Below are positions 1 through 64,000 of a stretch of 64,000 nt of DNA, piece after piece. The notes beneath the pieces were generated by a model. That model did no database searches. It was given only the letters and a program-made list of their open reading frames with translations, and was not told the origin of the DNA. Both the position numbers and the translations under genes were made by a program. Each line of letters starts with the position of its first letter. Position 1 is the stretch's first letter. This stretch comes from Ligustrum vulgare (taxonomy: Eukaryota; Streptophyta; Magnoliopsida; Lamiales; Oleaceae), in assembly GCA_963555705.1 (NCBI GenBank), contig OY743171.1:20087352-20151351 (forward strand), written 5' to 3'.

Positions 1-94
1 TCTCCGTCTCACTCCCCGTCTCTGCTCTCTCCAGTGTACTGCCACTGCTCACCTACTCCATCGCGCCACCGCCGCCTCTGCTAGCACATCGCCG
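1..94 (+). CDS. possible end of a first exon, unidentified gene
   Basis: The first 94 bases are C-rich, unlike the AT-rich DNA after them, and end at a plausible donor (CG followed by GTAAAT). They could be 5' UTR or the start of a coding exon of the gene whose next exon may lie at 2387-2582. No start codon or protein family can be assigned, and the window edge cuts the feature. This is an inference from base composition and one splice-like site. Confidence 0.22.
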
Positions 95-2386
95 GTAAAT
101 GCTTCGGTTTTTGCTCTCCCATTACCATTTGTAAGTAAAACCGATTCCAAAAATCCACAAAGTCACGACTTCGCTCTCAAGTCTGTATCTCCCGCTCCAG
201 TTTTCCCTTTTCCCTCTCTCTTCTTCTGTATTGATTATTTCTCCACTATAACCTAGCCGTGATATAGTTTTCGAGAAGTGCTGAAGTGAAAAATTTGTAG
301 TGGATTGCATAAAAACGAGTTGGAGCATACGGATTCTAGGTTAGGGATTTGAGAGATTTCATTCTTGGATAATGTTTTTTTTTTTTTAGCTTTCTTATTT
401 TCTTGAATTTTTTGCTACCCAGACAGTCAAAAAGAAAGGAAATAGGGGTAGGGGAGCTTTGTTATTTTCGTGAATTTGTTGCTGCCCAAAAATTTGAAAT
501 GAAACAGGAAATAGAGGTAGTGGATGCAAGAACATATCTTGAAATCCTGTCGGTCTTTTAGTTGTAGTTAGAGCTCTGATATTAATTCTTCATATTTGAT
601 TTTAATAAAAGGTTTGAAAGAGGATTTTGTCTCACTGCTTTCTGTTTGTTGACCTTCATGTAATAGAGATGAAAGAATATCCTCTGCTATGTATCCTGTG
701 TATATAACAAAATTGATGGTAAATGGTCCAGAAACTTGTTGGCTTTGAATTTGGTGTTACTGAGAAGCTTGTTCTGAATGTGCGGGTTTGCTTTTTACAT
801 TTAGGAAGTTGAATTTTCTGGGTCATATTTTACTTTTATGCTACTGGTTTGGCTATTACATTTTTACCGCACACAATGTCATTCAAAAGATGACTAGCGA
901 AGTGAGGCATGGGAATTTTGATCATACATCTAACTATGGACTCTGCTGCATCCAATTCCATTGATTCCGGCTGTCAAATAGAGGAAATAGAGTATGGTGT
1001 TTAAGTAGGACCAAGTTGGAGACGAAATGAAAAGGACCTTGGTTTTCACCTTTATGTCGAATGGCCTTGTGAAATGTCTTAAACATTGATCAACCCTCTT
1101 CTTCCTCACCCTCCCCCTACGGCATACCAACCGCCTTGCTTCTCAACCTATTGTCCCCGCATCTCCACCATACCCCTGCATATCACCCTCCTCTACCTCT
1201 CTTGCAGCTTCTCCTCCGGCCTCCCCTCAGACCTTGGCCTCTTATACCCCATTCACTTAGGAGCTTCTTGAGAGTCTCTAAAGTGACATGTTAACAAGTG
1301 GGAGTGGAATAGGGAAGGGAGAGGGAGCAAGGCTTTAGGGAGGTGGAGGATGGGGTAGGCCATAGGAGGAGAAGGATGAAGCCATGTCTATAGAGGAAGA
1401 GGATACTTCTTTTAACAAGGATAAAACTGCCCTTGTAGTGCTAAAGCTAAGAAACATGGACACGGGCACCAAGTTTTTTTAAAAATTAGGACATGGACAC
1501 ATCGTTTTAAATTATTTTAAAATTGTACATTTATAGGTATATCTTTATTTATTTTCAAAAAAAAAGGTATTTCTTTATTTGTATACTTCTTACATATCAA
1601 TAATTTTTTGAGTTTTGTTTTATGTTGGTGAAATATTTTTAAATTAGCTATTTCTTATATTAAAAATACCTTTGAGTTTAACTATATTTATATTACTATG
1701 GGCAGAGAAAGAAAAATGCATGTAGTAGATGTAAAACAGATTTGACATGAGAAGTTTTTGGAACTTTTCTCACAATATCTCTGACTTTCTTAGAGAAATG
1801 TTCTAAAAATCATTTTTTTTTTAATTTTATATTCCAGAATATACAAAATGGGACTTTTTGTGTCCATTATGTGTTGGGAATATTTTCCTTGCATATTTGA
1901 ACTATAAAGCATATGACAGTATAGGACACGACATGATTTGTGTAATGTTTCCCCGAGGAGTGTCCCAGAAGTATCATTTGAGTATCAAAAACTTAAAAAT
2001 ATATGAAAAATATTAAGAGTTTAGAAAGACCCAGTTCCAAAGTATCGTTCAAATGTTATATTACTTTAGAAAAACCCAGTTCTAACTTCTAAAGTATCAT
2101 TAGATATGCATATGTAATGTTCTTTTGCACCATATGGTGTAATTAATGCTGGATCAAGGAAAATAACTCATTTCAACTGAAGATTTTGGATGAGCTTGAG
2201 ACTGACTAGTGCTTTTGTGCTTGTACAATCCTTAAAAAAAAATATGGAATGCGTATCTTCGCAGGCTAAATTGTTTGTAATTCATTTGTGTTAAAGATGT
2301 GCAATTGTAATGGATTTTAATCCGAGAATATTTCTCTTTTAAAATTGAATTATGCTTATGAGGTGGGTTTTCTGGTTTTGTTGCAG
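95..2386 (+). other. gene-poor stretch, probably an intron
   Basis: No convincing coding sequence is seen. The stretch is AT-rich with a C-rich patch (about 1090-1250) and a purine-rich patch (about 1300-1380). It ends in a pyrimidine tract and TTGCAG acceptor, consistent with a single long intron of the flanking gene. Confidence 0.35.
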
Positions 2387-2582
2387 GGATTCCAAGAAGT
2401 CAAAGAGCAAGACAAATAATATTAGAAGGGAGGTGGTTGGCATCACAAAATCTGGTGAAACAAGTACTCTTGCTGAGTTTGTGGAGAAAAAATGGTTGTT
2501 AATAAATTCTCCATGGTCCCTTCAGCTTCCATATACCAACAATGATGATGGCCACCTCTTTGAGCTAACTGGTCCTCGTACT
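2387..2582 (+). CDS. internal exon of an unidentified protein-coding gene
   Basis: This 196-base stretch is flanked by a strong acceptor (TTTTGTTGCAG) and a strong donor (GTAAGT). Its open frame reads about 65 residues beginning Asp-Ser-Lys-Lys-Ser-Lys and including a stretch with EFVEKKW, LPYTNNDDG and ELTGPRT. The composition (basic start, then a mixed globular stretch) looks like real protein and not AT-rich noise. I do not recognise the family. No further exon is apparent before the CACTA remains that start near 3.5 kb, so the gene may be broken or may continue across the insertion. The evidence for an exon is the splice signals plus composition; the function is unknown. Confidence 0.5.
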
Positions 2583-3510
2583 GTAAGTGTTCCACCTTAT
2601 TATCCCATCTCTTTATACCCCTGAGATAAAATTGTAAAAGGGACTGATTCTGCACATTTCAGTAATTTTATTTTATTCTTCCAATAGAAAGTCTCTTTTT
2701 CCTTGTATTCTGAGGTTGAATTGATTTCTAGCCTTCTGGCTAATTGAGGATGCTTTGGTCAAGAATAGCAGTGGATAACAGATTTAGATCCCATAGTTAT
2801 TGGAAAAGAACTGAGTTTTTGTAACATTTTCTCTTTTGGATATACTTCCTGTTATGGTCATTTTTTACAATATCTGTGTTCTATTTAGTTTAATATTAAT
2901 ATTGGTAATTAAGATCAAGAATTCCTCTATCAACAGTTATTGATATAAAATTACACTTTTCTGCAATTATTTAGTATCATTAAAGTCGAAATGAGTTTTT
3001 TTTTTTGGGTTTTGTTAGTCATTCATAAGACAAATGTCTCATATTCATTGTATAATGTTCTAATATTTACAGCCATAGTATAAAATCAAAATTATATGAC
3101 ATCACTTGCATACCTTGGATTTAGTGCTTGTAAGAAAAGCCGAATAAATTCCTGTTCCAGTTTCTCCTCTGAGAGATCCTGGGGATTTATCTTATGGGTG
3201 TCCGGAGTCGAATGGACACTACTCCATAGTTCACTTGCTTTGAAATATGTCAGTAGTAGCTGACATATTTTTGAGAAAACAAATGCTTGAACTTGAACTA
3301 ATATACTTTGTGTTAATTTTAAAGAAAAAATATGATTTGTGTTGAAAAATATTACAATACTTTGGTTATTAAGTTGAAAAATGTTCTTTGCAGTTTGATT
3401 TACAAGAATTCCATTCCAATATTACAATACTTTGGTTATTAAGTTGAAAATTTTTCTTCATGGTTAGGTGAAGATAAAAAGTCTTTGATTAGCAATATAT
3501 CCATCAAAAT
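2583..3510. other. no gene seen; intron or degraded transposon flank
   Basis: AT-rich sequence starting at the donor of the 2387-2582 exon. The missing 5' part of the CACTA element should lie here or have been deleted; no CACTA-type left terminus was found. A short direct repeat lies at its right end. Confidence 0.35.
3348..3450 (+). repeat. 33-bp direct repeat, two copies 70 bp apart
   Basis: The same 33 bases (starting AATATTACAATACTTTGG) occur at 3348-3380 and 3418-3450. It is a local duplication just upstream of the CACTA coding remains. Confidence 0.8.
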
Positions 3511-5292
3511 ATGACCGATATTATGCCTCATGGAGGGGATGGGGGTAATCAGGACCTCGAAAGAGGGGGACGTCGTTTGCCACCTCCTTGCGAGTCTGGT
3601 ATTTGTTCCTTAATTATATTTAATGGTTTTTATCTCACTTATAGAATGGTAAAGAATTTTATTGATTTTATGTCAGCGCCGCCACCACCAAAGAGACGTG
3701 GCAAGTCTCGAATGCTCAATGTTGAGAAGCGGTTCAGGGACAATGGTAGTGTTCCACTACCAATTGACTTTGACTTGGATATAGAGAGGACGATTCGTCC
3801 TATTGGTCAGAATGAGCCAGAGTTCATCCGCTTCCTGGGAACGACGGTACGTCAATTCATAGTTCCCAAGTACTCAGCATGGAGCAAGGTCCCAGAACAT
3901 CTAAAGGATCGTGTTTGAATCGAGGTTGAGGTACGAGATTTGACACTGTTTTAAATTTTCATCATATTTAAATTATATAAGTTTGATTAAACGTTGAAAT
4001 CTAATTTATTTTTTTCATAGACAGAGAAATATTTCAACACAAAAGTTAATTTTCCACAAGACAAAGGTCATTGGATTGATAAGGGCATTGATAAGTGCGC
4101 TTCTGAGCGCTACAAAGAGTACAAAGGTAAGGTCCACAAATACTACAAAAGACATGGCCGCACAAAACCCTTTGACGACATTGACATGGTCGAGTGGGGT
4201 AACTGCACGGACTTGTTCGAAAGTGCATCCTTCAAGGTATAATTAATGATTTATATTTTATTTATTAATTTATAATTATTTTCATATTTAATTTATTACT
4301 TTGTGTTTTTTAGGTTGCATCGCATAGGAACGCAACCAATCGAGCAAAGCTCCCTTACCAAAGTTTGCAGGGGTCCAAGAGTATCGTGGCAGCACGTCAC
4401 GCCAACGTAAGTAGTAAATTGATTGGATTTAGTTTTGGATCAAGTCATTTAGTTTTTATTAGTAGTTAATTTAAGTCTTACTTAATTAGATGAATGTTAT
4501 TGATTTAAATTTCTTATTATTGTGGAGTTCGATATTAATATGAATTATTATTGCACTTAAGGTAAAAAATAGTTAACGCATCTATGATTATTTATCGTTA
4601 TTATTATTAATTATTTATTGATTTTTTTTCCTTTCGGGTAGAGGGATCCTGATACACAAAAATGGCCTTCTATTTTGGATACGGGGAACTCCGTTCATAC
4701 ACGAATTACTGACCAAGGGGAAGTCTGGGTCAGCGAGCAGGCCGAGCGTCAACATGTAACTATTATTTAATGTTGAATTTATTTATTTTTTTTAAAAACG
4801 GTTTGATACAATTTCAAAATTTTCAGTTTAGCTTACTCATTTTATTTTTTGAATATTCAGTATGAAATGCTCCAGACGAAGGAGACGCAGACACAGGAGG
4901 CTGGCTTATCGGGGAAACAATTCGATGAGCACAGTGTCGTCCGAGAGGTGCTCGGAGATAGGCGAGGCCACGTTTGTGGAGTTGGTCAGACGGTCTCCGG
5001 CTTCTCCAGTTCGGCATCATCGACAGCGACTTCACCCGCTATTGGAGAGTCAACGCGTGTGGCGGAGCTCGAGCATGAGATGGCCGAAACAAAGTCCGAG
5101 TTGGCCGAGACAAAGTCCGAGTTTGCTCGAGTTAATGTTGTGTTAGCGCAGATACTGGAAAAGATATTAGGGCCAGCCATGACCACATCATGTGGTGTTG
5201 GATCCTCGGCTCAGGTGGATGGGAACGACGACGACGACGACATCGAATATTATGAGAATGATGATGACGACGACGACAACGAAGATTCTTAG
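3511..5292 (+). pseudogene. CACTA-associated Transposase_24-type protein, decayed
   Basis: Six exon blocks can be read with good splice sites: 3511-3598, 3677-3930, 4021-4236, 4314-4406, 4642-4755 and 4861-5292. Family-typical features are the proline/basic run (PPPPKRRGKSR), a block with TEKYF and KGIDKCASERYKEYKGK, a segment on LPYQSLQGSKS, a C-terminal coiled-coil-like repeat (MAETKSELAETKSEFAR) and an acidic Asp/Glu tail. These proteins are known as accessory products of plant En/Spm-like elements. A TGA stop in frame near 3916-3918, within the second block, breaks the reading, so this is called a pseudogene. The neighbouring transposase gene is absent. Confidence 0.75.
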
Positions 5293-5576
5293 GGGTTTTG
5301 CTTACGACTTTTGTATTGCAACTTTTGTAATTTAATACGTGTTACTACTGCTTTTTATTAATAATATAATCTGTTAATTAATATTTTGATATTTGTTATT
5401 AATCAACTACACTATTTAATAAAATGAAAAGATTATTTTTCATTACAATTAAATAATGTAGAATGATTAAAAAATATTAATTAATTATAATTTATTTAAA
5501 AAATTTGAATAATTAAAGAAATATAGTGGTCACATTTAAAAAAATTCAATTTATTTTTAATTTGCATTAACAATTA

Positions 5577-5791
5577 GAGATGACTTTTATAGATATCAGA
5601 GACGACATTTACTCGTCTCTAACTATTAGAGACGAGTAAATGTCGTCTCTGATAATTAGAGACGACATTTAGACGACAAAATGTCGTCTCTAATTTGAGA
5701 CGACTTTGTCGTCTATATTTCTCAACAGAGACGACTTTCTGGCTTTAAGATACGACTTTTGTCGTTTCTGTTTAGCGAATTTCTTGTAGTG
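5577..5791 (+). repeat. CACTA subterminal repeats with right terminus
   Basis: About ten copies of a GAGACGAC / GTCGTCTC motif in both orientations crowd this stretch up to the TTGTAGTG end. Such subterminal arrays bind the element-encoded protein in well-studied CACTA elements (established knowledge); binding here is inferred. Confidence 0.8.
5594..5654. repeat. perfect inverted repeat, 29-bp arms, 3-bp loop
   Basis: Arms 5594-5622 and 5626-5654 are exact reverse complements around the loop CTA. Each arm contains GAGACGACATTTACTCGTC. It lies inside the CACTA subterminal region. Confidence 0.9.
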
Positions 5792-6994
5792 GAGCGCCTA
5801 TTTAGCTTGTCTAACATGATATGAATCACCCTTACAAATTTTTTTTTTTAACAATTTTTTTCTTTTCATAAAAAGACAAATTCAAAACATTTCGTCGTCA
5901 ACATATATTATAATAACACTTATAAAATTGACATGAATACAATTCTTGTACAAAGTACGAGTCTTTCGCTAGTATATATAAGTAAAAGTTTGAGACCATT
6001 TGTGCCAATTTCTCATAAATTAATTAAGGATCCTGGTACTTTACTTGATTGGTCAATAGGAACCGGTAATTACAAAAAGAGGAAATTACATGAGGCCATG
6101 TATTTGAATTTCACAATTAAAAAACAAGTTTTACAAGTGATATATATAGAAATCAAGTTTTTTAAAACTAATAATTATATTTTTTTATAAATCACCACCC
6201 ATTCCAACTTTATCAGTTCGACGTTTTCCCTCTACTACCTGTTCTCTCTCTTGTCAAAATCCATAGTCGCCACCACCACTGAAGCATCGTAGGTGTGATG
6301 CTCAATGAAGCTTAGAAGCATCGCATAGGGCGTCGTTGTTGCAACCATTGCACGCAGGTGGCGACTCAGGAGCACAGCTCCTTTTTGGTTCCCTCTGTGT
6401 TCGACGTTGGAGTATAATATATGTATGTCTTCAGATCTATGCATATGTGGTGGTGGCGGTAATGCTATGATAGTTGTGGCTGTGATGCAATGGGTATGGT
6501 TTATGGTGGTAATTGGAGACGGTGGCTATGTTAGTGGACTGGGTTGTGGTTGTGGTCATGAGTTTCGGTGGTTGTAGGTGTTGGTGTTGGTGATAATGTG
6601 AATAATATTAATTTGTTATGGTGATTTGGGTTGCTGGTGCTTGGAGGTGACGAAGTGGTGACGATTGTGGTGCAGGTGGTGGTTATGGCAACAAATTGGA
6701 GATGGTGTCAGTGTCAGTGTCGGTGGTGGTGGTGGTTATTGTTGGTGTCACAGTGAAGTGGGGGTGGAGTGGTGGTGGTCGCGACGGTGGGTGGTGGTCA
6801 GTAATGGTTTTTTCAGGTGGTGATTTGTCTTTTCCTGTGGAGTGGTGGTGCAGTTGTGAGTTGTGTTAATGATGGTGGTGCGGTGGCCAACGGTAATGGT
6901 GCAGGCAACAGCTGGCTAGAGTGGGATTAAGGTTGAGTTGTTTTGGGTTTGGGGCTTAGGGGTAGGGTTACGGTGGGTGTGTGGGGTGGGGTGT
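5792..6994. other. no gene seen; G-rich low-complexity DNA in second half
   Basis: The first 400 bases are AT-rich. From about 6440 the plus strand is dominated by GGTGGT, TGTGGT and similar triplets, which gives frames open on either strand by chance. No protein family, splice structure or terminal repeat was recognised. Confidence 0.4.
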
Positions 6995-7342
6995 TTGTGA
7001 CCAATTATAGATGATTGTACAAATTTGTTAATTTGTGATCAATTATAGATGATTATGATTCACAATTTATTAATTTGTGACTAACTAAATTAAAATTTGT
7101 GACATAGAAAAAGTTGTGACCTACAAAATTTGAAATTTGTGATCGATAAATAAGTTGTAACTTAAGAATTTTAATAATCCCGATCAAAAAATAAGTTGTA
7201 ATTGAAATTTTCATTATTTGTACCTAGAAAGACATCATAACTAATAAAATTCGTGACTTGTGATCGATAAATGAGCCATGACTGGTTAATTTGATAAATC
7301 GTGATCGAAGAATTAAATCGTGACTAATTTGTTTGATAATTT

Positions 7343-7948
7343 TAGGAATGACATCGGGGCGGGTTCGTGCGGAGATGCCAATCTCCATCCCCACCCCCAT
7401 CAGAGATTTACCATCCCCATCCCCGTCCTTCCTCGTCAAAATGAGGACAGGGCAGGATGGGTCGAGGGGGGGTGTTCATAATCCCCGTTTACATCCTCAT
7501 TTAATATGTATGTATGTATGTATGTATGTAAATGTCTTAGTTATAAAAACTCTTTTTCTTAAAGTATGAATATTTTACAAAATTCCCATTTAATTAAAAA
7601 AAAAAAAAACTCATAATAGCTTTTATAGAGTGGTACACGTTTAATTATGTTAAGATGTATGTTATGAGAGAATGAGATGAGACTTGACAGTGAGAGATGA
7701 AGAGTAGTATAGAGTTTAAATGTAGGGTTTGATTTTTAAAATATATATTTGGGCGTCGGGTAGTTTATGACATTTTTAGTTTTTTTTTTTTTAATTGAAC
7801 TTATTAATCGAGGATGATTTCGGAGCGGAGATGGGGCGGGGATTGGAATTTGATAACAGTCATCATCCTCGATCAGGGATATTTTTTCATTCTTGTATCC
7901 GCCCTATCCCCGTCATTGTCGGGGATTCCCACCCCATTGCCATTCCTA
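7343..7948. mobile_element. non-autonomous hAT-like element, 606 bp, with 8-bp TSD
   Basis: The left end begins TAGGAATGACATCGGGGCGGG and the right end finishes CCCATTGCCATTCCTA, giving imperfect terminal inverted repeats (TAGGAATGRCA). The flanks carry a perfect 8-bp duplication GATAATTT at 7335-7342 and 7949-7956, the hallmark of hAT insertions. GC-rich subterminal segments full of CCCCATCCCC / GGGGCGGGG flank an AT-rich middle with a TATG microsatellite. It has no transposase coding capacity. It is inserted in the TTTGTGACC array. Confidence 0.92.
7505..7531. repeat. (TGTA)n microsatellite
   Basis: About six uninterrupted TGTA units inside the hAT element. Confidence 0.9.
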
Positions 7949-8639
7949 GATAATTTGTAACCTTTAAAATCTATGATTTGTGATTGTGACCATAAATTTT
8001 ATAAATTGTGATTTATAAAATTGAGATTTGTGATTAAGATAAAAATTGTGACCTACAAAATTCGAGATTTGTGACCAATAATTAAGTTGTGACTTAAAAT
8101 ATTTGTAAGTTGTGATAAAAAAATAAGTCGTGATCAAAATTTTCATAATTTGTGATCAAGAAAGATGTCGTGACTAATAAAATTTGTAACTTGTGACCGA
8201 TAAATGAGTTATAACCTATAAATTTTAATTTGTAATCGAAAAATAATTCGTGACTAAATAATTTTATAATTTGTGATCAAGAAATTAGTTACGAGCCATA
8301 AATCTTGTGATTTGTGACCGAAAAATAGATTGTGACCTTTAATATTTGTGACTGAGAAATAAATCATGACCTTTAAAACTACAAGTTTCTTATATTTTAA
8401 ATTTCATCTTTTATTCTTCTTATTCAGTTTTGTTACCCTCCCTACCGCGGCTCATTTTTGTTACCCTCCCTACTGCGGGAGGGGTACAAATTTTTCTTCT
8501 TACTGTGTATTTATGGAACAATACATAAATAAGGTGCTTAAAAATACATATTTAAAAAATGAGACTAAACATGTATAATTTCAAAAATCAGGTTGTATAA
8601 TTAATTAAATAAAATAATTAAAATTTTTTATTAATTATA

Positions 8640-9020
8640 TATATTAAGGTCACAACACTGTATATTTCAAGTCACAAAAAACAAATATTTTAGGTAAGAA
8701 ATAATTTCATAGTCACAAATTATAAAAATATTAGCCTATTAAGTCACACATTAGACTTATTTTTAAGTCACAATAACAATTTATTTATGTCAAACTATTT
8801 TCAAGGTCAGGATTATAAAATCAAATAGGTCATAAATGTTAAATTAATTGAACCTGAGATAGTTTTAGGTCACAACTAATTAAATTATTAGGTCACAAAT
8901 TTTGTAAGTGATGATTATCAAATTATTATGTTACAATTATTTGATTTTTGAGTCACAACTTATCAATTATTAGGTCACAAATTTTCTTAAGTCATATTTA
9001 AAAATTATTAGGTCACGGCA
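8640..9020 (-). repeat. inverted counterpart of the TTTGTGACC array
   Basis: Repeated GGTCACAA, TTAGGTCACAAATT and AGTCACAA motifs, the reverse complement of the motif at 6995-8370. The roughly 270-bp spacer between the arrays includes two direct copies of TTTTGTTACCCTCCCTAC. Confidence 0.6.
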
Positions 9021-9476
9021 ATTTTTTTTCTACCATCAAATATCATTATATTCAAGTGTAATATCCCTGTAGATCAAAATTCAGAGCACAAAAGACCAGT
9101 AAATGAAACATTAGGTAATTATCCTTTTGTTGAAACACAAAGCATATCACTCAAAACCAAACCAACCAACAAATGCAAATCTGGATACACTCTATTCATT
9201 CACCGAAATGTCAATTCTTGTCAACAAAATCTCAGACAAGAACACATGGCATCTTACTTCTCTTCTTCTGATTTTTCCTACTGCCCCTTTTCATCCATTT
9301 TTCCCTCTGATGAAATAGGTGCCTCTTTGACATATGGTTTTTCGTCTTGATCTTTGCTTCTGATGTTGCGGGAATCAGGGAGAAAATGAGGAGATTGATT
9401 TGAATGAAGGGGCCGGGTTCAATTAGGGTTAAATTTGGGGTGAGTGGGTGGGTGGTTGTAGGGTTTATGTAGTTAA
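9021..9476. other. no gene seen; left flank of the Helitron
   Basis: AT-rich at first, then a GGGT-rich stretch (9410-9460). The last base, A at 9476, is the expected Helitron host base. Confidence 0.4.
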
Positions 9477-9752
9477 TCCCTTACTATATAAAAGGAAGAT
9501 AGCTGCAATGCCTTTTCCCGCCTATATTTCCCCCCCAAAGATCCAACCTGATTTCTAAATTAATTTTTTACTATATAAAAGAAAGAAAAAAGTGAGGAAA
9601 TATTTACAACTCCCGCTCAATTCGCTAAAATAATTAAAAAAAAAAAATCCGTACGAAAGAAAGATACAATTTCAGATATGATAAGCCTTTGAAACCCTGC
9701 ACTCACTTCACTTTTTCTTTTTCAAATTTCAAATTTCCCAATCGCAGCAACG

Positions 9753-9893
9753 ATGGCAGGCCGGAACTTCATTCCACAACTTCAAATTTCCCAAACCCAC
9801 GCAGCAAGGTATTCTGGCAAAAATCGTTCCCTCTTGGTGAAGAAGAATCGATCAGCCGTTCTAGCTTCTTTTTCCAGTTGGACGAAAGCTTGA
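9753..9893 (+). CDS. short ORF in the Helitron, possible captured first exon
   Basis: An ATG opens a 46-residue frame rich in Arg, Ser and hydroxylated residues (starting MAGRNFIPQL) in a locally GC-richer patch. This resembles an organelle-targeting N-terminus, but the family is unknown. An overlapping frame (9689-9964) is also open for 91 residues, so frame choice is uncertain. It could be 5' sequence of a captured gene. Confidence 0.2.
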   Translation: MAGRNFIPQLQISQTHAARYSGKNRSLLVKKNRSAVLASFSSWTKA

Positions 9894-11154
9894 AGCAGAG
9901 TCAACTGGTAGTTTCGACAGACGAGAGCGAAGCCTTGATCGTGGGAAATCACCGGTGCGGCTGAAGACTTTTTTCATCGGGATGCAGTTTCACCGGAACA
10001 TCGAAATTCGATCTAGGCCAAACGATGACCGTGGTAGGTTTTCTTCTAAGATTTTTTTTTTATTAAGTTTTGTTATTGATTTATGATTATGATTTTTCAG
10101 ATTTTGCTAGAAGATGCTCGGTGGGGAAAGAAGGTATCGGTGCTTCGAAAGGGTATAGTTTCAAATTTTAGATGTAAATCAGTTGGTAATTTTTGGCATT
10201 AAATGTACATAAAGCTCCTATTTTTTGTTAGATGATTTTATGTTCATCTTTTATGCTAATACCTTGACTGAGTAACTAAGTGTTGCAATGGCTGAGCAAG
10301 AGGAAGATGGTGAGGAAAATGCTCGAGTAAGCAAGAAAGTAAGACCTACTCCTTTAGCTAAGCTGTATGGTTGTGAAATTCTGCTTGTGGTCTTCTATTT
10401 CTTTCCTGGACGTCATCATCACTTACCTTTATCCACCATTAATCTTCATTTATTCAAAATCCTTCTGGCTATTGTACGAATATATTGATGCTTTGGAGTT
10501 ATTGCGGCACTTCTTTGTAGAGTGAATTTGATAGTAGAGTATCAACTTACTTGAAAAATGAATTGGTTAGGATACACAATAAAGAGAAAACTTGGGGAAT
10601 CTGATCCACTCCTATAGAATGTAAGATTTGTGTGCTGGTTTTGATTTGTAAATAGCATGTGACTGATTCATTTACTTGGTTTTTATTGAAGTTCAAAGTT
10701 TTTGAAGATTATTGTGATTGGACATTTTAAATCAATTTTTCCATTTTTTCCCAACTTTTAGGTTCACTACTAGAGCATTGAATGCAAAGCACTTTCCTGC
10801 TGTGCAGAATTTGTTCCTCCCTATTGCAATTTTCTTAACTATAGTAAAATGGACCAATTCTCATTACTAGACATGCATCCTCTGCCAAGTAATATTAGTA
10901 GTACAAGATGTTGATAAAATGGTATGTTCTATTTTAGTGTTACTATTATCATTTTCATTCTTGAAATGTTTTTATTTGTCATTTCATTTTTAATTTCCTC
11001 TTAATATTTTCAATAAAAACAAGTAATTCAACGACCCTTAGTACTTTTAAGTCAAAGTTTCCAATTTTTTCATCCATTTATTTTCCTTTTTACTTTCATT
11101 CTGTATTAGGCATTACTGGTTCCTTTTTATCTAATGTTATTGAGTTTGTGACAG

Positions 11155-11212
11155 GCTGGGTATTGTTGAGGGTCTAATGACAACTGTTCATTTCAGTACC
11201 GGAGCTACCAAG
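11155..11212 (+). pseudogene. GAPDH fragment captured in the Helitron
   Basis: After a GTGACAG acceptor the frame reads LGIVEGLMTTVHFSTGATK and ends at a GTATTG donor. This matches glyceraldehyde-3-phosphate dehydrogenase: the GIVEGLMTTVH stretch is near-invariant in the catalytic domain, and STGAxK is a second conserved block some tens of residues further on in the intact enzyme. Here the two are fused, so the intervening codons are lost. Only 58 bases remain. Flanking sequence is intron-like. This is a relic with no enzymatic potential, and its presence beside unrelated gene pieces points to capture by the Helitron. Confidence 0.75.
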
Positions 11213-11673
11213 GTATTGTGACTTGCAATTTGTGGAATAAAATTGTCCCTCCAATTTCTGTATTAATATGGTAGTCATTTATTCACATAGAACAAAGACT
11301 TGCTTTCAAATGGAGTAGTGATTCCATTCATCTTTTGAACTAATTTCCTGTGTCATTCATAGCAAATTTTGAAATCTATGATACACCTCATTAAAGCATC
11401 ATTATAGGCACATGGTACACAATAATTTACATTCGTTTTTTCATATAGTTGCTCATTCTTTGAGTTGGATTCTTATTTGTGGTTGCCAGGGCATAGTGAT
11501 TATATTCCAATGTGGGTTGGTTTCAACTACCCACCCTTTTGGCATAGTGACTATATTCCAATGATATTCTAATACAAATATATCTTCATGTTTTTATAAT
11601 TATAGAAATAGTCAAATGAATATTTGACTGAAAATTTGTGCAATTTTGTTTGAGATCAATGTTTGGTTTGTAG

Positions 11674-11989
11674 GTGTTTCAGTTTGCTGATATGTACTAA
11701 TGTCCATAGAACAATGGCCTGAAGCACTATGTTTGCCTTGACTGTTGTGATTTTTCTGGATATCAGGTGAAAATTTGTCCATCACTAATTATTTTCAACA
11801 TTTGTAGCTGTACTAATGACCTTAAAAAATTGAACTTTCATTTGCCTAGACTTAGTATAAAACTTGTGTATTGATGATCATTTAAGGATGAGCTGTTGTG
11901 GGGTGCTACTTGGTTGCACAAGGCCACCAAGAATATAAGGTACCTTAATTACATTCAAGCAAATGGAGAGACCCTTGGTGCTGATGAAG
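11674..11989 (+). pseudogene. GH9 endo-1,4-beta-glucanase, two-exon fragment
   Basis: Two exon-like blocks, 11674-11766 and 11887-11989, flank a 120-bp intron with GT...AG ends. The first reads VFQFADMY, then two stops (TAA, TAG), then a segment ending DFSGYQ. The second reads [16 protein letters not shown] and continues through [16 protein letters not shown]. Glycosyl hydrolase family 9 endoglucanases share the FADKY, CSYSGYQ and DELLWGAAWL-ATK motifs in this order. The stops and the lost Cys/Tyr context show decay. The retained intron indicates capture of genomic DNA, not a processed transcript. Confidence 0.82.
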
Positions 11990-12177
11990 GTCACTTTTTG
12001 AAATAAGTTTGCCCTTTTTCAAGTCTCTTTTTGTGATAATTCAAGTTAATTACATTTGTGTTGCAATTTGAGGCATTTCAAGTTAATTAAATTGCACTAA
12101 TCTATTTAATATATAAAGGTAGGAAAGTTGGAAATGAGTTTCTTAAAGACTCTCGCTCAAGAAAAGGGGGGAAAGAG

Positions 12178-12540
12178 ATCTTGCTTTGTTTATGATTTTG
12201 AATTTTTAGCGCTACCAAATTGTGCAAGTGAAAATATCACTTTTTGCTGATCTTTGACTATTCAGGAAAAAGTAAGATCTTGCTTTGTTTATCACTTTGA
12301 ATTGCTCAGTGCTACCAGATTATGCAAGTGAAAAGATCACTTTTTGCTTATCTTTGACTATTCAAGCAAAATGCTTAGTATTTCAAGTAATATCTTGCTT
12401 TGTTTATGACTTTGAATTGCTCAGTGCTACTAGATTATTATGCAAGTGAAAAGATCACTTTTTGTTGATCTTTTCACTATTCAGGAAAAATGCTTAGTAT
12501 TTAAGGTAAGATCTTGCTTTGTTTATGACTTTGAATTCCC
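12178..12540 (+). repeat. tandem repeat, about 3.3 copies of 99-119 bp
   Basis: Units starting ATCTTGCTTTGTTTAT begin at 12178, 12277, 12392 and 12511. Each carries CAAGTGAAAAGATCACTTTTTG and related sequence. The middle units are about 90 percent alike by eye. The array lies between the GH9 and polyamine oxidase fragments. Confidence 0.85.
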
Positions 12541-12861
12541 TTCAACATCATTAGCTGAGCTAATTGAATTCCTTATCCTTTTCAGGCACACACCATTCCT
12601 GTCCATGTAGAATATGTAGAAGGTATCCAATTGACAAACATGGATAATATATTCATTAAATTTATTGTAAAGTTGTGTTTGATTCATATTTATTTGTATA
12701 GAAAATGTCAAATCATAGAAAACATTTTCCACCTTTTATATATGTTTGTGTTTGATATGTATCTTAAATTGATTTTGCTGAGCCTTCTTCTAATGACGAG
12801 TTCTCTTGATAGGTTTAGTGGTAATTTAATTTACCCTAATTGTGTGATAGTGATAACAAAA

Positions 12862-13131
12862 ATGGTGTCCAAAAAGCCCAGGATTGTGATAATTGGTGCA
12901 GGAGTTGCTAGCTTAACTGTTGCTAACAAGCTCTATATAGCTACAACCTCGAAAGAACATTTCGAGTTTTTGGTTGTAGCGGGTGGAACAAGAATTGGTG
13001 GCAGAATTAACACTTATGTATTTTGTGGTGACAGGATCGAGCTAGGTGCTACTTGGATCCACGGAATTGGGGGTAGCCTAATTCACAAAATTGCTCAAGA
13101 AATCAATTCATTAGAGTCTGAACAGTCGTGA
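12862..13131 (+). pseudogene. polyamine oxidase (PAO5-like) N-terminal fragment
   Basis: From an ATG at 12862 the frame reads about 89 residues that match the N-terminus of plant PAO5-type flavin amine oxidases: a beta strand with IVIIGAG, then ANKLY, a GGTRIGGRI block and GATWIHGIGGS. These motifs make up the FAD-binding Rossmann start and the RIGGR pyrophosphate-contact motif. The third Rossmann glycine region reads GAGVAS in place of GAGMAG. The frame stops after SLESEQS, where the intact enzyme (about 530 residues) would continue, and nothing homologous follows. The frame is open upstream to 12631, but that part is not PAO-like. It is a captured or truncated fragment without the substrate-binding domain. 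Confidence 0.85.
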
Positions 13132-15307
13132 AAATGTATGTATGGGATTTTGGAGGATCCTTTCACTATATTTTATTTGTTAATACATTACTATATATTA
13201 GTATATATAAATATGCATTACTATTAGTATTTAGTTCGTTGTTTGAGTTTTTTTATTACGCCTAAAGAGAGAATCATTATTCAGATTTTTACTTGAATGT
13301 TGATTCAAGTTGATTATTGAATCGTTTTACTTGGAAAAGCTTGAAAATTTTTAATTCAAACTTATCTATCGGGTTCTATCGCTCTTTGCTTATAATTATT
13401 CTACTATAAATTTTTGATAAGGATGGGCGAAGGTACAAATTTCTGATAAGGATAGGCATCCAATAAGTTCCACTGTAAATGTTTTTAAAAGATGGGAAAC
13501 TTGAATGCTTTGAGGTTTAAAAATGCTTTGATTTTAGTGAGAATTAAGGCTTTTTAGTTAATTTTGCACTCTCTCTGTTTTGGTGTGGTTGATGTTGTGC
13601 TTTTTGCATTGTGTAAAATGGTGTAATAAGTGGTAAGATAGATGTAATTGAAAATATTTATGCCAACGAATGTTATGCTTGACCTTATCTGATATGTGAT
13701 TGTTCCACTGTCAGAATTTGTTTTTCTGATTTGAATTATTTCCTGATGTTTGATTTGGACATTCAACTGTATTTTCATGTTAGATTCACAAGCTTCTGTG
13801 GTTTCTGTGAAGACTGGATGAAAATAATAATAGAGAGAGAATTTTGGAGTTCTAAGAAACTATATTTTAGTCTATGGTGAAAGTATTCATAATTCTTAAT
13901 GATGATCTTCTATTCAAGGTTACTTCTATTTTTTGGGGTAAAGAAGTTAATAATCATGGAAAATATGATCATTCTTTTCCCGAATATTTATTTTATCGGT
14001 ATTTTAGTTTCGGGGTCCTTTGAATTAGTTTTCTTGATCTAAAAAAGAGGAGAAATTTTGTGGGTTTTTAATGGTGATTGATTGGCTATGGTGGAGGTTA
14101 CAAAGCATTGCATTCTAAGGTACAAATATTCATTTTTTTAACACTCATAATTGATTATTTAGATTATCTGATGAGATGGTTGGTTTGTTGATGTATGATG
14201 ATGACGACGACAACGAAAGCTTCCTTTTTAAAGTAGTTTAGCATATATGTCTCTATTTGATGTTAATTTTATACTTATTAATATTTTTATTTAATTAGGT
14301 ATTTTTTTTTTGTTTGTTGTTCTTATTTTAATATTATTATGTCCCTGTTTGATATTCATTAAAACCTCATTATAATAAGTTTTTACAATTTGGTATAGTA
14401 ACTTGATGTTAGACAATTGCTTGAAGGGTCATCGTCTGTGTCAACAATGAGAGAGAGAGAGCAGTTGAAACACGTGTAGGATGTATAACCCTCCATCCAC
14501 AGTCAAATAATCCACGTGGTGACAATTTGGAAAAAAACACTAGCTACAATGGTTCTTTTGTAGGCCAACTGTAATGTTTTTCAAAATAATGTCATGCATG
14601 CATGGGACCCACAACTTAATATGACATGACAAAAAAATTCATTAAAATGATTTTTAATGTAAACCAAACAGATGCTATGAATTATTTATCCTATTTGTTA
14701 TTAAGTGATTAATGTTTTTAAATGAAAATTGGAAAAAAAGAAGTTAAAATGCTACGTGTAATTATCAATATTAAAATTATGTTTTTGTTACTAAAATTAA
14801 AATCAATTATTATCCTCTATATTATAAATTATATTTTTCTGAAATGTATTTTAATATTATTAAATATTTTTAACAAATTTACTCTTCGTTCGACGATTAT
14901 ATTTTTCTCAATAAGCAAAATATTAATTTTGTGAAAAAATATATATTCCAGAAAGAGTTAAAATAAATATATTCTATATAAAATGTGTTACGTTACAAAT
15001 GAAAAAAAAAAAAATTGGATTAATATATTTTAAAAATAAATAAATAAAAACATTGAAGATTTACTTCCTTAAAAAAAAAAAATGAGTGTGTTCAACATGC
15101 ATATTATGAGAATCATTAATTTGTTGGTGTCAACTTTTTGTTATCAACACATAAGTTAAATAAAACTTAATCATTTTTTTTTATTTTGACGAAAAAATTA
15201 AATATATATAATATTAATATATTTATAAAAAGGATGAAAAAAAAATTAAATAATGTATAAATTGAAGTTTGAATGAAATGTAACTAATACATTAAAAAAA
15301 TAACTTA

Positions 15308-15474
15308 GCCTCTGTTTGTTAAAATTTTTTTGTTTAAAAACATGTTTTTTTTATGTAATCTAGGTAAAATGTGTGGTTGAAAAATGGAGAGAGAAAATAT
15401 ATATGGTTAAAAAGTAAATTGGGGAATTGTGAAGGAAAAAAACATGTTTAAAAGCATGTTTGCCAAGCATAACC
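15308..15474. mobile_element. Tourist-like MITE, 167 bp, inside the Helitron
   Basis: Flanked by TTA on both sides (15305-15307 and 15475-15477), as for PIF/Harbinger MITEs. Ends GCCTCTGTTTGTT and CTTGGCAAACATGC-type (on the opposite strand) are imperfect inverted repeats. Internal sequence (GTGGTTGAAAAATGGAGAG) resembles MITE copies at 37.8 and 39.6 kb. Confidence 0.55.
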
Positions 15475-15765
15475 TTAATTGAAATTCAAAATATATTGAA
15501 AGGAAATATCGTGATAAGATCGACAAATTTTCAAGGAAAACGTAAATAAAAGTCGAAATAAATTTAATACAAAATTTTAATTAATTGTCAAATTTCAAGA
15601 CGCGTGGAACACTGGGGTATTGTTTCTTTTTCTATTTTGATTAATTTTTTTTTTTTAAATTTCAAATTCGATAAAATTTTGTATTTAAATGTTATTTGTA
15701 CTATTTTTTTTAGTATGATAGTATAATCAACATATTTTCATAAATTTTATTTCATGGATATAAAT

Positions 15766-15794
15766 CCCGTGCATCGCACGGGTGATAGAACTAG
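15766..15794 (+). other. Helitron 3' terminus: hairpin plus CTAG
   Basis: 7-bp stem with a 3-base loop, an 8-base gap, then CTAG followed by host T. It defines the right end of the 9477-15794 element. Confidence 0.85.
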
Positions 15795-16496
15795 TTTTTT
15801 AATAATAATAATATTTTAATATTTTATAATTATAAATTGAATTAAGACCTGATTTTAAAGTTACATACGTTTATTCTCATTTATGAATTTGAATATTTAA
15901 AAGTAGGGGTGAGTCTAATTTCCAATATATTTAGGACTAATTAGGCCCACTCTTATATTCTGAATTAAATTTTTTTAGAATTAGATAATGTGATAATATT
16001 TAACAAAATCAGTTATAATCTAGACAACATCTTTTCTCTCTATGGAAACGAGAGATAGACTCATCTATAGTTTCCTTCTTCAGACGGCACCGTCAAAATC
16101 ACAAGTCAGATTTAAAAGAGCTTTTTGAATGCTATTTAAATTGCTTTTTAGCTTCTGCAACTCATAGCTTCAAATACTTCCCGTCATGTATTGAGTCGAA
16201 TACACAAATGGGATTTTGGAATGCGATAAACATTGCATATCAACTTCTGCATCAAATACATCTCGTCATGTGCGGAGTCTAATTCAATTTTTGGTTAAAA
16301 TGTGTTTTTTTTTTTTTATTATTTCTATTTAAGCACTTCAATTTGAATGGGTACAACTAGTTATGGATAACTGGTTTTGCTTTATTGTTTACTTCTTAAT
16401 ATGCATAAACGTTTATTGCTTTGTAACATTTATAAAGTTTCTGTATATAAACCTTGGGAATTTTGAGCGTATGATTGACTTTGAAATCACATTAAT
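15795..16496. other. no gene seen
   Basis: AT-rich intergenic sequence with no recognised coding frame or terminal repeats. Confidence 0.4.
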
Positions 16497-17400
16497 TTAA
16501 TTAATTACAAACTACACAAATGCTTACGAATACATTAGTGACAATTGTAATTTAATTATAAAATTAAAATAAAGTTATAATAGTATTGCAAACTCTAATT
16601 GATTACATGATGTAATTAAGTTGCAATTGCAATTCAAATTCAGATGAATGTAATTAATTTAATTAATTTTTTTTAAAAAAATGTCATGTTTTACAACTTC
16701 ATTAGTTACAATTGAAATAAAGTTACAATTGTAATTAATTACAAAATATAATTCATTACAATTTGTAACTAATTTAATTAGTTTTAAAAGAGAAATGAAA
16801 TTTCAAGTGACTTGTAATATATAATTAAGTTACATTTGTAATTGATTACAAAATTGAAATTAAATTACAATTGTAATTAATTACAAAATTGAAAGAAAGT
16901 TACAATTGTAATTTATTGTAAAATGGAATTAAGTTGCAATTGTAATTAAGATACAATTGTAAATAATTATAACTTGTAACCAATTCAATTAATTTCGAGT
17001 GAATTGTAATATACAATTAAGTTACATTTGTAATTGGTTACAAAATTGAAATTAAATTATAGCTGTAATTAATTACAAAATTGAATGAAAGTTACAATTG
17101 TAATTTATTGTAAAATGAAATTAAGTTACAATTGTAATTAAGATACAGTTGTAAATAATTATAACTTATAACCAATTCAATTAATTTCGAGTGAATTATA
17201 ATATATAATTAAGTTACAATTGTAATTAATTATAATTTATAAATTTAATTAATTTTAAAAGAAAAATGAAATTTTGAGTTACTTGTAATGTACAATTAAA
17301 TTACAATTAAGTTGTAATTGTATTAATTATAATTTCTAACTAATTCAATTAATTTCAACAATTAAACCTTTCATTTTATTACAAATTATCATTAGTTACA
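16497..17400. repeat. AT-rich array of TTACAATTGTAA-type palindromes
   Basis: Many copies of GTTACAATTGTAATTAATTACAAAATTGAA and variants. A larger tandem order of about 187-195 bp is visible: the phrase GTGAATTGTAATATACAATTAAG recurs near 16806, 17001 and 17188. No coding potential. Confidence 0.75.
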
Positions 17401-17473
17401 CTTTGGACACACACCATTTATTTTCAATCGAAGTTGTTGGAATCTTATCACCCATCACTTTTCATGAATTTTG

Positions 17474-17870
17474 CAGTGTTCTAAAAAGCGTGAAGCGTGA
17501 CGAAGCGTGGAGCTCAAGAGTCAAGTTTTTGAAGCTTAAGCGGGAGTAAGCGTTTTTCAATTCCTAAATATTTAATTTAAATTTTACACATACTTGAACA
17601 AGTAAAAAAAAAAAAAAAGGAAAAAAAAAAAAAAAAAAAAAGCCAGCTGCGCGCATCGGGCACGCTTAAGCGCGCACAATGCGCGCTTAAGCTCGCTTCA
17701 GCACGCGTTGTGCGCGCTTAAGCGCGCTTATGCGCGCACTGTGCGCGCTTCGCGCGCGCTTTTCAGAACAAAAATTTTCAAAACGCGTTTTTCTCGCTTT
17801 TCGCCAAAGCGACGCGCGAGAGGCGCGCGTCGCGCGTATGCGCGCACAGTGCGCGCGTTTTAGAACACTG
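17474..17870. mobile_element. non-autonomous hAT-like element, 397 bp, with 8-bp TSD
   Basis: Terminal inverted repeats CAGTGTTCTAAAAAGCG (left) and CGCGCGTTTTAGAACACTG (right), flanked by a perfect 8-bp duplication GAATTTTG at 17466-17473 and 17871-17878. Most of the interior from 17641 is GCGCGC / AAGCGCGC low complexity, extremely CpG-rich for this AT-rich neighbourhood; a poly-A run precedes it. Frames open in it are not genes. Confidence 0.95.
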
Positions 17871-17878
17871 GAATTTTG

Positions 17879-18289
17879 TGTGCAACTTCATGCAGTTCAG
17901 CGAGATAAAGCTTTGGATAGATAACTTCACAACCTAATTGAACTATTTGTAGCAAAGAAGGTTAGAATTTTTTATTTTATCTAAATTTCAATTATGTAAT
18001 AAACTTTTAATTTTGGAAATTCCTGTAATATTGAGCGCAATTTATATTCTTTAAAGTGAAATATGGTGGAAAATTAAACCAGTATACTACTTTTTCATTT
18101 TTCTTCCCTGCATTTCAGGCTCAAGTGGAAGGTAGTGTTAGTGAAATTCATCTGAAAGAGGTTGAATCTGAAAGATTAATTGGGCTGTGGAAAATAAACG
18201 AAACGGGCAACGCAAATCTGAATACTGCAAGGAGTAGGTTTAGAAAAGAATTGAAACTAGCAACACAAGCGACTATGTGCTCAGTATGA
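17879..18289 (+). pseudogene. two exon-like blocks of an unidentified gene
   Basis: A block ending at 17960 (frame with LHAVQRDKALDR, a TAA, then LHNLIELFVAKK) is joined by a 158-bp GT-AG intron to a block at 18119-18289 (AQVEGSVSEIHLKEVESERLIGLWKI..., ending ATMCSV and a stop). Composition and splice signals suggest real former exons, but I do not recognise the family. The first block has a stop in frame and is interrupted just upstream by the 17474-17870 hAT insertion, so it is probably a gene relic. It lies 1 kb upstream of, and in the same direction as, the eL32 gene. Confidence 0.35.
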
Positions 18290-18447
18290 TTTTCAATCAC
18301 CTGATTTTTAAAATATATTTTATATTTTTGAAATAACTTTTAAAATACCTGATATTTTAAAATATGCCGTTAAAGTTTTAATATTTGGATAATTAACCTG
18401 TGGGTTAATTATCCCTTAATGCTAAAATCCAATAGCAATTTTCCTAT

Positions 18448-18600
18448 TGGGCCTTGTGGATCAATGAGAGAGGGCTTATCTTAGCGGTTTTATGCCTGAC
18501 CCAGTAAGTAGCGTAATCCAATCCAATCCAGTCTGCAGTAATTTATAGTACCGAACCCTAAATCCAAGCCCCGTCAGGTATAAAACGTGAACCCTAGCCG
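18448..18600 (+). promoter_or_regulatory. eL32 promoter: site II-like and telo-box motifs
   Basis: TGGGCC at 18448-18453 matches the site II element (TGGGCY), and AACCCTA occurs at 18554-18560 and again at 18590-18596, matching the telo-box. In plants this pair is characteristic of ribosomal protein promoters (established knowledge). The placement 80-230 bp ahead of the 5' UTR exon end fits. Confidence 0.6.
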
Positions 18601-19275
18601 AATCTCCATTTTCTCTCCATCGTACTTCCGCCACCACACAGTGACACAGAAGGAGCTCCTCTCGGCTTTGCAACAAGGTTCGATCTCTCACTCTTTCCCA
18701 CTCACCCATAAATACATAAATACGTATATGTGTGTTAAATTTTGTCAATTTGTACACAGTTTCGGACTGTGTTCATATATTGGTTCGTTTGTTTCTGTTA
18801 AGGTAATATGAGATTCAATGCGAATTGATTGGTAGAATTGTTTTGTGGTTCCATTTTCTATACGGTGTTTATGTTCAGCTTTGTAAGAAATCAAATTTGT
18901 GTCTTTTCCACTGAATCATGTTCATAAATATTATCTTATAAATGCACGAAATGATAATCATATTTCTTATATGCTGTGCTTGAGCAACTTACGGACCGGA
19001 CAATGTAGGAAAGGTTTTATGTGTTTCTAATGTGATTTTCGATTTGTTTCTCCCAAATTTATTTTTCCAAGGAAAATATGTGCTTCAGTTGATGGTTAGG
19101 ATATTTTTGTTTAGTATATGTTTCATATCAATTTACTGAAATGTTGCGATGCTAGTGTACTCTATTTTTGTTATGTCCTAAGTATTCAGTCTTCTACCAT
19201 TCATGTTATAATGAAGTTAATTTTGTTTTAGAAACCTATGATGTTCCTGTTATAGTGAAGATAATTTTGTTGTAG
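18601..19275 (+). other. eL32 5' UTR exon and leader intron
   Basis: A pyrimidine-rich leader exon ends at 18677 (CAACAAG followed by GTTCGA); the intron 18678-19275 ends TTGTTGTAG, seven bases before the ATG. Leader introns are common in plant ribosomal protein genes. The transcription start is not defined by the sequence. Confidence 0.5.
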
Positions 19276-19282
19276 AAACGAG

Positions 19283-20241
<959 letters not shown>

Positions 20242-20849
20242 TTTGTGTAATGGCTTTAGATTTTCAATACAATTTTAAATTATTATGTAGTATCAGAAGA
20301 TTTTATGCGAATTCTATTTGGGCAAGTTTTGTTTTGATTCTGGAGCTTTTCATTGAGACTCTATGGCATGACCACTTCATTCCGTTGTCAAACAATATTT
20401 TGGTTTATTCTGTGTTGTCTTCTTGGAAGTTCCATTTCGTTTCGAAATTCATGCAATTTTTCATATTGTTCTCGTGTTGGTTAAATGCTTATTATCTTGA
20501 AGCTACTTGCTGTCTTAAACAATTGTTTTTCAGTATTGTTTGACCTGAAACTGTGAGTACGTATTGTGATTTGAGTATTTTGACCATTATATGATAATAG
20601 TTACGTAATCCTCGCTTTGAACGGATTGATGCTCGTTGAGCTGAATCTGGAGATCTTGGACGAGCATGTAGCTACCTAAGAAGAAACCAAGGTTGAGAGT
20701 CATTGCAATATTTCTGGTATTAGTAATGCCAAAGATTTTTTTAACTGAAATCGAGTTCATAACAAACCTCTTCTAATAGAAAACGAAGAAAAATAATTTA
20801 ATCCACAATCGTTGAAGATATTGACTCTCCAAAACAATTGAAGAGCTTA
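20242..20849 (+). other. eL32 3' UTR and downstream spacer
   Basis: T-rich sequence follows the stop and includes TAATGGCTTTAG and TTTGAC stretches typical of a plant 3' UTR. The exact poly(A) site cannot be fixed. No other gene is seen. Confidence 0.4.
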
Positions 20850-21764
20850 GGTTCCGTTCTCTTTGCTGTTTTTAGTTCGTTTTGAGTTTTAGATTTTTAA
20901 AAATATCGAAAATGCGTTTACTTTGCATATTTTTAGAAATGCGTTTTTCAAAATACAAAAAAAAAATAAATAAATAAAGAAACTTTAAAACGAGTTTATT
21001 GCATTTTGGATATTTTGTGTTTTTTTTTTTCTTTTTGGTAAATGTGAGATATTACATTCACTTGAAATTTTTATGTTATTTTGTCATTATATATAAATTC
21101 ATATTAAGATTTTTTTTTTTTTTGGTAAATGTGACACTATCTTCACTTGAAGTTCTTATGTTATTTTGCCATTATATATAGACCGATGTTAAGATTTTTT
21201 TTTTTTAAATGTGAGACACTACCTTCATTTGAAATTCTTATGTTATTTTGCCATTATATATAGATCTATGCTAAGATTTTTTTTTTTTTTTTGTGAGACA
21301 CTTCATTCACTTGAAATTCTTATTTTATTTTGCCATTATATATAGATCCATGTTAATTTTTTTTTTTTTTTTTTTTTGTGAATGTGATACACTTCCTTTA
21401 CTTGAAGTTTCTATATTATTTTGTCATTATATATAGATACATGTTAAGATCTTGGTACGGGATTGGATTCTTGTTTAGCTGAACAATATTAATGATGAAT
21501 TTATTGACATAGAGAACTAAATGATTTATTGACATTAAAATTAACGTAATTCAACAAATCAACAATTTTTACATATAAAATATCACAAAATAAATATATC
21601 AGAAAATTACAAAGTAAACACATTTTTCAGTTTTCTACTTTTGAAAACAGTTTTCCAAAATCATAAAGAGAACATGTTTTCAGCAATCCTAAAACAAACA
21701 ACCAAAATCCAAAATTCAAAACAAAATCCAAAATTCAAAATCGAAATACAAAGAGAACGACCCT
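20850..21764. mobile_element. candidate MITE-like element with internal tandem array
   Basis: The left edge GGTTCCGTTCTCTTTG and right edge CAAAGAGAACGACCCT are imperfect inverted repeats, each next to TTA (20847-20849 and 21765-21767). This would fit a PIF/Harbinger-type element of about 915 bp. The ends are not fully symmetrical, so the call is tentative. Confidence 0.4.
21017..21455 (+). repeat. five tandem copies of an approximately 85-bp unit
   Basis: Each unit has a long T run, then AATGTGAGACACTNCNTTCACTTGAA, TTATGTTATTTTGCCATTATATATAGA and ATGTTAAGAT. Units begin near 21017, 21110, 21195, 21276 and 21358. Variation is mainly in T-run length. Confidence 0.85.
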
Positions 21765-21871
21765 TTAGCAAATAGAATTCTAGCTGGTAGTTTTTAACAT
21801 TTTCAAGATACTGACAAATTTCTTCTAGATAAACTTGTAAGTTGTAACTTACATATTTCATGGATTCAAAC

Positions 21872-22032
21872 CATTGTTGTAAAAACCCAGGTCGGGTCGA
21901 CTGGGATACCCATGATGGGTCAAGACCCGGATCGGGTGACATATAAAAATTGGTCTAGTCAAACTCGATCAATGATCCAGGTCGATCAGGGAAAGCGGTT
22001 GACCCTTAAACCAGTCAGGTCTGAAAACATTG
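21872..22032. mobile_element. small hAT-like MITE, 161 bp
   Basis: Ends CATTGTTGTAAAAACCCAG and the inverted counterpart of CAATGTTTTCAGACC. The flanking octamers ATTCAAAC and GTTCAAAT agree at 6 of 8 positions. The GC-rich interior (GGGTCGACTGGG, AGACCCGG) is typical of small plant hAT derivatives. Confidence 0.45.
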
Positions 22033-22135
22033 GTTCAAATTATATAAATATCATTTTAAATAATGTTATGTTATACGTACATTCACTTTTACACTTTCAT
22101 TTACGTCAATGTGATGTATCTAGATCTTGTAGAAT

Positions 22136-22138
<3 letters not shown>

Positions 22139-22181
<43 letters not shown>
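22139..22181. repeat. (TA)n microsatellite
   Basis: About 21 uninterrupted TA dinucleotides. Confidence 0.95.
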
Positions 22182-22186
<5 letters not shown>

Positions 22187-22319
22187 CGAAACTTATTAAT
22201 GTTTAATTAAATTTAGTTCTATGCAATTTTTTTACTTTATTATATAAAAGTTTAATGTTGCTTTCTATTCAAAGATTGGATTTGAGTATAGATAAAAAGT
22301 GAGTCTGATTCAATACGAG

Positions 22320-22508
22320 TGTTAGAGTTAGCTTGTTAGTTGGTTCGTTAATTAGCTATTAGGAAATTGTTTCTTGTTAGTTAAATGTTAGTTAAACTAG
22401 TTAGTTAGTTAGTTACTTTTCAATTTCGTCTATAAATAGATTATGTTGTATTTATTCTTATAGATGATTTTGATAATAATGAGTACATAACTAATTCTCT
22501 CAATCTCA
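22320..22508 (+). repeat. 5' LTR of copia element 1
   Basis: 189 bp, starts TG and ends CA, contains CTATAAATAGA (TATA box) and matches 26768-26956 with scattered differences. Confidence 0.9.
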
Positions 22509-22679
22509 ATATGGTATCAAAGCAATTGCTCATTCTTCTATGATTATGCATTGCCGATTTCCTGTTACGATAATCAGCTCAATTCCCAATGAATCATTTA
22601 GTTCTTAGGTATCACTGCCACACCTTCTCCCAAGAAGATCAGTACTGATGATGCCTCAACACCCTACTTCCTCCATCAT

Positions 22680-23560
22680 TCAGATAATTCTGGAGTGATT
22701 CTAGTCTCGCAGCCCCTCACTGGAGAAAATTGTGCCTCATGGCACACGACGATGATGATAACATTATCCGTGAAGAACAAATTAGGCTTCATTGATGGAT
22801 AGATTACAAAACCTGAAGGTAATGATTTGGAGATAATAAATTCGTGGATTCGTAATAACAACATTGTTATTTCATGGATATTGAATTCAATTTCCAAAGA
22901 CATATCTGCCAGTGTGAGATTTGCTCAATCGGCACATGAAATTTGGATGATCTTAGATCTCAACTCCAATAGAGAAATAGACCTCACATCTTTTAGCTAC
23001 GTCGTGCTGTAATGAATTTAACTCGGACATGATTTTGTAAGCATTTAGTTCACGAAATTGAAAACCATTTGGGAAGAACTCAGCAATTATAGGCCGATTT
23101 GCTTATGGATCCTTTGCCACCTATAAATAGAGTTTTCAGTCTGATTTCCTAGGAAGAACACCAACGGAAGATTGGAATTCCCGCTGATACAAATCCAAGT
23201 TTATCTGGTAACATGGCCTTTGCTATAAAAGGTAGTGAAAATTTCAAGAGACGAGTGAGCTACAATAATAAAGGAAGATATAGAGGACAGAAGAGAGAAA
23301 GACCTTTTTGCTCCTATTGCAAAACTCATGGCACACCATTGACAAATGCTTCAAATTACATGGTTATCCACCATGTTTCAAGTTCAAACCAAGAGAAAAT
23401 GCATCTTCTCCCGGCTATGCTGCTATCAATCAGTTTTCTAATCAGTCTTATGCATGTTCTAAGGTGAAAAATCAAGGCACTACTGGAGCCTTCTTCAAAA
23501 GTTGGACACCAATCAATGCCAACAACTTATATCTATGCTTTCTACTCATCTAAATTCATC
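22680..23560 (+). pseudogene. copia 1 gag remains
   Basis: Frames carry typical copia gag phrases: LTGENCASWHTTMM, then WILNSISKDISASV, then a basic stretch before a CSYCKTHG knuckle-like motif. The frame is interrupted by stops (after FIDG, and near 23010) and by frame shifts around 23300, where the zinc-knuckle histidine/cysteine spacing is lost. It is non-functional. Confidence 0.7.
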
Positions 23561-23599
23561 TGTCAAACTTGCTGGTGACAACTCAAAAATTCCATCTAC

Positions 23600-24273
23600 T
23601 TCTTAAATAACAGATACTTGTTTTTCAGTCTCATTAGATCCTATCATTTCATCCAAACAATATTGGATAGTTGACTCAAGAGCCACTAAACATATTTGTT
23701 TTATAGCATCTGCCTTTATTTCCCTAAAATCCATTGAAAATTCCATTATCACCTTTCCTGATCACACTCGAATTTATGTCAAATACAGTGGAGAAACTGA
23801 ACTTGGTCCCAGCGTCACTCTTAAAAATGTACTATTCGTGCTTGAATTCAAATCTAATTTAATCTGTGTCACTGCACTCACTCTTCATTCTTAACTCACA
23901 ATAAATTTTCTTCCAGATCATTTCATTCTCAAGATATCAACACCAAGAGGATGATTGCAAGGGTGAAAGAGTTGCAGATCTCTATGTTCTTAACACACAC
24001 AACTTACATTCAGTCCCTACCATCTATGTAAACAATGTATTTGCTCACGTTTGGCACAATCGACTTAGACATTTATCTTTTAAATGTTTGAATACTTTGA
24101 GAAATCAGATAGGTTGTGTATCGAAATTCCATAATGTTATCCCTTGTTATATTTGTCCTTTAGCGAAACAAAGAAGATTATCTTTTGAATCCCACAATCA
24201 CATGTCTAAATCTCCATTTGATCTAATTCATTGTGGCATTTGGGGTCCCTATGTTATTTCACGAGCCTCTTAA
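23600..24273 (+). pseudogene. copia 1 protease and pre-integrase remains
   Basis: The protease active-site region reads WIVDSRATKHIC where copia proteases have Asp-Ser-Gly-Ala/Cys-Thr; the glycine is replaced by Arg. Downstream is the GAG-pre-integrase zinc region with HNRLRHLSFKC and CYICPLAKQRR, then FDLIHCGIWGPY, the very start of integrase. The catalytic integrase core is deleted, with the sequence running straight into RT. Confidence 0.7.
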
Positions 24274-24963
24274 GCTTCCTGAATGAAAAGCAACTATGCA
24301 GGCTGAATTGGATGCCATGGAACTTAATCACACTTGGTTTGTTATATCTCTTCCTACTGATAAACATTTCATTGGTTGCAAATGGGTATTCAAAACCAAA
24401 TAAAAAGCGGATGGTTCCATTGAGAGACATAAAGCACGATTGGTAGCTAAAGGCTACAACCAACACAAAAGGTAGGATTTCTTTGATACAGTTTCTCTTG
24501 TTGCAAAATTAGTCAATGTCAAAGTGTTATTAGCTTTAGTAACCATCCAAAAATGGAATCTGGTCCAATTAGACGTAAATAATGCATTTCTTCATTGAGA
24601 TTTGTTTGAAGAAGTATATATAGATCTTCCACTTGACTACAGTAGTAATGGTAAATATACCCAGCATGGGGAGAAATTGGTCTGCAAACTCCACAAGTCG
24701 ATTTATGGTCTTAAACAAGCTTTCACGACAATGGTTTTCAAAATTTTCTCAGGCACTTATCAAGTTTGGGTTTGTCCAATCTAATTCAGATTACTCCTTA
24801 TTCACCAAAGGATCAAACTCTTCCTTTTTGGGCCTATTGGTGTATGTGGATGATATAATCATCACAGGTCCTAACATACAAGTTATCCAATCTTTGAAAT
24901 CATTTTTACAGGGGGAATATAATATCAAGGACCTCGGTTGTTTGAAACATTTCCTTGGACTTA
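24274..24963 (+). pseudogene. copia 1 reverse transcriptase remains
   Basis: The copia RT (RVT_2) is recognisable from the N-terminal WVFKTK and RHKARLVAKGYNQ motifs, LDVNNAFLH, KSIYGLKQA and the catalytic LVYVDDIIITG (about 24835-24870). It contains several stops and frame changes (near 24270, 24402, 24598 and 24740). It is cut at 24963 by the solo LTR insertion and continues at 25931. Confidence 0.85.
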
Positions 24964-25925
24964 TGACGCGATCCCAATAGGGGAACATGAAGAAAACGCG
25001 GAATTAAACAAAACAATGATAGGAAAGATCCAGATTCAGCCAAACAAAAACAAGAGCACAATAATTAAAATACTGGAAAGATAAAATTGAATATAGGACC
25101 TTGACCCAAGATTCACGACGAGAAGATTGGCGATGTGAAATCGAGATCCAAGGTTTTCGAAACACCATAAGGACTTGTCAATTTCTTTGATAAGATTCTA
25201 ATTGGAAACGCCACAAATATTCTCGCGAATATTTGATAAGTTCAACGTCACAAATATTTTCACAATATTTGATAAGTTGGATTTGTTTTTGAAGAACACC
25301 AAAGGGACTCCTCAATCTTTCAATTGGAGAAAACTCTCTCAACTCAAATTCAATATTCTCAAAACTAAACTGTCTTTTACCATCATGAAAAGGAATATAA
25401 ATAAGAAAAATAACATAGCCGCTAATTGGGCTCAAAATAGAATTCTAATTAAACTAAAACACTAAAATAGGCAAAAAACTTAAAAACGGAAAAATAATCA
25501 AGAAAACGCGAAAATCCGAAAAATCAGATTTACGGCCGTGATGAACTCATTTACGGCCGTAAATGACTTTCTGTTTAAGACTGATGGCCGTGACCATATT
25601 TCTTACGGCCGTAACTATGAAATTCTGTAATTCTTCGTTTAAACCCGAGGCGGAGTTACGGTCGTGAGGATTATTCTTTACGGCCGTAATGAAGGTTCTG
25701 CTCAAATTTGTGACAGCTGTATTACGGCCGTAACTTCCACTCTTACGGTCGTAAGATGAATTCTGCACCTTTTTTTCCTCTGAACTTCGATTCCTTGCTT
25801 CAGCTTGATCCTTTCTTCCTCCCGGCTTGACGCCAACACGGAACTTGCTCCGTTTTCCACGTAGATCACCGTTATACTGCCAATGGCTCGACTTCGCCCT
25901 TCGATGCCTTGTCCGGATCATATCA
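24964..25925 (-). mobile_element. solo LTR, 962 bp, nested in copia 1, with 5-bp TSD
   Basis: The segment starts TG and ends CA on either strand and is flanked by a perfect 5-bp duplication ACTTA (24959-24963 and 25926-25930). Removing it rejoins the copia RT to its continuation. There are no internal domains, as expected after LTR-LTR recombination. Orientation is uncertain; minus is a guess. It contains eight palindromic octamers of the ACGGCCGT type at 25532-25752. The 124-residue minus-strand frame at 25547-25921 is most likely fortuitous. Confidence 0.9.
25532..25752. repeat. four pairs of ACGGCCGT-type palindromes in the solo LTR
   Basis: Octamers start at 25532, 25553, 25584 (ATGGCCGT), 25605, 25658 (ACGGTCGT), 25680, 25724 and 25745 (ACGGTCGT). 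They form four pairs with start-to-start distances 21, 21, 22 and 21. Most are embedded in TTACGGCCGTAA. Confidence 0.9.
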
Positions 25926-25930
25926 ACTTA

Positions 25931-26667
25931 GATTGAACAGTCTACGACTGGCCTTGTTTTATCTCAGAGGCGTTACACTTTACAGCTCCTAGAAGACACA
26001 TGCTACCTTGCTTGTAAACCACTTCAGTTCCCATGGATCCTAACACTCAGCTCAATGCTACTGATGGTGATGGTGATCTTCTTCCTGACACTTCTTAATA
26101 TAGGAGCCTCATTGGAAGGCTATTATATCTCACTTTGTCCAAACCGAAGATCACCTTTGTGGTACACAAACTTAGCCAACTTGTAGCTCAACCACGCACT
26201 CCTCACCTCAAGGAAGTTCATCATTTGTTACATTACCTCAAGAACAGTCCTGGTGAAGGACTCTTCTCCTCATCTTCACCTCTTCAACTAAAGGCTTTTG
26301 CTGATTCTGACTAGGGTTCATGTCCAGATACAAGGAATCTGTAACTGGTTTCTGCATCTTCATTGGAGATTCACTTGTTTCTTGGAAAGCAAGGAAACAA
26401 ATCACCATTTCTCGTTCATCCCTAGAGGTTGAATACCGGGCATTGGCCTCCACTACTAGTGAACTTGTTTGGCTTCATCAATTACTGAAGGATTTCCAGA
26501 TTACTGTATCTTCTCTTGCTCTTCTCTTTTGTGACAACCAAGCTACTATCCACATTGCTTCTAATCCTACCTTTCACGAAAGGTCTCAACATATTGAAAT
26601 AGATTGTTATTTTGTTCATGATAAACTCAACACGTGTTTCTTCAAGCTTCTTCCTATTCGATCTTAG
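25931..26667 (+). pseudogene. copia 1 RT C-terminus and RNase H remains
   Basis: After the solo LTR the copia frame resumes with a SQRRYTLQLLEDT stretch, a VPMDPN block, YRSLIGRLLYLT and the RNase H motifs AFADSD, then SWKARKQ, LFCDNQATIHIASNP and HIEIDC. The catalytic Asp positions are visible, but stops at 26098, 26312 and 26665, plus a frame change near 26020, break it. Confidence 0.8.
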
Positions 26668-26767
26668 CACCAGCTGACCGATGTGTTCACTAAAGCATTG
26701 CCTTCTACTTCCCTTTTTCCTCTCTTTATTTCTGTAAAAGATATTCACCGTCCATCTTGAGAGGGAG

Positions 26768-26956
26768 TGCTAGAGTTAGCTTGTCAGTTAGTTCGTCAGT
26801 TAACCGTTAGGAAACTATTTGTTGTTAGTTAAATGTTAATTAAACTAGTTAGTTAGTTACTTATCAATTTTGTCTATAAATAGATTTTGTTGTATTTATT
26901 CTTATAGATGATTTGATAATAATAAAAGCAGTGCATAATTAGTTCTCTCAAGCTCA
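26768..26956 (+). repeat. 3' LTR of copia element 1
   Basis: 189 bp, same length as the 5' LTR, preceded by the purine tract GAGAGGGAG. Confidence 0.9.
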
Positions 26957-28336
26957 ATAACAACGAATGAAATCCTGTTCTACATGGTATCGTTTGCCTG
27001 ACAAAAAGAAATGACTACGGCATTCCAAGAAGCAACTTCCTATGATGAGCTAAGTATCGAAACATTCAAAAATACAATCTCTTTTACCCTAATAGTATAA
27101 AATTCCCCCAAAAGAAAACAAAGGGAAAGAGGTATCGTGGCCCAATTTTTACCCATTATGACAAGGAAAATATTGTGAGTTAGTAATATAATATAATCTA
27201 AACTCATCTCATAAAGTGTAATATTTTAATCTAAATATTTTTAATATCAAATATCAAATTAAACATAATCCAATCTAATAGATTTTGTGATGTGCCCTTA
27301 TAAGTATAACTGTGACATGAAAAAAAAGGACAATTTGCCTGCAATTGATTCACTTTCGATCACCTTGAAGCTTTAAGCAGGGACGGAGCCATGATGTTTG
27401 GTCAGTGGGGGCGAAAATTAAAAGATGTTTGGGGGGGAGGGGGCCAAGTAAATAAATGTGGAGCAAAGTAAGAATCAAAGAAGCTTGTTAAATTCTTGAC
27501 GACAGCAAAACTAATGAAAAGAACCCAAAGAAAATCACTTACAATGAGATATTAAGTATAACATGATTATAGCGAATGAGAATTAAACCAAGCAATCAAG
27601 AAACCTGATTACAGAAATCTTAATTGAGAATAAGATTTTAAAGAAAAAAGTGCAAACTTACTAATATTTTTTTTTTCAATTTTTTTTTAAATCTCCGTAG
27701 GACCCACCTGGGCCTTAATGGGATCCGTCCCTGGCTTTAAGTCCATTTACTTATATTTTCATATTTTGTCCTTTTTAGTTTTTTTTTTTTTTTTTCATAA
27801 TTTAATTGTGTTTTTTTAAACTAATGTTTAATTTGTATATGCTTATGTTGGCTGGTGAATTTACGTGCTTGTACTGTTGAAACTATAGATGTTATAATAT
27901 AGTTGTTATTTTATTTTTTACTTTTATTCACCTATACACTTAAGAGTACGAAAAAATTTATATTTCAAGTAAAATATCAATGAATGAGAATGAATGTACT
28001 ATTTCAACCTTCATAGTACTATTTATATTAGATTTGAGACTTAAAATTGTCGATTTCAATCCTTTTCATTCAAAAAATGACTCCCTCTCCACCCTATATT
28101 TTTCTAGATTTATGCCTACACTGGACAAAAATTCTATTTCCACCCCCAGTGACATGCCCTTGTAAATGTGAATCATTAGGACAAATGAGAGTTCAATTTC
28201 CTAAAATTGTTCTTGTTATATGATTATGGGTTTTCAATCTTCAAAAGAAAAACTTCAAAAGTCCAACCTATTTAATTGATGAATTTGGACCCCGAGGTAG
28301 CCAAAATTGTATGTGTAAATGTTAAAATGAAGCGTT
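26957..28336. other. no gene seen apart from a hAT element
   Basis: AT-rich intergenic sequence. The only structured feature is the hAT-like element at 27378-27733. Confidence 0.4.
27378..27733. mobile_element. non-autonomous hAT-like element, 356 bp, with 8-bp TSD
   Basis: Ends CAGGGACGGAGCC and the inverse of CAGGGACGGATCC, flanked by a perfect 8-bp duplication GCTTTAAG at 27370-27377 and 27734-27741. The interior contains a GGGGGGGAGGGGG run and AT-rich sequence with no coding potential. Confidence 0.92.
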
Positions 28337-28527
28337 TGTTATAAAATTATTAGAAAGGCAAGAGAGAGATATAGAGAGGTAAGGAGAATTCTTCTTCTTT
28401 TATCTTCTGTTACAAAGGAAGGAAGTGAAGCACCCTATTTATAGGGATAGACTATGACACAATCGTAATAATGTAAAGTTTATAGGGGTATAAATGGTCA
28501 TTCAAAATAAACTTATATTTTATAACA
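28337..28527 (-). repeat. 3' LTR of copia element 2
   Basis: 191 bp, matches 33270-33460 with scattered differences; contains CCTATAAATAGG-type TATA sequence on the minus strand. Confidence 0.92.
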
Positions 28528-28764
28528 TTCTCCCTTGAATGATCTAATACTCATGGCCTGCCTTGTTAAAAACCTTGCTAAGAAAACTCAGTGGGATAAA
28601 ACTTAAGCGAAGGAAAAAAGTACAGTCATTGTAGAGTATTAAAATAAATGCTGCCTCATTAAAACCTTACTAGGAAAATCCAGTGAGATAAAACCTAGAC
28701 GGAGGAAAAAGAGTACAGCTACTCCTCCTGATATTAGTCATCGTAAATCATTGAGCGGACGCAT

Positions 28765-29547
28765 TCATATCCCATCTATCAATTTCTTGAATGTAGATGT
28801 CGGTAATACTTTAGTCAATAAGCCAGCCACATTATCACTTGAGCGAATTTGTTGAACATCGATATCACCTACTTTCTGAAGCTCATGTGTATAGAAGAAT
28901 TTTGGAGAAATGTGTTTTGTTCTATCTCCTTTGATATAGCCTCCTTTGAGTTGCGCAATAAAAGCTGCATTATCTTCATACAATATCATTGGGCTATCTT
29001 TTGTTGAAATTAATCCGCATGATGATTGGATATGATGAGTCATGTTTCTCAGCCATATACATTCTCGAATTGTCTCATGGATTGCAATATTTTCTGAGTG
29101 ATTTGAAGATGTTGCTGTCAAAGTTTGCTTCACAGATCTCCATGATATTGTTGTTCCAGCACGTGTAAACACATATCTTGTTTGTGATTTGGCTTGATGT
29201 GGATCAAATAGATAACCTGCATCTGCATATCCCACTAAAGAAAATCCCAATTTCTGATAATAAAGTAATCCCATATCAATAGTACCTTTTAGGTAACGAA
29301 GAATGTGTTTGACATCATTCCAATGCCTGTGAGTTAGTGCATAACTATATCTTGCGAGTAGATTTACAGAAAAAGCTATATCAGGTCTAGTGCAATTTGC
29401 AAGATATGATAATGCTCCAATTGCACTTAGATATGGTACTTCTGGTCCAAGAACCTTTTCTCCATCTTCAAGTGGACGAAATGGATCATTTGTTGGATTA
29501 AGTGATCGAACAACCACCGGTGATGTTAATGGATGTGTTGTATCCAT
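28765..29547 (-). pseudogene. copia 2 RT C-terminus and RNase H
   Basis: A 260-residue open frame. It contains the copia RT tail (LSAIGALSYLANCTRPDIAF, and a LARYS-LTHRHWNDVKHILRYLKGT block) and RNase H motifs (YADAGY, EDNAAFIAQL, TKHISPKFFYTHEL), ending with the usual LTKVLP-type tail. This part is uninterrupted, but it is out of frame with the upstream RT, so no full Pol can be made. Confidence 0.88.
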
Positions 29548-29676
29548 ATAAAATCGTTTTAAAACCTTTTCTGTATATGAATATTGATGAACAAATAGTC
29601 ATTCTGAAAAATGTTCAATTTTCAACTCAAGACAAAATTTGATTTTTCCCAAATCTTTCATCTCAAATTCATTTTT

Positions 29677-30420
29677 CTAGTAATCAGCAGTTTTATTGAG
29701 CTCTTCTAGAGTTCCAATAAGATTTAAATCATCAACATAAACTGTCACTATTGTAAATCCAATATTTGTTTTCTTTATAAAAACACATGGACATATATCA
29801 TCATTTTTGTAACCCTCATTCAACAAGTATTCGTTAAGGCGATTATAACACATACGTCCAGATTGTTTCAATCCATATAATGATCTTTGCAATTTGATTG
29901 AAAACATACTTTTTGGGTATGTATCATTCATTTCTGGCACTTTAAGTCCTTCAGGGACTTTCATGTATATGTCACTATCAAGTGAGCCATATAGATAGGC
30001 AGTTACTACATCCATAAGGCGCATATCGAGCATTTCTGACATAGTCAAACTAATTAAAAATCTGAATGAGATGGCGTCCATGACGGGAGAATATGTTTTC
30101 TCATAATCAATCACAGGTCTTTGTGAGAAACTTTGAGCTACAAGTCGGTCTTTATGCCTTGTAGTCACATTAACTTTCATTTCTTTTTCCTTACAAAGAC
30201 CCATTTGTATCCTATAGGGATTATATTTTCAAGTGTTCGAACTACAGGTCCAAACACTTTTCGTTTCTCTAAGGAACTCAATTCCATCCGCATAGCTTCC
30301 TTCCATTTCAGCCAATCATTTCTCAGTTGGCATTCTTTAATAGATAGTGGCTCAGAATCCTCGTTTTGAGATATTTCAAGAGCCACTTGGAAGGTAAAAA
30401 TATCATCTATGATAACATTC
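29677..30420 (-). pseudogene. copia 2 reverse transcriptase
   Basis: Two overlapping frames (30386-30177 and 30204-29677) carry RT blocks: WKEAMRMELSSLEK, IPIGYKWVFVRKKK, RLVAQSFSQRP, YSPVMDAISFRFLI, VVTAYLYGSLD, RSLYGLKQSGRMCYNRL and the catalytic VTVYVDDLNLIGT (near 29740). A one-base shift near 30190 separates the first two blocks, and a stop near 29680 separates this from the RNase H frame. Confidence 0.88.
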
Positions 30421-31099
30421 TCCCTTTCCCATAGTTAATGGGATAACAAATAAGTTATTGAAATCTCATTATTTTCAGACATCTGTGATTCTGCGGGAAC
30501 CATGTTCTCACTATTAGATTGTTTCATTGAAATCTTTGGTTCTTCAGGAACCATGTCACCATTATTAGATTGATCAACCTTTTCTAGTATTACTCGTTCA
30601 GGAGTCTTTGGTTGCTTTACTTTTTTCTTACGAGGTACAATGTCTTTTTAACCAACCAGTCTACCACGCTTCTGGCGTATTTGAGATTCACTTGCTATAG
30701 CAATTTGTCCTACAGGGACATCAATCTTTGCTGGAGTATTTTCTGCTAGTATATATGACTTTGTCACCTGTCTTGTGTCAACAAATATATCAGGTAATTG
30801 ATTTGCAACTCTTTGTAAATGAATAATTTTCTCAACCTCTTGCTCACATTGATTGCTTCGGGGATCAAAGTAAGATAGAGTCGTTTCATTTCAAGAAACT
30901 TTATCTTGTTTTTCAGGATGCAACTTTACTTCTCCTAAAGTTGGAAAAATCATATCATCAAAATGACAATTTGCAAAATGTGCAGTAAACAAATCACCTG
31001 TTAAAGGTTCAAGGTACCTAATAATGGAAGGTGAATCAAAACCAACATGAATCCCAAGTCTACGTTGGGGACCCATTTTGATACGTTGTGGGGGGAGAA

Positions 31100-32181
31100 A
31101 TTGGGACTTGGGTAGCACAACCAAAAACCCTTATGTAAGAAATATTAGGTTCATGACCAAATGCAAGTTGTAGGGGTGAGTATTGATAATAAGCAGTTGG
31201 TCTTATACGAATTAATGATGTAGCATGTAATATGGCAAGACCCTAAACAGAAGTTGAGATTTTTGTTTTCATGAGTAGTGGTCTAGAAATTAATTGCAGA
31301 TGTTTAATAAATGACTCTGCTAACCCATTTTGTGTTTGGACATGAGCAACTGAATGTTCAATGACAATCCCAATTGACATGCAATACTTATTGAATCTTT
31401 GTCATCTAAATTCACCAGCATTATCAAGATGAATTGTCTTGATTGAGTAATCAGGAAGTTGAGCTTGTGATTTTATTATTTGAGCCAGTAGCCTAGCAAA
31501 GGCTACATTTCTTGTGGAAAGTAAACAAATATGTGACCATCTAGTAGAAGAATCAACTAGCACCATAAAATAACTAAATGGTCCACATGATGGGTGTATT
31601 GACCAACATATATCTCCATGAATCTTTTATAAAAAAGTTGGAGATTGAACATTGACCTTTATAGTGGAAGGTCTATGTGAGTTGCAAATTATTAGACGCA
31701 TCATTATTGTTCCTGGATGTCCAAGTCGATCGTGCTACAATATAAAACTTTTTGAATCTACGATCTTCGGGTTCGTAACAACATGTGATTCGATTTCTTT
31801 TATGGATATATAATACATTCCGGAAGAAAGTGCCGAAAGTTTTTCTTTTATTTGCTTCTGGCCAAATAGAAAAGAAGTAATGCAAAAATATTCGATGTTA
31901 TTTTCTTGCATCATTTCAATGTGATATCCATTATAGTGGATATCCTTAAAACTGAGCAAATTTCTTCTGGATTTGCTAGAGTAAAGTGTTTTGTTAATGC
32001 ATAATTGTGTATTATTTGATAAAATAATACAAGCTCCGCTGGAGCCCTCAATGATTCTCGATGTGTCGGATATCGTATTAACATTATGTTCCGCCAATGT
32101 TAAGTTTAGGAAATACTCTTTCTTCCGAAGAATAGTATGCGTTGTTGCGCTATCAACTAGACATGTATCTTGGCAATTCAT
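31100..32181 (-). pseudogene. copia 2 protease, pre-integrase and integrase
   Basis: The frame at 32181-31735 has the protease region CLVDSATTHTILR (the usual Gly in DSG replaced by Ala) and the LLSFKDIHYNGYHI block that precedes pre-integrase. On to about 31380, in shifting frames, are RLGHPGT, a THPSCGPFSYFMVLVDSSTRW integrase block and a DNAGEF phrase with the second catalytic Asp context. From 31380 to 31100 the integrase C-terminus is recognisable with several stops. Confidence 0.75.
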
Positions 32182-32310
32182 CTAAAATATAATGAAACAT
32201 ATATTTTTAGAAAAAAAAAGGATTGATAATCAAAAAAAGTTAAATATAGTTCAACAATACATATTAATATTTTCAAAATAAGAACAAGATTGTGACTTTC
32301 CTTTAATTGA

Positions 32311-33201
32311 CTATTGGTAGAGGTCCACAAGATATTTTGCCGTACGACAGGTACGTGACCAATGCCCTTTCATGCCACATCGGAAACAACTTTCTTCATG
32401 TTGCCTTTTGATTATGTTGTTTTCGTTTGCTTTGTGCCTTTTAAAGTTGTTGCCATGTTGCCGATGATTTTGTTGATGACTTTGTCCAAAATTTCTCCCA
32501 CGTCTGTATTCATGTCCGTCTACGTTAGTGTCCACACCAAAGTCCACGTCTGTGTCCGTGTCTACTTCTTGATATTGCATTTGCTTCAAAAAATGCAGTA
32601 TCACTTGATTCAGGAAATGGTACAGAACCGGTTGTACGTAATCCGTAATTTTTCATCGATAGTTCATTATTATGTTCAGCAATTAAAAGGCAAGATATAA
32701 GTTCTGAGTACATTTTAAAATCACGCTCACGATATTGCTGCTATAGGAGCTCATTTGAGGCGTAAAATGTGAAGAATGTTTTTCCAACATATCTTCGTCT
32801 TTGATCTTATCTCCACATAAAGTCAACTTTGAACATAATTTAAATAGTTCAAAATTGTACTCCCTTACACTTTTAAAATCTTGAAAACGAATGTGCATTC
32901 ATTCATAGTGGGCTCTAGGGAGGACTACAATCCTCTGATGGTCAAATATTTCATTCAAATTTTTCCAAAGGACATGTGGATCCTTCACGGTAAGGTATTC
33001 AATTTTTAATCCATCATGTAGATGGTGGTGAAGAAAAATAAGTTCTTTTGCACTACCCTGCAGTGATTCTTTGTTTCCTTTCTTTATCGTATTCCCAAGA
33101 TCTTTTGAGACAAGATGAATTTCGACATCCAGAACCCATGATAGATAATTCTTTCAAGATAAATCAAGTGCAACGAACTCGAATTTAGTGATGTTTGCCA
33201 T
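32311..33201 (-). pseudogene. copia 2 gag
   Basis: An ATG at 33201 opens a copia gag frame (MANITKFEFVALDLS, then a stop). UBN2-type phrases follow, such as HIRFQDFKSVREYNFELFKLCSKL, and a CCHC knuckle CFRCGMKGHWSRTC lies near 32370. Several stops and at least one frameshift (near 32690) interrupt it. Confidence 0.8.
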
Positions 33202-33269
33202 TAGGATAACTTCAGTATATGGATTGGACCTTTGTTAACTTAGTTGGTTAGATGCTCGTGCTGATAACG

Positions 33270-33460
33270 TGTTATAAAATCATTAGAAAGACGAGAGAGA
33301 GATATAGAGAGATACGGAGAATTCTTCTTCTTTTATCTTCTATTACAAAGGAAGGAAGTGAAGCACCCTATTTATAGGGTAATACTATAGCACAATCGTA
33401 ATAATGTAAAGCTTACAGAGATATAAATGATCATTCACAATAAACCTATATTTTATAACA
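33270..33460 (-). repeat. 5' LTR of copia element 2
   Basis: 191 bp; the element reads leftward from it. Primer-binding sequence lies just inside at about 33250-33269. Confidence 0.92.
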
Positions 33461-33665
33461 ACGTTACCTTTTTATGACTCAAAACTAGAGGGTAAAATTG
33501 TCATATCATTTGAAATTATTTTTTTCGTTCAACTAAAAGCCACATACAATTTGAATTTTAAGATCGACACTCCGTATTCACATATATTCAAATAATTTGA
33601 GGACTTTAAATTCTCATTTTCAAAAGGCGAACAACACTATGTGAAAGATTAGACACATCAACTCT

Positions 33666-33909
33666 GCCCCCAGGCCATATCTCCCAATGGTAAAGGGGAT
33701 GGCCGATAGGGCTAAGTGTGCGAGGTGCAGGGATCGAATCCTGAAATACTGAATTTGTGCCATGTCACAATCGGGAGTTATTACGGTTAATAGCCGGTCT
33801 ATCCATAAACTCTCCACCCTGACTCCTGAGAGGCACATCCTGCGATTTACCTCATCCACCAAGGTCCAAGGCAGGGTCTATGGAGGTCCTCAAGGTTGGG
33901 GTTCAACCT
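33666..33909 (+). mobile_element. tRNA-related SINE, 244 bp, with 17-bp TSD
   Basis: Flanked by perfect 17-bp direct repeats TTAGACACATCAACTCT (33649-33665 and 33910-33926). It has pol III-like internal promoter boxes: A-box region CAATGGTAAAGGGGATGG (about 33685-33702) and B box GGGATCGAATCC (33730-33741). It has no coding sequence and no LTRs. These are the defining features of plant SINEs; the 3' end is GGGGTTCAACCT without a long A tail. It would have needed LINE machinery in trans. Confidence 0.9.
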
Positions 33910-33926
33910 TTAGACACATCAACTCT

Positions 33927-34283
33927 AATTCCGAATTATTATGTATAAAATGGTGATTTATGATCATGTTTTAACACATAACCATGCGTAATCAACGACC
34001 TAAAAATAGTCTTTTATACTATGGTGTTGAATAGAGGCAATATTTCATTAACTTTTCTTGATCTTTCTTGAATTTGTTCTATATTTGCATTGCATTATTT
34101 TTGGCATTCCGAGAAGAAAAAGTTCGTGTTTATAAGAAGTGATTTTTTAGATTAAAAGTAACTTACATTATACCAAAGTGAATTGTGCACATATTTAACT
34201 TTGTAGCATACTAATACTTTTTATTTTTTATTTTTTAATTTTTTTTATCGAAATGTAAATATGAATAGATCAAAAAGAAGTTA
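33927..34283. other. no gene seen
   Basis: AT-rich spacer to the right of the SINE. Confidence 0.4.
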
Positions 34284-34685
34284 GGGTGCGTTTGATTGAT
34301 AGGGTGGAAAATAGATGGAAAGAAAATATTTTTCAAAGAATTAATTCGCTTGAAAATTATTTTCGTGAAAAATATTAATTGAAAGTGTTTGATTGATAAT
34401 AATAATAATGTTAGTTTTTTGAAAAAAAAAAAAAAAGTCAACTAAAGACAATAAAACTGATCAAACGTGACGAAAATCATTTACCATGTAACATGGCAAA
34501 TGATTTCCCACCAAAATGCCAAAAAAAAAAAAATATTTTCCAACTTTTCTAACCAAATAGGCGCATGAGGTGGTTGGGTGGAAAAGATTTTCCATGGCAA
34601 ATTTCGACTGTCAAACACCACAATTTGAGAAAAATTGAAAAAAGTTTTTATTTTCTATAACAAATAATGGGAGATCAAACACCCT
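34284..34685. mobile_element. candidate MITE, about 400 bp
   Basis: Left GGGTGCGTTTGATTGATAGGG and right GGGAGATCAAACACCCT form imperfect inverted ends of a style common in plant MITEs. Internal AAAATTTTTC-type complementary stretches support a foldback. No clear target duplication was found. Confidence 0.45.
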
Positions 34686-36138
34686 GGCATACCGGGTGAA
34701 GTAGCGGACATCCCAACCAAACTAGCAAAGCTAGCAAAAGTAATCAAAACTCCCAACTAAAAAGTAAAGAGTACATGGATGAAAGACTACAAAATCAGCC
34801 CAAAGCTAAACAACAACATTAGGCATACCCAGGCATCAAAGTCGAAACAATACCACAAGGGAACATTCCAAAACAGAAAGCCTCTCGAATTAACCAGTTT
34901 AAAAGTAAACCCAAAAAAATTTCATACTTTTTAACCGCACAAACACATAAAAAACTATTATAAAATAATAGGGTTCATTCAAACAAGGGCTATATATCAT
35001 CATTAAATTAAAACGGCACAAATGTAAAACCAACTATTCATTTTCTTTTCGCCATACTCTTAAGATACGCAAAATGATCTTTACTTTCAAAAAAAAAAAA
35101 AAAAATGATCTAGGAAAGCACAAATGAGAATGTAAAATTCACCAACACTAAAAAATTCGAAATGCAATAATTTCATCAGCACATACACCACCACCCCTAC
35201 CTTTTCTTAAATTGATTTACCTTCAATTTAATTTTGTACTTGACCATTTAATAAGTGAGCTAGTTGTAGAGGGATTTTACCATAAATTGAGAAAGATAAG
35301 GTGTGTAGGATTCTAGACTTCCACAAAAAAGTTTGGGTAGCACATTGGATGGACCACAACACCAGGCATCACAAAATCATTCAATATGGCCACATTATTG
35401 CCTATACCTTTCCAAACCCAATCTATAACCATTCATCAATCATCAAATGAAAAATTCATAGCATTCACATGAAATTATGTTTCATACCAAGAGCCTATTT
35501 GGTAGAGTGAGTTTTTTCTAAAATTTCCCCTAAACTCATTTTCAATTACATATTTCTGTGAAACCAACCACTTTTCACTCTTTTCAATCACACATACACA
35601 TTACCCAATAACTTTTTTCTTCCATTACCAAACATGCTAGATACTTAAATCCAAGCCACGGGCCATGATGTCTAATCTAGAGTACAAGGGAAATGATGGC
35701 CATAAATTTCCTAGAGAGGAAATAAAATTGTAGCTTAACAGAAAAAATCAAAGACTTGCATAGTCATTCAACCAATCAAACAAGCCATGTGCAGAAGTCA
35801 TACGATGAAATAAACAAGAGGAGTCCACGAATTCATGTCGCAAATGTAGAAACAAGAGAAACTCCTTATCTGTAAAGGCTCCCATGGTAATTATTCCCAG
35901 TAACTATAAGTCAAAACATGGAATCGATCTTTATTAGAGAACAGAAGATAAAGAAAGTAAGCTAGAATGGACTACAAGAAGCCTTATGTGCATGTTTGAT
36001 AAGGGCAGGAATGGATAGTTTAAGATTTTAGCTCATTTTTGTTAATATTGTTCAATTCTATACAATCTCCCTACCAAACATGCTGCAAACATTGTAAAGA
36101 AAAGTAGAAGATGCAGAATTTACAGAATGAGTACCCAA
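34686..36138. other. no gene seen; downstream region of the U-box gene
   Basis: AT-rich, probably including the 3' UTR of the minus-strand U-box gene close to 36138. A 94-bp foldback at 35990-36083 is the only structured feature noted. Confidence 0.4.
35990..36083. repeat. 94-bp foldback, possible small MITE
   Basis: Ends GCATGTTTGATAAGGG and CTCCCTACCAAACATGC are inverted repeats differing at few positions. No target duplication was identified. Confidence 0.5.
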
Positions 36139-38491
36139 TCATGCAGTATGGGTAAGATTGACAGCCCGATTCAGTCTTTCGAGAATGAAACTAGCCTTTC
36201 TCTTGGCCCGGGAAGTCCCATTTTGAGCAAGCTGAGAGATTGTATGGTAACTACTTTCCTCGTTCCTTATCTCCTTCCACTTGGTTGGATCGCTAAAACA
36301 AATATTATAAAGGATCGCAATGCAATTCTCCTTGCTACGAGCACAGGTGGTCTCTCTGATTATACACAGCAAGCAAGGAACTGCCTCGAGCTCTCCCATT
36401 TCCTCGACTGCCTTTTGAATGCTTGAAAGCATGGCGAGAATGGATAATAACTCGTCAACAAGCACCCTCCTCACGATCTTTTTCAGTATCACTCGCACTG
36501 CACCATCTCTAACAGCTCTCACTTTATTCGCGTGGTTAATACATAGATTAAAAACAGCAGAAGCAACATCTTTTAGAACTACCAGATCGCCGTCATCTAA
36601 AAGGTCAATGAGAGGTTTCAATGCGCCAGATTTTCCAATGCGCTCCTTATTTGAATCAAGAGCTGACAACGAGAAAAGTGCTGCAGCTGCATTGCCCATT
36701 GTTGCGGTTGTTCCTGTTCTTAATGCATCCATAAGAAGAGGAATTACCATTGGTTCTTCTGCAACGAGCTTCTTATTAGCATCGTGAATGGAAATGTTCA
36801 AAAGTGTTGTGATTAAATCTTCTTGGAGGCTCGATAGAATTTCACTCGAAGACTTTTGAGAGAAGGGGAAGAGCAACTGAGGTATGGCATTAGGATATTC
36901 ACCAAAAAGTGCCCGGTACGACGGCAATCTTTTCGTCAATTCCCGCAATTCTTTTGCCCCGTCCATTTGAACAGATAGGTTTTTGGACATATTCTCCAGC
37001 AAAGTAATAAAATGGTCCCGATCAGCTTTCGTTAAGCCATCATAATTGGAGTGCTGAACGCAGTCCGGAAATTTAATTCCATGATTCTTGCACCAGGACG
37101 ATATCATTTCTCTAATCAAGTTATTCGGTGTAAGAAAAGTATGTGAGATTACGTGCTGCGTTTTCGGGCACAACCTATTCCCAGCATTTAAATGTGTCTC
37201 AATGAAGGGTCTGTCATAAGTCTGCAAAATTGTAGCAAAATAAATAGAAAGAATTTAAATCCTAAATTTATGGAATACAGTCAATCTTGTTGTCAGGAGA
37301 GTACTTCACCTTAGGCCTATCCACCAAAAGGACTATACACAAAGAACTGAAATCTTTTGGGTGAAAATGTTCTTATGGTTCCAGCGGCAGGCACACAGTC
37401 GTGGCCCCCACCTGTGTGTGGGGCCACAGCCGTATCTGTCGCTAGCACCAGAAAAGAACAGATCTTTAAGGGTGGGCAATGGAAGCTGTCAAGGTTGCGA
37501 TCAAACCTTTTACAAAAGAACTGCAATCAAAACGCTTTCGAACAGTTCGGCGGCCGCTGATTTGAATTTTTTTTGTTTATTTAACTTTTTTTGATTTTTT
37601 AACGTAAAATTTGTACTTAAAAATTTGATAATAAAAACATATATGATTATAAAGTAGCATAAAAAATTGTGTAATTTATAACTTATAATCATTACAAAAT
37701 ATACAAAAAATAGGTAGCTTAACGCACGGTTAGTTTTTCTAGATGGCTGCAGCTGCAGATTTCCTAGCAAATAATAATGATAACACTGATTGATTTATAA
37801 ATTGATTTATTTATGATTTTGAGGTAATAAGTAGCGGTTGAAAATTGAAGATATAAAAGTGTGTGATTAAAAAGTGATTTGAGAAATTGTGTGGTTTATA
37901 AACCAAAAAAGTACCGTTACCAAACACAGGCTAACAAAAGAATGAAAGAAAATCGGTTTATAAATCAATTTACAAATTACACAATTTTTAAAATCACTTT
38001 TTAATCATACACATTTTTTTCTCCAATTTTCAATCACTACTTTTTACTTCAAAATCATAAATAAATCAATTTATAAGTCAAACGGTGTTACTAAACAAAG
38101 GATTTGAATTACCTTTACATTATTCCAACTTTTTTACTTCAACCAATCATCGCTAAATTTTACAACAAATATACACTATTCATCATTTTCATTATTTTTT
38201 TATTTTAAAAAAATATAATTTCATAACATTTAATATTTGGTTAATTAAATACAAAAAGCGTATTTATATTTTAAAATATATATTTTATAAAATTAATTAA
38301 TTTAACAATTAATTATTTTAAACACTAAAAAGTTACTACTCCTTTATTAAAAAAAAAAAAATAGTCATTAACTACGAATAAAAAACACACTGAAATTTAT
38401 GGACAATTTCCATTTTGCAAATTTACCAAACACATGCTACATAACTTTTGTTAAACAAATTAAATAAAATTGTAGGGATCAAAAGGAACAA

Positions 38492-38525
<34 letters not shown>

Positions 38526-39057
38526 GATGAAAAGTGTAGAAACCAAAAAGAAAAAAAAAAAAAAAAAAAGTGCAGCATCATAGGCACCATTTCCAGCAAG
38601 CGGCAAAATGGTGCTCTAAATCATTCGAAAAACAACTAAGCAATTGAGGGTCAAGATTTTGCAATAAAAACGAAAACTATAATCTTCACCCGTATTTATC
38701 CCAAAAAATTCATCAACACTCTCCAAGAACTTATCATACAATCTGAAGAAAATTTCAACAGTTAATACGAACCTGTCCGGTGGAAATTATCACAGGATCC
38801 CTCATAAGTTCCTTCGAAATTGGGCACTTAAATTCCTCCGGCACCGCCACGGTATCGTCAAGTTCTAAAGATACGGGTTTCTTTAATTTCAATTCCTTTA
38901 AAGCACCCAAAATTTGCTGGGTTCTATCAATTGCGTCCACATTAATACAATCATCATCATCAACAAATGTCTTCACCATTTTCTGCAATTCATTCTTCAA
39001 TTCAGTGGCCTTAGCCACAATTCCGGGATCCCCTTCAAAAACACCACTATTCGCCAT
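36139..39057 (-). CDS. PUB9: U-box/ARM-repeat E3 ubiquitin ligase, PUB9-like
   Basis: Two coding exons on the minus strand: 39057-38773 (95 codons) and 37221-36139 (360 codons plus stop), separated by a 1551-bp GT-AG intron; the product is 455 residues. Exon 1 begins [11 protein letters not shown] and ends within the U-box ([20 protein letters not shown]). Exon 2 continues [11 protein letters not shown] and NRLCPKTQ, so the intron splits the U-box. ARM-type repeats follow ([50 protein letters not shown]) and the C-terminus ends NLTHTA, characteristic of plant PUB8/PUB9. The U-box recruits E2 enzymes and the ARM repeats bind substrates. The frame is intact. I chose the ATG at 39057 because the codon before it is GTG. 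The ortholog call is from motif recall and should hold at family level. Confidence 0.93.
37780..38092. repeat. inverted pair of MITE copies (long foldback) in the intron
   Basis: Arm 37780-37904 contains GATTTATAAATTGATTTATTTATGATTTTG, GAAAATTGAAGA, GTGTGATTAAAAAGTGATTT and GGTTTATAAACC. Arm 37955-38092 carries the reverse complement of the same series. Similar single copies lie near 39580-39690 and in 15308-15474. Confidence 0.75.
38491..38526. repeat. (TAA)n microsatellite
   Basis: About 12 AAT/TAA units within the U-box gene intron, followed by a poly-A run. Confidence 0.95.
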
Positions 39058-39827
39058 CACTATCAGAAAAAGCCAATCTTATGAAAGAAATCTAACTGGG
39101 TTTTCACCTTTTCTTTGCAATTCTTTTATCCTCATTACCCTCGGAGGCTTTAAAGCGCTAGATTTTTATTCTTTTCACGCACCAAGACGCGCAGATAGTG
39201 TGTTCTGACTTCTGACTCTCTGAGAGTGGAATAAGAATAAGCGTGGGAAAGTTGGGAATTATTTGTTGTGCGTACGCCGAAGAGGGTCTGTAGCCTGTAG
39301 GGTCCCATCATTAGATTGTCAATGGATCGAATTTTAATTCGAACTCGAATTAAAATTTGATGAAATTTACGGAAGATTAATTTAATACCTCAATTCGATA
39401 ATCCAATAAGAATTTGAATTCAATAATTCGTTAACTAAATAGAATAAATATGAATATAAGTCAAACCGATCAGAATTTTTTATAATAATATAATATATTT
39501 TATATATAACAATATGTTCGGCGGCTATGCTGTCAATTTTTTTTTTTTTTTTTTTTTTTGGTATTTTTGGGTAGATGTATGGTTGGAAATTGGAGAGAGA
39601 AAATGTTTATGGTTAAAAAGTAGTTTGGAAAATTGTGTTGTTTATAAATTTATTTATAAATTGTAATCATTACGTAAAAGAACGGTGTGTTATTATATAA
39701 TTTTATTTCATATAATTTTTTTAATTTTAAATTTTGTCATGTATTTTATAAAGTATAATTTTAATATAATATTATTGTATATTATAATATTCATTTTAAA
39801 ACTTGTAATATATAAATATTGTTATAA
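39058..39827 (-). other. upstream region of the PUB9-like gene
   Basis: Contains the presumed 5' UTR and promoter of the minus-strand U-box gene. No clear TATA box was recognised. A 13-bp-arm hairpin (AATTTTAATTCGA / TCGAATTAAAATT, 39330-39357) and a MITE relative (39580-39690) lie here. Confidence 0.4.
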
Positions 39828-39853
39828 CTAGTGTTTCATCCGTGCGATGCACG
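39828..39853 (-). other. second Helitron-type 3' terminus (minus strand)
   Basis: Read on the minus strand: hairpin CGTGC-ATC-GCACG (39853-39841), then CTAG at 39831-39828, followed by T. This is the same motif as at 15766-15794 in opposite orientation. The element would extend to the right. A degenerate 5'-like motif on the minus strand (TAATATATAAAGGGAGAGC, about 40482-40500) lacks a proper TC start. Confidence 0.55.
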
Positions 39854-41251
39854 ATCATTTGTTACTCACATATATTAAATTTATATGTTAACATATTAAA
39901 TGAATATTTATTTAAAAATGAAAAACAAATGAAGACAATTAATTACAAATATACATTACACATTCCTTAATTTTTTAAAAAAAATTTCATGGTTCGTACA
40001 TTTATTGTTATGGGAATTTCTTTAAATATTTTAATTTGAATTGATTTAAAACTTAAAATGAAAAAGAAAAACTAGATTTAAATAAAATTTGTAATAAGAA
40101 AAAATAGATATATTTGTAATATACGCTCAGAATTTTATTAAAAAGAAAAAGAAAAAAAAGAGAAAAATATTTTGATGAACGTTCTTATTTCATCCTCTTT
40201 TATTTTCTATTTTTAAATAAAAATATTTATGTGATATTGACAAAGTTATTTTTTTATTTTTATGAATTTAAAAAAAAATTGTAATTGATATTCTCGGAGG
40301 GAAGACGAACCAAGAAATTTCGAGATCTAAAAAATACAGCTATTTAAAATTCTACATTCACTTAGATTATTTTTAATTTGAATTTTATCCAAAATGAATA
40401 ATAAATAGTGAATTAATATTACTAATTATCATTTTAAGAAATGTGTTTTAGATAGAAAAATGGGTCAATACCTATTTTTGGGAAGTGCTCTCCCTTTATA
40501 TATTACGTTTTTCTCTCGTGTGCGTATTTAGTCCTTATTTTAACCCTCATTATCTACAAAATAAGTTTAATAATAATGATTTTATGGAGAATGTATACTT
40601 AAGTACCTGTTTGAAACTCATTATTTTAAATAATGTAATTCGTAATAGTAAATTTTGGTGCAATGAGCTGCTAAAAAGTATGAATTTTTTTAATTTATAT
40701 GTAGATTATTTTATTAATAGAATTTTAGTTGAAAATGATTTTTTAAAACATGAGGGTTTGAATAAAGTGTACTTAATATGGTTTTTTTTTTTACTAAGCT
40801 ATCACAATTGCAAAAGTTATGAACTTAAATAACTTACTACTTAAAAAAAATAAAAAATACTTCAATGACCATTTGCATAACTATTCAATTTTAATGATTA
40901 TTATTGGTGTAATTGATCTTTTCAAAATATATTCTAGATTATCACGAATAATTTATCACCATCTGAATAGTACTATTAGAATTGGTACTAACTATCTTAT
41001 TACAATATTTGATATTTAAATTTATTAAAAAATATTTCATTTTATATTTACTTTAACATTAAAAATTAAATAAATGTGGTCATATATTTAAATGATGTAG
41101 AAAATTAAGCAACATGAAATGTTAGGTTTGGTTAACTTTAAACTAATGTATATCGCAAATACATTAACTTTATACTCTAAGAAATCATCTATGCATCTCA
41201 ATTCATAAAAGCAACGCGGTTGTTTAACCTACAAGACATAATACTTCATTA
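39854..41251. other. no gene seen; AT-rich
   Basis: Very AT-rich. Frames at 40485-40832 and 40819-41019 are open but are composed of Leu/Ile/Asn/Lys runs without recognisable family features. Confidence 0.4.
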
Positions 41252-41256
41252 CTAAC

Positions 41257-41940
41257 TGTTGAGATCGTGCTCAAAATACGACACGTTGGGCCACCAGTGG
41301 AGGCCCAATGAAGGTCCACGAACTTTAGCCCATGATAAGGAGTTCAAGATATCCCACCTGGGCCAGTGGCCGAGGTGAAAAGGCATACGAGCCCCCCTGG
41401 CCGAACTGGTTTGTGTCTAGCAGATGCGCTTTATGCTTAGCTGAGGTGTTTACGGTAGCGTCTCGGATGCAAGGATGGGACAAAAGATGAAGTCAGAGAT
41501 GTGACACTGCTTTTACCAAGATGTGACAGACGCCCATCCCCTACAAAAGGTAGCAATGATTACGGTCAAAAAGCAAGGTTGTCCCCCTCAAAAGTTAGGG
41601 TGAATACACGTGTAAAAATCTGCCATGTCTCACAATCCAGGGCAACGAATCCTTCTATAAATAGAGCACACTTGCCTCCAAGGAAATGGTTAGCAATTTC
41701 ATACTCTCAACAATATATTTCTCTCACTCCCTTTTCTCTTTTTTACACACTTATATTTCCCGCACCCAATATATATTTGCTTAAAATGAGCACTGACTTT
41801 GGCATCGGAGTGCAAACGAAAGCCACCTCGGCCCCCTTTGCAAACTGATAGTTTGTCAAAGTGCGCAGGAGATTCACGTGTTCAAGAGGGAGGAGCTGAG
41901 ACGTGTTGGTCCAATGTCCAGCCGGATTTTGTGGTTAACA
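41257..41940 (+). repeat. 5' LTR of the Tat-like element
   Basis: 684 bp, TATA box TATAAATA at 41656-41663. It matches the 3' LTR closely. Confidence 0.95.
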
Positions 41941-42017
41941 TTTTGACGTCGTCTGTGGGAAACCATACTGCTAATCACGAAAATACATGATGAAAAGCCA
42001 CGTATAGAAAGGAAGTC

Positions 42018-42440
42018 TTGAAAAAGGTGTAAAACTTTGAAATATAAGTTTAGTACCCTTGAAAAAGGCGTAAAACTTTGAAATATAAATTTAGTACCCT
42101 TGAAAAAAGCGTAAAACTTTGAAATACAAGTTTATTAACCTTGAAAAATGCTTCAAACTTTGAAATACAAGTTTGCTCACCTTGAAAAAGGCTTAAAACT
42201 TTGAAATACAAGTTTGCTCACCTTGAAAAAGGCTTAAAACTTTGAAACCCAATTTTATTAACCTTGAAAAAGGCTTAAAACTTTGAAATACAAGTTTGCT
42301 CACCTTTAAAAAGGCTTAAAACTTTGAAATACAAGTTTGCTCACCTTGAAAAAGCCTTAAAACTTTGAAACCCAAGTTTGTTCACCTTGAAAAAGGCGTA
42401 TAACTTTGAAATATAAGTTTAACAACCTTGAAAAATGCTC
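42018..42440 (+). repeat. ten tandem copies of an exact 41-bp unit
   Basis: Units TTGAAAAAGGCTTAAAACTTTGAAATACAAGTTTGCTCACC and variants start at 42018 and repeat every 41 bp to 42427, followed by a partial unit. All full copies keep the 41-bp length despite substitutions. It lies in the leader between the primer-binding site and gag. Confidence 0.95.
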
Positions 42441-42519
42441 GGAGCACTGAGATAAAAGTCCGTCTATTTTTGAAAGATAAACTAAAGCCAAGAAATTTCT
42501 CTGAACATGAACGAGAGCG

Positions 42520-44650
42520 ATGGTGATGTTAACCACCGTAGGGGAAGAAATGGCCAGTACAACGAGGAGAAGGTTCCTCAAGGACCTCATGAGAACTCCA
42601 ATGGGGGGGGCACACCCTAACCCACCACGTCGACACCGTAATCGACGTATGTTGCGAGACATGACTCGCATGGCGGCCCGAATGCTAGAAATGCAGAAGC
42701 AGCAGATAGAACAGACTATTGCGATGAATGCCTACATGACTAGAGGGTATGTCGTGAACGAGCCCATGATGCCTCCGTAATACCCACAGCCACATTACTT
42801 ACCATCCGAGGCGGCCACTGCCTCGTATTATTATCAAGATCCACAGGCATATGCCGAGGTGGAATCCGAGCCCTTCTACGAGGAAGGCCTGGAGCACGAA
42901 TCACATGAAGAACAAGACCAAGTCCCAGCTAGACACAGGGAGGCTTCGCCCGAAAAATCTGGCAGTGTCTTCAGCCGGATAGGAGGGTTATTCAGAGACA
43001 GGAAAGGGGGTCGGAACAATGCGGCTGAGCCTAGGAATAGGCGAGAGCGACGCGCTGAAGAAGCCTTGTCGCATAGTCAAATGCATAGGGATCAACATGG
43101 TATGGGGGCAGAAAGGTTGGCCCCCACGCTTGAGCCTAGAAATAGGCAGGAAAGGAGAGTCGAAGCAGTTCGGACCAAATCTCATAACGAGTTACCGACC
43201 CATGCAAGGCCAAATTACGGCCGCGTTTTTCCACCACAAAGGCAGGAGTATGCTCCGCCACCTTTTGACCAATACCACGACCCAATGTATTCCGGTCATG
43301 AGGAGAACAGTGAACTACCGTCATACAAGCTGGATGACGAAGAGGAAATAAGTCCCTTCACGGAGGGCCTCCGTAGGTGCCCAGTGCCTCATGACTTCGA
43401 AATGCCAGAAATAGCAAAGTATTATGGCCGAGGTGACCCTGACGATCACCTGTTAAACTACCGTGCTAGCATGGAAACAGCCGGAGCCACTCCGGCACTG
43501 AAATGCAAAGACTTTGCTTTAACCCTTGAGGGAAGTACGATCCGATGGTACAAAAAACTCCTCCTGGTAGCATCCACAGTTGGAGAGATCTGAAAACGGC
43601 CTTTAAAAATGACTTTGTTTCCTCCAGGCCTGGCCAGCTCCCACTCCAACACCTTCAGGATCTAAGGCAAGGAAGAGATGAATCCCTGAAAATTTACCTA
43701 GCTCAGTTTACTGAAGAGATGCACATTTGTGAAAATATCACTGAGGTGGAGATGTTTTCCTCTTTGAAAGGGGGGCTAGATATGATGAGCATGTTTTGGA
43801 GGGATGTCCGAAGCAGGAAGCCAAGGGATTACAATGCTCTAGTAGACCTGATGAAGGAGGAGATTGTATCGGAAGAAATGGCTAGGGCCAGAGACAATCA
43901 TCCCCAATGGAGATACAATCTTGGGTATTCCAATGAAGCAAACCTCAAGAAAGGAGAAAACAAGGATAGAATCGGTGGCAACCGGGGTGGAGCACCTCGT
44001 CCATTTCCAGGCACAGGGTCTAGCTATGCAGCAGAAATCACGGAAGCTATCCCCCACTTACACTCCAACACTCCTTCCCAGAATCCTCCCACGGCTCAAG
44101 GAAGGATGGAAAGTAGCCGAAGTGGAAAACAGACCATGATTGGGGCTTACTGCGCCTACCACAGATATTACGGTCATGCAACAGAAGATTGCAAGGAAAT
44201 CCACATGTTAGCTTACCAAAAGGCGCAGGGAAGAAGGGGAAGTGACTTCGCCCCTGACATGGGGAGAACTCAAAAATTCGGTGGCCAGAAGTTCAACCGA
44301 GCTGACAGGAGAGCTCCGTGGAAGAACTCGACTAAAGAGATGATTGAAAACCGTCAAAGAGACAGGAACAAGGGCCAGGATACCGCCTCGATGCATGCTA
44401 AAGATACACGGGAACCACCTATGCATGTGGCCGACCTTCCTATCCGTGAAATTGATACAATATTGGGAGGCCCCCACCCAGGTGGGAGCACAAACAACTC
44501 CCAAAAGAGGTATATCAGAGAGGCCAAGCAGCCCGCCAACGTGAATTATCATATCCATTCGCATCCTGTTGGGATGCCTCGGACAGAATCTATCACATTT
44601 ACCCAAGACGATGCCATTGGAGTACACTTCCCACACAATGATGCATTGGT
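42520..44650 (+). pseudogene. Tat-like element gag
   Basis: The frame starting at 42520 has a stop at 42778-42780, continues in the same frame to 43593, then shifts (an A-run near 43550) into the frame 43545-44705. The central domain has the retrotransposon gag signature: HSWRDLKTAFKNDFV, then a SLKIYLAQFTEEM segment and MFSSLKGGLD. A zinc-knuckle-like CAYHRYYGHATEDC lies near 44150. Arg-rich and Glu-rich segments before it (RNRRERRAEE) are typical of Tat gag. Stops and the frameshift make it non-functional. Confidence 0.85.
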
Positions 44651-44683
44651 TATCAGGGTAGTGGTGGCCCGGAATGGGTTGTC

Positions 44684-45319
44684 ATGGATGATGGTGCCTC
44701 GATAAATGTGATTTACGGGGTAACTTTCGATAAAACGGGGATTAGCACTCCACTCATTCCAGTCCCGGATCCAATATATGGATTCATGGGGGACAGCATA
44801 ACCCCCAGAGGATCCATAACCCTTATGACTGAAGTAGGGCAAGCACCAACTCTCTCCAGAATCCCTATGGTATTCCTAGTTGTTGACAAAATCTCCTCCT
44901 ATCATGGCTCAATTGGGAGGCCAGGTCTCATTGACTTGGGAGCTGCAACGCATACAAAATACATTTGCATGAAGTTCCCCACGGAACATGGTGTTGCAAC
45001 TGTAAGAGGGAGTCAAACTGAATCGCGGGCCTGTTACAAAAACGCAATCCGAAAATTTCAGGACCGAAGCTTGAACATGATTAGCGATGTGACAATGGTA
45101 GAAGCCACTCCAGACCCTGAAAGACTGGGTGGAGGACCCTCAGAAATTGAAGATGTTTCCATGACGCCGGAAGAAGATCTGGCAGATCTGGACCCACGAA
45201 TGGCAGGGAGTAGCAGCTCCACTCCGGCTGAAAAGTTGGAATGCTTCGGTGTAGATCCACTTGACCGAATCAAGGAGTTACAGATTGGATTGGACTCACC
45301 GCTTGAATACAAAGATTAG
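44684..45319 (+). pseudogene. Tat-like element aspartic protease
   Basis: The frame opens with MDDGASINVIYG, corresponding to the retropepsin active site (usually Asp-Thr/Ser-Gly). The second position is Asp here. It is followed by typical flap and body phrases (GFMGDSITPRGSITL, then FLVVDK and IGRPGL). A frame change relative to gag precedes it and a TAG at 45317 ends it before RT. Confidence 0.75.
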
Positions 45320-45373
45320 CTGAAAGGCTTCTTACTTGAGAACCTCGATGTATTCGCGTGGAAGCATGATGAC

Positions 45374-46632
45374 ATGGTTGGGATCGATCCTAAAGTGGTC
45401 TGTCACAGACTCCAGCTTGATCCTAGAAGCCCTGGGCACAGGAAAAATAGAAGACCTATGAGTTCTGATAAGTATGAGGCCTTGAAAGAAGAGGTTACGA
45501 AGTTGTTGAAAAATAGCTTTATCAGAGAGTCCCGGTATCCGAAGTGGGTATCAAACCCTGTCTTGGTACCAAAACATAATGGGAAGCTAAGAGTATTATC
45601 GATTTTTCAAATTTGAACCAGGCATGTCCCAAAGATAGTTTCCCATTGCCTCGGATCAATCAGTTGGTTGACTCCACAACGGGACATGAGCTGCTGAGCT
45701 TTATGGATGCCTACTCCGGGTACAATCAAATCCCTATGTGTGAATCGGACGAGGAGCACACTTCGTTTATTACAGATAGAGGACTTTATTGTTACAAGGC
45801 TATGCCCTTTGGCTTGAAGAATGCTGGAGCTACCTACCAAAGGCTGGTAAATCGCATGTTTTCAGAACAATTAGGAAACACCATGGAGGTATATGTCGAT
45901 GACATGTTGGCCAAAAGCATGGTTGCCACGGATCATATCCATCATTTGTCAGAGGCCTTCGGTGTTTTGAGGAAATATCGAATGAAGCTCAACCCAGCGA
46001 AGTGCGCTTTCGGGGTAGCATCGGGAAAATTCCTTGGATTCATGGTGAATAAGAGGGGGATCAAAGCTAATCCCAATAAAATCAATGCTTTGTTAAGCAT
46101 GCAATCACCTCGAAATCCAAAAGAAGTGCAAAGCTTAACGGGGAGAATTGCGGCCTTGAATCGATTTGTCTCCAAATCCACTGACAAATGCTTACCATTC
46201 TTTAAGGTCTTGAAAGGGGGGAAGCGGTTTCAATGGACACCGGAGTGTGAGCAGCCTTTTTCTGACCTGAAAGCATTCCTGGGATAGCTCCCATTGTTGT
46301 CAAAACCGAAGGCTGACGAGCCTCTCTACTTGTATTTAACCGTATCAAAAGAGGCTGTTAGCTCGATATTGGTCAGAGAGGAGGATGGGAATCAATTCCC
46401 AGTATATTATGTAAGCAACGAGACACGTTACCCAGACATGGAGAAGCTTGCTTTCTCGTTGATCATAGCCTCTCGCAAACTTCGTCCCTACTTTCAGTCA
46501 CACTCCATAGGTGTGCTCACAAACTTTCCTATGAGACAGGTGTTGCAAAAACCAGATGTATCTGGGAGGTTAATGAAGTGGGCGATTGAATCAGCCAGTT
46601 CGACCTACATTATGAGCCTCGGACCGCTGTAA
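45374..46632 (+). pseudogene. Tat-like element reverse transcriptase and RNase H
   Basis: RT blocks include HRLQLDPRSPGHRKNRRPM, YPKWVSNPVLVPK, a frame shift near 45600, then ACPKDSFPLPRI, FMDAYSGYNQI, FGLKNAGATYQRL and the catalytic MEVYVDDMLAKS (near 45890), KLNPAKCAFGV and FLGFMV. After a TAG at 46285-46287 the RNase H domain continues (LYLYLTVSKEAVSSILVRE, YPDMEKLAFSLI). RT motifs are intact, but the enzyme cannot be made from this copy. Confidence 0.93.
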
Positions 46633-46643
46633 AGGGTCAAGCG

Positions 46644-46898
46644 TTGGCGGATTTCATAGTCGAATTCACACATCCACCGGAGGTCGAGATGATTGATAAC
46701 ACGGATGACAGTCGAGAGTGGAAATTGTTCGTTGATGGGTCCTCGGCTGAGGGACGATCTGGTGGGGGAATATTGCTAATAAGGCCAGAGGGATTCAAAC
46801 TATACAGTGCGATCCGCTTTAACTTTAAAACCTTAAACAATGTTGCTGAATACGATACAACAGCAATAGGGAAACGAACTTACTCATGGCTCGCATAA
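46644..46898 (+). pseudogene. second (archaeal-type) RNase H-like domain, truncated
   Basis: Begins LADFIVEFTHPPE, then WKLFVDGSSAEGRSGGGILL, the Asp-containing first strand of the extra RNase H of Tat-lineage elements, then NVAEYD near the second catalytic residue. The reading ends at 46898; the rest of this domain and all integrase motifs are missing. Confidence 0.8.
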
Positions 46899-47079
46899 GA
46901 CCGTATTTAACAAATAATTTGTTCTATTGGATGACCCCCTGGAATGTGCCCTTGTAAGCAAACAAGGGCCTAATCGCCACTAGGTCTGCGTCGAGGAGGA
47001 GGCGGGAAAAAGTGTCCTCTGCCATAAACCAATAACATGTTAGGAAACAGTTAAGAAAAGTGAACAGAAATTAAAAACC

Positions 47080-47943
47080 AAATGACCCGTGACACTTAAA
47101 GACACAAAAACAAGTACAAGACTCACTAGGTAGGGAAAGAGTTTGGGGAACTGTAATTTCTGGACTAGGGTCCACAGGAGAGTTCTGCCACTCCCCGAAA
47201 ACCCAGAACCACTGGTTCCTCCAGTTCTTTATTGAGGTTGGGTGACCGGTGATAACAGGAGGATATGAGCCCCTGGGAGACAAGTAATACTAGTCTTTGA
47301 CGCCCGACCTCAAGTTCCTTTCCCTTCTAACTGATTTCTTCAAAGTATAGAGGGTATGAATAACGTGCAGTGAGATGGGATAGTTAGGGTTGACCTCCTG
47401 CCACACTAACCAAGTACCCACAGCCTATGTCCAGAAGTTGGGGGCCAGCTGGTAGGGGCACAGGTTATAACTCCTAAGCAACGCCCTGAAGAAGGGGTGC
47501 AGGGGTAGCCTCATCCCACAGGATAAAGCATCATAGCATATGGCCGCTTGGCTTGGAGGAGGGCTGCAAGGTCGGAAAGAAGGTGTAGGGTGCACCAGTT
47601 GAACCCCTTCTGGCATCCGGAATTTTGCCGAAGCCCCAGCCAAGTCAACCCTTCGGATTTCAGTGGCGATTTCGCTGCTCTCCCATGACTTTGGGTTTGG
47701 ATTAGGATCCACGTGATAGCCCGAAACTTTGTTAACCTGATCGACCCAATCCTCCACTTGGGCGATCTCCTCTACAGTCAGACCCAACTCTTCCCTATGT
47801 GCCCTAAATGGGGCCCTAACGATTAAACCGAGGTCCTGGTGACCTGAAGAAGAGCCTACCGCCTCTTCTCTCCCTAAATCCTTGTCTCGTTTGCTCCGAA
47901 GCTCTCTAAAAGATGCCTCTTCCTCAGGTGACAAGTGAGCCAT
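47080..47943 (-). pseudogene. antisense ORF, Transposase_28 / gypsy-type family
   Basis: On the minus strand from ATG at 47943 a long frame reads MAHLSPEEEASF, then an acidic/basic stretch and LPLHPFFRALLRSYNLCPYQLAPNFW. After a TAG at about 47425 the same frame continues with GTWLVWQEVNPNYP, then another stop, then ITGHPTSIKNWRNQWFWVFGEW. The LHPFF-LL-YNL-P-QL-PN-W pattern is that of the plant putative gypsy-type transposon family, which sits antisense near the 3' LTR in some Tat elements. Its function is unknown. Two in-frame stops break it. A possible GTGAGT donor lies at the left end. Confidence 0.7.
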
Positions 47944-48480
47944 GTAGTTCTGGTGTTTTCTTCTTCACTGTCAGAATCACTCAAACAAATTATGCCATTG
48001 ATTTTCCTATTCCTCCTCTTAATCTGCTCCCTAAAGAAGCGGGAACTAAAAATCGATAAAGATATGTGGCAGAAACCTCTGACAGGAATCGCCATTGCTA
48101 ACATTTCCTGTGAACCCGTTCCCCCAACTCTTTCCATTTTTTCTTTTGTTTTTTAAAGAAGGGTCAGACTCATCAAAAGAGAAACAAAATGCAAAACGAA
48201 ATTTTCAAACCCACGATGTAAGACTAGAAATAGAAAAGTCTTGCACATACAAAAACAAAGATATTTACCTTCAAAGAACGGACGCTTGAGATTGTATACT
48301 CGAAATGAGGAACTCGCCAATGAATGCTGTTGAACGTTAAAGACGGGTGCTGGGTGGAAAACCCTTGAAGAGAGGACGCGAGACTTGCAGGAAGGGAAAA
48401 AAACTATTCGATCTTTCGTGAGGTTGTTGCCGTGAAAATTCTAAAGAAATGGCAAAGGGAAAATAACGAAACAAAGGAGG

Positions 48481-48488
48481 ATTTATAC
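48481..48488 (-). promoter_or_regulatory. possible TATA box for the antisense ORF
   Basis: On the minus strand the sequence reads CTGTATAAATCC about 540 bp upstream of the antisense ORF start. It is a candidate antisense promoter inside the element, based on one motif only. Confidence 0.3.
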
Positions 48489-48935
48489 AGGTAACCCATG
48501 CCTCTTGGGGAGTGAGCTAATCAAAGCGCCAGCTGTCGGAGGAAATGATGAAACTTTTCAGCTACCACGGTGAGTGCCACACGTGGCAAAAATATCACTC
48601 CCATCGCCTTTTATATTTCTTGGGAACCGATATCAGTAGCCCCTTTTTATTAAATGCGCCGCCTAAGAAATGCGCTAGTGCGATCCCAACCCTTACTTAG
48701 GAGGGAGGAGCCGAAGTAGGAGGTCGGATATAATATGGATCCGAACTTCTCATAAGGAATGTCGTACCTGATCATAAAAATCACCGCACTGCATAGTGAT
48801 TCCCTACGAGTTACTGACGGAACAACTACAAAATATTGGATATAACAAACAATTAAACTTGAACGGAATTATTGCTGCGATACTATGGAAAATTCGATCT
48901 GCCCATGAATGACCACATCGAATTTGAGGGACTAG

Positions 48936-49616
48936 TGTTGAGATCATGCCCAAAATACGACACGTTGGGCCACTAGTGGAGGCCCAATGAAGGTACACGA
49001 ACTTTAGCCCATGATTAGGAGTTCAAGATATCCCACCTGGGCCAGTGGCCGAGGTGGAAAGGCATACGAGCCCCCCTGGCCGAACTGGTTTGTGCCTAGC
49101 AGAGGCGCTTTATTCTTAGCTGAGGTGTTTACGGTAGTGCCTCGGATGCAAGGATGGAACAAGGGATGAAGTCAGAGATGTGACACTGCTTTTACCAAGA
49201 TGTGACAGGCGCCCATCCCCTACGAAAGGTAGCAATGATTACGGTAAAAAATCAAGGTTGTCCCCCTCAAGAGCTAGGGTGAATACACGTGTAAAAATCC
49301 GCCATGTGTTACAATCCAGGGCAAGGAATCCTTCTATAAATAGAGCACACTTGCCTCCAAGGAAAGTGTTAGCAATTTCATACTCTCAACAATATATTTC
49401 TCACTCCCTTTTCTCTTTTTTACACACTTATATTTCCCGCACCCAATATATATTTGCTTAAAATGAGCACTGACTTTGCCATCGCAGTGCGAACGGGAGC
49501 CGCCTCGGCCCCTTTGCAAACTGATTGTTTGTCACAGTGCACAGGAAATCCACGTGTTCAAGAGGGAGGAGGTGAGATGTGTTGGTCCAAGGTCCAGCCG
49601 GATTTTGTGGTCAACA
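48936..49616 (+). repeat. 3' LTR of the Tat-like element
   Basis: 681 bp, TATA box at 49335-49342; preceded by the purine-rich TTTGAGGGACTAG. Confidence 0.95.
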
Positions 49617-49621
49617 CTAAC

Positions 49622-51652
49622 CATATGGAATTAATTTTTCTGAAAATTCATTCTCAATCACAGATTCTTTAAAAAATTATTTTTTTACAATTTTTCATAC
49701 TACTTTTAAATTATACATTCTAAAAAAATCATTTTTTCACAAAAACAAATCTCAAAAAATTAAAATCAAATAGTCAAAATAATAATTTGAAAATCTCGCA
49801 ATTATCATGATACGAAAATCTAGTAAAGTTAAGATCACGAAATTATACGAAAACTTTTATACACTATAATCTTTAAAAATTTATTAAAATTAAGAATGAT
49901 TAAAAAATATTAATTATTCTATTGATATTATTAACTAAAAAGAAATCAAAACATTATTTATTCAATATTAGTCTTCTTTCAATAACTTTTCTATAAATTA
50001 TTTATAAGCAGTGTATTTTTTCAACCACATATATATTTCAAAAAATATGATTTTTAATATTAAAGATAACAAATGATTTGACAGTTAATATATGTATAGT
50101 TAAGGCAATAAATGCGTTCACGTTTATCTAGATTTTGCATTTACATTTAACATACATCTATTTTGCTTTCACACTGTTTAATGTTATGATAACTTATTAT
50201 TTATAGAAATAGAAAATAGGCGAAAAAATGTTTTTAGAAACTACCCAACTTTTATATATTATAAATATATTTTGAGATATTATGATTTTATTTTTTTATG
50301 AATGATATGAAATTATAATTAATTATATGAGTAAATTTTTACTCATTAATATGTAAACACTTAAAAAAATTATGCTAAAAATAATTTCTGATCGGATAAC
50401 TTATAAGGTAACAAATCGGATATGTATTTAACTATCATATATCAGTCAGACAATCGGATTGGATTGGATAAAGACAAATCTGATCCATATTCGATCTGTT
50501 TACATCCCTACTGATCATCATGAGAAGTTACTTGGGTACATGCTGCCACTTAGAGGTATCAATTTAGGTGGTCTGAGTTGGGTCGATCCGTTAATATATA
50601 TGCTCGGTAGCGATCCGTGTGGTAAAAAGCCCGTCCGCTGTGGGTTTATGGATTGGTCCAGGTCAGTCCACAAATTTAGAACTACAATCCAGGTCTGCCC
50701 ACTGACCCATCCGAGTAGAGCCAATGCGGATCTCGGTTCACTCTGGTTTGGTCTGTATGAATGAAAACATAGAATTTTTCATATTTATAGAAATTTTTTT
50801 GTTAAATTACTAAATACGAAATGAATAAAATGATAAATTCATATTTATAAAAAGAAAAGTTTACATAGAATTAAATTTATATTTTATGTTACATGATTTA
50901 CTTTTAAATTCTAACTTTACAAAGTTAAATACAATATAAACAAATATCAACTAAATTGAATTTCTAATTACTACCGTCAAATTTTTGTAGTTTTAAATAC
51001 ATTCCAACTAGGATGTCATTTACTTTACTATAATTTAACCCTCATTTGGTAGAGATTAAATTAGATTTTTAGTAGATTTTGATAAATATTGATGAGATGT
51101 GTTGTTGAAAAGTTAGGGGTCTCATGAAATATGTGATCGTGATTGATTGTCAAATTTGACTTGGATTAAAATCTGGATTTTAATTGTTATCAAACATGGG
51201 GTTATGGTTTAAGTATATCACAACTAGGTTGACCTTCTTAACTATAATTTAGTTGTTAAAATTTAAGATTTTTAATTTTTTTAATTATTTCATGGGGCAG
51301 CGAGTTAACCGCGGCCTATGAAGGTATGAGTCGCGAAGCCCTTGGTTACACCTTCTTGACCCACGAACAGCTCGCTTTGGCTATGGGTCGGCCGACGGTT
51401 CCAGGTCAATCCAAGCCGATTTTCACGGGTCTGATTGGTCTATCCTTCTTGACACCTCTATCGTCACCCAGTGGATTGTATATATAATTTGAAATAAATA
51501 TTAAATTTTCATCCCTAAATTACCTAAAAATTATTTCCCCCCCCCCCTATCTAGTCTCTGTTTGGAAATAATAATGCTAAGTGTACAAACCCTTTTACTA
51601 ACAGGGTTGAATTTCCGTATTTTCCTTTAAATGACAATGTTTATTACACAAA
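49622..51652. other. no gene seen; AT-rich with three GC-rich patches
   Basis: Mostly AT-rich. GC-rich patches at about 50400-50515 (ending GTTTACATCCCTAC, as at hAT-like ends), 50550-50760 and 51290-51480 look like small DNA-element debris. A poly-C run lies at 51537-51547. Confidence 0.4.
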
Positions 51653-51657
51653 CCCAC

Positions 51658-53147
51658 TAATAAGTGTATAAATATGTCTAAATTAGGTGTAATTATTGTC
51701 GTTTTGGAATATTTGCTATTTAATTTGTGTTTATTTGTTTACTTTACAGAAAATATCCCAAAAGATGAAGAATGAAGTAATTGATGAGAAAAATGCATAA
51801 TTGGATGTTGATTGAAGCTAAATTGGATAATTGATAAGTTCGTAACGTCAACCGGAAAGATGCAATGTGCCAAAATGAACGAAACAGAGGTTGGAGAACC
51901 TAATTGAATGAATTAAGAGCTTAAATGGGAAAATTGAGAAGAAGATAAAGTTTGGGGACTAAATTGCAATAATTGGAAGTTGAGGACTGAATGTGAAATT
52001 AAAAGTCAAGGACTAACTTGTACAGCCGAGAAAAGAGCGAAGTCGCGATCGCTGATCACATACCAAGCGATCGCAAGAAGGTGTGAAAAAATAACCCGAG
52101 AGTTTTTAGGTCAAGCACGCGATCGCTAGGGTGTAAACCACAAAATCGCGTGGCTTTTCGGCTGGGTCGCAGATCAGATTTTTCTCGCAATTTTTAACAG
52201 GCTTTGGGCTTTTTGACCTAGGTTTTCTCCAAAACCTATATATACAACACATGAGGCACGAAAATCAAACCTTTGCCTCTCCATAGAACGAGCCACAACA
52301 GATTTTTTAATTCAAAATTTTGGAGATTCAAGCAGCGCAGAGGGGCGTGAATTGAAGATACTTGAAGAATTGATAATTGGTGCAATCTTTCGATTCTTTT
52401 TTTTATTTTCAATGAACGTCATTATATTTTGTTTTTGCTATTTAAATATGATGTGTAGCTAAATTTGATGTTGGGATGAACGATGTAGCCTAGTTAATTA
52501 TTTTAATTCCATATTCCTTGTTTTAACGCTTTAATGCATGTGTTGATTTATTATTGCGTTTAATGCTTGAATGAACTGGCCACTTATTCATGATTTTATG
52601 TGTTATTTCCATAATCCGAGAGGTGAGTTAATAACATAGATCTAGGTAATGAATCCGGTAATTGAACGAGAGATATAGATATACTCTTGTAATTATTGCG
52701 GTCGTGTGTGAATTCTAGAATGTAATGCATCTAGATAAGGAATATTCGGACCCGCTGTAGAGATACATGGTTGACTTATTTAGGTAGAGTTGATTTAAAC
52801 TCGAGAGAGGAATTTCAATTTAAATTAGTGAATTCGACCGAATGCATATTTAGGAAATAAAACTGGAATTGGAGTTAATTTAATTGGTTAGGTGAAATCG
52901 TAAATCCCAACTACTTTACAATCGTATTTGAAAACAAAACAATTCTCCCATTTTAATTTCTTTAGTTTAATTCTTTAGTTTTAGTTTAAAACCTCAAATT
53001 TGTTTGTTCGTTCAAATAAAGTGTAGAACTAAAATATTTTGGTAATTAATAGCAGTCCTCGTGGGACGATAATTCGGACTCCTAGGTCCACTTTATTACT
53101 TCTCACGACCCGTGCACTTGCTTCGCATCGCGAGATATCATTGAACA
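51658..53147 (+). repeat. 5' LTR of the Athila-like element
   Basis: 1490 bp. It lacks about 10-20 bases near its start that the 3' LTR has. It contains three intact GCGATCGC octamers (52045, 52067, 52119) and one degenerate copy near 52142, and CTATATATACAACAC as a TATA-like region. Confidence 0.93.
52045..52150. repeat. GCGATCGC palindrome cluster, 5' LTR
   Basis: Octamers start at 52045, 52067 and 52119; a decayed fourth (AAAATCGC) is at about 52142. Distances are 22, 52 and about 23 bp. Confidence 0.95.
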
Positions 53148-53285
53148 AGTTTTTGGAACCGTTGCCGGGGATTGTTTTTATATTAATATCGATACCCATT
53201 AGTTCTTATTTTACTTTGAACTTTATTTTGCTTATTTTTATCTTTATTTTCAGTTTTTGTTTTTAATTAGTGTTTTATTTATTTT

Positions 53286-54593
53286 ATGTTAAGAAAGACT
53301 AAGTTATTTGATTTGCTTCCTTTTGATACAGAAATTGAACGCACCTTTCGACAGAGGCGTAGACAACAGTTGGAAGCGAATCAACAAACAGACTTAGCCA
53401 TTGCAGATGACATAATTCAGGATAATCATGGAAATCAACAAAATCTGCCAGCAGCTGTGAATGGACAGCAACAAAATCATAGAAGGCACGTTTTGCGAGA
53501 CTACATGGTTCCTCCTATGGGGAACATTGGAACCTGCATTGTACCTCCTGCAATCCGAGCTAATAATTTTGAGATCAAGACTTCCTTGATATCCTTGATC
53601 CAAAATTCGTGCGTTTTTCATGGATTGCCATCTGAAGATCCTCATGCGCACCTTAGGACATTTTTGTAACTATGTGATATGCAACGCATGAATGGAGTTT
53701 TAGAGGATGCCGTGAAATTAAAGCTATTCTCATTCTCTTTGGCGGACAAAGCAAATGCCTGGTTTTACTCTTTGCCCTTACACACAATCACCACTTTTGA
53801 AGTTATGAGCCAGAAATTTGTAGATAAATTTTTCCCACCTGGCCGCATGTCAAAGCTAAGACGTGAAATTCTGTCCTTTAGTCAACAGCCAGGGGAATCC
53901 ATTTTTGAAGCTTGGGAAAGGTTCAATGAGCTTATCAGACAGTGTCCTACCCATGGAATCGCAGATTGGATCTTAGTCCAAACATTCTACAATGGGTTGA
54001 CGAATGAGAATAAAAAGTACGCTGACTCAGCAGCTGGAGGATCATTAATGAATATGACATATGAAGAAGCTTCTGAGATTTTTGAGAAGATGGTTGCGAA
54101 CAGTTACTAGTGGTACTCAGATAGATCTACACCAAAGTCTGGAGGAATTGTTGCAGTTAATGAGATTACAGCATTAAATACTAAGCTGGATGCTTTAACG
54201 AAGAAAATCGACAGTATGGGTGTGCAGCCAGTAAATTCAGTTCATACAACTTTGTGTGATTTTTGTTTCGAAAATCACGCGATAAATTTCTGCCCACTTC
54301 AACAAAATCAATCAAACCCAGAACAGGTCAACTTCGTAGGAAACAGGCAGCAGGGTTGTACTTATTCACAAACTTACAACCTAGAATGGAAGAATCACCC
54401 TAATTTTTCATGGTCTAACAATCAGAATGTTCAGCAGCCGCCTGGATTTCAGCAACAGCAACAATCTCAGAAAAACATATCCGAGAATATAGAAGTGTTA
54501 ATTCAGCTGGTCAAGAGTCAGAATGGTGAGATAATGAATCAAGCTGCTGAAATAAAAAAATTTGAAGAAACAGATGGGGGAGTTGGCAGCTAG
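53286..54593 (+). pseudogene. Athila-like gag
   Basis: One frame runs from 53286 with stops at 53667-53669 and 54108-54110 and continues to about 54593. Athila gag features include the opening MLRKTKLF, a Gln/Asn-rich linker, the RDYMVPP motif and FHGLPSEDPHAHLRTFL. These are followed by KLFSFSLADKANAWFYSLP, FVDKFFPPGRMSKLRREILSF, then PGESIFEAWERFNELIRQCP, and a CDFCFENHAINFCP knuckle-like motif near 54260. The two stops and a later frame shift near 54580 make it non-functional as it stands. Confidence 0.9.
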
Positions 54594-55496
54594 CAGTGCA
54601 ATAAGGCAGCCTGGACAGTTACCAAGCAACACTGAAATGAACCCTCGTGAGCATGTTAATACAATAACAACAAGAAGCGGGGTTCAGCTATCTGAAGTGA
54701 CTGTAGAGGAATATGGGAAGCAGAAGAACCAAAAGAAAGATGTGGTGGAAGAACAGGAAAGTGAGGAAGAACAGAGGTCAACTCCTGAAGTTCATGAAAA
54801 AGTTGAAGAAGAAACCCGAGTTCGACCACCAGTCAAAGCTTATGTGCCCCCAGTTCCTTATCTACAAAGATTGATAAAGCATCAGTTGGAGCACCAGTTT
54901 GGAAAATTTTTGGAAATATTCAAGAAACTGCACATTAATATTCCTTTTGCTGAAGCATTGGCTCAAATGCCGCTCTACTTGAAATTCATGAAGAAGATGC
55001 TGTCAAATAAAAGGAGATTGGTTGATAATGAAATAGTAGCACTGAGTGAGGAGTGCAGCGTCATACTTCAAAAGAAATTACCACAAAATTGACCGATCCA
55101 GGGAGTTTCTCTATCCCTTGCATTATTGGTAATTTCAGTTTTGATAATGTTTTGTGTGATCTAGGGGCCAGTGTTAATTTAATGCATTTGTCTGTGTACA
55201 GGAAACTTGGTTTGGGGGAGCGTAAACCAACCAATATCACACTAAAGCTGGCGAACAGATCAATACAATATCCATATGGGATTGTTGAGAATGTGATAGT
55301 AAAAGTAGACAAATTTTTCTTCCCAGTCGACTTTGTGATTTTGGACATGGAAGAGGATGCCCAAATGCCCCTCATTCTTGGAAGGCCGTTCCTAGCTACT
55401 GGAAGATTCTTAATCGACATTGAAAAGGGAGAAATCATCTTTATGGTCGAGAAGGAACAAGTCACGTTCAGCATCAAGCCAAGGCGAAGATCTTGA
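54562..55496 (+). pseudogene. Athila-like gag C-terminus and aspartic protease
   Basis: After the shift near 54580, the frame 54562-55092 carries the NTITTRSGVQL motif that opens Athila pro-pol, a Glu-rich linker and YVPPVPYLQRL. A further shift near 55060 leads to 55053-55496 with the protease: IPCIIGNFSFDNVLCDLGASVNLM (active site Asp-Leu-Gly-Ala-Ser in this lineage), then MPLILGRPFLATG. The catalytic Asp is retained. There is no RT downstream. Confidence 0.88.
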
Positions 55497-55779
55497 AGGT
55501 CTAAATGAAAGCTGCTTCAAAGTGGAGGGGGTGGTCCAGAAACCAGAAGAAAAGACCGAGCAGGGTATTAATATTGAGGAGGAGCTAAGCACAAAACATG
55601 AGTTCATAAAGGCTAAAGATGGATGGAGGGACAAGAAGGAAGAAAAGCCTAACATCCCTCAACAATTGGCTAAAACTGAGGCTTTGGGATTCAAGAAAGT
55701 GAGAAAACGAATAGAGATATGCAAGGCAGGGAATTGCAAGAAATGCAAAGCTTCAAGAGGATCATTCAAACCTCCATGA
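55420..55779 (+). pseudogene. short charged ORF after protease, Athila-like
   Basis: A frame of 119 residues, Glu/Lys-rich, overlapping the end of protease in another frame and ending KCKASRGSFKPP. It probably represents the join between the protease tail and the sequence that followed integrase, after deletion of the rest of pol. It is immediately followed by the CGCTTGTTGGGAGGCAACCC motif that occurs after pol in Athila-type elements. Confidence 0.4.
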
Positions 55780-56194
55780 TATTTATGTGCTAAAGTCGGG
55801 CTTAAGACTTAAAACGGAGCGCTTGTTGGGAGGCAACCCAACCTTTCTTCCCTTTTACTTATTACGCTTTTATTATTTATTTTAGTGTCGAAATTTTAGA
55901 TATATGCATGGTAGGAAATATGTTTGAGTGTTTTGTATGTTTCATGTTAAGAGCACTTGTGCATAATAGTCTATTATTGCATATTTAAGTATGTTTTTGA
56001 TTTTGCATGTTTACATTAGGCTAGGTTTTTATCGTCATTCCAAACACACACACACACACACTAGTTTGGATCATGAAGTTAATGTTAAAAAAAAAAAAAA
56101 AAAAATCATTGCATAGATCGTGAAGTGATTATGGGGATAAAAATGATTTTGAAAATCAAAAATAGGAAAAAATTTCATTACTGCCGGGAACTAC

Positions 56195-56301
56195 GCGATC
56201 GCGTGCCAAGAGGATCTAGCGATCGCGAGTTTGCATTTAAAAATCAACAGGTTTTAAAACCTTGAACCATGCGATCGCTGGCACTCCAGCCAGGCGATCG
56301 C
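56195..56301. repeat. GCGATCGC palindrome cluster, internal
   Basis: Octamers start at 56195, 56219, 56271 and 56294; distances 24, 52 and 23 bp. Confidence 0.95.
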
Positions 56302-57908
56302 GTGGCTGTACTGGGACCAAATTCGGCAGTTTAAGTTCTTTTCCTCATTCTTTCAACTGTAAACATTATAAACTCGTTTTATCTCCCCAAAATCACTCAA
56401 AAGTATGATCTTTCATCTATCATGCATGCAATCAACACTTCATTGCACCAAATTCATTGCTATTTTCAAATCCAAATCAATGAAAGGTATGAAATTCTTC
56501 ATTTAAATCCATAGTTACTCAAAATTTTGAAATTTTCTTTTAGTTCTTGGATTTTGAAATTGTGAATGGTGAAGAGTGGGCTTAGGTTAGTGGTTGGAGA
56601 TTGTGATTTGTGGTTTAGTAGACAAAAATTTTGGGTTCATTCATCCCTCCAGCCCTATGCATATCCATTGATTTTTGCAATGTCCATTAAGTGTTTGATG
56701 AAATGCTACAAAGAGAGTTTTGTGCTAATTTTATAAATCCATCCGAGCATTTATCTTCATGACATGTGTATCAATATTTATGTGTGTGTAGTGCATGAGT
56801 TAGTTCACATCTTGGCATTAAAATCATTAAAACCATGTTGGCATCATGACAGCCCCATTGCAAGGCCATTGCAGACCATTGCACCCAGAAACTGTCTCAC
56901 GTCACCTACTTCTCCACATTGTTGCATGACCATATTGACCTTCAAATGAGATGAATTTTAAAATATTGTTGATCATGCTGTGAACTTTAAAGTATCAAAA
57001 GATGGCTCGGGAAAATTTATGTTTTTCTAGGCGATGTCAAGGCTTAAATGTGTGTGGTCGACCAATTTTGAAAATTCAAAATTTTGCTTTGACTTTAGTT
57101 TGGGGGTGTGGTACTGAACTTCCATTATTTCTTATTGGAGTTTATGATTTCTAATGTTACTTATCTCTTAATTGCAAGGTAAACACCAATCAAGACACAT
57201 CCAATCAAGTTGGGCAGGGCAAGAATAGGGTCATATTTATTCAACATCATTTCAAATGGAAGCATCAAGGCAACAAAGCATTCACATTTCACCTGGGAAG
57301 TTCTCATTCTCTCTTCGTTGTCTTGTATTACATTTTTTTTAGATCTTTTTGACAAACATTGAGGACAATGTTCATTTCAAGTTTGGGGGTGAAGATTCAT
57401 TACATTCTTCATTCATTTTATATTCATTCCATTTTATTGGGATAAAAAAAAAAGGTTTTAAAATGTGTTAACTTGTTTATTACCTAGGATATAGTATGAA
57501 TCAATTTGTACTTAGGCTTGAAAATTGGACAACATGAAAGCATGAACTTATGTTGAACTAGTTATGTTTTGCTAGATTCATATTTATTGCGCACATAGCC
57601 CGTGTTGGATAATTGCTTGTGTAAGGAATTTTGTTTAATACATGTGGGGCAAATTTATGCAATTTGAACTTAGGAATGACTCGAAAATCCCTGAACTTAG
57701 ATCATAAGATATCCCATCCCTAAATTAGAATCAATCATGCTAAAAGGCAAGTTTGGGGGTAAAATGGTTGGAATTTGTGTGTATTGACGGGTTGGAGGTC
57801 TGTGGTTCTTGGTTTTTCACTTTAATCATTACAGTTTGGTCAACGGGTATAAACTATTTTCAGCATAAAAACAGAAAAATGTTGAAGGTCTTATTCTGCT
57901 CTTCAAAT

Positions 57909-58188
57909 GCCTTTTTGATTCGAGTAAGTAAGTCCGAGGGGTCTTTCAAACCTGGTGCCCTAAAGTCAATTGGCTTGGGAGTCATCGACCTAAAGCTCGC
58001 TACAGGGGTCAATTAGAAAGCAAGTACGGAGAGTGGACTTACACATAAGACATTATAATATCTTTAACTTTTCTGTTTAAGCCTTTATGACTCGGGCAAG
58101 TACGTCTGAGGGGTTCTTTGAACCTGGTACCCTAAAGCCAACTGGTTTGGGAGTTGCCGATCTGAAAGCCCGCTACAGGGGTCATATA
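57909..58188 (+). repeat. direct duplication, period 172 bp
   Basis: The phrase GCCTTTNTGAYTCGRG and about 100 following bases (GGGGT, TTNAACCTGGT, CCCTAAAG, CGCTACAGGGGTCA) occur at 57909 and again at 58081. Confidence 0.8.
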
Positions 58189-58820
58189 GAAAGCCAGTAT
58201 GAAAAGTTCTGCACAAAGATGGTAAAAGACAGAGACATTAAAAGAAAAAGTCGTCCATTAAAAAAAATAATAATAAAAATATATATTGCATGGTATAAAC
58301 TTTGTTGACTGAGCTGTGGTGGTTGAGGTTGTAGAATTGGGGACTGCTTTCTTTTGATTTGTTTTGTACGTATATTTCTGATTCTGACTACCTTGTGTGG
58401 AAAAAGCAAAGAATAATTTTAGAACCCACATAGATAAAAACCAGGGATGTGAGAGAAAAGCAGAAAGTGGTGATCATCCATGAGCGCTGAAAGGAATTTC
58501 ATTAGAATTCATAGATTGACCACATGGGATTCGGGCTGGATTATGTATAATGAGCCACACAGTGTTGAGTATATCTTTTGCATAAGTATGCTTTTGACAC
58601 TGACTATTCACACACACACTTGAAACTCTGGAAGGATATAACTAGAAAATATTTTGCATTGTTGTTCATGACGCTTGCTGAAGCTTAAATTGGTTTGGAC
58701 TGTAGAGGCATATGGTAAACATGTTGACACAACAAAAATATTTGTTCTCTTATTTCTTTGATTTTAGTAGTTTAGTTTAAATTGTTCGAGGACGAACAAT
58801 AGTTCTAGTTTGGGGGTATT

Positions 58821-60328
58821 TGATAAGTGTATTTTATACACTTATTTGTATGTCTAAATTAGGTGTAATTATTGTCTTTTGGAATATTTGCTATTTAATT
58901 TGTGTTTATTTGTTTACTTTACAGAAAATATCCCAAAAGATGAAGAATGAAGTAATTGATGAGAAAAATGCATAATTGGATGTTGATTGGAGCTAAATTG
59001 GATAATTGATAAGTTCGTGACGTCAACCAGAAAGATGCAATGTGCCAAAATGAACGAATCAGAGGTTGGAGGATCTAATTGAATGAATTAAGAGCTTAAA
59101 TGGGCAAATCGAGAAGAAGATAAAGTTTGGGGGACTAAATTGTAATAATTGGAAGTTGAGGACTGAAAGTGCAATTAAAAGTCAGGGACTAACTTGTACA
59201 GCCGAGAAAAGAGGGAAGTCGCGATCGCTGGTTACATACCAAGCGATCGCGAGAAGGTGTGAAAAAATAACCCGAGAGTTTTTGGGTCAAGCACGCGATC
59301 GCTAGGGTGTAAACCAGGCGATCGCGTGGCTTTTCGGCTGGGCCGCAGATCAGATTTCTCTCGCGATTTTTAACAGGCTTTGGGCTTTTTGACCTAGGTT
59401 TTCTCCAAAACCTATATATACAACACATGAGGCACGAAAATCAAACATTTGCCTCTCCATAGAACGAGCCACAACAGATTTTTTAATTCAAATTCTTGGA
59501 GATTCAAGCAGCGCAGAGGGGCGTGAATTGGAGATACTTGAAGAATTGATAATTGGTGCAATCTTTCCATTCTTCTTTGTTATTTTCAATAAACGTCATT
59601 ATATTTTATTTTTGCTATTTAAATATGATGTGTAGCTATTTGATGTTGGGATGAACGATGTAGCCTAGTTAATTATTTTAATTCCATATTCCTTGTTTTA
59701 ACGCTTTAATGCATGTGTTGATTTATTATTGCGTTTAATGCGTGAATGAACTGGCCACTTATTCATGATTTTATGTGTTATTTCCATAATCCGAGAGGTG
59801 AGTTAATAACATAGATCTAGGTAATGAATCCGGTAATTGAACGAGAGATAGAGATATACTCTTGTAATTATTGCGGTCGTGTGTGAATTCTAGAATGTAA
59901 TGCATCTAAATAAGGAATATTCGGACCCGCTGTAGAGATACATGGTTGACTTATTTAGGTAGAGTTGATTTAAACTCGAGAGATGAATTTCAATCTAAAT
60001 TAGTGAATTCGATCGAATGCATATTTAGGAAATAAAACTGGAATTGGAGTTAATTTAATTGGTTAGGTGAAATCGTAAATCCCAACTACTTTACAATCGT
60101 ATTTGAAAACAAAACAATTCTCCCATTTTAATTTCTTTAGTTTAATTCTTTAGATTTAGTTTAAAACCTCAAATTTGTTTTTTCGTTCAAAAAAAGTGTA
60201 GAACTAAAATATTTTGATAATTAATAGCAGTTCTCTTGAGACGATAATCTGGACTCCTAAGTCCACTTTATTACTTTTAATGACCCGTATACTTGCGAGG
60301 TATTTCGCATCGCGAGATATAGTGAACA
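58821..60328 (+). repeat. 3' LTR of the Athila-like element
   Basis: 1508 bp, begins TGATAAGTGTATTTTATACACTT; preceded by AGTTTGGGGGTATT. Confidence 0.95.
59221..59325. repeat. GCGATCGC palindrome cluster, 3' LTR
   Basis: Octamers start at 59221, 59243, 59295 and 59318; distances 22, 52 and 23 bp. All four are intact. Confidence 0.97.
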
Positions 60329-60333
60329 CCCAC

Positions 60334-61266
60334 AAACAATTTTATTTCCCCAAATACCTTCAACACGATTACATAACCCTAAGGCGCACCAACTCTCTGA
60401 AAACCACTATGTCCTCCAACTCTCTCAAAACTAGTATCCCTGTGTTATTTCCGTCTTCAAATCCTTGAAAACCTCGAACCCTTCTAGTCTCCGTGATAAT
60501 ATCTGATCGGTACCGGTGATGTTCCCTGTAAAAATCCCCTTTCTCTACTGTGAAGTTGGAGCTCCAGTGTAACAGAAAGAGTCTCAGTTTGCAGAGCCAG
60601 TGTAACCGAAAGAGACTCATTTTCCCAGACCAATCAGGTTAGGCCCAGGTATTATTACATATTTTTTTTTTGGAAATTATTTTGTAGATATGATTTTGAG
60701 TGTGTGTTTTGTCCTTTTTTGAGACTAGGGTTATTGAGATTAAAATTTTATTACGCTACTTGGATGCATTTTGGGATTTAGTGAATATCTATTATTGGTG
60801 TGATTATACTATATGCGGATGGTCTATCTCGAGATCCTGATTTGTTGCCGATTTTATTGATAGTATTTTTGATAGGATAAACTCTCAGCTGAAGATGGTT
60901 GATTTTCAAACTCCATAGTCAAACTCAATGTAGAGTATATTCCATTTTCAAAACTCCAACTCAGAACCTGAACTCGAGCTCTATTTATCTAATATTTTCG
61001 TCTGTCTTTTGGTTTTTGGACACAACTCAATTCAAGTGTGAAAATGAACCTGCTCCAATTGAGCATAAAATCTGAAGCCGTATGGTTTAGTGAGGTTTGG
61101 TTTAACTGCAGTGATAGTTGCATTTATGATTAAAATGCATGTATGAATTTTTTCACAATGTGGTAATGTGGGATTTATTTGTTATTGTATTTACTCTGAT
61201 GGTAGATTTCATATAGTTGATTATTTGTTGGAATTTGACTGATGGATAATTGGTTTTCTTATAGGT
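60334..61266. other. no gene seen between Athila element and GRF fragment
   Basis: Mixed composition, possibly 5' UTR/intron of the GRF-type sequence. It ends in a TTCTTATAG acceptor-like site. Confidence 0.4.
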
Positions 61267-61677
61267 GTTTTACCTATGAATAGGAATCGCAATGTTTGTC
61301 ACAGCTGCAGGAATCTGGTGCATTAGCTGAATGATTGCCCCAACAAGCAACGATGTCCAAAATGCGGGAAGGGTTTTCTGAAATGGTTGGAGGTGTATAG
61401 GACACACAATGTGGGGAAGCTATTCCACAATTCTAGTGCAGGTTGTGGTCATTTCCACTGGGATGACGTGGTCACGATGGTTGAGTATAAGCAAGGTGAA
61501 AGTAGTGGGTCTTCGAGTACTAAAACTAGGGCACTTGAAGAAACCATTGAGTTGTCTCATATTCTGAAAATGTTTGCTAACATAACTGAAGAAAATGATC
61601 TGAAGATATCAGTTAGGATAAGCCTTAGCAAGGGGAAATGGAGCTCGGACAATAAAGACAAGGGAAATGGGAAATAG
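61267..61677 (+). pseudogene. zinc-knuckle plus GRF-type zinc finger protein fragment
   Basis: From ATG 61276 (just after an acceptor-like TTATAG) the frame reads a CCHC-like knuckle (CHSCRNLVH, then TAG at 61324, then LNDCP) and RCPKCGKG. It continues through YRTHNVGKLFHNSSAGCGHFHWDD, the plant GRF zinc finger consensus (CPxCG ... RTxxNxGKxFxxC ... CGxFxWxD) with the third cysteine replaced. The frame goes on to 61677 with a Ser/Lys-rich tail. GRF fingers bind single-stranded DNA in other proteins; the role here is unknown. The stop and lost cysteine suggest a pseudogene or an unrecognised splice pattern. Confidence 0.65.
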
Positions 61678-61689
61678 AAATTGCCCCGA

Positions 61690-62743
61690 GTTCGGGAATA
61701 CTATTTGTATTGTGTTTTCTGTTGCCCTGTCTTGATCAGTAATAATCCCCAATGGTGCCTTACCCTGCATACACTGAAGGCATGTGTTGAAGATCCAAAC
61801 GAAAGTCTCTGTATCCTCATTTGATAATAAACTACATCCAAGTAACATTAATTGTCCATGATGGTTTATTCCAACAAATGGGATAAATGACATGTCGTAC
61901 TTATTTGTCAAATATGTGATATCAAATGTAACGACATCGCAAAATTCTTTATATGCTTCTCTACACCTATTATCGCACCAGAATACATCCCTATGCAGAC
62001 ACTCATCATCCAAATCTAGACTAACATGAAAGTATGGGCCATTTGATAGCATTTTCACAAAATATGACTGAATAGCTGTCACATCCCCTTCACGGAGCCT
62101 TAAACGCCGAACCCTATCAATGTAATTTCTGCAATCTTTTTTCGGTAAATGTCATTTAATCGTAACCACCTGCTTCAACTACATTTGAGTTATAACTTTT
62201 GTGCATCGAAATTCCAACTATATCGTTCAGCTCAAGACGCTAGTTCACTGTGTCACTCAGTTGTCGATTACATATATACAACCTAGATTTCGAAGGAATT
62301 GTTGGATGATTATGGTCCAAAAAAACTTTTGTCAGTACTTACATTCCTGATACTTCCACCATAACAGTCAACCTAGCTTGACAACCATTCTGCATTGATG
62401 GTTGTGACTTCAAAGAACTACTCTAGGAAGTAGTTCTTCGGCTTTCTCTAGCACATATAAAAGTTGCATATCTTATCACACTGTCTTCACCATTCCTTGA
62501 GCTTCTTCTTCTCACAGGAAATCCCACACGTGAAGCATATGATTTGTAAAACTCAAACACAACATTCTCTAAATAAACTGCATGCCAACGGTTGGCACAA
62601 CCTCATTACATTCTTCTCTTGTCAACTATTCATTCACCATGTTGTCCCCATCTCCTATTAACTCAATATTTTCCAATGTGTGATCATCCATAATTATGGC
62701 TTTTGCATTAATTTCCTCATCATCAGAAACATTGTTCAAAATC
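61690..62743 (-). pseudogene. FAR1-related sequence (FRS5-type) protein, decayed
   Basis: Read on the minus strand from an acceptor-like GTTTTAG at 62744. An acidic start is followed by the FAR1 DNA-binding domain (FEFYKSYASRVGFPVRRRSSRNGED, ARESRRT, then KVFLDHNHPTIPSKSR). A linker (GISMHKSYNSNVVEAGGYD) and LRLREGDVTAIQSYF lead into the MULE-type transposase domain (VFWCDNRCREAYKEFCDVVTFDITYLTNKYDM, GINHHGQLMLLGCSLL, TDQDRA). FRS proteins are domesticated Mutator transposases acting as transcription factors. At least four stops and a frame shift break it. It is cut off after VFPNSG at about 61690, next to the GRF fragment. Confidence 0.88.
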
Positions 62744-63439
62744 CTAAAACATTAATTTCTGTTAACATAAGTATGTAATTCATATAATTAAATTCTATAA
62801 ATTTCGATGAGGCAGTAAGTGAAATTTTCAGTAGGCATGCCAAAAAAAGAACGATATTCTCACTAGACATAAACGTGTAAATGTTTTTCAGTTCATGGTA
62901 ACCTTCAGCACACATCATTGCAGAAAATACATGTGGTTTTTGATGAAGAAGCTTATCTGCACTTAAAATCAGTTCAAATTAGGTTCGGTTACTGGTGGTG
63001 AAATGACTGCATTGCTCCTATTGGGCCCTTAAAAATCGGATGGTTCAATTACTAATGGAGGGTCATGCCGGAGGTTTTGTGAATGGAGGTGGAGTGCCTG
63101 GTTCACTTGACTGCTGAGGGTTTGATTTGGGAAAGGAAGATTTTTACACGGTAGGGAGTGGGTGATTTTGGTGGAGCTAATGGTTCGATTCACTGCCGAA
63201 GGTTTGGGGAAGGAAGACTGGAATGATTTGGCTGAGCTGTGGGGAATGGGTTATCCAATCGGGGAGCTGGGGTGATATGAATCATGGCAAGCTTGACGGA
63301 AAGAATTACAAATCAAGCCAGGTAAAGCTTCAAACATGTTCAAAGAGCTTCAAAGATCAAACATTGTGTGAATGAAGAAGGTTTAAGGCTAAACCAAGTG
63401 AGCAAGCCAAGAATTGAGTTGAAAACCAAGAAGATCAAA
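62744..63439. other. no gene confirmed
   Basis: The left part may be intron and upstream exon of the FRS pseudogene. From about 63290 the sequence (AAGCTTCAAACATGTTCAAAGAG...) appears to lead into the LTR-like fragment at 63440. Confidence 0.4.
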
Positions 63440-63555
63440 AATTATGCAGCGGGGCAGTTATGGTCATAACCAAATTTACTTACGGTCATAAAAGAGTTTC
63501 TGTTTCAAGTTATAGCCGTAACTAACGTACTTACGACCGTAATTCAGCTGAATTA
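63440..63555 (+). repeat. diverged fragment related to the solo LTR at 25 kb
   Basis: Palindrome-like octamers ATGGTCAT (63460), ACGGTCAT (63482), ATAGCCGT (63512) and ACGACCGT (63533) lie 22, 30 and 21 bp apart, and TTTCTGTTTCAAG sits between the pairs. The solo LTR has TTTCTGTTTAAG at the same place between its first two pairs (21, 31, 21). Confidence 0.75.
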
Positions 63556-63559
63556 GGGT

Positions 63560-64000
63560 TAGGGATGGCAATGGGTCGGGTTCTGGGTCGGTCGGGGTCG
63601 CTCGGCCCAGAACCCGAAAGCTCATAACCCCGCCCGACCCGACCCGTGACTGTTCACGGGTCGGGGCGACCTCCAACCCAGCTAATGACCCGAAAATATT
63701 TTTTCCCCAAAATTGGTAATGAAATTTTACGTGAAAAGCTTAGGCGTCGAACTAGTTAGAGTTTTTAAGTTTGAACTTTAAAGATAATATGTATATAATT
63801 GAAAAAAAAAAATCAATAAAAAATATAATGGTATAGTGGTTGTATATTCTCATATCCCTAAATTCCCCCAAGGTTCAATTCTTCTGGACTTCATTAAATT
63901 TATTTTAGTTTCTCATTCAAATATTAAAAAAAAAAAAAAATTATCGGGTTTCGGGGCGGGTCCGCCCCGAAACCCGCCGCGGGGCAGAAAACCAGCCCCG
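63560..64000. mobile_element. hAT-like non-autonomous element, left end, cut by window
   Basis: Starts TAGGGATGGCAATGGGTCGGG, a widespread plant hAT terminus, closely related to the end of the 7343-7948 element. GC-rich subterminal repeats (GACCCGACCCG, GGGGCGGGT) occur on both sides of an AT-rich middle. The right terminus lies beyond the window. Confidence 0.65.

Follow-up and report, generated by a model that had tools for sequence, protein, structure and literature searches.

A four-site array of one palindromic octamer recurs in gypsy-type and copia LTRs of a plant genome

Introduction

Why should a single retrotransposon carry the palindromic octamer GCGATCGC in three clusters that share one layout? 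The question was raised by a prediction made on a 64-kb stretch of Ligustrum vulgare DNA (the window, that is, the whole stretch analysed), which described eleven intact octamers and one decayed copy in clusters at 52045, 56195 and 59221, and which suggested selection on their spacing, for example for a dimeric DNA-binding protein, a chromatin signal or an RNA fold.

Results

Exact counting bore out the predicted inventory: the window holds exactly 11 copies of GCGATCGC (100 shuffles: mean 0.08, maximum 1), and all three tetrads lie inside one retrotransposon (51658–60328; Table 1). The decayed twelfth octamer is AAAATCGC (52142–52149), with four neighbouring bases (52141–52144) unlike the 3' LTR. 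The common layout was likewise measured in every cluster, with start-to-start distances of 22/52/23 bp in the 5' LTR (decayed copy counted), 24/52/23 bp in the interior and 22/52/23 bp in the 3' LTR, and the interior cluster keeps it despite differing surroundings (66% identity to the LTR cluster over 125 bp, its long match runs falling in and beside the octamers). The proposed helical phasing held in part: 52–53 bp is close to five turns, but the 22–24 bp within a pair amounts to 2.1–2.3 turns and depends on the family, the families differing by only 2 bp.

Table 1. Positions in the window of the host element, its octamer tetrads and associated features.
Feature	Position	Strand	Evidence or detail
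LTR retrotransposon with no coding pieces beyond gypsy-type gag and aspartic protease	51658..60328	+	LTR match, target-site duplication, Pfam PF03732 and PF13650
5' LTR	51658..53147	+	LTR match; ends read from sequence
5' LTR tetrad	52045..52149	.	octamers at 52045, 52067, 52119 and decayed 52142
TATA box CTATATAT, 5' LTR	52236..52243	+	87 bp past tetrad
Gag piece (Retrotrans_gag), interrupted frame	53670..54107	+	open reading frames, Pfam
Aspartic protease piece	55050..55493	+	open reading frames, protein search, Pfam
Interior tetrad	56195..56301	.	octamers at 56195, 56219, 56271, 56294
3' LTR	58821..60328	+	LTR match; ends read from sequence
3' LTR tetrad	59221..59325	.	octamers at 59221, 59243, 59295, 59318
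TATA box CTATATAT, 3' LTR	59412..59419	+	87 bp past tetrad

The host element is bounded on both sides by CCCAC (51653–51657 and 60329–60333), which fits its ends, and Pfam searches of eight frames (six from the window) returned gag and protease and nothing else. No reverse transcriptase was found in the window element by open reading frames and protein domain searches, and no env-like frame longer than 90 amino acids lies between 56310 and 58820 in the window copy. LTRs with a gypsy-type gag, as in the Athila lineage, are present in the element, for which 'Athila-like' is a name carried over from the original prediction. The protease query matched 2,222 proteins (the named ones among the 120 matches listed were from plants), and a translated LTR frame had no protein match. 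In viral_contigs, the three pattern scans matched 29, 6 and 10 stretches, respectively; against the 29 of the first scan, four gag and protease pieces had no match, and the LTR and interior gave weak matches only (E of 0.05 or more). As a candidate autonomous gypsy partner we considered locus L042, where an integrase lies close to an LTR with a tetrad. That LTR adjoins no TTTGGGGG-type tract, and the DNA of the locus gave no match to the 3' region of the window; no link is claimed. CGATCG was absent from a further three pairs of LTR-like repeats within the window (22317/26765, 28337/33270 and 41257/48936; matches to copia reverse transcriptase lie inside the first two), so the module is not universal to LTR elements.

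Genome-wide (1.385 Gb), GCGATCGC occurred 37,876 times versus 877 for the reversed word. The patterns GCGATCGC-N{0,30}-GCGATCGC, GCGATCGC-N{12,18}-GCGATCGC and GCGATCGC-N{30,60}-GCGATCGC were found at 8,863, 8,790 and 4,180 places, respectively, and their reversed-pattern controls at 0; together, the window shuffles and reversed-word controls rule out a chance origin of the octamers. Hand counts of listed matches in the first part of contig C1 placed 49 of 50 N{0,30} matches (+ strand) at 22–24 bp start-to-start (one at 31) and 46 of 50 N{30,60} matches at 51–53 bp (the rest at 46, 47, 47 and 66). Nor is this a general effect of palindromes: when all 256 palindromic octamers were compared across 263,901 bases from loci picked for having the pair, GCGATCGC formed 46 pairs at 20–26 bp, only ATATATAT (110) and TATATATA (102) formed more, and the next octamer, ACGGCCGT, formed 4. 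The 45 distinct pair spacers were 14–16 bases each.

Whether the octamers are held more firmly than their surroundings was assessed in 21 LTR copies (19 outside the window) selected by their R/U5 regions, blind to the octamers. Mismatch was 5.8% in the octamers, 27.1% and 45.5% in the pair spacers and 13.0% in upstream U3, with pair-spacer lengths constant throughout. In the 19 copies outside the window, 60 of 76 octamers were intact. CpG transitions made up 11 of 17 octamer changes, the pattern expected of decay after insertion, and CpG retention was modestly higher inside octamers (0.923) than outside (0.859). Within five LTR pairs, spacers differed at 3 of 145 sites, about the level outside, so they are not mutation hot spots. 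Held octamers and constant spacer length speak for the suggested selection; the lack of spacer indels in this sample (0 of 48 changes versus 12 of 264) is not significant alone. Free drift in other copies, which by the original prediction would refute it, was not the rule for octamers or pair spacing, although single copies depart (for example, the interior cluster of L039 is spaced 31/52/24).

These data also bear on whether the tetrad is an old relic, copied and shuffled among elements by common descent and now functionless. The LTRs are indeed mosaics, the middle spacer of the interior cluster resembles that of family C (0.53–0.55; P of 0.001 or less, uncorrected), the 2-bp difference in pair spacing is all that separates the families and, because indels are rare, most of the spacing constancy could be inherited. 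The fixed layout partly owes its constancy to shared descent. A relic should nevertheless drift evenly, its CpGs faster, whereas octamers differ by 5–6% and the DNA between them by 27–45% in the same copies, and we regard descent without present function as very improbable.

LTRs of several groups carry the tetrad, among them those of a Ty1/copia element (L037, an assignment backed by protein order and repeats), and it was also found inside gypsy-type gag–protease elements. In 18 of 40 R/U5-matched rows, one octamer-free sequence stands in the module's place, and these module-less sister LTRs have also been amplified. The hypervariable spacers, the copia occurrence and the LTRs with a replaced module all go beyond the original prediction. 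The interior cluster recurs at the corresponding position of 6 other copies and, apart from the octamers, differs from the LTR cluster almost throughout, which disposes of the concern that it is a recent LTR duplication.

Around each octamer, site information falls to approximately zero from six bases out on both sides, with favoured flanks ACCAC-GCGATCGC-GTGGT; the complete extended word CCACGCGATCGCGTGG was limited to 5 of 64 contexts, and the flanks on the two sides of a site did not covary beyond shuffles, save weakly at position 2. A TATA-type match follows the tetrad 66–123 bp 3' in 18 of 22 LTR rows (84–123 bp in 17) and is missing in the other 4. No TATA-type match lies within 260 bp of the window's interior cluster, so a promoter role leaves that cluster uncovered; a promoter there was rejected, no TATA-type match following and a ATTATAAA stretch not being retained in the 6 other copies.

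The interior copy lacking a TATA box would suit a chromatin or silencing signal, in which a host protein of the silencing, insulator or centromere type occupies the array in place of a promoter factor, as would the eight CpGs per tetrad, which change mostly by CpG transitions as in methylated DNA. Against this, the tetrads of several LTR groups usually sit a short way before a TATA box, and conserving a silencer would bring the element little gain; we consider such a signal quite unlikely.

Alternatively, paired octamers could fold into a hairpin stem once transcribed (in U3, at the 3' end of the element's RNA, and in the interior), perhaps serving packaging, dimerisation or export, with loops varying freely. 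Folding of the window clusters is more favourable than that of shuffles (z = −7.4, −7.3 and −2.2), the outer arms show more complementarity than shuffles do (P = 0.006 in total, and 0.001, 0.031 and 0.007 at positions 2, 3 and 6), as does position 6 of the inner arms (P = 0.016), and an interior occurrence is compatible with an RNA role. However, repeated palindromes pair with each other regardless, no excess over shuffles is seen in the inner arms at positions 1–5 or in total (2.16 versus 2.44), and the outer-arm shuffles ignore relatedness, the excess being partly one contrast (the 7 T–A cases among 37 at position 2, all in window-family LTRs, by hand reading). Among 13 pairs in which an octamer is damaged, hand reading showed a compensating change in one, and sister LTRs without the module amplified. 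The predicted RNA fold thus fares better in its outer arms than in its inner arms, which lack covariation as a whole, and even with the outer-arm complementarity we rate a hairpin as less likely than a protein site, and unlikely in its own right.

Discussion

Of the functions originally suggested, a dimeric DNA-binding protein fits best with the dyad site, the held word and the position upstream of the TATA box, and we think that the array is probably a promoter-upstream cis-regulatory module offering four dyad sites to a putative host protein. The clusters would be copies of one module, comprising two pairs (22–24 bp within a pair, 52–53 bp between), which in LTRs lies in U3, ahead of the TATA box. 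Each palindrome would be bound by a dimer that controls element transcription, whether by activation, repression or countering of silencing, and selection during element replication would keep the octamers and pair lengths, while the intervening bases may change freely or be swapped through recombination between copies.

A further, more doubtful possibility is that a portable, orientation-independent promoter cassette passes between the unrelated gypsy and copia superfamilies within this genome, one putative host DNA-binding protein locking both its pair spacing and its four sites. Spacers would then turn over unusually fast, perhaps since copies with spacers matching small RNAs are silenced, each wave of amplification bearing new ones.

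On sequence grounds, then, the array looks like a set of docking sites for a putative DNA-binding protein, common to different kinds of element. It offers a testable cis-code (one word, four sites and two distances, at thousands of places in one genome) with natural controls in octamer-free sister LTRs and decayed copies, and could lead to a host factor needed by several retrotransposon superfamilies. A held site set apart from fast-changing surroundings is as expected where elements and silencing compete.

Open-access literature searches returned no paper joining GCGATCGC with retrotransposon and, for GCGATCGC with transposable element, none on an LTR module by title. The same octamer is HIP1 of cyanobacteria, described as highly iterated in bacterial genomes (PMC4390886), an identity that we infer to be coincidence. 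In the parts of the sources consulted, Arabidopsis SIRC (Short Interrupted Repeat Cassettes) are MITE-linked direct repeats of 10–29 bp with various words, interrupted by diverse DNA and with no common spacing reported (PMC10342631); here, the held core is 8 bp and its flanks merely preferred.

Heat shock factor sites are nGAAn arrays, and GCGATCGC contains neither GAA nor TTC. ONSEN-type Brassicaceae COPIA LTRs, whose heat-responsive elements were gained repeatedly by different families, resemble the present case in carrying short host-factor sites (here putative), although a two-pair fixed layout does not figure in what we saw of that account (PMC5059998). VANC proteins, encoded by the DNA transposon itself, are described as recognizing sequence-specific motifs in noncoding VANDAL repeats that diverge rapidly between relatives (PMC5735166, PMC10398659). 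Our array likewise offers putative sequence-specific sites in noncoding parts of a transposon. Its spacers diverge but the word itself stays constant, and Pfam found only gag and protease in the eight frames searched, among which no gene for such a protein was identified.

Finally, the repeated motif (RM) boxes of Sirevirus Ty1/copia elements are, in the portions consulted, palindromic, CpG-bearing words (8–32 copies per element, with a CGG–CCG core in all but Tnd-1). They gather in the LTR ahead of the TATA box and recur internally, upstream of the env gene, and a regulatory function has been proposed for them (PMC2829016). The window element differs from Sireviruses in its gypsy-type gag (PF03732), and the largest frame after its interior cluster is 90 amino acids long in this copy. 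The two systems are alike in that palindromic, CpG-bearing words cluster before the TATA box and further copies lie in the interior; that described here is distinguished by its GCGATCGC core, four copies per module, a fixed layout and its presence in both gypsy-type and copia LTRs.

The octamer and its host element

The window contains exactly 11 copies of the palindromic octamer GCGATCGC (shuffles give 0.08), grouped with one decayed site into three clusters of four, as the original prediction had described them. Both the LTRs and the interior of one retrotransposon carry such tetrads, each consisting of two octamer pairs. Its two LTRs match at 95.5%, and its interrupted reading frames encode a gypsy-type gag and an aspartic protease; reverse transcriptase and integrase were not found in this element by frames, Pfam or protein matches. 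In both LTRs a TATA box follows the tetrad by 87 bp, which places the tetrad in U3; the interior tetrad lies 3.0 kb upstream of that in the 3′ LTR. Where the octamer is decayed, the LTRs differ at four adjacent bases, more like a single event than four point changes.

Features of the window and LTR groups carrying or lacking the tetrad
Feature	Position or loci	Description
Window element	51658–60328	CCCAC at both flanks
Window element LTRs	51658–53147; 58821–60328	ends read from sequence
Decayed-octamer differences	52141–52144	5′ versus 3′ LTR
Polypurine-like tracts, TTTGGGGGT	57099; 57382; 57752; 58809	ahead of 3′ LTR
Direct repeat, ~120 bp	57909–58199	copies 172 bp apart; 3′ noncoding part of element
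Tandem repeat	42017–42439	step ~41 bp
Group A	LTRs and interior of window-like elements	LTR identity 81–87%, interior piece 82–87%
Group B	L037; second copy L032	Ty1/copia element
Group C	L040, L051, L053, L070, part of L046	LTR of ~775 bp; 77% similar to L037 across 0.6 kb
Group D	L030/L042, L045, L047, L072	
Group E	L044, L046	
Module-replaced LTRs (18 stated)	L073–L077, L080, L083, L084, L086, L088–L091, L097, L100, L101, L106, L107, L109	

In the host genome (1,384,917,791 bp in 51 contigs), the octamer occurs 37,876 times, versus 877 for the reversed word. Octamer pairs with 0–30 bp between them number 8,863 (8,790 with 12–18 bp) and those with 30–60 bp number 4,180; the reversed-pattern control gave 0 in all three pair searches. 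The matches listed all lie at the beginning of contig C1; among them, the start-to-start distance was 22–24 bp for 49 of 50 near pairs and 51–53 bp for 46 of 50 wider pairs. A rough estimate is 10,000–20,000 tetrads with octamer survival near 0.5, assuming that octamers survive independently, although survival varies with age.

Conservation of octamers and spacing

Across 17 LTR copies found via octamer pairs, mismatch was 5.5% in octamers, 36.7% in pair spacers (no gaps), 25% in the middle between pairs, 15% in upstream U3 and 13% in R/U5. Because intact pairs had led to these copies, the test was redone with copies picked by R/U5 alone (query 59440–59760; 2,757 first-look candidates, 40 scored, 2 from the window itself and 38 others). 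The 21 of 40 rows with a tetrad differed by 5.8% in octamers versus 27.1% and 45.5% in spacers 1 and 2, 29.5% in the middle and 13.0% in upstream U3, confirming that octamers are more conserved than flanking LTR; R/U5 mismatch was low (3.5%) because rows were selected by it. Outside the window, 19 tetrad rows retained 60 of 76 octamers intact, with 11 of 17 octamer changes being C-to-T or G-to-A at CpGs, and CpGs were retained modestly more often in octamers (0.923) than at 24 sites elsewhere (0.859). Mutation hot spots do not account for the spacers: between the two LTRs of one element, compared in five elements, spacers differ at 3 of 145 sites, versus 0–3.5% in the DNA outside. During element replication octamers are kept and spacers are released or exchanged. 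L034 and L050 differ by 55% in spacers versus 6.9% outside; the LTRs are mosaics.

The 21 tetrad rows were spaced 22/52/23 (16 rows), 22/53/23 (4) or 22/54/23 (1), and 45 distinct pair spacers were 14 (11), 15 (23) or 16 (11) bases long; many tetrads include decayed members. Indel events over minimal changes in the R/U5 sample were 0/48 in pair spacers (not significant taken alone), 3/59 in the middle, 6/138 upstream, 2/53 downstream and 4/73 in R/U5. Pair-spacer length nevertheless appears fixed, because the genome-wide spectrum holds across families with unlike spacers; middle length is less strict. The predicted conservation of spacing thus stands on that spectrum but not on the indel test, with shared descent explaining part of the constancy and one interior tetrad (L039, 4014–4128) breaking the rule at 31/52/24, two of its intact octamers lying 31 bp apart.

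Distribution among LTR groups

All loci read (four, L030–L033; twenty of 10 kb around listed pairs, L034–L053; three more, L070–L072) lie on contig C1 and had been picked for octamer pairs, hence give no estimate of family frequencies; the survey across groups covered L030–L053 and the window. In group A, L041 was similar only downstream of the cluster (704 bp at 79%). L037 has copia gag, integrase and reverse transcriptase between ~645-bp repeats holding the tetrad, and this protein order with the flanking repeats assigns it to copia; a clear TG start was not seen in the repeats, one copy of which is apparently split by ~2 kb. In L032, one intact and one decayed pair precede a copia gag of 94% identity. 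No 120-aa frame was found in L070.

Sense-direction TATA-type matches lie within 260 bp downstream in 18 of 23 tetrad rows: at 87–88 bp in 5 of 6 group A LTR rows (66 in L042), 84–85 in E, 106–110 in C (sense inferred from the match to L037), 110–118 in copia and 122–123 in L072. Since 7 of the 23 rows also match upstream, single matches mean little, and the argument rests on constant distance within groups. Within 260 bp, no match was found for L045, L047, the D cluster of L042, L041 or the window interior tetrad, downstream of which there was also no frame >90 aa; for the interior tetrad, a function as an enhancer or in chromatin would be a better fit than one as a promoter.

Interior copies (the window and six others, aligned over 585–845 bp at 75–89%) mismatched by 2.8% in octamers, 15% in spacers, 13% in the middle and 8–45% in other 30-bp stretches with many gaps; in L043, one octamer is partly deleted. 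The interior middle resembles that of L040 (similarity 0.53–0.55, P of 0.001 or less, C-antisense orientation), the window's own LTR and interior middles show little similarity (0.39, P = 0.05), and the L036 interior middle scores 0.58 against the window LTR middle. Because these comparisons spanned 91 pairs in two orientations with uncorrected P values, exchange between superfamilies and independence of orientation should be taken as leads rather than as proven.

The remaining 19 of 40 R/U5-matched rows lack a tetrad, and in 18 of them a common alternative, octamer-free sequence replaces the module; amplified LTRs therefore exist without it, and the module behaves as an exchangeable part. No GC-bearing eight-base palindrome was repeated within any of these 18 rows. 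The six rows printed share the position of a TATA-type match, and homology resumed upstream of the replaced part in 3 of 3 tested (74–81%). In L078, upstream DNA is unrelated and R/U5 similarity begins close to where transcription would be expected to start, which may reflect insertion of an RNA-derived copy.

A candidate protein-binding array

Collapsing 169 site contexts to 64 revealed base preferences as far as the fifth base to either side, ACCAC-GCGATCGC-GTGGT (relative entropy 0.77, 0.15, 1.17, 0.65 and 0.20 bits; 0.04–0.09 or less beyond); just 5 of the 64 contexts carry CCACGCGATCGCGTGG exactly. Covariation between the two flanks of a site was no greater than in shuffles, apart from a weak signal at position 2 (P = 0.03). 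Such a symmetric site would suit a dimeric DNA-binding protein. RNA folding is an unlikely explanation of the tetrad: the window clusters fold well (z = −7.4, −7.3 and −2.2), but repeated palindromes necessarily do; outer arms are complementary above shuffles (total P = 0.006), due in part to one family; inner arms exceed shuffles at position 6 (P = 0.016) but not at positions 1–5; and, by our own reading of the alignment, 1 of 13 damaged-octamer pairs in R/U5-matched rows has a compensating change. Judged from sequence, the tetrad is probably best explained as four dyad sites arrayed upstream of a promoter, where a putative DNA-binding protein would bind.

Multiple polypurine tracts are among the Sirevirus features described in PMC2829016; here, four polypurine-like tracts occur in a gypsy-type element. 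In L037, repeated ACCGGTCC / CCGGACC words upstream of the tetrad (minus strand, about 8640–8710) recall the CGG-CCG core of Sirevirus boxes. The RM boxes of Sireviruses (PMC2829016) serve as the comparison system: although the element in the window does not belong to the Sireviruses and has a different word and layout, the tetrad would work like these boxes.
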